Source: Bacilli bacterium (GTDB lineage: Bacteria > Bacillota_I > Bacilli_A > RF39 > UBA660). From it: DNA of 44,140 nucleotides. The position numbers and the translations under genes are program-made. The notes below the pieces were generated by a model. It saw nothing but the letters and a program-made list of their open reading frames with translations. It did no database searches and was not told the origin of the DNA. Shown here one piece after another: positions 1 to 44,140 of the stretch (position 1 is its first letter; the number at the start of each line of letters is the position of its first letter). The stretch spans positions 1-44,140 of the forward strand of contig JAFZKH010000002.1 in assembly GCA_017553685.1 (NCBI GenBank). Reading direction: 5' to 3'.

Positions 1-36
1 GAAGAAAAGGAAGAAGAGGAAGAAGAAAATGAATAA
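1..36 (+). CDS. C-terminal end of an upstream gene (partial)
   Basis: Frame 1 is open from the window edge and reads a Glu-rich tail (EEKEEEEEENE) before TAA at 34-36. The stop overlaps the ATG at 29 of the DUF4097 gene, which suggests translational coupling. DUF4097 genes are often preceded by a PadR-type regulator and a HAAS/DUF1700 membrane protein, so this could be that partner, but 11 residues cannot identify it. Confidence 0.55.
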   Translation, partial: EEKEEEEEENE

Positions 37-982
37 GAAATTATCGATAGTATTAATAGTATTATTATCTGTATTATTAGCATTTGTAGTAGGTATAATG
101 ATTTTCCTATTTAGAAGTGGTGCTAATAATATTAATTTTAGTCTTGGTTCATTTAATATAGCATCTGGAACAAGTACTAAATTAGTAGATTCAAAAGAAT
201 TTACTGAAATGAAAAAAATAGATGTTGATTTTAATGTTGCTGATGTAGATGTTATTACAAGTGAAACTGATTCAATTAAAGTTGAATTATATGCTGATGA
301 TCCAGAAGAATATAGTATTACTGAATCATTAGATTCAATTAAAGTAGTACTAAAAGATAAAGAAACAAATGGTGTTAGATTCCTATTTGGTAGAAAAATA
401 AATAAAATAAAAGTATATGTACCAATGAATTATGCTAGTTCATTTGCTATTAATGGTGTTACTGGTGATGTTAATATTGCTGATTACTCAGAAGCAACAG
501 CTAAAGTAACTATTAAAACAGGTGATATTAAAATTAAAGAATTAAATATGGCTGAAATAGAAGCTACAACAGGAGATATAGAAGTAGGATCTGCTTCATT
601 ATTAAATATAAAAGTAACAACAGGAGATGTTGAAGTTGGAACTGTTAGATTCTTAGATATAACTGGTACTACAGGAGATATTGATGTTAAAGAAGTTGAT
701 AGATTAAAAGTTAAAGTAACAACAGGTGATATTGATATTTATAAAGTTAATGAATATTTAACACTTGAAGCTACAACAGGAGATATTGATATTGATACTG
801 TAACTATTAAAGAAAATTCAAATATTAAAGTAACAACAGGTGATATTAAAGTAAAACATGCTAATGGATTCTATGTTAGTGGTACTTCTAAAATTGGTGA
901 TACACATATTAAAGGCGTAGATAGAAAAAGTGATATAGTATTAAATATTGAAGCAAAAGTAGGAGATATTAAAGTTAACTAA
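29..982 (+). CDS. DUF4097-family beta-strand repeat protein, membrane anchored
   Basis: 317 residues. One hydrophobic N-terminal segment (about residues 5-29) would anchor the protein in the membrane with the rest outside. From about residue 143 it carries about ten short repeats centred on TGD[IV] (VTGDV, KTGDI, TTGDI, TTGDV and so on to KVGDI at the C-terminus), spaced roughly 15-22 residues. This is the repeat pattern of DUF4097 'putative adhesin' beta-helix proteins. In Bacillota the family is usually linked to small membrane or stress-response operons, but its molecular role is not established. The start overlaps the stop of the upstream gene by 8 nt, so the two are probably one operon. 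A hairpin terminator follows at 1001-1026. Confidence 0.85.
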   Translation: MNKKLSIVLIVLLSVLLAFVVGIMIFLFRSGANNINFSLGSFNIASGTSTKLVDSKEFTEMKKIDVDFNVADVDVITSETDSIKVELYADDPEEYSITESLDSIKVVLKDKETNGVRFLFGRKINKIKVYVPMNYASSFAINGVTGDVNIADYSEATAKVTIKTGDIKIKELNMAEIEATTGDIEVGSASLLNIKVTTGDVEVGTVRFLDITGTTGDIDVKEVDRLKVKVTTGDIDIYKVNEYLTLEATTGDIDIDTVTIKENSNIKVTTGDIKVKHANGFYVSGTSKIGDTHIKGVDRKSDIVLNIEAKVGDIKVN

Positions 983-1000
983 TATCTCTTTTTATATATA

Positions 1001-1026
1001 AAAAAACATCCTTTTAGGATGTTTTA
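1001..1026. terminator. Bidirectional intrinsic terminator
   Basis: AAACATCC pairs with GGATGTTT across a short TTTTA loop, with A and T runs on both sides. It separates the convergent DUF4097 and pyrophosphorylase genes and overlaps the stop codon of the leftward gene. Confidence 0.85.
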
Positions 1027-2201
1027 TTTTCTAATGCATTAATTGCTTTTTCTATATCACTTTGTTCTTTTATAGGACAAAATTCACTTTCATCTATTCT
1101 ATATAGAAGCATATCATCTGCATAGAAGAATGCATCAAATATAAATTTTTCAAACTTAAATGAATTCTTATCTTCAGTTTCTATTAGATTACCATTTTCA
1201 TCTAAGAATTTATTATTTTTATATGCTCTATGATATTTCATATCTATATTAGAAAATAGTTCTATATTTTCTATTGATATTAAATGATATGTAATATTTG
1301 TTTCTCTATAAACATATTCATTATTCTCTTTAGTATTTGTAAATTCTTTTGTAATTTCATGACCTTGTAATATATATGGTCTATTATTATATTTACAGAA
1401 TACCCATGTTTTACTATTTTCATCTGTTTTAGTTAATGTCTTAGTAGCTAATGAATAATTGTTATTAATTGTAGCCCCAATAAACTTTGTATCTACAAAG
1501 TTTGTAAGTACATTATCTACATTAGTGAATAGGGCATATTTTATACCTTTATTCTTCATATCATCAATTAAACCATTAACTTTTAAGGCTCTATATACAT
1601 CACCATTACCATTAGGTCCAAATAATATTTCTGATTTACTTTTTAATACTATTTTTCCATTAACATCTAATATAGGTAAATTACCTTGAGTAAATATTTT
1701 AATATTATCTTTATAATCAAAATAATTATTATCTTCAAAGAATTTAATAGTATCTTCATTATTAGATGTACTAGTCATTATATATAAATTTATATTTGAA
1801 TTATATTTCTTATTAGCTTCTTTTAACTCATTAATATATAATTCAAATAAAGAAATATTATTACCATTAATATTTAATTCTAAACAACCTTTAGGTTTAT
1901 TAAGACCTAGTCTAGATCCAAAACCACCAGCCATAATTACTACAGCATATTCATTATTTTTAATAATATTTTCTCCAGTAATATTGTCTTCTTCAGTTGT
2001 ATCTTCTTTTTTTATTATTTTTAAACTAGATATTTTAGATAAATCTGTTACATCATTTGTATAAGAATTCTTATAAATTCTATTAATTAGTTCATAATCT
2101 ATAGAATCTATTTGTTTTTCTAATTCTTTTTTTTCATTATCATCTAATTCATCATAATATCTTAATATTTGTTCTTGATTATAACTTTTTAGATTAACCA
2201 T
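1014..2201 (-). CDS. UDPGP-family nucleotidyltransferase (UDP-sugar pyrophosphorylase)
   Basis: 395 residues. An N-terminal helical region leads into the nucleotide-binding signature VIMAGGFGSRLGLNKPKG (about residues 88-105). Further motifs are FTQGNLPILD, GPNGNGDVYRAL and FTNVDNVL, which match the eukaryotic-type UDPGP/UAP1 superfamily rather than GalU. Such enzymes make UDP-sugars from UTP and a sugar-1-phosphate; the GNGDVYRAL segment resembles UDP-GlcNAc/GalNAc pyrophosphorylases, but the sugar cannot be fixed from sequence alone. ATG at 2199-2201 is preceded by GAAGGAAT. It lies 13 nt downstream of the phosphoesterase stop, so the two leftward genes are probably co-transcribed. Confidence 0.85.
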   Translation of the reverse strand: MVNLKSYNQEQILRYYDELDDNEKKELEKQIDSIDYELINRIYKNSYTNDVTDLSKISSLKIIKKEDTTEEDNITGENIIKNNEYAVVIMAGGFGSRLGLNKPKGCLELNINGNNISLFELYINELKEANKKYNSNINLYIMTSTSNNEDTIKFFEDNNYFDYKDNIKIFTQGNLPILDVNGKIVLKSKSEILFGPNGNGDVYRALKVNGLIDDMKNKGIKYALFTNVDNVLTNFVDTKFIGATINNNYSLATKTLTKTDENSKTWVFCKYNNRPYILQGHEITKEFTNTKENNEYVYRETNITYHLISIENIELFSNIDMKYHRAYKNNKFLDENGNLIETEDKNSFKFEKFIFDAFFYADDMLLYRIDESEFCPIKEQSDIEKAINALENKTS

Positions 2202-2214
2202 ATTTTATTCCTTC

Positions 2215-3264
2215 TTATTTAGTTTTTGGTTCTGCTGCTGGAGTCATTTCTTCTAAAACTTTTTTTTTAGCTTCTAAATCTGCTTTTATAGCTTTTCTCT
2301 TAGATTCAGCATCATTCATTTCAGCAATACGTGTACTTACATAATTTCTTAATTCTGGATTATGTGTAACAACATTATTACCTCTATAAATTGTATCAGA
2401 AGGTGAGTAAGGGAAACCCCCGTTATCTTTTCCAATTATTTGTTTATCAACAGAATCATCAAATACTATTTTAAATGTTTCTTTATAAGGAACTTTAATT
2501 ATTTGAGCAGTAAATCCTTGATCTAAACCTCTATCATCTAATATTGCATAGGTAAGTTCTGGTCTAATAACTTCTGCAGTTTTATCTATTCCTAAGAATT
2601 CAATATTTTCACCAGCAGAACCAGTGTTAATAATAGCTCTATCAGTAGGTAAAATTATTTTTCCTTCAGATTCTCTAGGTTCTATTACTAACTCACCATT
2701 TTGTTCAGTACCAATATAATCCATATGAGTATGTCCTACAACTGATGTACTAGGTTTATCATCACTAAACATTTCTTTATAATCTAAAATTTGTTCTTTA
2801 ACATTATTAGTTCTATTAGTAGATATCTTAACATCTACTACTGGATTAAATACACTTTCTAAATCTTTTGGATTAGAGTGATATAAATTTATAATAGCTT
2901 TTCCAAGTTCTATTTGTCCATGTTCAGGTAAATTCTCTAAATAATTTAAACCATCTATCATTTTGCTTTTTGGAACAGAACTAATTAAATTTGTTGTCTT
3001 AAGATCTGTAATTTCAGTATTTTTTAGTTTTCCTCTTGCCCAAGCGAAGTTAGGATTTTTAACCATTATGTTATCACAGTTACCACGGATAACTATTTCA
3101 CAGTTTTTACTAACGGCGTCAACACAATAGTCAGGATAAAAATACTTGGTAACTATGTCACCAAGGCATATTATTTTATCAACGCCTCTTCTTTCTATGT
3201 CTTTTAATACAAGATCTAACGCGTGTTTATTTGCATGTATGTCTGATATAATTGCTATTCTCAA
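2215..3264 (-). CDS. Calcineurin-like metallophosphoesterase (YfcE/MJ0936-like)
   Basis: 349 residues. Metal-binding motifs appear in order: ISDIHAN (D and H), CLGDIV, RGNCDN, and VVGHTH near residue 178. This is the arrangement of small cytosolic phosphodiesterases of the YfcE type. It is longer than the usual 160-250 residues because of a central insertion and a Lys/Glu/Ala-rich, possibly coiled C-terminal tail. The start codon is TTG (3262-3264), preceded by an AGGGAGAG ribosome-binding site; no upstream in-frame ATG exists nearby. The first ~60 codons are less AT-biased than neighbouring genes. Substrate unknown. Confidence 0.85.
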   Translation of the reverse strand: MRIAIISDIHANKHALDLVLKDIERRGVDKIICLGDIVTKYFYPDYCVDAVSKNCEIVIRGNCDNIMVKNPNFAWARGKLKNTEITDLKTTNLISSVPKSKMIDGLNYLENLPEHGQIELGKAIINLYHSNPKDLESVFNPVVDVKISTNRTNNVKEQILDYKEMFSDDKPSTSVVGHTHMDYIGTEQNGELVIEPRESEGKIILPTDRAIINTGSAGENIEFLGIDKTAEVIRPELTYAILDDRGLDQGFTAQIIKVPYKETFKIVFDDSVDKQIIGKDNGGFPYSPSDTIYRGNNVVTHNPELRNYVSTRIAEMNDAESKRKAIKADLEAKKKVLEEMTPAAEPKTK

Positions 3265-3341
3265 CGTAATCTCTCCCTCTTCGATAATTATACAACTTTT
3301 TTACTATTTTAACAATAAAGTTTGTATATAAAACATATGCA

Positions 3342-3350
3342 TGATATAAT
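3342..3350 (+). promoter_or_regulatory. Extended -10 promoter (TGATATAAT)
   Basis: TGATATAAT lies 14 nt before AGGAGGT (3364-3370), driving the first zinc-ribbon gene. No convincing -35 is visible. Confidence 0.65.
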
Positions 3351-3410
3351 TAATTTATCATATAGGAGGTAAAGTATAGGGGTAAATTTTGTGCTAAATG
3401 TGGAAGCGCA

Positions 3411-3743
3411 ATGGAAAAAGATGCAACATTTTGTGCTAACTGTGGTTCATCAAATGAAGCAGTTACTAAAGTTGAAACAACAGATAATAATGGTGGTCAA
3501 GTATCAAATGGAATGGCTACTGCAGGTTTTGTTTTATCATTTTTTGTACCAGTATTAGGGTTAATATTCTCAATTATTGGTCTTAATAAAGCAAAATATT
3601 TAAATGGTGCTGGTAAAGGACTTGCTAAAGCTGGTTTAATACTATCAATTATTTGGATGGTATTAGAAGTAATTGCTATTATAATTTATTATGTAGTTAT
3701 TATTGCTGCAGCTGCAGGAATATCTTCTGGATATTATTATTAA
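3411..3743 (+). CDS. Zinc-ribbon DUF4190 membrane protein, probable 5' lesion
   Basis: From the only available ATG the protein is 110 residues: a half zinc ribbon (CANCG), a linker, then two hydrophobic segments of DUF4190 type (ATAGFVLSFFVPVLGLIFSI and a second at about 75-105). The same frame upstream encodes the missing first knuckle, GKFCAKCGSAMEKDATFCANCG read as two parts, from about 3378. The codons between the TAG at 3363 and 3411 contain no ATG, GTG or TTG. A strong AGGAGGT sits at 3364-3370, exactly where a start near 3376 would be expected, but that position reads ATA and is out of frame. The real or ancestral start is therefore near 3376, damaged by a small indel or a sequence error. 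Function unknown; probably a membrane sensor or stability protein. Confidence 0.75.
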   Translation: MEKDATFCANCGSSNEAVTKVETTDNNGGQVSNGMATAGFVLSFFVPVLGLIFSIIGLNKAKYLNGAGKGLAKAGLILSIIWMVLEVIAIIIYYVVIIAAAAGISSGYYY

Positions 3744-3750
3744 GATAGAA

Positions 3751-3780
3751 AAAGATTAAGTTATTCTTAATCTTTTTTTA
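3751..3780 (+). terminator. Intrinsic terminator
   Basis: AAAGATTAAG (3751-3760) pairs with CTTAATCTTT (3766-3775), followed by a T run. The next promoter begins at 3781. Confidence 0.85.
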
Positions 3781-3789
3781 TGTTATAAT
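3781..3789 (+). promoter_or_regulatory. Extended -10 promoter (TGTTATAAT)
   Basis: Directly follows the terminator T run; the ATG of the next gene is at 3806, so the predicted leader is about 10 nt and contains AGGTGAT. Confidence 0.75.
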
Positions 3790-3805
3790 TATTACAGGTG
3801 ATATT

Positions 3806-4135
3806 ATGAAAAAATTTTGTACAATATGTGGAAAACCTATGGATTCAGATGCTACATTTTGCATAGAATGTGGAAATGCAAATAAGGGTGAATATAAATC
3901 AGGAATTCATATTAATGATGATGACATTGAGATTAATAGATTAGCTATTACTGGTGTAGTATTATCATTTATGGTTCCATTTATAGGACTTGGTCTTTCA
4001 ATAGGAGGACTAGTATATGCTAAAAAACATGATGATGCTGGTAAGAAAGCAGCTATTACAGGTATAATTCTTTCAAGTGTATTTATGACACTTTGGTTTG
4101 TATTAAAAGTATTAGCAATAATTTTACAAAAATAA
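3806..4135 (+). CDS. Zinc-ribbon DUF4190 membrane protein (tandem paralogue)
   Basis: 109 residues. A complete N-terminal zinc ribbon (FCTICGKPM and FCIECG, two CxxC knuckles, residues 4-23) is followed by an acidic linker. Two hydrophobic segments follow (about 45-66 and 84-105), with the basic YAKKHDDAGKKAA loop between them typical of DUF4190. It is the paralogue of the preceding gene and shows what that gene's intact N-terminus should look like. AGGTGAT precedes the ATG. The protein is presumably membrane-embedded with the ribbon in the cytoplasm; function unknown. It lies just upstream of the TIR gene but has its own promoter and terminator. Confidence 0.85.
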   Translation: MKKFCTICGKPMDSDATFCIECGNANKGEYKSGIHINDDDIEINRLAITGVVLSFMVPFIGLGLSIGGLVYAKKHDDAGKKAAITGIILSSVFMTLWFVLKVLAIILQK

Positions 4136-4162
4136 AGATTAAGATTTATCTTAATCTTTTTA
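4134..4162 (+). terminator. Intrinsic terminator
   Basis: AAGATTAAGAT pairs with ATCTTAATCTT, followed by TTTT. It is closely similar to the terminator at 3751-3780. Confidence 0.8.
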
Positions 4163-4165
4163 TTA

Positions 4166-4174
4166 TGGTATTAT
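4166..4174 (+). promoter_or_regulatory. Extended -10 promoter (TGGTATTAT)
   Basis: Variant of the local TGnTATAAT box, 18 nt before the TIR gene ATG, with AGGTGAT between. Confidence 0.55.
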
Positions 4175-4191
4175 ATATATAGGTGATTTAA

Positions 4192-6546
4192 ATGGAAGAA
4201 AAGAAATATAAATATGATGCGTTTATTAGTTATAGACATTGTGATTTAGATAAGTTTGTAGCAGAAAATCTACATAAAACATTAGAAAACTATGATTTAC
4301 CTAAAAATGTAAAAGAGAAATTAGGTATTACAGGTAGATCTATTAAAAGAGTATTTAGAGATCAAGATGAATTACCACTTTCAAGTAATTTAGAGGATCC
4401 AATTATTGAAGCTTTAAATAATTCTAAATATTTAATAGTTATTTGTTCACCTAGATTAAAGGATTCTTTATGGTGTAAAAAAGAAATAGAGACATTTAAA
4501 AAGATTAGAGGAAGAGAAAATATTTTTTGTGTATTAATTGAAGGAGAACCATCAGATTCATTTCCTGAAGAGTTATTAGTAGACAAAGGTAGAATAATAG
4601 AACCTTTAGCAGCTGATGTAAGAGGTACTACTAAAAAAGAAGTATTAAAGAAAATTAAAGAAGAAGTACTTAGATTAGTAGCTCCTATGTATAAACTTGA
4701 TTATGATGATTTAAAGCAAAGACATAAACAAAGAGAACATAAAAGAAAAATGATTATAGCATCTTCTATAGCAGCTTTCTTTATATTATTCTCTTTATAT
4801 ACATCTATAATGCTTATTAAGATTAGTACTCAACAAAAAACATTAAAATTGCATCAAGCATTATCTCTTAGTGAAGATTCAATTAAATCACTAAATATTG
4901 ATAGTAGATATGATGCTGTTAAACAAGCATATGAATCATTAACAAAGTTTAATGGTGTTAAAATGCCATATACTTCAGAAGCAGAATATGCTTTAACTGA
5001 AGCTCTTGGTGTATATGATTCTAGTAACTCATATAAGGCTATTTTTGAAATAAAAACTGATGGAGTAGTTGATTATGTTAAGGACTCTAAAACATCTAAA
5101 TATGCCCTTATTTATGATGAATCAGAAAAGATATCTTTATGGGATACTAAGAATCTTAAAAAGGTAAGTGAATATACTGATATACCAGGTACAATAATGG
5201 ATGAATTTACTTTTACTTTTGCAGGTGATGATGTATTTGCTTATATAACTAAAGATAGTAATATAAAAATATTAAGTACTAAAGATGGTAAATTAATCAA
5301 AGAAATAAAAAAAGATGAAGAAGGTTTTATATCTATAAAAGGTACATTTGATGGTAAATATTTAGTATATTTAAATAAGAATAAATTATTTGTATATGAT
5401 GTAAATGAAAATAAAGAAATAGGATCTTATACATGTAAAGAATTCTTTAATGATCAAATATATTTCTCAAATGATTATAAATATGCATTTACTACTACTG
5501 AAGAGAGTTATTATGATTTAAATAATGATAAAGTTACTATGAGAGTAATAGATTTAACTAATCAAAAAGAAGTAGGTAATACTATTGTTAATGCAGGATA
5601 CTTATCAGGAATGGTTGTTAAAGATGATAATGTATTTATGTTATTTAATGATTCAACAGGATTAGACTATACTTTAAAAGCTATATCTTTTAATTATAAG
5701 AATAATAAAGTTAATTGGGAAACTGAAGTAAATGATGTATGGGGTAAATATATTTATAGATCTATTCCAGAAGGTTCTAATCATATACTTGTAGTACATT
5801 CTAATAAATTAGATGTATTAGATGAAAATACAGGTAATATAATTCATTCATTTGATACAAAAAATGAGATAATGGATGTATATGGATTTAGTGATTCAGA
5901 AATCTATTTAACATTTAATACTGATGGTACAGTTAATTATATGGATTTTGAAAAGAAAACTAATATGGAATATTCTTATAGATTTAGATTTAATGTTGAT
6001 AAATATAGTAAAGTTGCTCAAACAGAAAAAGGTTTCTTAATGGTTCCATATAATGATAATAGAGTTATTTGTTATGAACAAAATAATAATGAAAGATTAA
6101 AAGAAATTGATAAAAACTATGATGAAGTTCAAACTAAATTATTAAATTCTTCAGAAGTAAAAGATTTAAAAGAAAAATATAATGTTCAAAATAAGAGTTT
6201 AGTATCTAAAATGTTCTATGATACTAAGAAAGAATTATTATTTGTTTATTATACTAATTATGAGTTATCTATTTATAATACTAAAGATAAAACATTATTA
6301 AATACAATTAAAGATATACATGATGTAGATGCTTATTATGGAAAAGATAAATATGGAAGAATATATGTAGGAGACATATCTTATGTATATATTATTGATA
6401 AAAACTATAATAAAGTAGGTAGAGTTAATAAATTATATACTGTTGATAATGATAAATTAATTATTAAAACAAATGATAAATTATACTCTTTAAATATATA
6501 TACTTTAGATGATTTATTAAAAGAAGCTAAAGAGTATTTAAAATAG
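4192..6546 (+). CDS. Membrane-anchored TIR-domain protein with beta-propeller-like ectodomain
   Basis: 784 residues in three parts. (1) Residues 6-165 form a TIR domain: YDAFISYRH (strand A/box 1), FRDQDELPLSSNL (BB-loop region), LIVICSPR and WCKKEIETF. E98 in WCKKE sits where the catalytic glutamate of NAD-cleaving TIRs lies. (2) After a basic stretch comes one strong TM helix (about 187-209). (3) Some 550 residues follow, rich in beta-strand blocks such as YALIYDESEKISLWDTKN, resembling a WD40-like propeller. The predicted topology is TIR inside, propeller outside. Bacterial TIR domains often hydrolyse NAD or make cyclic ADP-ribose signals, some in antiphage defence. Whether this one is an enzyme, a scaffold or a sensor is inference. 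A two-TM protein gene follows after 9 nt, probably as an operon. Confidence 0.88.
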   Translation: MEEKKYKYDAFISYRHCDLDKFVAENLHKTLENYDLPKNVKEKLGITGRSIKRVFRDQDELPLSSNLEDPIIEALNNSKYLIVICSPRLKDSLWCKKEIETFKKIRGRENIFCVLIEGEPSDSFPEELLVDKGRIIEPLAADVRGTTKKEVLKKIKEEVLRLVAPMYKLDYDDLKQRHKQREHKRKMIIASSIAAFFILFSLYTSIMLIKISTQQKTLKLHQALSLSEDSIKSLNIDSRYDAVKQAYESLTKFNGVKMPYTSEAEYALTEALGVYDSSNSYKAIFEIKTDGVVDYVKDSKTSKYALIYDESEKISLWDTKNLKKVSEYTDIPGTIMDEFTFTFAGDDVFAYITKDSNIKILSTKDGKLIKEIKKDEEGFISIKGTFDGKYLVYLNKNKLFVYDVNENKEIGSYTCKEFFNDQIYFSNDYKYAFTTTEESYYDLNNDKVTMRVIDLTNQKEVGNTIVNAGYLSGMVVKDDNVFMLFNDSTGLDYTLKAISFNYKNNKVNWETEVNDVWGKYIYRSIPEGSNHILVVHSNKLDVLDENTGNIIHSFDTKNEIMDVYGFSDSEIYLTFNTDGTVNYMDFEKKTNMEYSYRFRFNVDKYSKVAQTEKGFLMVPYNDNRVICYEQNNNERLKEIDKNYDEVQTKLLNSSEVKDLKEKYNVQNKSLVSKMFYDTKKELLFVYYTNYELSIYNTKDKTLLNTIKDIHDVDAYYGKDKYGRIYVGDISYVYIIDKNYNKVGRVNKLYTVDNDKLIIKTNDKLYSLNIYTLDDLLKEAKEYLK

Positions 6547-6555
6547 GAGATAAAA

Positions 6556-6852
6556 ATGGAAAAACAAATTAAAACATATAAAATACTTAGAATTATTTTA
6601 ATAATAGCTACTATTATTTTTGGAGTAATAACTATAGTAGATATATTTGTTCCAGATGCTATATTTGCATTAGATGAAGCAGCATTAGCATCTATTACAG
6701 GTTTATTAACATTCTTAATTACTTTTGTAAGTAAAAAAGAAGATGAACTTAAAAATGGTATAAATAATAAAATGGATGCAAAAGATTTAGAGGAATTAAC
6801 TACTAAAGCTACTAAAGCAGCTTCAGCAGTTAAACAATCTAGAAAAAAATAA
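6556..6852 (+). CDS. Small two-TM membrane protein downstream of TIR gene
   Basis: 98 residues: a short basic N-terminus, TM segments at about 8-31 and 43-59, and a charged Lys/Ala/Thr-rich cytoplasmic tail predicted to be helical (AKDLEELTTKATKAASA). I do not recognise the family; the size and topology are holin-like but nothing specific supports that. It begins 9 nt after the TIR stop with AGGAGAT in between, so co-expression with the TIR protein is very likely and it may be its membrane partner. Confidence 0.7.
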   Translation: MEKQIKTYKILRIILIIATIIFGVITIVDIFVPDAIFALDEAALASITGLLTFLITFVSKKEDELKNGINNKMDAKDLEELTTKATKAASAVKQSRKK

Positions 6853-6870
6853 CAAATATATGGGGGTTTT

Positions 6871-7704
6871 ATGAGTAAATATATAGATTCTCATGTTCAT
6901 TCTAAAATAAGTCATGATGGTAAATCACATTTTATTGAACATATGGTAGAAGCCAGAATAAAACACATAGAGGAATTAACATTTACAGAGCATTTTGATG
7001 ATTATACAGGAACAGATTCTATGTTATCTACATTAGATGTAGATAACTATAAGAAAGAATATCTTAGATTTAAAGATGATAGTTTAGTTAAAACTAATTT
7101 TGGTATAGAAATAGGACTTAGACCTGAATCATATGATTTAATAACTACTATGTGTAAAAAACATTCATTTGATTTTATAATAGGATCTTCACATATTACA
7201 TGTGGAAAAGATATGGCATATGATAAATCTTTCTTTGAGGGAATAACTCCTAAAGAGGCCATTATAAAGTATTTTAATGAAGTATTAACTAATATACTAA
7301 CTTATAATGATGAATTTGATGTATATGGTCATTTAGATTATGTTATTAGATATGTAATAAAGAATTATGGTAATTCTATGGATAGAATATCCTATAATGA
7401 GTTTAAAGAATGTTTAGATACAATATTAAATGCTTTAATAAAAAAAGATAAAGGAATAGAAATAAACACATCAGGTATAAGATATGGATTAGGTACTCCT
7501 CATCCAAATATAGAAATAATAAAAAGATATAAAGAACTTGGTGGAAAAATAATTACTATGGGATCTGATGCTCATAGCTTTAAAGATTTAGCAAGTAATT
7601 TTGATGATGCATATGATATATTAGAAGAATCTGGATTTGATGAATTTGCAGTATATCATAATAGAAGACCAAAGTTTATTAAAATAAAAGAAATGAGAAA
7701 ATAG
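6871..7704 (+). CDS. PHP-domain phosphoesterase, HisJ (histidinol-phosphatase)-like
   Basis: 277 residues. PHP metal ligands are visible in order: DSHVHS (H7, H9 region), FTEHFD, EIGL, GSSHI, YGHLDYV and the C-terminal GSDAH. This matches the HisJ/HisK histidinol-phosphatase branch of the PHP family, which hydrolyses phosphate esters with a trinuclear metal centre. No other his genes are nearby, so the enzyme may act in histidine synthesis or, as with many orphan PHP proteins, on another phosphate ester. GGGGGT precedes the ATG, and the gap to the preceding gene is 18 nt. A long hairpin terminator follows. Confidence 0.85.
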   Translation: MSKYIDSHVHSKISHDGKSHFIEHMVEARIKHIEELTFTEHFDDYTGTDSMLSTLDVDNYKKEYLRFKDDSLVKTNFGIEIGLRPESYDLITTMCKKHSFDFIIGSSHITCGKDMAYDKSFFEGITPKEAIIKYFNEVLTNILTYNDEFDVYGHLDYVIRYVIKNYGNSMDRISYNEFKECLDTILNALIKKDKGIEINTSGIRYGLGTPHPNIEIIKRYKELGGKIITMGSDAHSFKDLASNFDDAYDILEESGFDEFAVYHNRRPKFIKIKEMRK

Positions 7705-7760
7705 AGTTAATTAGTTTTCATGAACTGTAAAACAGTATTGAAAACTAATACTCTTTTTTT
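7704..7760 (+). terminator. Long intrinsic terminator
   Basis: An extended imperfect hairpin (ATTAGTTTTCA pairing with TGAAAACTAAT, with an inner ACTGT/ACAGT stem) followed by a T run. It starts at the stop codon of the PHP gene. Confidence 0.8.
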
Positions 7761-7786
7761 TATAATAAAAAATGTAGGAGGATATT

Positions 7787-8413
7787 ATGAAAAAAATATT
7801 AAGTTCATTAATAGCAGTTTTAGTTTTAGTTGGTTCTTTATTAATTTCTACTGGTTGTGAAAAGAAAACAAACACAATTGAAATTACAGAGGAATTAGGA
7901 AAGGGAGTATTTAAAGTATCAGTACCAAAGGATGCAGAAGGAAATCCGAAGTATTCATTTACTAAAGAAAAACCTAGTGAAATATCTATATCATCTAGTT
8001 TTTATCTAGTAACTGATACAGCAGTATTTGGATTCTCTACAAGTGGTTTATCTTATAATACTTCAAAAGCATATAAAGAAAAATATGGAGAAACAAAAGC
8101 TTCTTTTGATGGATATCTAAAATTCATTGATGATGAAGAATTATTTAATAAAAAGATGTTACTTCCAGGTTTAGAACAATTTGATTTAAATGGAAGAAAA
8201 GCACTAAGATACTATAATAGAAATGGTAGTAGTGGTAATTATAAATATTATGGTTATTTCTATATGGTAGGAGTAGATGATATTTATAATGGTTCTAAAG
8301 CATATATAACTGTAAACTATAAAACAGATGATAAACCAACTGAAATAAAAGAATTTGATGAAGAAACATTAGCTATTATTAATTCTATTAAAATAGAACC
8401 TAAAACTGAATAA
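7787..8413 (+). CDS. Predicted lipoprotein of unknown function
   Basis: 208 residues. It has a classic lipoprotein signal: Lys-rich start, hydrophobic core and the lipobox ISTGC with C24 as the lipidated residue. The mature part is soluble, with two beta-rich halves and Lys/Glu-rich surface stretches; there is an aromatic cluster near NYKYYGYFYMVG. I do not recognise a named family. GTAGGAGGATATT precedes the ATG, and terminators on both sides mark it as a single-gene unit. It would sit on the outer face of the cell membrane. Confidence 0.8.
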   Translation: MKKILSSLIAVLVLVGSLLISTGCEKKTNTIEITEELGKGVFKVSVPKDAEGNPKYSFTKEKPSEISISSSFYLVTDTAVFGFSTSGLSYNTSKAYKEKYGETKASFDGYLKFIDDEELFNKKMLLPGLEQFDLNGRKALRYYNRNGSSGNYKYYGYFYMVGVDDIYNGSKAYITVNYKTDDKPTEIKEFDEETLAIINSIKIEPKTE

Positions 8414-8414
8414 T

Positions 8415-8440
8415 AAAGTAGGAGTATTCCTACTTTTTTT
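8415..8440 (+). terminator. Intrinsic terminator
   Basis: AAAGTAGGA pairs with TCCTACTTT across GTAT, then a T run that runs straight into the next promoter. Confidence 0.9.
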
Positions 8441-8441
8441 A

Positions 8442-8450
8442 TGTTATAAT
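8442..8450 (+). promoter_or_regulatory. Extended -10 promoter (TGTTATAAT)
   Basis: Adjoins the terminator T run; 18 nt to the ATG at 8469 with AGGTGAG between. Confidence 0.75.
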
Positions 8451-8468
8451 TTATTTAGGTGAGATATT

Positions 8469-9047
8469 ATGAATAAAGTTTATATAGTACATTGTTGGGA
8501 TGGATCTAAAGATGATGGTTGGTATCCTTGGTTAGATAAAGAATTATCTAATGAAAATACAATTGTTTATAGATTTAATATGCCAAATACTGAGAATCCT
8601 AAAATAGAAGAATGGGTACCATTCTTAGATTCAATGGTTAAAAATTTAGACAGTAATACATATTTTGTAGGTCATAGTATTGGTTGTCAAACTATACTAA
8701 GATTCTTACAATCAAAAGATATAACTAATATTGGAGGTATACTTTTGGTAGCACCATGGTTAGATTTATTACCTGAGGCTATTAGTGATCCAGAGTCTTA
8801 TGAAACAGCTAAACCTTGGTTAAATAATCCGATTGATTTTGAAAAAGTTAAAAAGTTTACTAATAAGATTACTTGTATATTTTCAGATGATGATTATTTT
8901 GTTTCATTATCTCAAAAAGATATATTTAAAGCAGTTTTAAATGCTAAAACAGTAGTAGTAAGTAATAAAGGTCATATAAGTGAAGAAGATGATGTATATG
9001 AACTTGATGAAATACTTAATGAATGTAAACTAATGATAGGTGAATAA
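8469..9047 (+). CDS. RBBP9/YdeN-family alpha/beta serine hydrolase
   Basis: 192 residues, the usual size for the RBBP9/YdeN family. The N-terminal VYIVHCWDG corresponds to the conserved HG(x)xG-like oxyanion region, and FVGHSIGCQ carries the nucleophile elbow (GHSIG). An Asp in FSDDDYFV and the His in NKGHISEED complete a plausible catalytic triad. Cytosolic; the natural substrate is unknown for most members. It is the first gene of a run with tight spacing: the next start lies 1 nt after this stop. Confidence 0.88.
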   Translation: MNKVYIVHCWDGSKDDGWYPWLDKELSNENTIVYRFNMPNTENPKIEEWVPFLDSMVKNLDSNTYFVGHSIGCQTILRFLQSKDITNIGGILLVAPWLDLLPEAISDPESYETAKPWLNNPIDFEKVKKFTNKITCIFSDDDYFVSLSQKDIFKAVLNAKTVVVSNKGHISEEDDVYELDEILNECKLMIGE

Positions 9048-9048
9048 T

Positions 9049-9390
9049 ATGAATATAAAAGTTAATAGAGTAAAAATAATAACTACTATTCCACCTGAAA
9101 ATACTGAAGAAGTTAGAAATGCTATATGTGAAGCAGGTTCAGGTATTATAGGTAATTATAGTTATTGTACAATGTCTACAAAATGCACAGGAACATTTAA
9201 ACCCAATGATGATGCTAATCCATATATTGGTGAAAATAATAAACTTGAATTTGTTGAAGAAGATAAATTAGAAGTAATATGTGATGTATCTAATGTTAAA
9301 AAGGTAGTAAAAGTATTAAGGGAGGTTCATCCATATGAAGAACCAGCTATTGATATTATTCCTTTATTGGATGAAAATGATTTTGAATAG
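9049..9390 (+). CDS. Nif3/YqfO middle-domain-like protein (COG3323)
   Basis: About 113 residues from ATG 9049. The start is chosen because AGGTGA at 9038-9043 sits 5 nt upstream of it; a GTG at 9040 in the same frame would lie inside that site. The sequence ITTIPPENTEEVRNAICEAG, the Gly- and Tyr-rich IGNYSYCT core, the glycine/threonine stretch and the C-terminal VHPYEEPAIDIIPL match the CutA-like domain inserted in Nif3/YqfO proteins and also found alone. No Nif3 catalytic domains are present. Function is uncertain, with proposed small-ligand or metal binding. It is between the hydrolase and deaminase genes in one operon. Confidence 0.8.
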   Translation: MNIKVNRVKIITTIPPENTEEVRNAICEAGSGIIGNYSYCTMSTKCTGTFKPNDDANPYIGENNKLEFVEEDKLEVICDVSNVKKVVKVLREVHPYEEPAIDIIPLLDENDFE

Positions 9391-9404
9391 ATGAGGTGAT
9401 ATTT

Positions 9405-9839
9405 ATGACAGATGAACAATTTATTGATATAGCAATTGAGATTAGTAAAAATGCTAAGTATCCATATGGAGCAATTATTGTTAAAGATGGAGAAATAATT
9501 GGTAGAAGTGATGATAAAACATTAATGGAAACAAGTATGTATTCACATGCTGAACTTGAAGCAATAGAAAGTGCATCTAAAAATAAAAACTTATATGGTG
9601 ATTTAAAAGGAGCAACTTTATATGTATCATGTGAACCATGTATGATGTGTATGGGAGCTATCCTATATGAAGAGTTTTCTAAAATAGTTTATGCTGCTAC
9701 ACTTCAAGATAGTAATGATAATTATTGCCCTGAAATGATCACAGATATAGATGAATTAGCAAAATATGCTAATAATAAAATAGAAATAATAAAGGAACTT
9801 CATCGTGATAAGGCCGTAGAAATATTAAAAATGAGGTAA
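9405..9839 (+). CDS. Nucleoside/nucleobase deaminase, CMP/dCMP deaminase fold
   Basis: 144 residues from ATG 9405, chosen because GAGGTGAT (9394-9401) directly precedes it; a GTG at 9396 would be inside that site. The zinc/catalytic signature is complete: HAE (His ligand and proton-shuttling Glu) and PCMMC (two Cys ligands). The domain resembles guanine/cytosine deaminases and TadA relatives, but it lacks the exact TadA context, so tRNA editing is not asserted. It probably acts in nucleobase salvage. The next gene follows after 6 nt. Confidence 0.85.
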   Translation: MTDEQFIDIAIEISKNAKYPYGAIIVKDGEIIGRSDDKTLMETSMYSHAELEAIESASKNKNLYGDLKGATLYVSCEPCMMCMGAILYEEFSKIVYAATLQDSNDNYCPEMITDIDELAKYANNKIEIIKELHRDKAVEILKMR

Positions 9840-9845
9840 AGTAAT

Positions 9846-10835
9846 ATGAGTAGAATTGCTAATGGAAAATATAATACTGTAAATCAATTTGGGGATTATA
9901 CAGATTTAGTAAATGAGTATTTAAATAAAATATATGGTAGCAGTTTAGAACTATATATTATTAGATATTATAAAAATAATCCAACTGGTACACACAAAAT
10001 TGATATAGAAAAAATTGAAGAATCATTAGGATACTTAGAAGATTATTTATATTACTATTATCAATTTAATAATGAATCATTTGTTTCAATATTTACTACC
10101 TTAATTGATGATTTACAATATATTACTGTTCTTCCTCCAGAAAAAAGAGGTATATTTGGACAATATGTTAGTTCTGAAAAAGCAGTATATATAAATCCAC
10201 AGCTAAGAGCAGGTTCATATTTAACATCTGACGAGAGAACAAGATTACATATATGTCATGAATTAGGACATATTATAAATTCAAAGTGGATGGAAAAAAT
10301 AGTACCAATATTAAATAGTTTAAAATGTTCTAACGAAGATAGACAATTAATGTATGATGGTTTTAGTTTATTAGATGAAACTACAACGCAAGATAGAGCA
10401 GAAAATATAGCTTATTATTTTAGTAATAAAACAAGACCACAAAAGTTTAGATACTCAACTAGGTTGTTTGATGGTAGACCATTTGAAACTAATTTTGATT
10501 ATTATGGAGAATTTCAAGTACCTGTTATAGCGTTTGCTAGAACTTTTAGAGGTATTGGAAAGCTATTAGATGATGAATTAGTAATGCAAGAGTTTAATAA
10601 AAGATCTTTGAGTGAAGATTTTTCGAGTAGAATAATTGATGAGTACACTCAAGATGGTCAAATTGATAATTTACATTATATGTTAAAAAGGCTTGGAATT
10701 ATAAAAAATGCTTCATATGCAGCATTTGGATATAGTGAACAAAAATATTTAAGACAGTCATCGGTAGCACTTGATGAATATAATCAATTAGTAGGTAAAA
10801 TGAGAGACTACCGTGATCCAATAACAAAAAATTAA
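9846..10835 (+). CDS. Putative zinc metallopeptidase with HELGH motif
   Basis: 329 residues. The one recognisable feature is HICHELGHII near residue 138, the HExxH motif of gluzincin/ImmA-IrrE-type metallopeptidases. A flanking segment before it (AVYINPQLRAG) resembles the strand preceding that motif in IrrE-like proteins. A third metal ligand may lie in the downstream TTQDRAENIAYYF stretch (Glu), but I cannot be sure. No signal peptide or TM is seen, so a cytosolic role is likely. It is the last gene of the 8469 operon (6 nt gap). The displaced ylqF start stub begins 8 nt after its stop. Confidence 0.6.
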   Translation: MSRIANGKYNTVNQFGDYTDLVNEYLNKIYGSSLELYIIRYYKNNPTGTHKIDIEKIEESLGYLEDYLYYYYQFNNESFVSIFTTLIDDLQYITVLPPEKRGIFGQYVSSEKAVYINPQLRAGSYLTSDERTRLHICHELGHIINSKWMEKIVPILNSLKCSNEDRQLMYDGFSLLDETTTQDRAENIAYYFSNKTRPQKFRYSTRLFDGRPFETNFDYYGEFQVPVIAFARTFRGIGKLLDDELVMQEFNKRSLSEDFSSRIIDEYTQDGQIDNLHYMLKRLGIIKNASYAAFGYSEQKYLRQSSVALDEYNQLVGKMRDYRDPITKN

Positions 10836-10843
10836 AAGAGTTA

Positions 10844-10888
10844 ATGTATTATAATAGAACAAGTATAAACTGGTTGATAACAATTTAG
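10844..10888 (+). repeat. Displaced ylqF start stub 1 (14-codon ORF)
   Basis: ATG to TAG encodes MYYNRTSINWLITI. The last 26 nt before and including the stop match the stub at 11955-11980 at about 22 of 26 positions, and the ATAAACTGGTT core (10865-10875) matches the start of ylqF (INWF). The weak AAAAGAG upstream could serve as ribosome-binding site. I read it as the severed original 5' end of ylqF; a regulatory leader peptide for the kinase gene 30 nt downstream is the alternative. Confidence 0.55.
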
Positions 10889-10918
10889 TTAAGACTAATA
10901 AAAAAAGAGGAGAATAAT

Positions 10919-11914
10919 ATGGATAAATTTGAACTACAAGATTTTAATAAAAGAATAGAGTTAAACACTGATTTAAAAAATATTTCAGTACAAATATGTA
11001 ATTATTATGATTTAGGTGATTTTGTCTCTAATGAATTAATAGAAATAGGTTATGAAGATTATAATTATTATTTAACAACATCAAAAGGAAAGTATTGTGT
11101 TAAAATCTTTAGTAAGGCTAGAAGTACTGAAGATATTAAAAATTATTTAGAAAGAATAAGAACTGTAGCAAATAGTGAAGTAAGTTCACCAAAACCTTTA
11201 TTAGCAAATAATGATATTCATTTATCATTAGATTATGAAAATAATCATTATGATATTTGTGTATTTGAATATGTAAATGGTAAAAACTATTTTGAAATAG
11301 GTGAGAATCCAACTAGTGAGGTTATAAAAGAATTAGCTAGACAAACAGCATTGATTAATAATTTAGACATAACTCCTGAATTTATATATGATACATGGGC
11401 AATAATTAATTTTGAGAAAGAGTATTCACAAAAAAGAGAATATCTTTCTGATAAATACAAAGAAGAATTTGATCGTTTATTAATTGAATTAAAGAATATA
11501 GATTTTGATAAATTACCTAAAGGATTTGTTCATGGTGATATAATTAGTACTAATGTTATGATAGATAACAATTCAAAAATTTGGATTCTTGATTTTGCAG
11601 TATCTAATTATTTACCAAGAATAATTGATTTAGCTGTAACTTCTTGTAATATGTGTTTGGATGAAAACTCTAAAGACAAGACATATGATAATATTGCATT
11701 ACTTTTAAGTGAGTATAATAAATATAATAGATTAACAGATTATGAATTAGAAGTATTTGGTACTTTCTATAAATTAGCTAATGCTATGCATATTTTACAA
11801 CCAACATATATTATTGAAACTGATGGTGATTCAGAAGAAAATCAATATTGGTTAAATGAAGGTGTTGTTGGTTATTCATATTCTGATGATAATAGACTAA
11901 AAAAGATTTTATAA
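10919..11914 (+). CDS. APH/choline-kinase-fold phosphotransferase
   Basis: 331 residues. It shows the aminoglycoside-phosphotransferase/kinase fold: the N-lobe segment YYLTTSKGKYCVKIF carries the ATP-binding Lys, the catalytic loop is FVHGDIISTNVMID (HGD...N), and the metal-binding segment is WILDFAVS (the DFG-like Asp). Members phosphorylate small hydroxylated molecules such as choline, homoserine, sugars or antibiotics; the substrate cannot be told here. AGAGGAG precedes the ATG. It is the only gene between two displaced ylqF start copies (10844 and 11935), so I interpret it as cargo of a single-gene insertion. Confidence 0.8.
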   Translation: MDKFELQDFNKRIELNTDLKNISVQICNYYDLGDFVSNELIEIGYEDYNYYLTTSKGKYCVKIFSKARSTEDIKNYLERIRTVANSEVSSPKPLLANNDIHLSLDYENNHYDICVFEYVNGKNYFEIGENPTSEVIKELARQTALINNLDITPEFIYDTWAIINFEKEYSQKREYLSDKYKEEFDRLLIELKNIDFDKLPKGFVHGDIISTNVMIDNNSKIWILDFAVSNYLPRIIDLAVTSCNMCLDENSKDKTYDNIALLLSEYNKYNRLTDYELEVFGTFYKLANAMHILQPTYIIETDGDSEENQYWLNEGVVGYSYSDDNRLKKIL

Positions 11915-11934
11915 ATAAAAGGAGATGATCTCTA

Positions 11935-11979
11935 ATGAATGAAAATAAAACTAATATAAATTGGTTGATATTGATTTAG
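11935..11979 (+). repeat. Displaced ylqF start stub 2 (14-codon ORF)
   Basis: ATG to TAG encodes MNENKTNINWLILI with GGAGATGAT upstream. Its left half (ATGAATGAAAATAAA, preceded by GGAGnTGAT) matches the real ylqF start at 12723. Its right half (ATAAATTGGTTGATA then ATTTAGT) matches stub 1 at 10865. A mosaic of this sort is expected of an attachment-site junction. The remaining bases to 12151 hold no gene; they include three AAAAATAG-type short repeats at about 12067-12100 and no clear terminator. Confidence 0.6.
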
Positions 11980-12151
11980 TCTAGCCATCCATGAAACTCC
12001 TATAAAATAAGGAAAAATCAAGTTTTAGTAATTACATTTTTTAATAAATAATTGCTAAAAAATATTAAAAATAGATAAAAAATAGCCAAAAATAGCATAG
12101 TATTTGATACTTGGTATTGACGGTTAAACTTTTGATAAATGAGGTGAACTA

Positions 12152-12694
12152 ATGAATTCTAATTTAGATTTTAAAGTAGTTATGCAAAATAAAAACTTAG
12201 TTGCTGAATCAACTTATAATTGTATTAAGAATTTATATAATGAAGACGAGCAAAACCAATTCTATGTTGCTGAAATAAATCCTGAATATATGGATGGCAT
12301 TAAGTTGTGCGAGCATTATAATATTGATATAAAAACGGGAGTTAACTGTTTAATATGTGAATGCAAACGAGGAGATAACAAAAGCTATGCAGCATTACTG
12401 GTTCCAACTGGGTGTAAGTACAATATGTCATCAACTGTGAGAAAGCATACTAATTCTCGAATGGTTTCTGTGGCACCGCTTGATTATGTTTTAGAAAAAA
12501 CTAAAATGGAATATGGAAGTATTAATCCTATAGGATTACCTGAGGATTGGAAAATATATATTGATCCTAAAATATTAGAGTCAGAAACAATAATTTGTGG
12601 AAGTGGATTACAAAAATCAAAGATATCATTTCCAAGCAAATTATTATTAAAACTTAAGAACATTGAAATATTAGAAGATTTAGCTAAGGAATAG
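12152..12694 (+). CDS. YbaK/EbsC-family aminoacyl-tRNA deacylase-like protein
   Basis: 180 residues. The pattern MSSTVRKHTNSRMVSVAPLD, then a Gly-rich GSINPIGLPEDWKIYIDP and ICGSGLQKSKISFPS, matches YbaK/EbsC/ProX trans-editing domains, which hydrolyse mischarged aminoacyl-tRNA. The early Lys expected of the family may be in the CECKRGDNKSYAAL segment. Codon use is visibly less AT-biased than its neighbours (GCG, CGA, GGG and GAC appear), which fits recent acquisition. GAGGTGAAC precedes the ATG. It is the only gene between stub 2 and the present ylqF start. Confidence 0.78.
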   Translation: MNSNLDFKVVMQNKNLVAESTYNCIKNLYNEDEQNQFYVAEINPEYMDGIKLCEHYNIDIKTGVNCLICECKRGDNKSYAALLVPTGCKYNMSSTVRKHTNSRMVSVAPLDYVLEKTKMEYGSINPIGLPEDWKIYIDPKILESETIICGSGLQKSKISFPSKLLLKLKNIEILEDLAKE

Positions 12695-12722
12695 TATAAT
12701 AAAATGAAGGGAGTTGATTCCG

Positions 12723-13565
12723 ATGAATGAAAATAAAATAAATTGGTTTCCTGGTCATATGGCCAAAACTAGAAGAGAAATAAAAGAAAAATTAGACTTA
12801 ATAGATGTAGTATATGAAGTAGTAGATGCTAGAATACCATTCTCATCTAAAATAAAAGATATAGATGATTTAATCAAGGATAAACCTAAAGTAATCATTA
12901 TGTCCAAGAAAGATTTATGTGACGAAAATAGAACATCTAAATGGATTAAGTACTACGAAGAAAAAGGATATAAAGTATTAATGTTTGATCTTATGAAAGA
13001 TAATATTAATAAGTTATATACTGCTACTGATGAAGTATTAGAAGGCCTTAATGAAAAGAGATTAGAAAAAGGACTTAAAGAAAGAAAATATAGAGCATTA
13101 GTAATGGGTATTCCAAATGTAGGTAAATCTACATTAATAAATAAACTAACTGGTAAAAGAGCAGCTGGTGTAGGTAATAAACCAGGTGTTACTAAAACTA
13201 TTAGTTGGATTCGTATTAATGATAAACTTGAATTATTAGATACTCCAGGTATATTATGGCCTAAAATTGATGATAAGGGAGTAGGATATAAACTTGCTAG
13301 TTTTTCTGCTATTAAAGATGAAATACTTCCAAAAGATGAAGTTGCATGTTTTATATTAGAGTATATGTTTGAAAACTATAAATCTAATTTAGAAGATAGA
13401 TATGGAATAACTAATATAGATGATTATTCTGATGTATATGATATTATAGGTAGAAAAAGAGGATGCTTATTAAGAGGTAATGAAGTAGATTATGATAAAG
13501 TATCTAATTTAATTGTTAAAGATTTACAGGAAGGTTATTTAGGTAAGGTAACATTTGATGAATGA
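12723..13565 (+). CDS. rbgA: Ribosome biogenesis GTPase YlqF/RbgA
   Basis: About 280 residues from ATG 12723. A TTG at 12714 in frame lies too close to AAGGGAG (12707-12713) to be the start. The conserved opening INWFPGHMAKTRREI is present. GTPase motifs are circularly permuted as in the family: G4-type SKKDL (~61-65) comes before the P-loop GIPNVGKST (~123-131) and DTPG (~172). RbgA matures the 50S subunit. The first codons (MNENK) are duplicated at 11935, see the stubs. It ends in TGA overlapping rnhB by 8 nt; rbgA-rnhB-topA is a common Bacillota order, here without dprA. Confidence 0.93.
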   Translation: MNENKINWFPGHMAKTRREIKEKLDLIDVVYEVVDARIPFSSKIKDIDDLIKDKPKVIIMSKKDLCDENRTSKWIKYYEEKGYKVLMFDLMKDNINKLYTATDEVLEGLNEKRLEKGLKERKYRALVMGIPNVGKSTLINKLTGKRAAGVGNKPGVTKTISWIRINDKLELLDTPGILWPKIDDKGVGYKLASFSAIKDEILPKDEVACFILEYMFENYKSNLEDRYGITNIDDYSDVYDIIGRKRGCLLRGNEVDYDKVSNLIVKDLQEGYLGKVTFDE

Positions 13566-14187
13566 GTATGAAAATAAATACTATAAACAAGGGTATAAAG
13601 TAATTGCAGGTACAGATGAAGCTGGAAGAGGGCCTCTAGTAGGACCTGTTGTAGCAGCATGTGTAGTTCTTCCAAAAGGATACACTAATCCTGAAATAAA
13701 TGATTCAAAAAAATTAACAGAAAAAAAAAGAGAAAAGTTATTTGATGTAATTATGAAGGATGCTTTAGCAGTTGAAGTATGTGAAATAAGTGCTCAAGAA
13801 ATAGATGAAATAAATATTTTAGAAGCATCACGTAAAGCTATGAAGACTGCTTATGAAAAAGTAAATAAAAAGATTAAAGTAGATGTTTTATTAACAGATG
13901 CTATGAAAATTCCTTTAGATATTCCTGTTATTGATATAATAAAAGGAGATGCAAAAAGTATTACTATAGCAGCAGCTTCTATAGTTGCTAAAGTAACAAG
14001 AGATCGCATTTTACTTGAACTAGATAAGAAATATCCAGAGTATGAATTTGCTAAACATAAAGGGTATCCTACTAAGAAACATCTTGAAATTATAGAAAAG
14101 TATGGTATACTTAACGAGTACAGAAGGACATATAAGCCTGTAAAAAATATTATTGATAAGGGAACTATTAAAGATCCTAGAGAATAA
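13558..14187 (+). CDS. rnhB: Ribonuclease HII
   Basis: About 209 residues from ATG 13558, which overlaps the rbgA stop (13563-13565). The hallmark AGTDEAGRGPLVGPVVAA gives catalytic D20 and E21; further conserved segments are SKKLTEKKRE, DAMKIPLDIP (third Asp) and ASIVAKVTRD. RNase HII removes RNA from RNA/DNA hybrids and single misincorporated ribonucleotides. Translational coupling to rbgA is implied by the overlap; topA follows after 23 nt with AGAAAGG before its ATG. Confidence 0.93.
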   Translation: MNEYENKYYKQGYKVIAGTDEAGRGPLVGPVVAACVVLPKGYTNPEINDSKKLTEKKREKLFDVIMKDALAVEVCEISAQEIDEINILEASRKAMKTAYEKVNKKIKVDVLLTDAMKIPLDIPVIDIIKGDAKSITIAAASIVAKVTRDRILLELDKKYPEYEFAKHKGYPTKKHLEIIEKYGILNEYRRTYKPVKNIIDKGTIKDPRE

Positions 14188-14210
14188 TATATAAGAAAGG
14201 AAATTTAATT

Positions 14211-16232
14211 ATGAATTTAGTAATAGTTGAATCACCAGCAAAAAGTAAAACTATAGAAAAATATTTAGGTAGTGACTTTAAAGTAGTATCTTCTAAAGGA
14301 CATATTAGAGATTTAGCTACTAAAGGTAAATTTGGTTTAGGAGTAGATGTAGATAATGATTTTACTCCTACATATATACCTATTAAGGGTAAAGCAAAAG
14401 ATATATCTATGCTTAAAAAAGAAATAAAAGAATCTTCTAAAGTATATCTAGCAACCGACCCTGACCGTGAAGGAGAAGCTATCTCTTGGCATTTAAAAGA
14501 TGCTTTAGATATTGATGAAGATAAATATGAAAGAATAGTATTTAATGAAATTACTAAAGATGCTATTTTAAACTCATTTTCTAAAGCTAGAAAAATAGAT
14601 GACTTAATGGTAAGAAGCCAAGAAACTAGAAGAATTTTAGATAGAATTATTGGTTTTAGATTAAGTAAATTAATGCAATCAAAAACTGGTGGTAAATCAG
14701 CAGGTAGAGTACAATCAGTTGCTCTTAAACTTATATGTGATAGAGAAGAAGAAATAAAGAATTTTATTAAAGAAGAATATTGGACTATTGATGCAATATT
14801 CCCAGACTTTAAAGCATCGTTATTTAAATATAAAGATAAGAAAATTGAAATAAAAGATGAACTTGAAGCTAATAAAATAAAAGATGCTTTAAGTAAAACA
14901 TATGAAATTGAAGATATTGAAGAAAAAGATAAAAAGAAACAAAGTAAACCTCCATATATAACTAGTACACTTCAACAAGATGCAATTAATAAACTTAATT
15001 TTTCATCTAAGAAGACTATGCAAATAGCACAAAAGTTATATGAAGGTGTTAATATTGGATCAGAAACTGTCGGTTTAATCTCATACATGAGAACTGATTC
15101 AATTAGATTATCTAATGAATTTATATCTTCAACATATAAATATATTGAAGAAAACTTTGGTAAAGAATATGTTGGTTCAGTAAAAGTAAGTAAGAAAACA
15201 GATAATGTACAAGATGCTCACGAAGCAATTAGACCAACAAGTATTTATAGAACTCCAGATAGTTTAAAAGAATATTTATCTACTGATGAATATAAATTAT
15301 ATAATTTAATATATACAAGAGCTTTAGCATCTTTAATGAAAGAAGCTAAACAAAAAGTAACTACTTTAATACTTAATAATAATGATTATAAGTTTAAAGC
15401 TAGTGGCACAGTAACTATATTTGATGGTTATATGAAAGTATATAATGATGAAGAAAAGGAAGAAAAGTTACCTGATTTTAAATCTTATAAATCAAGTGTA
15501 TTAGTTACAGATAAATTAGATTTAAAACAACACTTTACTGAACCTCCAGCAAGATATACTGAAGCAAAATTAATTAAAGAAATGGAAGACCTTGGAATTG
15601 GTAGACCATCTACATATGCTCAAACTATGAGTACTTTAACTCAAAGAGGATATGCTAAATTAATAGAAAAGAAATTTCATCCAACTGAAATTGGTATTGA
15701 AACTAATAATAAATTGCAAGAATTCTTTAGTAATTTAATTAATGTTAAATATACTGCTAAAATGGAAACAGATTTAGATGAAATAGCAGATGGAAAAATT
15801 ATTTGGAATGAATTATTAAAAGAATTTTATAAGGAGTTTGAACCTATGGTAGAAGAAGCATTTGATAAAATGGAAAAGAAAGAACCTGAAAAGACTGGAG
15901 AAAAATGTCCTGAATGTGGAAATGATCTAGTTATTAGAAAAGGTAAATTTGGTGAATTTGTTTCATGTGCTGGTTATCCAGAATGTAAATATATTAAAAA
16001 AGAACAAAAAGCACCTGCTACAGAAGTATGTGAGTGTATTAAATGTGGTCATAAAATAGTAGAAAGAAAAACTAAAAAAGGAACTACATTCTATGGATGT
16101 TCTAATTTCCCTAAATGTAAAGAAGCATACTGGGATAAACCTGTTGGAAGAAGTTGCCCTGAATGTAATTCAATGCTTGTTGAAAAAGATAACATTATTA
16201 AATGCTCTGGTTGTGATTATAAAGAAGTGTAA
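14211..16232 (+). CDS. topA: DNA topoisomerase I
   Basis: 673 residues. The Toprim domain begins at residue 1 (LVIVESPAKSKTIEKYL), with ATDPDREGEA giving the metal-binding acidic residues. The catalytic Tyr is Y292 in LISYMRTDS. The gate domain includes EMEDLGIGRPSTYA. Three C-terminal four-Cys zinc ribbons follow (from about residue 565: CPECG...C...C; CIKCG...C...C; CPECN...C...C). Type IA enzyme that relaxes negative supercoils. The terminator hairpin overlaps its stop codon. Confidence 0.95.
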   Translation: MNLVIVESPAKSKTIEKYLGSDFKVVSSKGHIRDLATKGKFGLGVDVDNDFTPTYIPIKGKAKDISMLKKEIKESSKVYLATDPDREGEAISWHLKDALDIDEDKYERIVFNEITKDAILNSFSKARKIDDLMVRSQETRRILDRIIGFRLSKLMQSKTGGKSAGRVQSVALKLICDREEEIKNFIKEEYWTIDAIFPDFKASLFKYKDKKIEIKDELEANKIKDALSKTYEIEDIEEKDKKKQSKPPYITSTLQQDAINKLNFSSKKTMQIAQKLYEGVNIGSETVGLISYMRTDSIRLSNEFISSTYKYIEENFGKEYVGSVKVSKKTDNVQDAHEAIRPTSIYRTPDSLKEYLSTDEYKLYNLIYTRALASLMKEAKQKVTTLILNNNDYKFKASGTVTIFDGYMKVYNDEEKEEKLPDFKSYKSSVLVTDKLDLKQHFTEPPARYTEAKLIKEMEDLGIGRPSTYAQTMSTLTQRGYAKLIEKKFHPTEIGIETNNKLQEFFSNLINVKYTAKMETDLDEIADGKIIWNELLKEFYKEFEPMVEEAFDKMEKKEPEKTGEKCPECGNDLVIRKGKFGEFVSCAGYPECKYIKKEQKAPATEVCECIKCGHKIVERKTKKGTTFYGCSNFPKCKEAYWDKPVGRSCPECNSMLVEKDNIIKCSGCDYKEV

Positions 16233-16257
16233 AATAGAATTTTACACTTTTTTTTAT
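16227..16257 (+). terminator. Intrinsic terminator of topA
   Basis: GTGTAAAAT pairs with ATTTTACAC across AGA, followed by eight or more T. The 5' arm contains the topA stop codon. Confidence 0.9.
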
Positions 16258-16310
16258 TATAAAAATATGTTAAAATTAAATAAAGGATAGGAAAGAAAGG
16301 GGCGAAGTAT

Positions 16311-16502
16311 ATGGCAACTACTAAAAAAACTACAAAGAAAACTACTGCTAAAAAACCTGCAGCTAAAAAAACAACTACTACAAAGAAAGCAACAACTACA
16401 ACTTCTAAAAAATGGAGTGAATCTACAATTTCAACATTCATTTTAGCATTCTTTTTATTAGCTGTTATTGTTTTATTTGCTTGTTATATTTTATTTAAGT
16501 AA
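16311..16502 (+). CDS. Lys/Thr/Ala-rich histone-tail-like peptide with one TM segment
   Basis: 63 residues. Residues 1-33 are almost only Lys, Thr and Ala (MATTKKTTKKTTAKKPAAKK and similar), as in histone H1-like or HU-tail proteins. Residues 40-62 form a single hydrophobic helix (STFILAFFLLAVIVLFACYI). The AAGGGGCGAAG before the ATG supports translation. The reverse strand also looks open only because the sequence is repetitive. A membrane-tethered polycation could bind nucleic acid or anionic cell-wall polymers; this is inference. No family recognised. Confidence 0.7.
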   Translation: MATTKKTTKKTTAKKPAAKKTTTTKKATTTTSKKWSESTISTFILAFFLLAVIVLFACYILFK

Positions 16503-16529
16503 TTGACATTATATTAGAAAAGGTATAAT
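16503..16529 (+). promoter_or_regulatory. Sigma-A promoter with consensus -35 for the serS T-box operon
   Basis: TTGACA at 16503-16508 and TATAAT at 16524-16529 (15-nt spacer; TAATAT two bases on would give 17). It begins immediately after the stop of the preceding small gene. Confidence 0.8.
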
Positions 16530-16533
16530 ATAC

Positions 16534-16725
16534 CTTTAAAGCGATGAAATAAGACTAGTAATATAATGATACTAAATAGAGAGTTCTTGGTTGGTGAAAA
16601 AGAAACAGTTAATTATATGAATCTACTTAAGAGTGTTGTAATAACAACCGGGAATACCGTTATATTAATTAAGTTAAACAAAGGATGGTACCGTCTTTAT
16701 GACTCCTTATACCATTCTTTTTTTG
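16534..16725 (+). promoter_or_regulatory. T-box riboswitch, serine specific
   Basis: The leader shows the T-box plan: a Stem I region from about 16540, a GGTTGGTGAAAA apical part (16599-16610), and GAA followed by TCT (16622-16624, Ser) and A as the specifier-loop pattern. The antiterminator T-box is AGGATGGTACCGTC (16682-16695). A terminator follows in which GGATGGTA (16683-16690) pairs with TACCATTC (16710-16717) before a T run. Uncharged tRNA-Ser should stabilise antitermination and switch on the downstream DUF1653-serS genes. Confidence 0.9.
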
Positions 16726-16741
16726 TTTGTTAGGAGGCAAT

Positions 16742-17002
16742 ATGGATAGAGAAGTAAAAGCAAATACTATGTATAGACATTTTAAAGGTTTTATAGCTTA
16801 TGTTATTACTATAGCTACTAATACTGAAACTGGTGAAAAAATGGTTATTTATGTATGCAATAGTAGTAATGTAAAGAGTAATAGTTCTCATAAAGATGGA
16901 ATATATGCTAGACCACTAGATATGTTCTTGTCGGAAGTAGATCATGAGAAATACCCAGATGTAAAACAAAAATACAGATTTGAATTAATAGAGGAGGATT
17001 AA
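16742..17002 (+). CDS. DUF1653-family small protein
   Basis: About 86 residues from ATG 16742, chosen because TAGGAGG (16731-16737) precedes it; an in-frame TTG at 16727 lies before that site. The pattern YRHFKGFIAYVITIATNTET, then MVIYVC and ARPLDMFLSEVD, matches DUF1653, a small beta-barrel-like domain of unknown role. It is the first gene under the Ser T-box and ends 1 nt before serS, so it is made together with seryl-tRNA synthetase when charged tRNA-Ser is scarce. Confidence 0.85.
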   Translation: MDREVKANTMYRHFKGFIAYVITIATNTETGEKMVIYVCNSSNVKSNSSHKDGIYARPLDMFLSEVDHEKYPDVKQKYRFELIEED

Positions 17003-17003
17003 T

Positions 17004-18296
17004 ATGATAGATATTAAATTGATAAGAGAAAATAAAGAATTAGTAAAAGAAAATATTAAAAAGAAATTCCAAAATCAAAAATTACCATTAGTAGATGAAG
17101 TTTATGAACTAGATATTAAAGTTAGAGAAGTTCAAACTAAAGCTGATAATTTAAAAGCAGAAAAGAATAAACTTAGTGGTGAAATTGGTAAATTAATGTC
17201 ACAAGGATTAAAAGAAGAAGCAGAAAAGATTAAAGCAGAAATTGCTAATAGTGGTGCTGAAATATCTGCTTTAGAAGAAGAACAAGAAAAATTAACTAAA
17301 CAAATAAAAGAAATAATGATGACTATTCCAAATATTATTGCAGATGATGTTCCTATTGGAAAAGATGATTCTGAAAATGTAGAAGAAAAAACATTTGGAG
17401 AAGCTAAAGTACCATCATTTGAAATACCATATCATTCAGATATTATGGCTACATTTGATGGACTAGATAAAGATGCTGCAGGAAGAGTATCTGGTAATGG
17501 TTTCTATTATTTGATGGGTGATATAGCAAGACTTCATTCAGCAGTACTAGCTTATGCAAGAGACTTTATGATAGATAAAGGATTTACATATTGTATTCCA
17601 CCATTTATGATTCATTCAGATGCAGTAGATGGTGTTATGTCCTTTGCAGAAAAAGAAAATATGATGTATAAAATTGAAGGTGAAGATTTATATTTAATTG
17701 GTACTTCAGAACACTCAATGATTGCTAAGTTTAAAGACCAAATATTAAATGAAAAAGAATTACCTATAACTATGACTTCATATTCGCCATGCTTTAGAAA
17801 AGAAGTGGGTGCACATGGTATTGAAGAAAGAGGAGTTTATAGAATACATCAATTTGAGAAACAAGAAATGATTGTTATTTGTAAACCTGAAGATTCAGAA
17901 GAATGGTATGATAAGATGTGGAACTTTAGTGTTGAATTATTTAGAACATTAGATATTCCTGTTAGAAAACTAGTATGTTGTTCAGGTGATCTTGCAGATC
18001 TTAAATATAGATCTTGTGATATTGAAGCATGGTCTCCAAGACAACAGAAATATTTTGAAGTATGTTCATGTTCTAACTTAACTGATGCTCAAGCTAGAAG
18101 ACTTGGTATTAGATATAAAAAAGAAGATGGTTCAAAAGAATTTGCTCATACTTTAAATAATACTGTTATTGCTCCACCAAGAATGTTAATAGCATTCTTA
18201 GAAAATAATTTACAAGAAGATGGAACAGTACTTATTCCAGAAGTTCTAAGACCATATATGGGTGGAAAAGACAAATTAATACCAAAAGAGAAGTAA
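17004..18296 (+). CDS. serS: Seryl-tRNA synthetase
   Basis: 430 residues, normal for the family. The N-terminal tRNA-binding helical hairpin (about 25-110, long Lys/Glu coiled coil) is followed by the class II catalytic core. That core shows the TSEHSMIA serine-binding segment, motif 2 (CFRKEVGAHGIEERGVYRIH) and motif 3 (APPRMLIAFLENN). Charges tRNA-Ser and tRNA-Sec with serine. GAGGAGG lies just before the ATG. Controlled by the T-box leader at 16534-16725. The terminator hairpin overlaps its stop. Confidence 0.95.
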   Translation: MIDIKLIRENKELVKENIKKKFQNQKLPLVDEVYELDIKVREVQTKADNLKAEKNKLSGEIGKLMSQGLKEEAEKIKAEIANSGAEISALEEEQEKLTKQIKEIMMTIPNIIADDVPIGKDDSENVEEKTFGEAKVPSFEIPYHSDIMATFDGLDKDAAGRVSGNGFYYLMGDIARLHSAVLAYARDFMIDKGFTYCIPPFMIHSDAVDGVMSFAEKENMMYKIEGEDLYLIGTSEHSMIAKFKDQILNEKELPITMTSYSPCFRKEVGAHGIEERGVYRIHQFEKQEMIVICKPEDSEEWYDKMWNFSVELFRTLDIPVRKLVCCSGDLADLKYRSCDIEAWSPRQQKYFEVCSCSNLTDAQARRLGIRYKKEDGSKEFAHTLNNTVIAPPRMLIAFLENNLQEDGTVLIPEVLRPYMGGKDKLIPKEK

Positions 18297-18310
18297 AACT
18301 TCTCTTTTTT
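18287..18310 (+). terminator. Intrinsic terminator of serS
   Basis: AGAGAAGT pairs with ACTTCTCT across AAA, followed by a T run; the 5' arm reaches into the stop codon. Confidence 0.9.
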
Positions 18311-18319
18311 TGTTATAAT
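18311..18319 (+). promoter_or_regulatory. Extended -10 promoter (TGTTATAAT)
   Basis: Begins at the end of the serS terminator T run; 18 nt to the next ATG with AGAGGT between. Confidence 0.75.
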
Positions 18320-18337
18320 TATATTAGAGGTTAAATT

Positions 18338-19381
18338 ATGAAACTAACAAAAGAAGAACAAAAATTATTAGATAAAGCATCTTCTTATAAATCTATAGTA
18401 AAAAGATATGATTATATTTATGATACTGTATGTGATTTTCTAGATAGTAAATATATTGGATGTAATTATTGTGATTTTAAAGATGATGTATGTAAATACT
18501 TTAGAAAAAAAGATCCATCTCATAAGATGGGTTGTTGTTATGCAGATCATAGAGGAGGTCTTTGTCCTAATCTAGAAAAAGGTACATGTAAGATTAAATC
18601 TATATCGTGTAAATTATATGCTTGTCCTATGCTTAGAGATGAAAAATTATATTTTAAAATTAATGATATACCTCTATTAAAATATAATTTTAATTTAAGA
18701 CAAAAGTATTACATAAAACAATCTTTCTTTAAAACCAAAGAAGAAACATTAATGAAACTATATGAGAATAAAAATATATATGATGTAATAGATAATAACC
18801 TTGAAATATTTATTACTGAAAATAATAAAAATAAAATGTTTAGAAGACTTAAATCTTTAGTTAAGTATTGTGATAGACATAACTATACTATTACTATTAA
18901 TTCTTATTTAGATAATAATCTAAATAGAGAATTACATATAATAGAAAAAGGAATAAATATTAAAGATAGAAAGAAAAGATATTCTTATGTATATGATGAA
19001 ATATGTAATATATTAGATGAAAAAGTAAATACTAATTATTGTGAATTTAAAAATGATACTTGTTATAGGGATAGATTAAAGAATAATGATCATAAAAATG
19101 GATGCTGTGAATGCATTGGAAGAGGTAAATGCAAGTTTTTAATTAATGGAAACTGTACTATGAAATCTTGTATGGCATGTAAATTATTTACTTGTTCTGC
19201 TCTTAGAAAAAAGGGTATAAATGAAAAAGCCTCTAATTATTTACCATTAAAAGTATTTTTTACAAGTAAACAAAGAGATATTCTATCTTATAGTTTTTGG
19301 GTACCAAAAGAAGTAGTTATAAAAAGACTATTAGATAATAAATTTGTTATGCCTAAAAATTATGATGATGAATTTAAATAA
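18338..19381 (+). CDS. Tandem Cys-rich protein of unknown function
   Basis: 347 residues containing two copies of a ~75-residue Cys-rich module, at about 22-98 and 212-288. Each reads YxYxYDxxC, then YC[DE]FKxDxC, a GCC pair, C-x-x-L-x-x-G-x-C, and a final CKL[YF][AT]C with LR. About ten cysteines per module point to a structural zinc or Fe-S site, though no known cluster motif matches. A basic helical linker separates them and a helical tail follows. No signal peptide or TM, so cytosolic. Single-gene unit with its own promoter. Family not recognised. Confidence 0.75.
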   Translation: MKLTKEEQKLLDKASSYKSIVKRYDYIYDTVCDFLDSKYIGCNYCDFKDDVCKYFRKKDPSHKMGCCYADHRGGLCPNLEKGTCKIKSISCKLYACPMLRDEKLYFKINDIPLLKYNFNLRQKYYIKQSFFKTKEETLMKLYENKNIYDVIDNNLEIFITENNKNKMFRRLKSLVKYCDRHNYTITINSYLDNNLNRELHIIEKGINIKDRKKRYSYVYDEICNILDEKVNTNYCEFKNDTCYRDRLKNNDHKNGCCECIGRGKCKFLINGNCTMKSCMACKLFTCSALRKKGINEKASNYLPLKVFFTSKQRDILSYSFWVPKEVVIKRLLDNKFVMPKNYDDEFK

Positions 19382-19383
19382 TA

Positions 19384-19392
19384 TGATATAAT
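19384..19392 (+). promoter_or_regulatory. Extended -10 promoter (TGATATAAT) for miaB
   Basis: Lies directly after the stop of the Cys-rich gene and 25 nt before the miaB ATG; GGATGTGAT serves as ribosome-binding site. Confidence 0.65.
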
Positions 19393-19417
19393 ATATAAAC
19401 GTTTGGATGTGATATAA

Positions 19418-20842
19418 ATGGAAAAAAGTTTACCTGATTATAAAGAAGCTAGAAGAAGAACAAAAGAAGAAGTAAAAGTTATAACTGATGCTTATATAAT
19501 TGATAATGAATTAAGTAAACTTGGAACTGGTAAAACATATTGTACTGTTACATATGGATGCCAAGCAAATGTAAGAGATAGTGAAACTATTAGTGCGATT
19601 ATGGAAGATATGTCTTTTACTAGAGTAGAAGACATGAAAGATGCAGATGTAGTTATATTTAATACATGTGCTATTAGAGAAAATGCTCATAATAAAGTAT
19701 TTGGTAATTTAGGTATTATTAAAAACCTAAAAGAAAAGAAGAATATATTAACTATTTTTTGTGGATGTATGGCACAAGAAGAATCTGTTATTAAAATGTT
19801 AACTGAAAAATATAAATGGGTTGATGTAATACTTGGTACTCATAATATTCATAATTTACCAAAACTTCTTAGTGAAGCTATCGATAAGAATGAACAAGTA
19901 GTAGAGGTCTTTTCTAAAGAAGGAGATATAGTAGAAAATCTACCTGTAAGAAGAGATAATAAATATAAAGCATTTGTTAATATTATGTATGGTTGTGATA
20001 AGTTCTGTACTTATTGTATAGTTCCATATACAAGAGGAAAACAAAGAAGTAGAAGAATTGAAGATATTCTAAAAGAGGTTAATGATTTAGTTCAAGATGG
20101 TTATAAAGAAGTAACTTTATTAGGCCAAAATGTTAATGCTTATGGTAAAGATATGGAAAATTATCCTACTATGGCTAATCTACTTGAAGAGGTAGCTAAA
20201 ACTGGTATAGAAAGAATTAGATTCGTAACATCTCATCCTTGGGACTTTACAGATGAAATGATAGATGTTATAGCTAAATATGATAATATAATGCCTTATT
20301 TTCATTTACCAGTACAAGCGGGATCTAATAGAATTCTTAAACTAATGGGAAGAAGATATACTAAAGAATCTTACTTAGAATTATTTAATAAGATTAAAAC
20401 TAAGATTCCTAATGCATCTATTACTACTGATATAATTGTAGGTTTTCCAACAGAAACAAAAGAAGAATTTGAGGAAACTCTAGATATAGTTAATACTTGT
20501 AAATATGATGGAGCATTTACTTTTATATATTCTCCAAGAGAAAATACACCTGCTGCTAAAATGGAAGATAATATATCTTTAGAGGAAAAAGAAGATAGAC
20601 TTCAAGAATTAAATAAATTAGTTAATAAATACTATAAAGAAAATAATGAAAAACTACTTGGTAAAGTAGTTCCTGTATTAATCGAAGGTCCATCTGATAA
20701 AAATAGTAATTTATATTCAGGATATACAGATACTATGAAACTAGTAAATGTAGAATGTGAACCATCTGATATAGGAACTATTATAAATGTAGAAATAACT
20801 GAAGCCAAAACATGGAGTTTAGATGGAAAAAAAGTTAAGTAA
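19418..20842 (+). CDS. miaB: tRNA-2-methylthio-N6-dimethylallyladenosine synthase MiaB
   Basis: 474 residues. The UPF0004 domain (YGCQAN, FNTCAIRENA, CGCMAQEE) supplies the three Cys of the auxiliary 4Fe-4S cluster. The radical-SAM motif is CDKFCTYCIVPYTRG (CxxxCxxC), and a TRAM domain lies at the C-terminus. The VRDSE segment following the first Cys and overall length favour MiaB over MtaB or RimO. It methylthiolates A37 of tRNAs that read UNN codons. The ymcA-like gene overlaps its end by 20 nt, the reverse of the ymcA-ymcB order in Bacillus subtilis. Confidence 0.93.
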   Translation: MEKSLPDYKEARRRTKEEVKVITDAYIIDNELSKLGTGKTYCTVTYGCQANVRDSETISAIMEDMSFTRVEDMKDADVVIFNTCAIRENAHNKVFGNLGIIKNLKEKKNILTIFCGCMAQEESVIKMLTEKYKWVDVILGTHNIHNLPKLLSEAIDKNEQVVEVFSKEGDIVENLPVRRDNKYKAFVNIMYGCDKFCTYCIVPYTRGKQRSRRIEDILKEVNDLVQDGYKEVTLLGQNVNAYGKDMENYPTMANLLEEVAKTGIERIRFVTSHPWDFTDEMIDVIAKYDNIMPYFHLPVQAGSNRILKLMGRRYTKESYLELFNKIKTKIPNASITTDIIVGFPTETKEEFEETLDIVNTCKYDGAFTFIYSPRENTPAAKMEDNISLEEKEDRLQELNKLVNKYYKENNEKLLGKVVPVLIEGPSDKNSNLYSGYTDTMKLVNVECEPSDIGTIINVEITEAKTWSLDGKKVK

Positions 20843-21158
20843 TATAGATTCTAGTATTAAAGAATTAAAAGATGAAATTTTAAACTCAAAAGAGTATAAA
20901 GAATATATATCCTCAAAAGAGGTATTAGATAATAACAAGAAGATAAAGGACATTGTAAAAAGAATAACTACTACTCAAAAGAAGTTAGTTAGTGGAAAAG
21001 GGGATATCTCTTTAGAAGATGAACTAGATAAACTTTATGAAGAATTATATTCTTATTCAGAATATAATGATTATATAGAAAAATCTAATAGATTAAATAT
21101 TTTAATAAGTGATACATGTAAAGAACTTGAAAATTATTTTAATAGTTTAATAGAATAA
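20823..21158 (+). CDS. YlbF/YmcA-family protein (RicA-like)
   Basis: 111 residues, mostly helical. The segment SKEYKEYISSKEVLDNNKKI followed by a long charged helix and a second YSEYNDYIEKSNRLN repeat matches the Com_YlbF/YmcA family. In Bacillus subtilis YmcA, YlbF and YaaT form a complex that carries Fe-S clusters and affects RNase Y-dependent mRNA maturation. Linkage to miaB supports YmcA rather than YlbF. The ATG lies inside the end of miaB (20-nt overlap), implying coupled translation. No yaaT or ylbF in this window. Confidence 0.8.
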   Translation: MEKKLSNIDSSIKELKDEILNSKEYKEYISSKEVLDNNKKIKDIVKRITTTQKKLVSGKGDISLEDELDKLYEELYSYSEYNDYIEKSNRLNILISDTCKELENYFNSLIE

Positions 21159-21192
21159 AAAAATAGAAATCATTATTGATTTCTATTTTTTA
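21159..21192. terminator. Bidirectional intrinsic terminator
   Basis: AAAAATAGAAATCA pairs with TGATTTCTATTTTT over a TTAT loop. It separates the convergent ymcA-like and DUF368 genes and includes the DUF368 stop. Confidence 0.9.
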
Positions 21193-22189
21193 ATTTATTT
21201 ATAAAGAATATTATGCATCCACCAAGTATGAATGCTACTATTATTGAGCAAGTTTTTTCAGTAGTAAATACTAGTTTATTTTTTAAGTTAAGTGGAAGTA
21301 TTAAAGCAGATGCTGTAATAAATCCTAAGATTAAACTAACAACTTTACCTTTATATTTATTAATTAATTTATTTAATAGTTTAGCACATATTATAATACC
21401 AATTATTGCTCCTATACCAAATATAGTTAATTGAATTATTATATTCATTTTAAATGTAGTTAAGTTATCTATTAAACTTCTTATTGTTTCATATTTACCA
21501 AGTACAAGCATAACCATTGATCCAGATAATCCAGGGAATATCATTGATATACCTCCAATTACTCCAAGACCACATAGAATTAATGAGTTCTTTAAATTAA
21601 TAACAGTATCTACTTGATTTACTGGATTCTTTAAATTAAAGAATTCTAATACTGCGATTAATAATAATCCTATTAAGAAGAATACTATACTAAATTTTTC
21701 ATCTTCCATTTCAGTTTTAATAACAACAGGAATACTAAATAATATTAATCCCATAAACCAGAATATAGTTTCTGCTTCTAAATAAGTTAAAGTAATACCA
21801 AGTAATTTAGCAAATGCTACTATACCAATAGCAGCTCCTATTAAAACTTCTAATATGAATAATAGACTACTTTTTCTAGTTTCTGTTTTTTTCTTAAATA
21901 TATCACTAATTGAGTACATTAGTTTATCAAATAAGTTAAATATAACAAGCATAGTTCCACCAGATACACCAGGTATTATATTTGCTATACCAACTGCTAT
22001 ACCTCCAAATAGTGGGCTTAAATCAAATAACTTTTCTTTAGTTACTTTATTTTCTTTTTCTAATCTTTTTTCTTCTTTTTTTCTTAATCTAATTTTTTCT
22101 TTTTTAGCTTTAGATAAATGTTTCTTTTTCTTAACTACTTTTTCTTCTTTTATTTCTTCATCTTTTTTCTTAAACAGTTTCATATTCAT
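21173..22189 (-). CDS. DUF368 membrane protein (PopT-type undecaprenyl-phosphate translocase family)
   Basis: 338 residues. A strongly charged Lys/Glu N-terminal tail of about 50 residues precedes 8-9 hydrophobic segments. The first carries the family signature GIANIIPGVSGGTMLVIF, and a related half-site GGISMIFPGLSGSMVMLVLG appears at about residue 212, reflecting the inverted-repeat architecture of DUF368. The family includes PopT proteins, which recycle undecaprenyl phosphate across the membrane for cell-wall synthesis. The charged extension is unusual and may bind membrane lipid or partners. TTGGAGGATG precedes the start and a TGTTATAAT box lies at 22201-22209. Confidence 0.88.
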   Translation of the reverse strand: MNMKLFKKKDEEIKEEKVVKKKKHLSKAKKEKIRLRKKEEKRLEKENKVTKEKLFDLSPLFGGIAVGIANIIPGVSGGTMLVIFNLFDKLMYSISDIFKKKTETRKSSLLFILEVLIGAAIGIVAFAKLLGITLTYLEAETIFWFMGLILFSIPVVIKTEMEDEKFSIVFFLIGLLLIAVLEFFNLKNPVNQVDTVINLKNSLILCGLGVIGGISMIFPGLSGSMVMLVLGKYETIRSLIDNLTTFKMNIIIQLTIFGIGAIIGIIICAKLLNKLINKYKGKVVSLILGFITASALILPLNLKNKLVFTTEKTCSIIVAFILGGCIIFFINKLKNRNQ

Positions 22190-22200
22190 CCTCCAATAAA

Positions 22201-22209
22201 ATTATAACA
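22201..22209 (-). promoter_or_regulatory. Extended -10 promoter (TGTTATAAT) for the DUF368 gene
   Basis: Read on the minus strand, 11 nt before the DUF368 start region with TTGGAGGA between. Confidence 0.65.
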
Positions 22210-22248
22210 CTTTATTATTTTCTTTTCTATAAATAATTAATATTTAAT

Positions 22249-22257
22249 GATATAATC
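22249..22257 (+). promoter_or_regulatory. Extended -10 promoter (TGATATAAT) for the ABC exporter
   Basis: 15 nt before the ATG at 22273, with AGGTGAT between; predicted leader under 10 nt. Confidence 0.7.
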
Positions 22258-22272
22258 ATAATAGGTGATATT

Positions 22273-23994
22273 ATGAAATTTATAAAAGAGTTTAAACCTT
22301 TATTAAAATTATTAAACAAAGAAAAGAAAAAATTAATTATATGTTCTATATTACTATTTATATGTGAGTTTTCATATATAGTTGTAGGTTATTTAAATGG
22401 TGCTGCTATAGAAGAAATAACTAAGATGCATTTAAGAGCATCTATTATCTATTTATTAATATATTTTGCTTATGAAGTAGTAGTTCGTTTAATTCAAGAA
22501 TTATCCTCTAATGGAGTAGTTAAATTAGAAAGTAAACTATCTAGATTAATAGGATACGAAGCTTATTGTAAAGCCTTAAATATGCCTGCATATGCATATG
22601 AAGAAATGTCTTCTGGAGAAATAATTAATAGAATTACTTCAGATGCAGATTCTTTATCATTTACTATAAGAAAATTAGTAGAAGCTTTTGCAGATATTGT
22701 TTCTTCTGTAGTATTACTATTCTATATTTTTTATAATTCATATATAGTAGGTATAGTTATTATGATACTTATGGGAATACTATTCTTAATTATGAAATTC
22801 TTTAATCCAAGAATGAAAAAAGCTCATTCTGAAAGAAAAAAAGTTCAAGATGAATTTACTTCTCAAACATCTGAATCTATTAGAGGTGTTAGAGAAATTA
22901 AAACACTTGGTATTAAAGATAATTTAATAACTGAAATGAAATCTATTGTTGATAATTTATATAAGAAGTCTGCTGATGAAATGGATCTATATGTTAAGTT
23001 TTCTTTATCAACAGGTGTTCTAAGAGTAATAATGGAAGTAGGAGTTTTCATTTTATGTGCAATACTATTATATAACGGTAAAGTTTCTATGACATTCTTT
23101 ATAGCTATGACATATTATGTATATAGATATATGTATTTAATTGGAAATCTATCTGATTTAAATAGATTATATCAACAAGTATTAGTTTCTCTTGGAAGAA
23201 TAAATGAAATACTATTAAATAAAAAGTATAAAGATGAAGAATATGGTGAAACTAAATTAAAGGATGCTAAAGGATATATTGAATTTAAAGATGTATCTTT
23301 TGCTTATCCTAATGAAGCAAATGTATTAAATCATTTTAATTTAACATTAGAACCTAATAAAAAAATTGCTATAGTAGGTAAATCAGGACAAGGTAAATCT
23401 ACTTTATTTAATCTTCTTACTAGAGTATTTGATGCTACTGAAGGAAAAATATTAATAGATGGTATTAATATAAAAGATCTTGATGAACAAACACTTAGAA
23501 AAACTATTTCTATTATTAGACAAGAACCATATATATTTAATAGAACTATAAAAAATAATATGAGAATTGTTAATAAAAAAATTAGTATGGCTGAAATAGA
23601 GAAAAATATTAAGAAAGCTTATTTAGATGAATATGTTAATTCACTTCCTAAAAAGTATGATACTCTTTTAGGGGAAGGTGGAGTAAATTTATCTGGTGGA
23701 CAAAAGCAAAGACTTGCAATAGCTAGAACATTATCAAAAGATACTAAGATTATTCTATTTGATGAAGCAACATCTGCTTTAGATAATAATTCTCAAGAAT
23801 ATATTAAGAAAACTATTAATAATTTAGTTAAAGATCATACTGTAGTAATAGTAGCTCATAGATTGTCTACTATAAAAGACGCAGATGTTATTTATGTAGT
23901 TCATGAAGGTAAAATAGTAGGATCTGGTACACATGAAGAATTATTAAAGAGTAATAAAATATATAAGAGTTTATATAATAATGAAACAATATAA
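22273..23994 (+). CDS. ABC exporter (fused permease and ATPase)
   Basis: 573 residues. Six TM helices in the N-terminal ~320 residues form a type IV (MsbA-like) exporter domain. The ATPase domain follows with Walker A GKSGQGKST (about 369-376), signature LSGGQKQR (~472), Walker B IILFDEATSALD and a H-loop in VAHRLST. It acts as a homodimer or heterodimer; no partner half-transporter is adjacent, so a homodimer is more likely. Substrate unknown (lipid, peptide or drug). AGGTGAT precedes the ATG. Confidence 0.9.
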   Translation: MKFIKEFKPLLKLLNKEKKKLIICSILLFICEFSYIVVGYLNGAAIEEITKMHLRASIIYLLIYFAYEVVVRLIQELSSNGVVKLESKLSRLIGYEAYCKALNMPAYAYEEMSSGEIINRITSDADSLSFTIRKLVEAFADIVSSVVLLFYIFYNSYIVGIVIMILMGILFLIMKFFNPRMKKAHSERKKVQDEFTSQTSESIRGVREIKTLGIKDNLITEMKSIVDNLYKKSADEMDLYVKFSLSTGVLRVIMEVGVFILCAILLYNGKVSMTFFIAMTYYVYRYMYLIGNLSDLNRLYQQVLVSLGRINEILLNKKYKDEEYGETKLKDAKGYIEFKDVSFAYPNEANVLNHFNLTLEPNKKIAIVGKSGQGKSTLFNLLTRVFDATEGKILIDGINIKDLDEQTLRKTISIIRQEPYIFNRTIKNNMRIVNKKISMAEIEKNIKKAYLDEYVNSLPKKYDTLLGEGGVNLSGGQKQRLAIARTLSKDTKIILFDEATSALDNNSQEYIKKTINNLVKDHTVVIVAHRLSTIKDADVIYVVHEGKIVGSGTHEELLKSNKIYKSLYNNETI

Positions 23995-24031
23995 TCTATT
24001 TGTGGTATTATATAATTGAAAGGAGTTTAGT

Positions 24032-24460
24032 ATGAAAAACGAAAAACTAAAGAATGCTGCTGGAAAAGGTAAAGGCTTCATAGCAGAATTTAAAACATTT
24101 GTCTTAAGAGGAAATGTAATGGATATGGCTATTGGTGTAATTATTGGTGGTGCTTTTGCTACTATAGTTACTGCTTTAACTGATGACTTTATTAATCCAT
24201 TAATTAATTCAGTCGGAGGAGCTGAAGTAAAAGGACAAATTAAGATTTGGGGAGGACAATTCTTAAATTGGGGACATTTTTGTACAGCAGTTATTAATTT
24301 CTTAATTATGGCATTAATTTTATTCTTAATGCTTAAAGGAGTTAATAAATTAATGGAAGCTGGTAAAAAGAAAAAAGAAGATGCTCCAGCTGAACCAATT
24401 AAAACTGATGAAACTATTTTATTAGAAGAAATCAGAGATATTTTAAAGAAAAGAAAATAA
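24032..24460 (+). CDS. mscL: Large-conductance mechanosensitive channel MscL
   Basis: 142 residues. The amphipathic N-terminus and first TM show the family signature FKTFVLRGNVMDMAIGVIIGGAF, given here as two parts around the Asn-Val-Met pore region. A second TM at about 85-105 (FLIMALILFLMLKG) and a charged cytoplasmic C-terminal helix (EILLEEIRDIL-like) follow. It forms a homopentameric pore that opens under membrane tension to release solutes on osmotic downshock. GAAAGGAG precedes the ATG; a TGGTATTAT box lies at about 24002. A 15-bp terminator follows. Confidence 0.93.
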   Translation: MKNEKLKNAAGKGKGFIAEFKTFVLRGNVMDMAIGVIIGGAFATIVTALTDDFINPLINSVGGAEVKGQIKIWGGQFLNWGHFCTAVINFLIMALILFLMLKGVNKLMEAGKKKKEDAPAEPIKTDETILLEEIRDILKKRK

Positions 24461-24462
24461 GA

Positions 24463-24497
24463 AAAAAAGATATGCAAATACTTGTATATCTTTTTTA
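24463..24497 (+). terminator. Intrinsic terminator of mscL
   Basis: A 15-bp stem (AAAAAAGATATGCAA with TTGTATATCTTTTTT, one G-U pair) over a 4-nt loop, ending in T. Confidence 0.9.
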
Positions 24498-24501
24498 TTT
24501 T

Positions 24502-24510
24502 TGCTATAAT
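24502..24510 (+). promoter_or_regulatory. Extended -10 promoter (TGCTATAAT) for tRNA-Met
   Basis: Adjoins the mscL terminator and ends 18 nt before the tRNA 5' end. Confidence 0.7.
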
Positions 24511-24528
24511 CTCTTTGTAACCTTTTTT

Positions 24529-24605
24529 GGCGATGTAGCTCAGTTGGCTAGAGCGTCCGGTTCATACCCGGAAGGTCGTGGGTTCGACCCCCTCCGTCGC
24601 TACCA
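24529..24605 (+). tRNA. tRNA-Met (CAT), elongator type
   Basis: 77 nt with encoded CCA. The D arm TAGCTCAGTTGGCTAGAGC, the anticodon stem-loop TCCGG-TTCATAC-CCGGA and the T arm GGGTTCGACCCC all fold. The acceptor GGCGATG pairs with CGTCGCT, with a G1-U72 pair. Position 1-72 and the overall sequence resemble Bacillus elongator tRNA-Met rather than initiator. Its 3' end has been used as an integration site (see 25120-25136). Confidence 0.95.
24589..24605 (+). repeat. attL: 17-bp tRNA 3' end
   Basis: CCCCTCCGTCGCTACCA, the last 17 bases of tRNA-Met, is repeated exactly at 25120-25136. Confidence 0.8.
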
Positions 24606-24615
24606 AATGCTTATT

Positions 24616-24640
24616 AACTCTTATTTTATAAGAGTTTTTA
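24616..24640 (+). terminator. Terminator after tRNA-Met
   Basis: AACTCTTAT pairs with ATAAGAGTT across TTT, followed by T-rich sequence. A related hairpin follows the second att copy. Confidence 0.85.
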
Positions 24641-24728
24641 TTTTGCACACTTAGTTTTACACTTAATAACATTCTTGCTAAAGTTTTATTTAACTCTAAC
24701 TGATTTGAATTTATACTTGCAAAATAGG

Positions 24729-25012
24729 GATTTACTTGATAAAATTAAAGACAAGGTAGAAAAATAAATGAAAAAATTGGTAAATCTAATCAAGAAACTA
24801 AAAAGAAAAATATTTCACAAGATATATCTATGGATGAATACAGATCCAGAGGGAACAATAGAGGACAAGAAGAAGTAGGTAATACTTCTTTTTCTTTGAG
24901 TAAAGATTCACAAGGTAGACAATTAACAGAAAATCAAAAAGAATACTTTAAAAACTCTAAATTAGCAAGTTTATTAGATTCCTTTTTCATAATTCCTCTA
25001 ATTTCACACTAA
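24729..25012 (+). pseudogene. Frameshifted fragment of a phage/ICE large protein
   Basis: Reading from 24729 gives DLLDKIKDKVEK then a stop at 24765. A shift of frame at the A run continues as INEKIGKSNQETKKK and joins the ORF from 24830 to 25012. The best clue is SLSKDSQGRQLTENQKEYFK at about residues 23-42 of that ORF. It resembles the linker (xLTxxQxxYFKxSK) that leads into catalytic domains of large phage or conjugative-element proteins. Here the sequence degenerates straight afterwards and stops inside the arm repeat. Probably a dead remnant; a functional 60-residue product is unlikely. Confidence 0.5.
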
Positions 25013-25024
25013 ATTCACACTAAA
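25003..25024 (+). repeat. Tandem TTCACACTAAA repeat (possible recombinase arm sites)
   Basis: Two perfect adjacent copies of an 11-bp unit about 95 bp inside the right att copy. Confidence 0.6.
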
Positions 25025-25119
25025 AACGACTAAAAAATACTAATAATAAGGAAGTAAAATATCACTAATTTCCTTTATTTTATGTGAAATCTCAGGATGA
25101 CAAGTAGTTAATGGTAGTT

Positions 25120-25136
25120 CCCCTCCGTCGCTACCA
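25120..25136 (+). repeat. attR: copy of the tRNA-Met 3' end
   Basis: Exact 17-bp copy of 24589-24605 outside any tRNA; the sequence before it does not fold as a tRNA. Confidence 0.8.
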
Positions 25137-25145
25137 TTTGTTAAT

Positions 25146-25175
25146 AAACTCTAACTATTGTTAGAGTTTTTATTT
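25146..25175 (+). terminator. Terminator downstream of attR
   Basis: AAACTCTAAC pairs with GTTAGAGTTT over TATT, then T-rich sequence. It is probably the original tRNA-Met terminator displaced by the insertion. Confidence 0.8.
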
Positions 25176-25252
25176 ACTTATTATTTTTATTAAAGTATAA
25201 TAAAAAATACTTTCTTATTTAATGGGATAAGAATATTTGAAGGAGAACATAG

Positions 25253-26542
25253 ATGGAAACAATTGAAAAACAACTATTAGATATTTCAAATAGTTTATTA
25301 GAAAATGAAGTTGCATTACAACTTGCAAAAGATATTATAAATGATCCATGTGCAACTATTAATAGTAAGACTAGGGCTAAACTAGAAGTATTAAGATTAA
25401 CAGGTGTTATTGATGAGCAAAGAAAGACAATTGCAAATTTAAAAACTGAACTTGTAAAAACAGCAGTAGAAATAATTAAACCTTATTTAAAAACAAAAGG
25501 TATTGATTTAGAAATTAATTCTCCTGAAGATACACTAGTTTTTTGGGTCGAAAAGAAAGAAGATACAATATGTTTATCATATTATCATTGTTATATTAAA
25601 CCTGTTGTAGATACTATAAAAAGAAAAGAGTTTGAAAGTATTTCGGGTACTATTGTATATGATGTAAATGGTAATGTATTAATTGACCGTATAGTTGGTG
25701 AAAAAGGAATGTCATATGCAAAAGATACTGGAAAAGCAGAGTATAAATATGTAGAACCAGGACATTCTTTAATTAGTGATGATTTAATCTTAATTAAGCG
25801 TGATAATACAGAAGATTATAATTTAATATCATATCATTTATATAGACGTGAAAATGGTAAATATAAATTAGTTCATGTATTTTCTAAAGCAGATAATGCT
25901 ATTTACAATGATAGTTTTGTATGTACACCATCAATGCTTGAAAATGGTGTAGTAGCATATAGTGGAAAACTATATAACATTAATGAAAAAAGATATCTTA
26001 ATGATCTTCAATTTAATAAAGTATGTGCATATGATTCATATAAATATATAGGACCATATTCATATGATAATAATGGTCCACATAAAGGATTATTAGAAAA
26101 ATTATCTGAAACATTAAAAGCACAATTAAAAGAAAATAATTTATTATATGGAGAAGTAATGTTACATACACCATATTATGAAAAACATAAAACAGGTAAT
26201 CCATCAGCATGGATTAAAACCCCTGTATTTGTATTACTAGATATGAATGGTAATATTGTTAGTGATTTATTTTTTGAATTAAAAAATGAAATTAGAAGAG
26301 TTAAAGTTGATAATGAATCATTTGATACAGTATTAAAAAATGTAGTTGAAAAAGAAGTCCTTGAAGCAAAAGAAAGAGAAGAAAGAATTAAAAGAAATAT
26401 ATACTATAGAAAGAAAGCTATGGATGAAAGAAGAGTAGAAGAAATGGTTTCATTTGTTAGTGATGTTTGTAATAAAAAATCAGATAAGTCTATGGTATTC
26501 TCTAGTAAAGCAAGTAGAAATAAAAAACAAAAGAGCGAATAA
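25253..26542 (+). CDS. Orphan 429-residue protein with helical ends
   Basis: I do not recognise this protein. The N-terminal ~85 residues are helical (two antiparallel charged helices), the middle (~90-330) is a beta-rich domain, with YDVNGNVLIDRIVG and VLLDMNGNIVSDLFF as WG/propeller-like strands. The C-terminal ~80 residues form a basic helix (LEAKEREERIKRNIYYRKKAMDERR, written here as its core) ending in a Lys/Ser tail. No TM or signal peptide. GAAGGAG precedes the ATG, a TATAAT box is at 25196-25201, and the leader is about 46 nt, longer than the local norm. It lies just outside the att scar. Confidence 0.7.
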   Translation: METIEKQLLDISNSLLENEVALQLAKDIINDPCATINSKTRAKLEVLRLTGVIDEQRKTIANLKTELVKTAVEIIKPYLKTKGIDLEINSPEDTLVFWVEKKEDTICLSYYHCYIKPVVDTIKRKEFESISGTIVYDVNGNVLIDRIVGEKGMSYAKDTGKAEYKYVEPGHSLISDDLILIKRDNTEDYNLISYHLYRRENGKYKLVHVFSKADNAIYNDSFVCTPSMLENGVVAYSGKLYNINEKRYLNDLQFNKVCAYDSYKYIGPYSYDNNGPHKGLLEKLSETLKAQLKENNLLYGEVMLHTPYYEKHKTGNPSAWIKTPVFVLLDMNGNIVSDLFFELKNEIRRVKVDNESFDTVLKNVVEKEVLEAKEREERIKRNIYYRKKAMDERRVEEMVSFVSDVCNKKSDKSMVFSSKASRNKKQKSE

Positions 26543-26553
26543 GCTCTTTTTTT
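26531..26553 (+). terminator. Intrinsic terminator
   Basis: AAGAGC pairs with GCTCTT over GAATAA (which contains the stop codon), then a T run. Confidence 0.8.
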
Positions 26554-26554
26554 A

Positions 26555-26563
26555 TGTTATAAT
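26555..26563 (+). promoter_or_regulatory. Extended -10 promoter (TGTTATAAT)
   Basis: Adjoins the terminator T run; 18 nt before the ATG at 26582. Confidence 0.7.
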
Positions 26564-26581
26564 TATATAGGTGATAATAAA

Positions 26582-27391
26582 ATGATATATATAATTACTA
26601 GTATAGTAATAGTTTTAATACTATTTATAATATATTGTTATTATGAAGATTTTAAAGTACAAAAGAATTATTTTGAAATAGAAGCCAAAGAAATAAAAAA
26701 AGATTATAAGATAATTCAAATATCAGATTTTCATAATGAAAAGAATAAATGGCTTCATAAACAAATAATAGAAATAATAAAAAAAGAAAAACCAAATATT
26801 ATAGTTATTACAGGTGATTTAATAGATATAGATGATATTAAGTATGCTAAAGTATTTATTGAAGAAATACATAATTTAGCTCCTATATACTATGCTCCTG
26901 GTAATCATGAATATTTATTTGGAGGCTATGAAGATTTAAGGAAAATATTAATAGATAATAATGTTAATGTATTAGAAAATAACTCTATTAAATTAGATAA
27001 TAATATTATTATTCATGGTATAAAAGATCCAATATCAGGTATGCCTAATGATGAAGATGATGTTATGAAAGAAAACTTAAATAGTTTAAAATTTACTGAT
27101 GATAAATATGATATTCTTTTATCACATAGACCTGAATACTTTGATATGTATACTGATTATAATGTTGATTTAGTATTTACTGGACATGCTCATGGAGGAC
27201 AATTTAGACTTCCTTTATTTGGTTCAATATTCTCACCAGATCAAGGATTACTTCCTAAATATGCAATGGGTATGCATATAGATAAAGGTACAAAAATGAT
27301 AGTAAGCAGAGGTCTTGGTAATTCAATGCAAGCATTTATAAGAATAAATAATAGACCTGAATTAATTATAGTTTCACTATTAAAAAAATAG
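26582..27391 (+). CDS. Membrane-anchored metallophosphoesterase (YkuE-like)
   Basis: 269 residues. One N-terminal TM helix (about 2-23) is followed by a calcineurin-type phosphoesterase domain: ISDFHNE, ITGDLID, APGNHEY, LLSHRPEYFD and FTGHAHGGQFRLPLFG. These are the metal and phosphate ligands in order. The C-terminal GQFRLP...GLLPKY segment is typical of the YkuE/YaeI branch, which includes lipid headgroup phosphodiesterases. The catalytic domain is probably outside the membrane or facing it. AGGTGAT precedes the ATG. Confidence 0.88.
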   Translation: MIYIITSIVIVLILFIIYCYYEDFKVQKNYFEIEAKEIKKDYKIIQISDFHNEKNKWLHKQIIEIIKKEKPNIIVITGDLIDIDDIKYAKVFIEEIHNLAPIYYAPGNHEYLFGGYEDLRKILIDNNVNVLENNSIKLDNNIIIHGIKDPISGMPNDEDDVMKENLNSLKFTDDKYDILLSHRPEYFDMYTDYNVDLVFTGHAHGGQFRLPLFGSIFSPDQGLLPKYAMGMHIDKGTKMIVSRGLGNSMQAFIRINNRPELIIVSLLKK

Positions 27392-27408
27392 TGGAACTTT
27401 TTATTTTT
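27370..27408 (+). terminator. Intrinsic terminator overlapping gene end
   Basis: AGTTTCACTATT pairs with AATAGTGGAACT (one G-U) across a poly-A loop, then T-rich sequence. The 5' arm encodes the last residues of the phosphoesterase. Confidence 0.75.
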
Positions 27409-27435
27409 TAATCAATATAATATATAGGTGTTATT

Positions 27436-29625
27436 ATGTTAGAATTAAAAAATATATGTAAGAGTTACCATTCTAATGGTATATATGAAATTGCTTTAAA
27501 AAATATTAATTTAAAATTACCTCAAACAGGTCTTATATCAGTAGTAGGTAAATCTGGGTCCGGTAAAACCACACTTCTAAATATAATAGGAGCTCTAGAT
27601 AATAGTGATTTTGGAGAACTTATTGTTGATAATAAGAATATTAGAGATTTTAATGATGAAGAACTTGATAGTTACAGAAATAAATATATTAGTTTTATAT
27701 TTCAAAACTATAACTTAATAGATCATATGTCAGTGTTAGATAATATTAAACTTAAAAGGACTATATCTAATGATGATGAAAATGTAGTTATATATGATTC
27801 TGAAGAAGCATTAAAGAAAGTGGGTTTATATAAATATAAGAATAAATTACCTATATATTTATCTGGTGGAGAAAGACAAAGAGTAGCTATAGCAAGGGCT
27901 ATTTCATCTGATTCAAAGATTATTTTATGTGATGAACCAACAGGAGCCCTAGATCATAAAACAGGAATAGAAATACTAAATATTTTAAAAGAATTATCTA
28001 AAGAGAAATTAGTAATTATGGTTACTCATAATTTAGAACTTGCTAAGAAGTATTCAAATAGAATTATTACTATGGAAGATGGAGAAATAATTAGTGATGT
28101 AGGTAAAGATATAAAAGATGATATAGAAGAGTTTAAGATTACTAAGAATAAATTAAATATAAAAACTATAATTAAATTAGCTTATAGTAATCTTAAACTT
28201 AAGAAAAAAAGAAATATATTACTTGCTTTAACATCTTCGATTGGTATAGTGGGAATATCTATTATTTTATCTATTTCTAATGTATTTAATGATAGTTTAG
28301 ATGATTATGAAAAATATATTTCTAGTAGAGTTCCTATAATAATATCATCATATAAAGAAGAGAAAAGTAACAAGAAATATAGTGATTCTAAAATAATAAA
28401 TATTAGTAATAGTGAATCCAGTAATTATATAAATAAAACATTTATTAATTACTTTAATGATATTAATAAAGATGATATAGAGTCTACTAAATATAATTAT
28501 TTAATTAAATTAAATATAATTGGAAAAGATAATAATTACTTTGAAATAGATAATAGTTTATTTAGTACTATTCCAAATAATATTAAAGATAATTATGATT
28601 TAGTAGAAGGTAGATTACCATCTAAATATAATGAGTTATTAGTAGAAATAAACCCTGATAATAGTATTTCTTCTTCAATATCAAAAGCACTTAATATTAA
28701 GAATAATAATTCTCTTGAAGACATTAATAGTAAAGAATTAAAACTTGTTTTAAATAATGATTATTATAGTAAACAAGATGATAGTTATATAGTTAAATCT
28801 ATTAATAAAGATATGTATGAGAATAAGAATAATATAACTTTAAAAGTAGTAGGAATTATAAAAGTAAAAAAAGATAAAATAGATGAAGTTAATTCATCTA
28901 ATATGATTTATTATATGGACTCTTTAGTTAATCAAGTAATAAGCACTAATAAATCATCTGATATAGTTAATAGTCAAAAAAGTAAGAATATTAATTTAAT
29001 TACTAAAGAGTCATTAAATGAAAAAGAAAAGAATGAATTACTTTGTTACCTAGGATCTGATAAATGTATTAATAGTATTTTAATATATCCAAAATCATTT
29101 GAATCAAAAGATAATATTATTAATTATATAGATAAATATAATAATGATTATATAAATAATAAAGTAAGTGTAATTGATGAATCTAAAACACTATATGATA
29201 TGTCTATTAAAATAATAGATATTATTACTACAGTACTTGTATTTTTTTCATCTATATCTTTATTTGTATCATCTATTATGATTGGAATTATTACTTATAT
29301 TTCAGTTTTAGAAAGAAAAAAAGAAATAGGTATTCTTAGGAGTATGGGAGTTAGTAAAAGAAATATTAAATATTTGTTTATATGTGAAAATATGATACTT
29401 GGTTTTATATCAGGTATTACAGGTATATTTATTTCTATTATATTATCTGGTCCCATTAATATAATTACTAAAGAATTATTAGAGTCCTCTAATATATATA
29501 CAATGAGATTAGGAGATGATTTACTCTTAATAATATTAAGTATGTTACTTGGTATGATAGGAGCCTATATACCATCTAAAAAAGCTTCTAAAGAGAATGT
29601 AATTACTTCTCTTGAAAATAACTAA
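27436..29625 (+). CDS. MacB-like ABC transporter (ATPase fused to FtsX permease)
   Basis: 729 residues. The N-terminal ATPase (1-225) has Walker A GKSGSGKTT (38-46), Q-loop around Q90, signature LSGGERQR (142-149) and Walker B ILCDEPTGALD (163-173). One TM helix follows (about 257-277), then a ~310-residue extracellular Ser/Asn/Asp-rich domain, and three C-terminal TM helices with the FtsX signature (ERKKEIGILRSMGVSKRNI). This is the MacB/LolCD-type mechanotransmission fold, which in Gram-positives is used in peptide export or antimicrobial-peptide sensing. Unlike BceAB, both parts are in one chain. No two-component system or accessory gene is adjacent. AGGTGTT precedes the ATG. Confidence 0.9.
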   Translation: MLELKNICKSYHSNGIYEIALKNINLKLPQTGLISVVGKSGSGKTTLLNIIGALDNSDFGELIVDNKNIRDFNDEELDSYRNKYISFIFQNYNLIDHMSVLDNIKLKRTISNDDENVVIYDSEEALKKVGLYKYKNKLPIYLSGGERQRVAIARAISSDSKIILCDEPTGALDHKTGIEILNILKELSKEKLVIMVTHNLELAKKYSNRIITMEDGEIISDVGKDIKDDIEEFKITKNKLNIKTIIKLAYSNLKLKKKRNILLALTSSIGIVGISIILSISNVFNDSLDDYEKYISSRVPIIISSYKEEKSNKKYSDSKIINISNSESSNYINKTFINYFNDINKDDIESTKYNYLIKLNIIGKDNNYFEIDNSLFSTIPNNIKDNYDLVEGRLPSKYNELLVEINPDNSISSSISKALNIKNNNSLEDINSKELKLVLNNDYYSKQDDSYIVKSINKDMYENKNNITLKVVGIIKVKKDKIDEVNSSNMIYYMDSLVNQVISTNKSSDIVNSQKSKNINLITKESLNEKEKNELLCYLGSDKCINSILIYPKSFESKDNIINYIDKYNNDYINNKVSVIDESKTLYDMSIKIIDIITTVLVFFSSISLFVSSIMIGIITYISVLERKKEIGILRSMGVSKRNIKYLFICENMILGFISGITGIFISIILSGPINIITKELLESSNIYTMRLGDDLLLIILSMLLGMIGAYIPSKKASKENVITSLENN

Positions 29626-29664
29626 TTAATAATATAGAATATAGTTATATAAGGGTGTGAGGTT

Positions 29665-30762
29665 ATGGCAAAGAAAAGTATGATTCCGGGTAATACTAAT
29701 AATATGCTTTATAAGATATTATGTAATTACGTATCAAATATAAATAACCTTACTACAACTGCGGTTTTTTATGATTTATCAGATAAATATCAAAGAGAAA
29801 GAAGATTAATAAAAAGAGATAGTGAAAAATTAACTTTTCTAGATAAAGTATATAAGGGAATTAAAAAGATTAATACTAAATTATTTGAAAGATCTAGATT
29901 ATTAGATAAAATGGAAAGATTAGAATTAGTAGAAAGAATCTTTTCAGAAGAAGTATTTAAAGTTAATAATTTTACTTGGAGAGTAGTAATTAAAAGTAAT
30001 GATAATTATGATAGTAAAGAAATATTATCTAATGCACTTGAATCTTATGATGATTTTATGGCTGCTATTAATTTAGGAATAATAACTATATTAGGTAATG
30101 TAAAAATACATAATGAGATATTATATCCAACTGATTATTTAAATAGTATATTAATAGAAAGATTAAAAAATCATAGTGTTACTTTTTCTACTTATAATCC
30201 AGATATTGGTGATTTATCAGATGAAGCACAATCAGATATAATTGAGGAATATGCTTATATACTTGCAGGACAAGTACCACCAAATATGTTTGAAGAAGAT
30301 TTAAATGTTAGTGCAAATGATGATGTAGAATATTTTCTTTATGAATATTATTTAGAATTAAGAAAGATAGTTTTAAGATTATTTAATGCATATTTATATA
30401 TAGAAAAAATGGGTAAAGATCCTAGTAAATTAGAAAGAGATGATATTATTTATTTAAATCTTGCTTTCCATTATTTTACTTTAAGTGATGAAATGGAAGA
30501 GGTTAGAATAGAAGATGATTTTGCAACAGAATATGCATTACTACCTACATTTTATAAATTTTATTTTAATGGATTAGTAAAACTAATGTTAGTATCTGTT
30601 AATGAAAAAGATGAGTTTGATGAATTAAATGAGGAAAAGAGAAAATCTAATCAAACTGTTATAACTGAGTCAAATGATAATATAGATTCTGAAATAATAG
30701 ATTTTAATGATTTGACACATAAATTGTTATTACAATTAAAAAAACATAATAATAATCAATAA
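29665..30762 (+). CDS. Orphan helical protein, 365 residues
   Basis: Not recognised. Almost entirely helical and strongly charged, with a basic first third (SDKYQRERRLIKRDSEK) and an acidic last third. There is no TM, signal or catalytic motif I can defend. It could be a cytosolic structural or adaptor protein. It starts 39 nt after the ABC-FtsX gene with GGGTGTGAGG nearby and is followed 34 nt later by a second orphan gene with its own -10 box, so the pair may be a unit. Confidence 0.65.
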   Translation: MAKKSMIPGNTNNMLYKILCNYVSNINNLTTTAVFYDLSDKYQRERRLIKRDSEKLTFLDKVYKGIKKINTKLFERSRLLDKMERLELVERIFSEEVFKVNNFTWRVVIKSNDNYDSKEILSNALESYDDFMAAINLGIITILGNVKIHNEILYPTDYLNSILIERLKNHSVTFSTYNPDIGDLSDEAQSDIIEEYAYILAGQVPPNMFEEDLNVSANDDVEYFLYEYYLELRKIVLRLFNAYLYIEKMGKDPSKLERDDIIYLNLAFHYFTLSDEMEEVRIEDDFATEYALLPTFYKFYFNGLVKLMLVSVNEKDEFDELNEEKRKSNQTVITESNDNIDSEIIDFNDLTHKLLLQLKKHNNNQ

Positions 30763-30764
30763 TG

Positions 30765-30773
30765 TGGTATAAT
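30765..30773 (+). promoter_or_regulatory. Extended -10 promoter (TGGTATAAT)
   Basis: 24 nt before the ATG of the next orphan gene, with AGAGGTGAT between. Confidence 0.65.
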
Positions 30774-30796
30774 ACAAATAATAGAGGTGATATAAA

Positions 30797-31519
30797 ATGG
30801 ATTATATAACTGCAGCAGCAATTTATGATACTTATCTATACAATTTAAATAGAGGTAATGGTTTTTCGTTACAAGAAATATTTTTTACATATTATCAAAG
30901 TAAGGGAATTGATCCTTCTAAAAGAGAAGATGATTTTATAAAATTTACAAGTATGATAAATGAAGCTCAAGAAGCAGGAAAAAGACTTGAAGAAATTTCT
31001 AAATATTTACAACATAGACATTTCGAAGAGGCTGAAAAGGAATCTAAAAGAGAAGAAACTATTGTAACTATGGAAGATGAAAATGGTAATACTACTGGTG
31101 TAAAAATAGAAAGTAATGCATTTGATCCAAGTGGTAAAACAAATATTTCTAGCAAATTAGGATCAGGTGATTTTGAATTCAATGATGAAAGTACAAAATA
31201 TCTAAATCAAGCAAAAGAAGATGCTTTAAGTGATTCTCTTATTGCTGGTAAAGCAGCAGATAGAAAAGCTGAAGATGATAATAAAGCAGGAAAAGAACAT
31301 ATTGGAACTCGTGATGTTATTGATATACCAGAACCTTTAATTGTTGGAGAACCTGTAGATACTTTAAATCAGGGAGTAGATTCACAAAATGTTCCAACAT
31401 TTGAAGAATCAAGTGCACCAGCATCAATAGATAATATTAATGATCCAAATAATTTTACATTTGGTGATGATGATAATGGACCAGATAATCAAGAACCTGA
31501 TAATGGATTAAGTTTCTAA
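30797..31519 (+). CDS. Orphan acidic protein, 240 residues
   Basis: Not recognised. An N-terminal helical part of ~80 residues (YDTYLYNLNRGNGFSLQEIF, then a KRLEEISKYL helix) is followed by a long low-complexity, acidic, presumably disordered tail rich in Asp, Asn, Pro and Gly (for example FTFGDDDNGPDNQEPDNG). No TM or signal. The split between a folded head and disordered acidic tail suggests a scaffold or binding protein; this is inference. AGAGGTGAT precedes the ATG and a bidirectional terminator follows. Confidence 0.65.
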   Translation: MDYITAAAIYDTYLYNLNRGNGFSLQEIFFTYYQSKGIDPSKREDDFIKFTSMINEAQEAGKRLEEISKYLQHRHFEEAEKESKREETIVTMEDENGNTTGVKIESNAFDPSGKTNISSKLGSGDFEFNDESTKYLNQAKEDALSDSLIAGKAADRKAEDDNKAGKEHIGTRDVIDIPEPLIVGEPVDTLNQGVDSQNVPTFEESSAPASIDNINDPNNFTFGDDDNGPDNQEPDNGLSF

Positions 31520-31523
31520 AAAT

Positions 31524-31552
31524 AAAAGACATTCAATGAATGTCTTTTTTAT
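31524..31552. terminator. Bidirectional intrinsic terminator
   Basis: AAAAGACATTC pairs with GAATGTCTTTT over AAT. It ends the acidic-protein gene and the converging GH25 gene. Confidence 0.9.
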
Positions 31553-32742
31553 TTTATATAATAAATATCTATATCTACGTCTCCTGATATTCCATCTATT
31601 CTACCGGTATTAGTTTTTTGCCATAATATATAATCACCTTGATAATTAGTATTAGATGTATAATGAGCAAGCCATACAGGATACTCATCTTCATTAGGCC
31701 ATACATGTTCTAAATACCATTTAGATGAATATAACATAGTATCATATCCTTCTTTTTTAAGTTCATCTCTAAATGCATTAATACTTGATTCTAAATCATG
31801 TAAATTAATACTATATTGTTTTAATTCTCCCCAATTTTCAAAGTCATATGCTACTGGAAAATCTAATTTTTCTTTATTTAAATATTTAATAGTTTCTTTA
31901 GCATGTTCTTTTGCCATTTCAGGATTTATTGCACTGGTATAAACATATACACCAATTTTTAAACCAGCTTCTTTAGCATCTTTTAAATATCTATCATAAT
32001 AAACATCTTTTGATATTTCAGCATCTACGTCTGAATGTATACCAATTCTCATAATAACAAATTCACAACCAGCTTCTTTTACTTTTTTAAAATCAATTGT
32101 TTCCTGCCATCTACTTACATCTATACCAATCATAGTATTTTCGCTTTTATATTTTCTAACTTCATCTTCAAAGTAATCATAATCATCTTCATAATAACTA
32201 TATGAACTAGATGATTTTGGTAATTCATTAACTATATTTAATGTAAAATCTTCTTCTATAAAATTATCACTTTGATCATTTATTTTATACTTTAAATAAT
32301 ATTTACCAGTTTTAGTTGAATCATAATCTCCTTCAATAGAGCATATTGGAGTTCTAGAATAATTATCTATATAATTAGTATTATCACATAAATCAAATTC
32401 ACTATTAACAAGGTAAGTAACATTTGATTTAGATCCAAGCATTATTGGAGCCTCATCATCAATAACATTATATTTAATCTTATATAAGTATTTTCTTCTT
32501 CCGTATTTATATGAAACTTCTACTTCTTTTTCACCAATATCTTCAGTATCTAATGTTTTATTTTTACTAAGTATTTCTACGTTATTATCTCCAATTAAAT
32601 CATATAATTTACCTTCATTGCTATATACTTTATATTCCATTTCATTTGTATTTATATAAGCATCTTTAGGCATTTCATATTTATCATATGAACATCCACA
32701 AAGAAGAAATATAAAGGTTAACATTATTATTCTTTTTTTCAT
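31549..32742 (-). CDS. GH25 (lysozyme-type) cell-wall hydrolase, lipoprotein
   Basis: 397 residues. A lipoprotein signal ends in LLCGC (C17; Cys at -2 is unusual but tolerated). Residues ~20-170 contain two beta-sandwich modules, of which the second (DDEAPIMLGSKSNVTYLVN) resembles the DUF5011/Ig-like domain common in surface proteins. The C-terminal ~200 residues are glycoside hydrolase family 25: GIDVSRWQ (catalytic Asp at the strand end), VIMRIG, YVYTSA, the AYDFENW acidic pair and YPVWLAHYT. The predicted activity is hydrolysis of the peptidoglycan MurNAc-GlcNAc bond. The lipid anchor would hold it at the membrane outer face. Confidence 0.88.
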   Translation of the reverse strand: MKKRIIMLTFIFLLCGCSYDKYEMPKDAYINTNEMEYKVYSNEGKLYDLIGDNNVEILSKNKTLDTEDIGEKEVEVSYKYGRRKYLYKIKYNVIDDEAPIMLGSKSNVTYLVNSEFDLCDNTNYIDNYSRTPICSIEGDYDSTKTGKYYLKYKINDQSDNFIEEDFTLNIVNELPKSSSSYSYYEDDYDYFEDEVRKYKSENTMIGIDVSRWQETIDFKKVKEAGCEFVIMRIGIHSDVDAEISKDVYYDRYLKDAKEAGLKIGVYVYTSAINPEMAKEHAKETIKYLNKEKLDFPVAYDFENWGELKQYSINLHDLESSINAFRDELKKEGYDTMLYSSKWYLEHVWPNEDEYPVWLAHYTSNTNYQGDYILWQKTNTGRIDGISGDVDIDIYYIK

Positions 32743-32759
32743 ATTATCACCTATAATTC

Positions 32760-32768
32760 ATTATAACA
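32760..32768 (-). promoter_or_regulatory. Extended -10 promoter (TGTTATAAT) for GH25 gene
   Basis: On the minus strand, 17 nt before the GH25 start, with AGGTGAT between; it overlaps the spacing of the divergent flavoprotein promoter. Confidence 0.65.
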
Positions 32769-32772
32769 AATA

Positions 32773-32781
32773 TGATATAAT
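32773..32781 (+). promoter_or_regulatory. Extended -10 promoter (TGATATAAT) for the flavoprotein operon
   Basis: 23 nt before the ATG at 32805; separated by 4 nt from the divergent promoter at 32760-32768. Confidence 0.65.
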
Positions 32782-32804
32782 ATATCTAGTTTGAAGGTGA
32801 TTCT

Positions 32805-33977
32805 ATGAAAAAAATAATTATAGTAGGAGCAGGTGCATCGGGATTAATGTGTGCTATTAATTCTAAAACTAACCTTAACGAGGTAACTATCTTAGAAAGA
32901 AATAGTACTCCTGGCAAAAAGATATTAGCTACTGGTAATGGTAGATGTAATTTTTATAACGATAATCAAGATATTAATAAATATCATTCTAATAGTAATA
33001 AGATAAATAATATATTTATAGATACTAGTAGAGTTCTAGATTATTTTAATAGTATTGGTATTAAATATACTACTAAGAATGGATATTATTATCCATATTC
33101 AAATAAGAGTGAAACTCTTAATAATGCTTTAATAAATGAAGCTTATAAAAAGGGTATAAATATTATTTGTGATTATGAAGTTAATACTATAACTAAAGAG
33201 GGTAATGAATTCATAATCAATAATGATTTAAGATGTGATGTATTAGTATTATCTACTGGATCAACTTCAGGTATTAATTATAATATATTCTATGGATATG
33301 ACTTCTTAGATAGTTTTAATCTAGATATAATAAGACCACTTCCATCTCTTACTAAACTTATTTGTGAAGGATCATTTTTTAATAAATGGAATGGTATTAG
33401 AACTAAAGCAATTGTATCTTCATTTGATAATGATACTTTATTAAAAGAAGAAGAGGGAGAAATCCTTTTAACAGATTATGGTATTTCTGGTATATGTGTA
33501 TTTAATATATCAAGGGATATTGTTAAACTATTAGATGATGGTAAGACTCCTAAAGTTAAGATTAATTTTATGGAAGACTTTTCAATAGAGGATTTATTTA
33601 ATAATGATTTAACTGTTAAAGAAACATTAGATAGAGTATTAGATGAAAAATTAGTAGATGTTATTCTAAATAAGTATCATATTCCAAAAGATAAAAAATA
33701 TGATGATTTAAATAATGAAGAAAAGAATAATGTAAGACATGGCCTTTATGCATTTGAACTTAATGTAATAGATTATAAAGATTTTAAATCATCACAGGTA
33801 ACTCAAGGTGGATTATCACTTGATGAAGTTAATGATTATTTTGAAGTAAATAAAGTACCTAATTTATATGTAATAGGAGAACTGTTAGATATTGATGGTG
33901 ACTGTGGTGGATATAATCTTACTTCTGCATTTTTAACAGCCTTAAAGGCATCTGATAAGATAAAGGATTTAAAATGA
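32805..33977 (+). CDS. BaiN/YhiN (HI0933)-family flavoprotein
   Basis: 390 residues. The N-terminal FAD-binding Rossmann motif is IIIVGAGASGLMCAI, followed by the family signature TPGKKILATGNGRCNF. Near the C-terminus GGLSLDEV and the second FAD-contact motif GDCGGYNLTSAFLTA complete the fold. Members are FAD-dependent oxidoreductases with mostly unknown substrates. It ends in TGA overlapping the next ATG by 4 nt (ATGA), so the genes are co-translated. Confidence 0.9.
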   Translation: MKKIIIVGAGASGLMCAINSKTNLNEVTILERNSTPGKKILATGNGRCNFYNDNQDINKYHSNSNKINNIFIDTSRVLDYFNSIGIKYTTKNGYYYPYSNKSETLNNALINEAYKKGINIICDYEVNTITKEGNEFIINNDLRCDVLVLSTGSTSGINYNIFYGYDFLDSFNLDIIRPLPSLTKLICEGSFFNKWNGIRTKAIVSSFDNDTLLKEEEGEILLTDYGISGICVFNISRDIVKLLDDGKTPKVKINFMEDFSIEDLFNNDLTVKETLDRVLDEKLVDVILNKYHIPKDKKYDDLNNEEKNNVRHGLYAFELNVIDYKDFKSSQVTQGGLSLDEVNDYFEVNKVPNLYVIGELLDIDGDCGGYNLTSAFLTALKASDKIKDLK

Positions 33978-35557
33978 TTAGGGTTTGTCAGATAAAGGTT
34001 AGTATATTAAATGATTCAGAAGAATCGTTAATTAATAAACTAACTAAAATATTAAGAGTAAATAAAGAAGATATTATCTCTTATGAAATAGATAAAAGAT
34101 CAATAGATTCTAGAGATAAGAATAATATACTTTATGTTTATAATGTAGATGTTAATGTTAAAGATGAAGATAAAGTATTATCTAGAATAGATGATATTAA
34201 TGTAAGAAAAGTAAATGAAACTAAATACGAGTTTAAAGTAACTGGTGAAGAAACTATTACTAGTAGACCAGTAATTGTTGGAGCAGGTCCAGCAGGATTA
34301 ACTCTAGGATATATATTATCTAAATATGGATATAAACCAATTATTATTGAAAAAGGTAAAAGAGTAGAAGAAAGAAAAGAAGATGTATATAGATTCTGGG
34401 AAGAAGATATATTAGATGAAACATCAAATGTACAGTTTGGAGAAGGCGGAGCAGGTACTTTCTCTGATGGTAAATTAAATACACTTGTTAAAGATAAATA
34501 TGGTAGAAATAAATATGTATTTGATTTATTAGTTAGGTTAGGGGCTCCAAAAGAAATTGTGTATGATAGTAAACCACATGTAGGAACAGATAATTTAGAA
34601 AAAGTAGTTATTAATCTAAGAAATGAGATTATTAATAATGGAGGAGAATTCCTTTATTCTACTTCATTAGAAGATATTTCTGTGGATAATAATAGATTGA
34701 CTAAAATAATTACTAATAAAGGTGAAATAGAAACTAATTACTTATTCTTATGCATAGGTAATAGTGCAAGAGATACATTTAAAATGCTTTATAAAAATGG
34801 TCTTGATATGAGATCTAAACCATTTGCGGTAGGTATTAGAATAATGCATGATAGAGAATATATAGATAAAATAAATCATGGTAAGTATTTTGACAAATTA
34901 CCAGCATCTACTTATAAATTAACTTATAATAATGATGAAAGAGCAGTATACTCATTTTGTATGTGTCCTGGAGGATATGTAGTTAATGCTTCATCTGAAA
35001 AAGAAAAACTAGTAGTTAATGGAATGAGTAATTATTTAAGAGATTCTAAGTCATCTAATAGTGCAATAGTAGTTAGTGTAACTCCTAATGACTATGGCCA
35101 TGATTTATTTGATGGAGTTAACTTTCAAAGAGAGTTAGAAAATAAAGCGTATAATTTATGTAATGGAAGAATACCTCTTCAAAGATATATAGATTTTAAA
35201 AATAATAAACCTTCAGAAGTAATAGGTAGTATTACTCCTGAAACTAAAGGAAAATACTCATTATCAAATGTAAGAAGTATATTTCCAAGTTTCATAGTAG
35301 ATAGTTTAATTGAAGGCATAGATTCATTTGATTCAAAGATTACTGGTTTTAATATTGATGATGCATTAATATGCGGAGTAGAAACTAGAACTAGTTCACC
35401 AGTAACAATACTTAGAGATGAAAACTTTGAATCTAATATTAAAGGTATTTATCCAGTAGGAGAAGGCGCAGGATATAGTGGAGGTATTACTACCTCTATG
35501 ATGGATGCATTAAAAGTAGCAGAAGGTTTTGCTTCTAGATATAAAGGAGGAGAATAA
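33974..35557 (+). CDS. FAD-dependent dehydrogenase, COG2509 type
   Basis: 527 residues. A ~90-residue N-terminal domain precedes the FAD-binding motif VIVGAGPAGLTLGYILSKYG. The characteristic NVQFGEGGAGTFSDGKLNT segment follows, then CMCPGGYVV with two Cys near the active site, and GEGAGYSGGI at the C-terminus. This matches the large uncharacterised flavoproteins of COG2509, often annotated as FAD-dependent oxidoreductases. It overlaps both neighbours (4 nt with the BaiN-like gene, 1 nt with xth), so all three are one translationally coupled operon. Confidence 0.88.
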   Translation: MIRVCQIKVSILNDSEESLINKLTKILRVNKEDIISYEIDKRSIDSRDKNNILYVYNVDVNVKDEDKVLSRIDDINVRKVNETKYEFKVTGEETITSRPVIVGAGPAGLTLGYILSKYGYKPIIIEKGKRVEERKEDVYRFWEEDILDETSNVQFGEGGAGTFSDGKLNTLVKDKYGRNKYVFDLLVRLGAPKEIVYDSKPHVGTDNLEKVVINLRNEIINNGGEFLYSTSLEDISVDNNRLTKIITNKGEIETNYLFLCIGNSARDTFKMLYKNGLDMRSKPFAVGIRIMHDREYIDKINHGKYFDKLPASTYKLTYNNDERAVYSFCMCPGGYVVNASSEKEKLVVNGMSNYLRDSKSSNSAIVVSVTPNDYGHDLFDGVNFQRELENKAYNLCNGRIPLQRYIDFKNNKPSEVIGSITPETKGKYSLSNVRSIFPSFIVDSLIEGIDSFDSKITGFNIDDALICGVETRTSSPVTILRDENFESNIKGIYPVGEGAGYSGGITTSMMDALKVAEGFASRYKGGE

Positions 35558-36306
35558 TGAAAATAGTAAGTTGGAATGTAGCAGGTTTTAGAGCAGTTCT
35601 TAAAAAGGGTTTTGATGAATTTTTTGATTCAGTTAATGCGGATGTATATTGTCTTCAAGAATCAAAAGTATTAGAAAACCAATTTGATTATAAAAAAGAA
35701 GGATATGAAATGATTCTTAATCCTGCTGAAAAAAAAGGTTATTCTGGTACTTTAGTTTATACAAAATTAAAACCATTATCAGTTACATTTGGTATTGGTA
35801 TAGATGAACATGATCACGAAGGTAGAGTAATTACTATGGAATTTGATAAATATTATTTAGTTAATGTTTATGTACCAAATGTTAAAAGAGATCTTAGTAG
35901 ATTAGACTATAGAATGACATGGGAAGATGATTTCAAAAATTATTTAAAGAAACTTGAAGAGAATAAACCAGTAATAGTATGTGGCGACTTTAATGTAGCT
36001 CATACAGAACAAGATATTAAGAATGCTAAAGCAAATATTGGTAATGCTGGATTTACTTATGAAGAAAGAGGTAAATTTACAGACTTATTAAGTGCAGGTT
36101 TCGTAGATATATTTAGAGAATTATATCCAGATAAAGTTCAATATTCTTGGTGGAGTTATATTGGTCATTGTAGAGAAAATAATATTGGATGGAGAATAGA
36201 CTACTTTATAACATCTAAATCTAATTTAAAAAATATCAAAGATATTAAAATACTTGATGATGTAATGGGTTCAGATCATTGTCCATTACTACTTGAAACA
36301 AAATAA
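35557..36306 (+). CDS. xth: Exodeoxyribonuclease III (AP endonuclease)
   Basis: 249 residues, normal for ExoA/Xth. Exonuclease-endonuclease-phosphatase motifs in order: KIVSWNVAGFR, CLQESKV (metal-binding Glu), VNVYVPN, VCGDFNVAH, GWRIDYFI and SDHCPL (catalytic Asp-His). It cleaves abasic sites and degrades 3' ends in base-excision repair. TAATG overlap with the upstream flavoprotein gene, whose AAAGGAGGAG serves as its ribosome-binding site. A bidirectional terminator follows. Confidence 0.93.
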   Translation: MKIVSWNVAGFRAVLKKGFDEFFDSVNADVYCLQESKVLENQFDYKKEGYEMILNPAEKKGYSGTLVYTKLKPLSVTFGIGIDEHDHEGRVITMEFDKYYLVNVYVPNVKRDLSRLDYRMTWEDDFKNYLKKLEENKPVIVCGDFNVAHTEQDIKNAKANIGNAGFTYEERGKFTDLLSAGFVDIFRELYPDKVQYSWWSYIGHCRENNIGWRIDYFITSKSNLKNIKDIKILDDVMGSDHCPLLLETK

Positions 36307-36333
36307 AAAAGGAAGATTAATCTTCCTTTTTAT
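36307..36333. terminator. Bidirectional intrinsic terminator
   Basis: A palindromic AAAAGGAAGATTAATCTTCC and T run between xth and the converging orphan gene. Confidence 0.85.
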
Positions 36334-36895
36334 ATTTATATCTTTTACAAGTTTTATCATATATATTTTTTGTTTTATTTCTTACATCATTATCTATTAT
36401 GGAAGGCATAATTTGGAATGGAAGGTATACTTGAAATAGTTTTCCAATATCTGCAGTGCTTATATCTCCAACTATTTCTACATCATCATTTTCTATTCTT
36501 TTAAAGAATGCACTATATTTTTTATAGAATTCATTAGTTTTTAATTCCTCTAAGTTCATTACAGCATATACACCATTATCTTTTAGAGAAGTTAATAATA
36601 AACAACCATATTGAATTATTTCTCCATGAGTTATTACTTTCGGGTTAATACCATAAGTTTTTAAAGTAAATAAATAGTTAACAATAAAGTCTTCATAAAA
36701 CAATATAAAAGTAATACCATCATTAAATCTTAAACTAAATTCTTTTATATTATCTGTTTTAATATCTATTTTTTTTGTTTTTTGTTTTTCTTTTATATCA
36801 TGATCTACTATGGCATTTCTAACTTCGGGATATTTTAATACTTCATCTATATTTTCCACAATAGTATCAATTAATTTTTTATCCACACACCCCAT
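36317..36895 (-). CDS. Orphan 192-residue protein
   Basis: Not recognised. The N-terminus is helical (VENIDEVLKYPEVRNAIVDH). The middle is beta-rich around FNDGITFILFYEDFIVNYLF, and the C-terminal half mixes helices with a basic tail (RYKYKKED). It has no signal peptide or clear TM. GGGAGGTTA precedes the ATG, and a TGCTATAAT box lies at 36920-36928. Single-gene unit beside the tRNA-Leu gene. Confidence 0.65.
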   Translation of the reverse strand: MGCVDKKLIDTIVENIDEVLKYPEVRNAIVDHDIKEKQKTKKIDIKTDNIKEFSLRFNDGITFILFYEDFIVNYLFTLKTYGINPKVITHGEIIQYGCLLLTSLKDNGVYAVMNLEELKTNEFYKKYSAFFKRIENDDVEIVGDISTADIGKLFQVYLPFQIMPSIIDNDVRNKTKNIYDKTCKRYKYKKED

Positions 36896-36919
36896 AAATT
36901 AACCTCCCTGATTATAATC

Positions 36920-36928
36920 ATTATAGCA
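36920..36928 (-). promoter_or_regulatory. Extended -10 promoter (TGCTATAAT)
   Basis: On the minus strand, 24 nt before the 36317-36895 gene; it abuts the tRNA-Leu terminator. Confidence 0.7.
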
Positions 36929-36929
36929 C

Positions 36930-36959
36930 AAAAAAACTGACTGTCACTAGTCAGTTTTA
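36930..36959 (-). terminator. Terminator of tRNA-Leu
   Basis: On the minus strand AAAACTGACT pairs with AGTCAGTTTT, followed by a T run. Confidence 0.85.
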
Positions 36960-36966
36960 TTTTCTT

Positions 36967-37053
36967 TGGTGCTCAAGAAGGGACTCGAACCCTTAAGATA
37001 TTGCTATCAGCAGATTTTGAGTCTGCCGCGTCTACCAATTTCGCCACTTGAGC
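36967..37053 (-). tRNA. tRNA-Leu (CAA)
   Basis: 87 nt with encoded CCA and a long variable arm. Acceptor GCTCAAG pairs with CTTGAGC; the anticodon stem-loop is GCAGA-CTCAAAA-TCTGC; the T arm is AGGGTTCGAGTCCCTT with variations. It reads TTG codons. Confidence 0.95.
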
Positions 37054-37063
37054 AACTATCAAA

Positions 37064-37072
37064 ATTATATCA
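37064..37072 (-). promoter_or_regulatory. Extended -10 promoter (TGATATAAT) for tRNA-Leu
   Basis: On the minus strand, 10 nt before the tRNA 5' end. Confidence 0.65.
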
Positions 37073-37120
37073 TTTTTAACATTTATTTACAATAATATAC
37101 TTTGTACTAAAAACTATATA

Positions 37121-37129
37121 TGATATAAT
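37121..37129 (+). promoter_or_regulatory. Extended -10 promoter (TGATATAAT)
   Basis: 20 nt before the ATG at 37150 with AGGTGAAG between. Confidence 0.7.
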
Positions 37130-37149
37130 CATTTATAGTAGGTGAAGAT

Positions 37150-40100
37150 ATGAAAAAGAAGATATTATTATTTATTAGTTTATTATTAATTATGACTAAT
37201 GTTAAGGCATTAACATTTAATGTTAATTTAACAAATATTGAGGATAAAACAAATAGTACATCAGTAGGATCTATAACAAATATAGATGTAGAAAACAAAT
37301 CTTTAGATGTATTATTTCAAGATGAAGGAGAAGAAGTTAGTTTTGAATTAACTATTACTAATACTGGTAATAGAGCAGGTACTTTAAAATCTATAACAGT
37401 AAATTCATCAAGTGATAAGATTGAGTATACTAATGATTTACCAGAAAATGGATTAGCTATTAATGGTAATGATTCAAATGTAGTATTAATTACTGGTAAA
37501 GTTAAAACTGGTGCTACTACAGGCAGAAGTTCTTCACAAATAAAATTAACATATAATTATGAAGAAGGATCATGTCCTGAGGGAGAAATACTTACAGATG
37601 ATGAAACTAAGTGTTTATGTCCTTCTGGAACAGAAAGAAATGAACAAGGTAGATGTGTTACACCTGAAAAAGAAATTACTTGTGCACCAACTGAGTATTA
37701 TAATTCTACTAAGAAAATATGTGAAAAGAAAGAAGTACCAGTTTCACCAAAAACTGGAGATAATATTTTATTAATAATGCTTTTATTTGTTCTAGCAGGA
37801 CTTGCTTTATATGCATTCTTATTCAAGAAATTTAAAACTCAAAAAACAAGAATGACATTTGGTATAGTAACTGCTGTTATTACAGTTTGTGCTTCTGTTT
37901 TAGTATTAATTACATTCTTTGGAGTAGAAGGAATCTTAGGAGCAGTTATTAATCCTATTCAAAAGAATAAAGAAATAGTTATAACAGTAAATGAAGAAAT
38001 AGATAAAGTAGAAGTATGGGATGGAGATTGTGATTTAGATGTTGCAGACTTAACTCCTGCTAATATATTTGAAGGAGGAGTAGGAACTGAATCTAATCCA
38101 TATAAAATTAAAACTGCAAATCAATTAGCATGTTTTGCTAAATCAGTTAATAATGGCGAAACATATGAAGGCAAGTTTATAAAACAAATAAAGAATATTA
38201 AATTAAATAATAATCTTAATGCTCAAGTTACATCTGGTGATTTAAGCAATGCAAATGTATGGACTTCAGCTGGTATATATTTTGATGGACATAATGTTGA
38301 TAATACAAATAAACCTCATTTCTCAGGAACATATGATGGTAATAATTATACAATAGGTGGATTATATCTTACAGATAATAGTTCAGCAATGGCACCTATT
38401 CAAGATGATTGGGGTAATGAATTAAAAGGATTTAATGGCTTATTTGGATATTCATTAAATGCAACATTTAAAAACATGGTATTATCTGATGTATATATGA
38501 ATACTTCAATTCCTACAGGAGCTTTACTTGGATTTGGCTATGAAAATTTAATTTTAGATAATATTACTACTTATGGAAATGCAAACTTCTCAAAATGGGA
38601 TGGAGCAGGTATAGTATCTAATTATAAAGGTAATGATGTTGGTGGTTTGTATATTGAAGATACAACTAATAATATTAATTTAATATGTAATGGTTCTTGT
38701 TCAGGCATAGTTCACAGAATGGAATCTATAAAGAGTTCTCCTGATGAACCAAGTCTATTAGCAAAAAATGTAGTTAATAATGGTAACATCAATTCTACAA
38801 ACGGTTCAGGATGGGGTGGAATTCTTGGATATATTAGTTCATCTAATGCAAACATATATTATGAAAATGTAGGTAATAATGGAGATTTTGAACTTAATAA
38901 TTCATCATCATTAGCAGGTATAAGTGGATATGTTTCTGCACAAAAACTTGTTGTTAAAGATAGTTATAATACAGGTGATTGGAACAATAAGTGGGATGGT
39001 CAATCAGGTGGTTTATTTGGTTCAACATATACACAAGAAATTATTGCAGATAACTTGTTTAACTCAGGTAACTTTACACATGTAGATTCTCATCCTGAAG
39101 GATTACCTCGTAGTCCACAAGGTATTATGTATAATGGGGGTCTTTTTGGATATACAGGTTGGGAAAAAATTACTTTAACAAACTCATATAACACAGGTAA
39201 TATGTCTGCACCATATGCATATGGTTCTGGTTTAATTGCTAATAATTTCAATAGTAATTCATTAATTGAAAATTGTTATAATGTTGGTAATATTACAGGT
39301 GCATCATATACTGGTGGTGTTGTTGGATATTTTAGTGGAACAATTAATAAAGTATATAATAAAGGAAACATTATCAACTTTGGTGGTGCAAGAGTAGGTG
39401 GAATTGTAGGTTATGGTGGTATGCCAAAGATTTATAATTCGTATAATGAAGGAAATATTCTATCTACAGGAGAGAGTTCAAATCAAATAGCTGGTATTTG
39501 TTCATCAGAATGTGGTGAAATTAAGAATGTATATAATAGAGGAAATATAACATCAAAATATGCAGGAGTTAATATTGGTGGACTTGTTGTACAATATTCA
39601 AATGGTAATACTATTAGTAATTCTTATAATTCTGGGACTATTACATTCTTAAATGAACCAAAGCCAAGTGGAAATGATGGATCTGAAACATATATTTCTG
39701 GAATTGCTGATAATAGAAAATCAATTAATACATATAATCTGGGAAATATTGTTGTATATCAAAATGGAGAAAATCATGCTAGAGGATTCCAATTAGCAGG
39801 AATATCTTATAATAATGAAGTAGTAAACTCTGTAAATGCTGGAAATATTACTGTTATTGTAAATAGTCCATATACAAGTAGTAGAACAATGTATATTGGT
39901 GGTATTACTGATTGGACTAAAGCTACCAATTCATTTAATTCAGGTATTATTGAAATTAATGATTCTGCTTTAGAACATCCAATTAGTGAAGATGAATTCA
40001 TTGAATATGGTCATACATATAAACATAGTATTCTTATAGGACAAATTATAGCAACACGTGATCTTTCATCTTCAGGTAATAAGTATAATACTGATCCTAA

Positions 40101-40284
40101 TAAAATGGCATTTGGATGCTATGGATTAAGTGGATGGACAGATTGTTCTTTAGAGCAATCAGAAACTGCAGGAACATATACTACTGAAGCTGCTCCAGAT
40201 ATCTTAAGTATAATTAATGGTGATGATGCATTTGAAATTAAACCTGGTGAGACATTACCAACATTAAAGGTATTTAATAATTAA
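37150..40284 (+). CDS. GLUG-repeat surface protein with internal sorting-signal-like segment
   Basis: 1044 residues. A signal peptide covers residues 1-20, then a beta-sandwich (~25-135) and a Cys-rich EGF-like stretch (~141-191, six Cys). SPKTG (199-203) follows, then a TM helix (205-225) and KKFKTQK, the layout of an LPxTG cell-wall sorting signal. But the protein continues: a second TM (~236-256), then ~780 extracellular residues. These hold many GLUG-like units (GLFGY, GGVVGYF, GGIVGYGG and alternating SYNxGN / VYNxGN strands), a right-handed beta-helix. Both ends would face outside with a cytoplasmic loop of ~10 residues. Likely adhesin or surface protein. Confidence 0.85.
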   Translation: MKKKILLFISLLLIMTNVKALTFNVNLTNIEDKTNSTSVGSITNIDVENKSLDVLFQDEGEEVSFELTITNTGNRAGTLKSITVNSSSDKIEYTNDLPENGLAINGNDSNVVLITGKVKTGATTGRSSSQIKLTYNYEEGSCPEGEILTDDETKCLCPSGTERNEQGRCVTPEKEITCAPTEYYNSTKKICEKKEVPVSPKTGDNILLIMLLFVLAGLALYAFLFKKFKTQKTRMTFGIVTAVITVCASVLVLITFFGVEGILGAVINPIQKNKEIVITVNEEIDKVEVWDGDCDLDVADLTPANIFEGGVGTESNPYKIKTANQLACFAKSVNNGETYEGKFIKQIKNIKLNNNLNAQVTSGDLSNANVWTSAGIYFDGHNVDNTNKPHFSGTYDGNNYTIGGLYLTDNSSAMAPIQDDWGNELKGFNGLFGYSLNATFKNMVLSDVYMNTSIPTGALLGFGYENLILDNITTYGNANFSKWDGAGIVSNYKGNDVGGLYIEDTTNNINLICNGSCSGIVHRMESIKSSPDEPSLLAKNVVNNGNINSTNGSGWGGILGYISSSNANIYYENVGNNGDFELNNSSSLAGISGYVSAQKLVVKDSYNTGDWNNKWDGQSGGLFGSTYTQEIIADNLFNSGNFTHVDSHPEGLPRSPQGIMYNGGLFGYTGWEKITLTNSYNTGNMSAPYAYGSGLIANNFNSNSLIENCYNVGNITGASYTGGVVGYFSGTINKVYNKGNIINFGGARVGGIVGYGGMPKIYNSYNEGNILSTGESSNQIAGICSSECGEIKNVYNRGNITSKYAGVNIGGLVVQYSNGNTISNSYNSGTITFLNEPKPSGNDGSETYISGIADNRKSINTYNLGNIVVYQNGENHARGFQLAGISYNNEVVNSVNAGNITVIVNSPYTSSRTMYIGGITDWTKATNSFNSGIIEINDSALEHPISEDEFIEYGHTYKHSILIGQIIATRDLSSSGNKYNTDPNKMAFGCYGLSGWTDCSLEQSETAGTYTTEAAPDILSIINGDDAFEIKPGETLPTLKVFNN

Positions 40285-40293
40285 GAGGGTATA

Positions 40294-40845
40294 ATGAAAT
40301 ATATAATAGATTTTAAAGATAAAAAAATAGATACTAAATTAACTATTAGTATTCTTATGCTTTCTTTTGTAATAGCAGGTATCATAGGATATATTTATGA
40401 AGTAATATTCTATAAGTTTGATAAGGGTGAATTCATAAATAGAGGTTCTACTTATGGACCATGGATACCTGTATATGCAGTAGGTACTTTACTAATAATA
40501 CTATTATTATATAGATTTAAAAAGAATCTATGGTTTGTATCAATATTCTGTGCAATTATTACATTCGCAGTAGAATATTTAACAGGATGGTTTTTCCATA
40601 AGATAATTGGTGTAAGACTATGGGACTATAATATAGAAATATTAAACTTTGGTAATATAAACGGATATGTGTGTTTAAGATCAGTTCTATTATTTACTTT
40701 AGGAGGTATCTTTGTAATATATTCAATGGTACCAACATTAATTAAAATAGCTAAGAAAGTAAATAAAAAAGCATTTTGTATTACATCAATAGTATTATTT
40801 ACTTTATTTATATTAGATATTATTATTTGGGGAATATTACATTAA
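40294..40845 (+). CDS. CmpB-type putative ABC-transporter permease (PF06541-like)
   Basis: 183 residues with five TM segments. The conserved pattern NRGSTYGPWIPVYAVG, then VEYLTGWFFHKIIGVRLWDY and NINGYVCLRSVLLFTLGG match the small 'putative ABC transporter permease' (CmpB) family. That name is historical, and no partner ATPase is adjacent. The function is unknown. It starts 9 nt after the surface-protein gene with AGAGGGT before the ATG, so the two are likely co-expressed. Confidence 0.83.
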   Translation: MKYIIDFKDKKIDTKLTISILMLSFVIAGIIGYIYEVIFYKFDKGEFINRGSTYGPWIPVYAVGTLLIILLLYRFKKNLWFVSIFCAIITFAVEYLTGWFFHKIIGVRLWDYNIEILNFGNINGYVCLRSVLLFTLGGIFVIYSMVPTLIKIAKKVNKKAFCITSIVLFTLFILDIIIWGILH

Positions 40846-40850
40846 AAGTG

Positions 40851-40859
40851 TGATATAAT
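40851..40859 (+). promoter_or_regulatory. Extended -10 box with no gene of its own
   Basis: TGATATAAT lies 6 nt after the CmpB-like stop, and is followed about 14 nt later by a strong terminator rather than an ORF. Confidence 0.5.
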
Positions 40860-40865
40860 GTATAT

Positions 40866-40918
40866 GAGAATAAAAAGGAAAATGAAGTGTAATTTTTACA
40901 TATCATTTTCCTTTTTGC
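40866..40918 (+). ncRNA. Possible ~50-nt small RNA (promoter plus hairpin)
   Basis: A start near 40866 would give a transcript made almost wholly of the 40873-40916 hairpin. No ribosome-binding site and ORF pair is visible inside. It may instead just be the terminator of the upstream gene beside a chance -10 box. Confidence 0.3.
40873..40916 (+). terminator. Long intrinsic terminator
   Basis: AAAAGGAAAATGA pairs with TCATTTTCCTTTT; an inner TGTAA/TTACA stem continues it; T run follows. Confidence 0.85.
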
Positions 40919-40938
40919 TTGATATTAAAGCAAATTAT

Positions 40939-40947
40939 TGCTATAAT
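40939..40947 (+). promoter_or_regulatory. Extended -10 promoter (TGCTATAAT) for parE-parC
   Basis: 31 nt before the parE ATG at 40979. Confidence 0.7.
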
Positions 40948-40978
40948 TCATAATGTGTGAAACTAAAGGAGGATGTAT

Positions 40979-42892
40979 ATGCCTGCAAAATATGATGAAA
41001 GTTCAATAAAAGTATTAGAAGGTTTAGAAGCAGTTAGAAAAAGACCAGGTATGTATATTGGGTCTACTGATAAAAGAGGTTTACATCATTTAGTATGGGA
41101 AATAGTAGATAACTCTATAGACGAAGTAATGAATGGTTATGGAGATACTATTAAGATTACTATTAATAATGATGGATCAATTACAGTAGAAGATAATGGT
41201 AGAGGTGTACCAGTAGGTAAACATGAAACTGGTAAATCTACAGTAGAAGTTATTTATACTATGCTTCATGCTGGTGGTAAATTTGAAGAAGGTAACTATA
41301 AAGTTTCTGGAGGATTACATGGTGTTGGTGCATCTGTTGTTAATGCATTATCTAGTTACATGATAGTTAACTCTAGAAGAGATGGTAAAGAGTACTCTAT
41401 TACATTTAAAAATGGTGGAGAAGTAGATTCTAAATTAAAAGAAGTAGGTAAAACTAATAAAACAGGAACTACTGTAACATTCTTACCTAATAAAGAATTA
41501 TTTACTGCTACAGATTTTTCATATAGTACTATATGTGAAAGAATGCAAGAATCTGCATTCTTACTTAAAGGACTTACAGTAGAAGTAACTGATGATAGAA
41601 ATGGTAGACATGATAAATATCATTATGATAATGGTATTAAATCATTCGTAGAATACATAAATGAGGATAAGACTCCAATAAATAATATACTTCATTTTAA
41701 AGGATCTAAAGATGGTATAGAAGTAGAAATAGCTATGCAATATACTGATTCTTATAATGAAAATATTATTTCATTTGTTAACAATGTTAAAACAATTGAT
41801 GGTGGTTCTCATGAAGTTGGATTTAAGAGTGCTTTAACAAAAGCATTTAATGATTATGCTAGAAAGAATAATTACTTAAAAGCAAAAGATAAAAACTTTG
41901 AAGGTGCAGATGTAAGAGAAGGTTTAACTGCTATTGTATCTTTAAAGATTCCTGAAGCTCTACTTCAATTTGAAGGACAAACTAAAGGAAAATTAGGAAC
42001 TCCAATAGCAAAAACAGTAGTAGAACAAATTACATCTGAGAATCTAGGATTTTACTTAGAGGAAAATAAAGATGGAGCAGTTAATATAATTAATAAAGCT
42101 CTAAAAGGTAAAATGGCTAGAGATGCTGCTAGAAAAGCAAGAGATGATGCTAGAAAGAGTACTGGAACTAAAAAAGAAAAAAATATTTCTGATAAATTGG
42201 CTCCAGCAGCAAGACATGATAATACTAAGAATGAATTATTCATAGTAGAGGGAGATTCTGCTGGTGGATCTGCTAAATCAGGAAGAGATAGAACATATCA
42301 AGCAATACTTCCTTTAAGAGGTAAAGTATTAAATACTGAAAAAGCATCATTAGATGAAGCTTATAAAAATGCTGAAATAAATACTTTAATATATACAATT
42401 GGTGCTGGTGTAGGTGGAGACTTTAATGTAGATAGTTGTAATTATGATAAAGTAATTATCATGACAGATGCTGATGATGATGGATGTCACATTCAAGTAT
42501 TATTAATTACTTTCTTCTATAGATATATGAAACCACTTATTGAGGCAGGTAAATTATATATTGCTTGTCCACCACTTTATAAAGTTAAATTTAGTAAAAA
42601 CGAAGAAATATATGTATATTCTGATGAAGAATTAAAAGAAGTAACTAATGGTAGAAAACCTGAAGATCTTCAAAGATATAAAGGACTTGGTGAAATGGAT
42701 GCTTCTCAACTTTGGGAAACAACTATGGACCCTGCTACTAGAACTCTTATTAGAGTAAATCTTACTGATGCAGTTTTAGCAGAAAAAAGAGTGTCTGTAT
42801 TAATGGGTGAAAAAGTAGAACCAAGAAAAGTATGGATTGAAGAAAACGTAGAATTCTCATTAGAAGATGACTATAAGATAAATGGGGAGTAG
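40979..42892 (+). CDS. parE: DNA topoisomerase IV subunit B
   Basis: 637 residues from ATG 40979. An ATG at 40973 directly abuts AAAGGAGG (40965-40972), leaving no spacing, whereas 40979 has 6 nt. GHKL ATPase motifs (VDNSIDEV, DNGRGVPVG, GLHGVGASVVNA), Toprim EGDSAGGSAKSGRDR and TDADDDG are in place. The C-terminus (RVSVLMGEKVEPRKVWIEEN) and the adjoining parC favour ParE over GyrB. It decatenates daughter chromosomes with ParC. The parC ATG is 9 nt after the stop. Confidence 0.9.
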   Translation: MPAKYDESSIKVLEGLEAVRKRPGMYIGSTDKRGLHHLVWEIVDNSIDEVMNGYGDTIKITINNDGSITVEDNGRGVPVGKHETGKSTVEVIYTMLHAGGKFEEGNYKVSGGLHGVGASVVNALSSYMIVNSRRDGKEYSITFKNGGEVDSKLKEVGKTNKTGTTVTFLPNKELFTATDFSYSTICERMQESAFLLKGLTVEVTDDRNGRHDKYHYDNGIKSFVEYINEDKTPINNILHFKGSKDGIEVEIAMQYTDSYNENIISFVNNVKTIDGGSHEVGFKSALTKAFNDYARKNNYLKAKDKNFEGADVREGLTAIVSLKIPEALLQFEGQTKGKLGTPIAKTVVEQITSENLGFYLEENKDGAVNIINKALKGKMARDAARKARDDARKSTGTKKEKNISDKLAPAARHDNTKNELFIVEGDSAGGSAKSGRDRTYQAILPLRGKVLNTEKASLDEAYKNAEINTLIYTIGAGVGGDFNVDSCNYDKVIIMTDADDDGCHIQVLLITFFYRYMKPLIEAGKLYIACPPLYKVKFSKNEEIYVYSDEELKEVTNGRKPEDLQRYKGLGEMDASQLWETTMDPATRTLIRVNLTDAVLAEKRVSVLMGEKVEPRKVWIEENVEFSLEDDYKINGE

Positions 42893-42901
42893 GTGATTAA
42901 T

Positions 42902-44140
42902 ATGGCAAAGAAGAAACAAACAGAAGAAATAATACAAAAGATTAATGACTATGCTCTAGAAGAAATTATGGGTGATAGATTTGGTAGATATGCTAAAGCT
43001 ATTATTCAAGATAGAGCTATCCCTGATGTAAGAGATGGTTTAAAACCTGTTCAAAGAAGAATTTTATATGGTATGTATAAGAGTAAAAATACATACGATA
43101 ATAAATATAGAAAGTCTGCAAGAGCAGTCGGTGAAATCATGGGTAAATACCATCCACATGGTGATTCATCTATATATGATGCAATGGTACGTATGAGTCA
43201 AGATTGGAAAATGCTTACTCCATATGTTGACATGCATGGTAATAATGGATCTATGGATGGTGATGGACCTGCTGCTATGCGTTATACAGAAGTTAGACTT
43301 TCTAAAATAGCAGGTGAATTATTAAAAGACATAGAAAAAGATACTGTAGAAATGGCTCCTAACTATGATGATACTGAGTTAGAACCTACAGTACTTCCTT
43401 GTAAATTTCCAAATCTATTAGTTAATGGTACAACAGGTATATCTGCTGGATATGCAACTGATATTCCACCTCACAATTTAGGTGAAATAATAGATGCTAC
43501 TATTCTTAGAATTGATAAACCAAAATGTACATTAGATGACATAATGGAAATTGTTCAAGGACCAGATTTCCCTACAGGTGGTACTGTAGAAGGTAAAGAT
43601 GAAATTAGAAAAGCTTTAGAATGTGGTAAAGGAAGAATAATAGTTAAATCTAAATATACTATTAATAAAGAAAAAGGTAAGAATCAAATTATTATTACTG
43701 AAATACCATATGAAGTTAATAAAGCTAATTTAGTTAAAAGAATTAATGATATAAGAATAGAAAAGAAAATAGATGGTATTGTTGAAGTTATTGACTCTTC
43801 TTCAAGAGGAGAATTAATTATCACAATAGATCTTAAAAAAGATGCTAATACAGAACTAATATTAAATTATTTACTTAAGAATACTGATATGCAAGTAGGT
43901 TACAGTTATAACATGGTTGCTATAGTAAATAGAAGACCAATGGAAGTTGGTATTATAGATATATTAGATGCTTATATAGCACACCAAAAAGAGGTAGTAA
44001 CTCGAAGAAGTAAATTTGAACTAGCTCACGCAAAAGCTAGATATCATATAGTAGAAGGTCTAATAAAAGCTATATCTATTTTAGATGATGTAATTAAAAC
44101 AATTAGAGCATCTAAGAATAGACTAGAAGCAACTGAAAAC
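42902..44140 (+). CDS. parC: DNA topoisomerase IV subunit A (partial, runs off window)
   Basis: 413 codons are open to the last base with no stop. The start ATG follows GTAGGTGATTAAT. Type IIA topoisomerase A motifs are clear: [20 protein letters not shown], then [20 protein letters not shown] (the quinolone-target region), and [10 protein letters not shown] containing the catalytic Tyr, then the [20 protein letters not shown]-like segment. The C-terminal beta-pinwheel lies outside the window. Operon with parE. Confidence 0.93.

What the first reader, a model, noticed from the sequence alone, without database searches (positions are those of the whole stretch)
4192..6852. Membrane TIR protein with large propeller-like ectodomain plus two-TM partner
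The TIR domain retains a Glu (E98) where NADase TIRs have their catalytic residue, but it is tethered to a TM helix and a ~550-residue extracytoplasmic domain. Most known antiphage TIRs are soluble and paired with sensor domains inside the cell. An outside sensor with an inside TIR, co-transcribed with a small two-TM protein, suggests transmembrane signalling or surface-triggered abortive defence. Zinc-ribbon DUF4190 membrane proteins lie just upstream.
Basis: partly seen in the sequence, partly recalled or inferred. Interest (0 to 1): 0.6.

Follow-up and report, generated by a model that had tools for sequence, protein, structure and literature searches.

The report
Membrane-tethered bacterial TIR receptor with propeller
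This uncultured bacterium carries a gene for a receptor-like protein with an immune-style TIR enzyme domain inside the cell and a propeller-shaped domain outside it, a layout shared by several bacterial phyla for which I found no experimental study; the small neighbouring membrane protein is probably not part of it.

Summary
The 784-aa gene (4192-6546) is real. Residues 11-120 are a TIR domain (Pfam TIR_2, 42 bits, cut-off 28), followed by one TM helix (193-211) with a basic cytoplasmic flank, a helical linker and a WD40-like propeller (VIA Z about 18 over residues 261-595; the rest is low confidence). E98 lies in a W-x-x-x-E motif, is invariant in 14 diverse homologues and aligns with the catalytic Glu of plant NADase TIRs. 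Full-length orthologues occur in 9 of 12 genomes of the genus and in two other genera, single-copy and at several chromosomal sites: a mobile accessory gene. The same TIR-juxtamembrane-TM scaffold carries propellers in another Bacilli family, Butyrivibrio and Fusobacterium, and TPR regions in Sinorhizobium and Novosphingobium. The 98-aa two-TM gene is not a conserved partner: no confident homologue in 7 of 11 TIR genomes, never adjacent elsewhere, two copies in a genome without a TIR match. The TIR is strongly constrained (dN/dS 0.02-0.15); the propeller evolves faster, but no faster than neighbouring envelope proteins. Best reading: a one-gene, type II membrane TIR receptor, probably an NAD-consuming defence or stress switch. 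Activity, trigger and defence role are untested.

The parts
4192..6546 (+). CDS, 784 aa, type II (N-in, C-out) membrane TIR protein
   Evidence: ORF; full-length orthologues at 53-76% identity with no internal stop in the genus and family
4192..4566 (+). TIR domain, residues 1-125 (cytoplasmic)
   Evidence: PF13676 42 bits; AF2 model of residues 1-185 (pLDDT 67, pTM 0.66), best PDB matches are TIRs; dN/dS 0.02-0.15
4483..4485 (+). codon of E98, putative catalytic Glu of the S-x-W-C-x-x-E motif
   Evidence: S92, W94 and E98 invariant in 14 homologues from four taxonomic groups; aligned to the W-C-x-x-E of flax L6/L7 TIR; on helix 89-106 of the model
4567..4767 (+). juxtamembrane block, residues 126-192 (E-P-L-A-A-D-x-R ... 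Y-D-D-L-K-Q-R motifs, basic end)
   Evidence: conserved from Bacilli to Fusobacterium, and in part to Alphaproteobacteria
4768..4824 (+). single transmembrane helix, residues 193-211
   Evidence: hydropathy 2.12 over 19 residues, basic N-flank; a TM segment at the equivalent place in every homologue checked
4825..5031 (+). extracytoplasmic helical linker, residues 212-280
   Evidence: 54-83% identical in the genus; helices in the low-confidence model
5032..6543 (+). extracytoplasmic WD40-like beta-propeller region, residues 281-784
   Evidence: weak Pfam propeller hits; model pLDDT 70-88 for about 340-440 and lower elsewhere; Foldseek E to 2.5e-14 against WD40 proteins; VIA Z 15.6-18.2 over 261-595
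4134..4159 (+). terminator-like hairpin followed by a T-rich run, separating the upstream DUF4190 gene from the TIR gene
   Evidence: fold -9.5 kcal/mol, z -3.0; too A+T-rich for the consensus scan, which did not list it
6556..6852 (+). 98-aa two-TM protein; adjacent gene, probably NOT part of the system
   Evidence: 9-bp gap; not conserved next to the TIR gene; SLATT/2TM matches weak, SLATT far below cut-offs
6871..7704 (+). PHP-domain phosphoesterase, next gene in the same run; not part of the system
   Evidence: PF02811 E=6e-24; not next to the TIR gene in relatives

Best explanation
A single-gene, self-contained membrane receptor of type II topology. The N-terminal TIR domain faces the cytoplasm and is probably an NAD+-cleaving enzyme using E98. 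A basic juxtamembrane segment and one TM helix connect it to a helical linker and a WD40-like propeller outside the membrane. A ligand or an envelope change (for example an adsorbing phage, a bacterial competitor or wall damage) would rearrange or cluster the ectodomains, bring TIR domains together as in other TIR NADases, and switch on NAD+ hydrolysis, giving growth arrest or abortive death. Shown by sequence: the domain order, a TM helix with an N-in/C-out charge pattern, invariance of the catalytic-type Glu, strong constraint on the TIR, presence across the genus and in two other genera, several chromosomal sites, and no conserved partner gene. Inferred: enzyme activity, clustering as the trigger, the defence role and the ligand.
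For: Domains and TM. E98, W94 and S92 invariant in 14 homologues. Profile matches to TIRs of known NADases: flax L6/L7, Roq1, RPP1, RUN1, AbTir, Cat1. Prokaryotic TIRs examined need this Glu, and crowding enhances activity (PMC7282519). TIR fold in the domain model. Propeller. dN/dS of the TIR 0.02-0.15, comparable to gyrB 0.07-0.18, so a maintained function. Single copy and patchy: 9 of 12 in the genus, 4 of 193 sampled in the family, 3 of 395 in the class. Several different gene contexts, and the gyrB grouping of G001, G003 and G008 is rejected by the TIR data, AU p=0.016. Same scaffold with propeller or TPR ectodomains in other groups.
Against: No biochemical or phage data exist here. It does not lie in a defence island: neighbours are ordinary metabolic or envelope genes. 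Its PADLOC matches cover the TIR only. Some TIRs are scaffolds without NADase activity. The full-length model is poor (mean pLDDT 51, three sequences). The propeller's faster evolution is not special: neighbouring envelope proteins have dN/dS of 0.52-0.70. Only one of three clade tests on the TIR tree was significant (p 0.016; others 0.14 and 0.48).
Confidence: 0.45

Rival explanations
1. A membrane stress or nutrient sensor whose TIR domain acts as a non-enzymatic assembly module or makes a low-level NAD-derived signal for ordinary regulation, not for defence or death.
For: Lies among metabolic and envelope genes; kept in most members of the genus; TIR domains are most commonly signalling-complex modules (PMC7075850 abstract).
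Against: Catalytic-type Glu and motif fully invariant, no conserved downstream partner gene, patchy distribution and changing sites unlike a core regulator.
Confidence: 0.25
2. A two-gene module: the TIR makes an NAD-derived signal and the 98-aa two-TM protein is a membrane-permeabilising SLATT-like effector, as proposed for TIR-SLATT pairs of Firmicutes phages (PMC9503650).
For: 9-bp gap and same strand; both genes in one locus in three related genomes, and a broken 98-aa-like copy about 4 kb from the TIR gene in another genus; weak 2TM/SLATT matches, E 0.001-0.1.
Against: No confident 98-aa homologue in 7 of 11 TIR genomes; another gene always lies between outside this genome; a genome without a TIR match has two copies; SLATT scores of 12.5-13 bits against cut-offs of 41-100.
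Confidence: 0.1
3. Thoeris-like signalling: the TIR makes a cyclic ADP-ribose isomer read by a ThsA-like SLOG protein elsewhere in the genome.
For: ThsB_TIR passes its Pfam cut-off, 27.7 vs 21.2 bits; up to 4 of 14 homologues match a ThsB model in PADLOC.
Against: No STALD (ThsA SLOG) match in 11 TIR-bearing genomes, though the control genomes had none either, so this is inconclusive; no ThsA next door.
Confidence: 0.08
4. The hydrophobic stretch is not a membrane anchor, or the propeller is inside, and the protein is a cytoplasmic TIR-WD40 sensor.
For: Most WD40-like structural matches are intracellular proteins.
Against: A 19-residue segment of hydropathy 2.12 with a basic N-flank, at the equivalent place in every homologue including distant ones.
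Confidence: 0.08

Closest known systems
Uncharacterised 'toll/interleukin-1 receptor domain-containing proteins' with a C-terminal propeller (Butyrivibrio fibrisolvens WP_167562754.1; Fusobacterium vincentii pSB055A ORF; G073, another Bacilli family)
   Same: TIR, EPLAAD-like and YDDLKQR-like juxtamembrane block, one TM, linker, propeller
   Different: Propeller sequence and length differ (proteins of 814 to 1017 aa); only 13-20% identity in the propeller to Butyrivibrio
Alphaproteobacterial TIR-TM-TPR proteins (Sinorhizobium sp. K101 WP_345774920.1; Novosphingobium sp. RL4)
   Same: TIR with the same Glu and the juxtamembrane A-A-D motif, a TM at the equivalent place
   Different: Ectodomain is a TPR region, not a propeller
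Plant TIR-NLR TIR domains (flax L6/L7, RUN1, RPP1, Roq1)
   Same: FRD-x-DEL and S-x-W-C-x-x-E motifs, best PDB profile match
   Different: Soluble, NBARC-LRR sensor, no membrane anchor (established knowledge)
Animal Toll-like and IL-1 receptors
   Same: Outside sensor, one TM, inside TIR (PMC7075850)
   Different: Reversed order (TIR at the C-terminus, type I); LRR or Ig ectodomains; signal through adaptors
Thoeris ThsB, SpbK, SAVED-TIR (CBASS)
   Same: Bacterial TIRs in defence; weak profile matches restricted to the TIR
   Different: Soluble; no ThsA, SAVED or SpbK-type sensor found here

Membership tests
TIR domain proteins | TIR domain over the curated cut-off | tested here: met
   PF13676 42 bits vs 28, PF01582 22.8 vs 21.3, PF08937 27.7 vs 21.2
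TIR NADases | catalytic Glu on helix C | tested here: met
   E98 aligned with W-C-x-x-E of L6/L7, invariant in 14 homologues, in helix 89-106 of the model
TIR NADases | NAD+ cleavage dependent on that Glu | not testable with these tools
   needs an enzyme assay
Thoeris | ThsA (SIR2-SLOG or TM-SLOG/macro) partner | tested here: inconclusive
   no PF18185 match in 11 genomes, but none in the controls either; none recognised next to the gene
CBASS SAVED-TIR | SAVED domain after the TIR | tested here: not met
   profile matched only at positions 15-136 of 404; the rest is TM plus propeller
SLATT 2TM effectors (for the 98-aa protein) | match to a SLATT model over its cut-off | tested here: not met
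   12.5-13 bits vs cut-offs 41-100
Conserved TIR + 98-aa two-gene system | linkage kept in relatives | tested here: not met
   no confident homologue in 7 of 11 TIR genomes; not adjacent in the other 3; two copies in G462, which had no TIR match
Toll-like receptors | N-terminal ectodomain, C-terminal TIR | tested here: not met
   TIR is N-terminal

The most novel reading that the evidence does not exclude
A widespread but uncharacterised class of bacterial surface receptors that detect something outside the cell with an interchangeable ectodomain (propeller or TPR) and fire an intracellular TIR NADase through a single TM helix: a topologically reversed bacterial counterpart of Toll-like receptors.
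Probability: 0.3. Interest if true: 0.8.

Novelty: new variant of a known kind. Interest (0 to 1): 0.42.

Why it matters
The bacterial TIR systems I know of sense infection inside the cell. If the TIR is active here, extracellular sensing followed by NAD+ depletion would be a testable route to defence before phage DNA entry or to competitor sensing, and a whole class of annotated but apparently unstudied proteins would gain a function.

Tried and rejected
Two-gene TIR/2TM module: tested by linkage and rejected. Fast-evolving propeller as evidence of an arms race: neighbouring envelope proteins evolve as fast, so dropped. Phage or prophage carriage: nothing in 50,697 phage records or two IMG/VR scans. 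Thoeris partner search: inconclusive because no control matched. Empty-site test through the 8469 hydrolase: no relative tested has that gene, so no information. The first gene trees used antisense frames for some loci and were discarded (corrected). Literature searches found no functional study of a TIR-TM-propeller or TIR-TM-TPR protein in the library held; subscription papers are mostly not held, so this is not proof of absence.

Full report
What is there. The ORF at 4192-6546 codes for 784 residues. Pfam finds TIR_2 over residues 11-120 at 42 bits (cut-off 28); ThsB_TIR and TIR also pass, and several propeller families match weakly between residues 274 and 707. A hydropathy scan gives one TM segment, residues 193-211, preceded by 5 K/R and 1 D/E in 15 residues, the usual pattern of an N-in/C-out anchor. 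The TIR is therefore expected inside and the 573 residues after the helix outside. The 98-aa ORF (6556-6852) starts 9 bp after the stop, has two TM segments, and matches SLATT/2TM models only weakly, SLATT far below its cut-offs. An A+T-rich hairpin with a T run at 4134-4159 (-9.5 kcal/mol, z -3.0) probably ends the upstream DUF4190 transcript.

Structure. Foldseek hits are WD40 proteins (E to 2.5e-14) and VIA-align gives Z up to 18.2 (rmsd 4.4 A, 302 residues aligned), most rows spanning model residues 261-595, so a propeller is well supported; the C-terminal third is undetermined. The TIR alone (residues 1-185) gives pLDDT 67 and pTM 0.66; its best PDB matches are TIRs, led by flax L6, with SARM1, RPP1, RUN1 and AbTir in the list. 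E98 is on the helix after strand C. The BB-loop region (48-65) is low confidence, so pocket geometry could not be tested.

Catalytic residues. In 14 homologues from this family, another Bacilli family, Butyrivibrio, Fusobacterium and Alphaproteobacteria, S92, W94 and E98 are invariant, as are R56, D57, E137 and A140-D142. A profile of these sequences matches flax L6/L7 TIR (E=1.3e-7), Roq1, AbTir, Cat1, RPP1 and RUN1 chains, and the W-C-x-x-E motif aligns with that of flax L6/L7. Prokaryotic TIRs examined need this Glu, and crowding stimulates them (PMC7282519). NADase activity is likely, not shown.

Distribution. Full-length orthologues (53-76% identity, no internal stops) occur in 9 of 12 genomes of the genus (own genome included) and one other genus in a sample of 60 relatives, in 4 of 193 family genomes (three genera), and a match over residues 7-322 of the profile in one other family among 395 class genomes. 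Among 14 genomes checked, each has one TIR_2 gene, or none in the three lacking it. Three groups of genomes each share a site: {window, G010, G002} beside DUF4097/DUF4190 genes; {G001, G005, G009} near recG and a pyruvate:ferredoxin oxidoreductase-like gene; {G003, G008} beside a Nudix gene. G007, G024 and G471 each have another context. gyrB groups G001 with G003/G008 (97/96 support), but the TIR data reject this (AU p=0.016); two other tests were not significant (p 0.14 and 0.48). G007 is 96% identical to the window in gyrB but 53% in the TIR protein, although that genome is only 66% complete. The gene behaves as a mobile accessory gene.

A wider class. The Butyrivibrio, Fusobacterium and G073 proteins have the same TIR, juxtamembrane block, TM and propeller; Sinorhizobium and Novosphingobium have a related TIR and TM with TPR ectodomains. 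The architecture is therefore not unique. I found no functional study of it among the papers held; a review mentions TIR proteins with short transmembrane or protein-interaction regions and TIRs fused to repeats (PMC9153377).

Selection. NG86 estimates: TIR residues 1-125 have dN/dS of 0.02-0.15 in five pairs, propeller residues 281-640 have 0.14-0.63 and the last third 0.05-0.32; gyrB has 0.07-0.18. Between the window and its near relatives, DUF4097 and DUF4190 neighbours have 0.52-0.70. So the constraint on the TIR is the informative part; propeller divergence is normal for envelope proteins. No region exceeds 1 except one with a tiny count (TM plus linker, G010/G002, dS 0.017).

The partner gene. 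Homologues of the 98-aa protein are in G010 and G002, one gene away from the TIR gene (an unrelated 438-aa gene in one, a Nudix gene in the other); in G024 as a frameshifted copy about 4 kb away; and twice in G462, which had no TIR match. In the other seven TIR-bearing genomes no match reaches E 0.01. A TIR-SLATT pairing is described for Firmicutes phages (PMC9503650), but membership is not met here. The two-gene idea is rejected with moderate confidence.

How it probably works. The outside propeller senses, the TM helix couples, and the inside TIR cleaves NAD+ when clustered; the outcome is arrest or death. Steps shown: architecture, conservation, mobility. Steps inferred: enzyme activity, clustering, ligand, defence. 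Confidence in the full chain is 0.45; in NADase activity alone about 0.65; in the topology about 0.85 (my estimates).

Novelty. A member of an already visible but apparently unstudied architecture within the TIR family; I file it as a new variant of a known kind.

Noticed in passing
window 6556-6852: 98-aa two-TM protein with the loop motif DIFVPDxIFxLDEAAL; homologues include two copies in a related genome without a TIR match (G462) and a frameshifted copy in G024. Function unknown.
   Followed up: partly
window 3743-3783 and 4134-4159: Similar A+T-rich palindromes (AAGATTAAG...CTTAATCTT plus T run) follow both DUF4190 genes, probably terminators; the G+C-based scan misses them.
   Followed up: partly
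window 3411-4135: Tandem zinc-ribbon-like DUF4190 membrane proteins, two here and three at the same locus in G010 and G002: local duplication of fast-evolving envelope proteins (dN/dS 0.52-0.67).
   Followed up: partly
window 37150-40284: 1044-aa probably exported protein with many degenerate repeats resembling GLUG-type surface repeats and an internal TM pair after residue 200; possible surface protein (by eye only).
   Followed up: no
window 40973-42892: gyrB/parE-type topoisomerase subunit; trees of the two paralogues disagree in this genus (the window's second copy groups with G471, another genus), suggesting recombination or a binning error.
   Followed up: no
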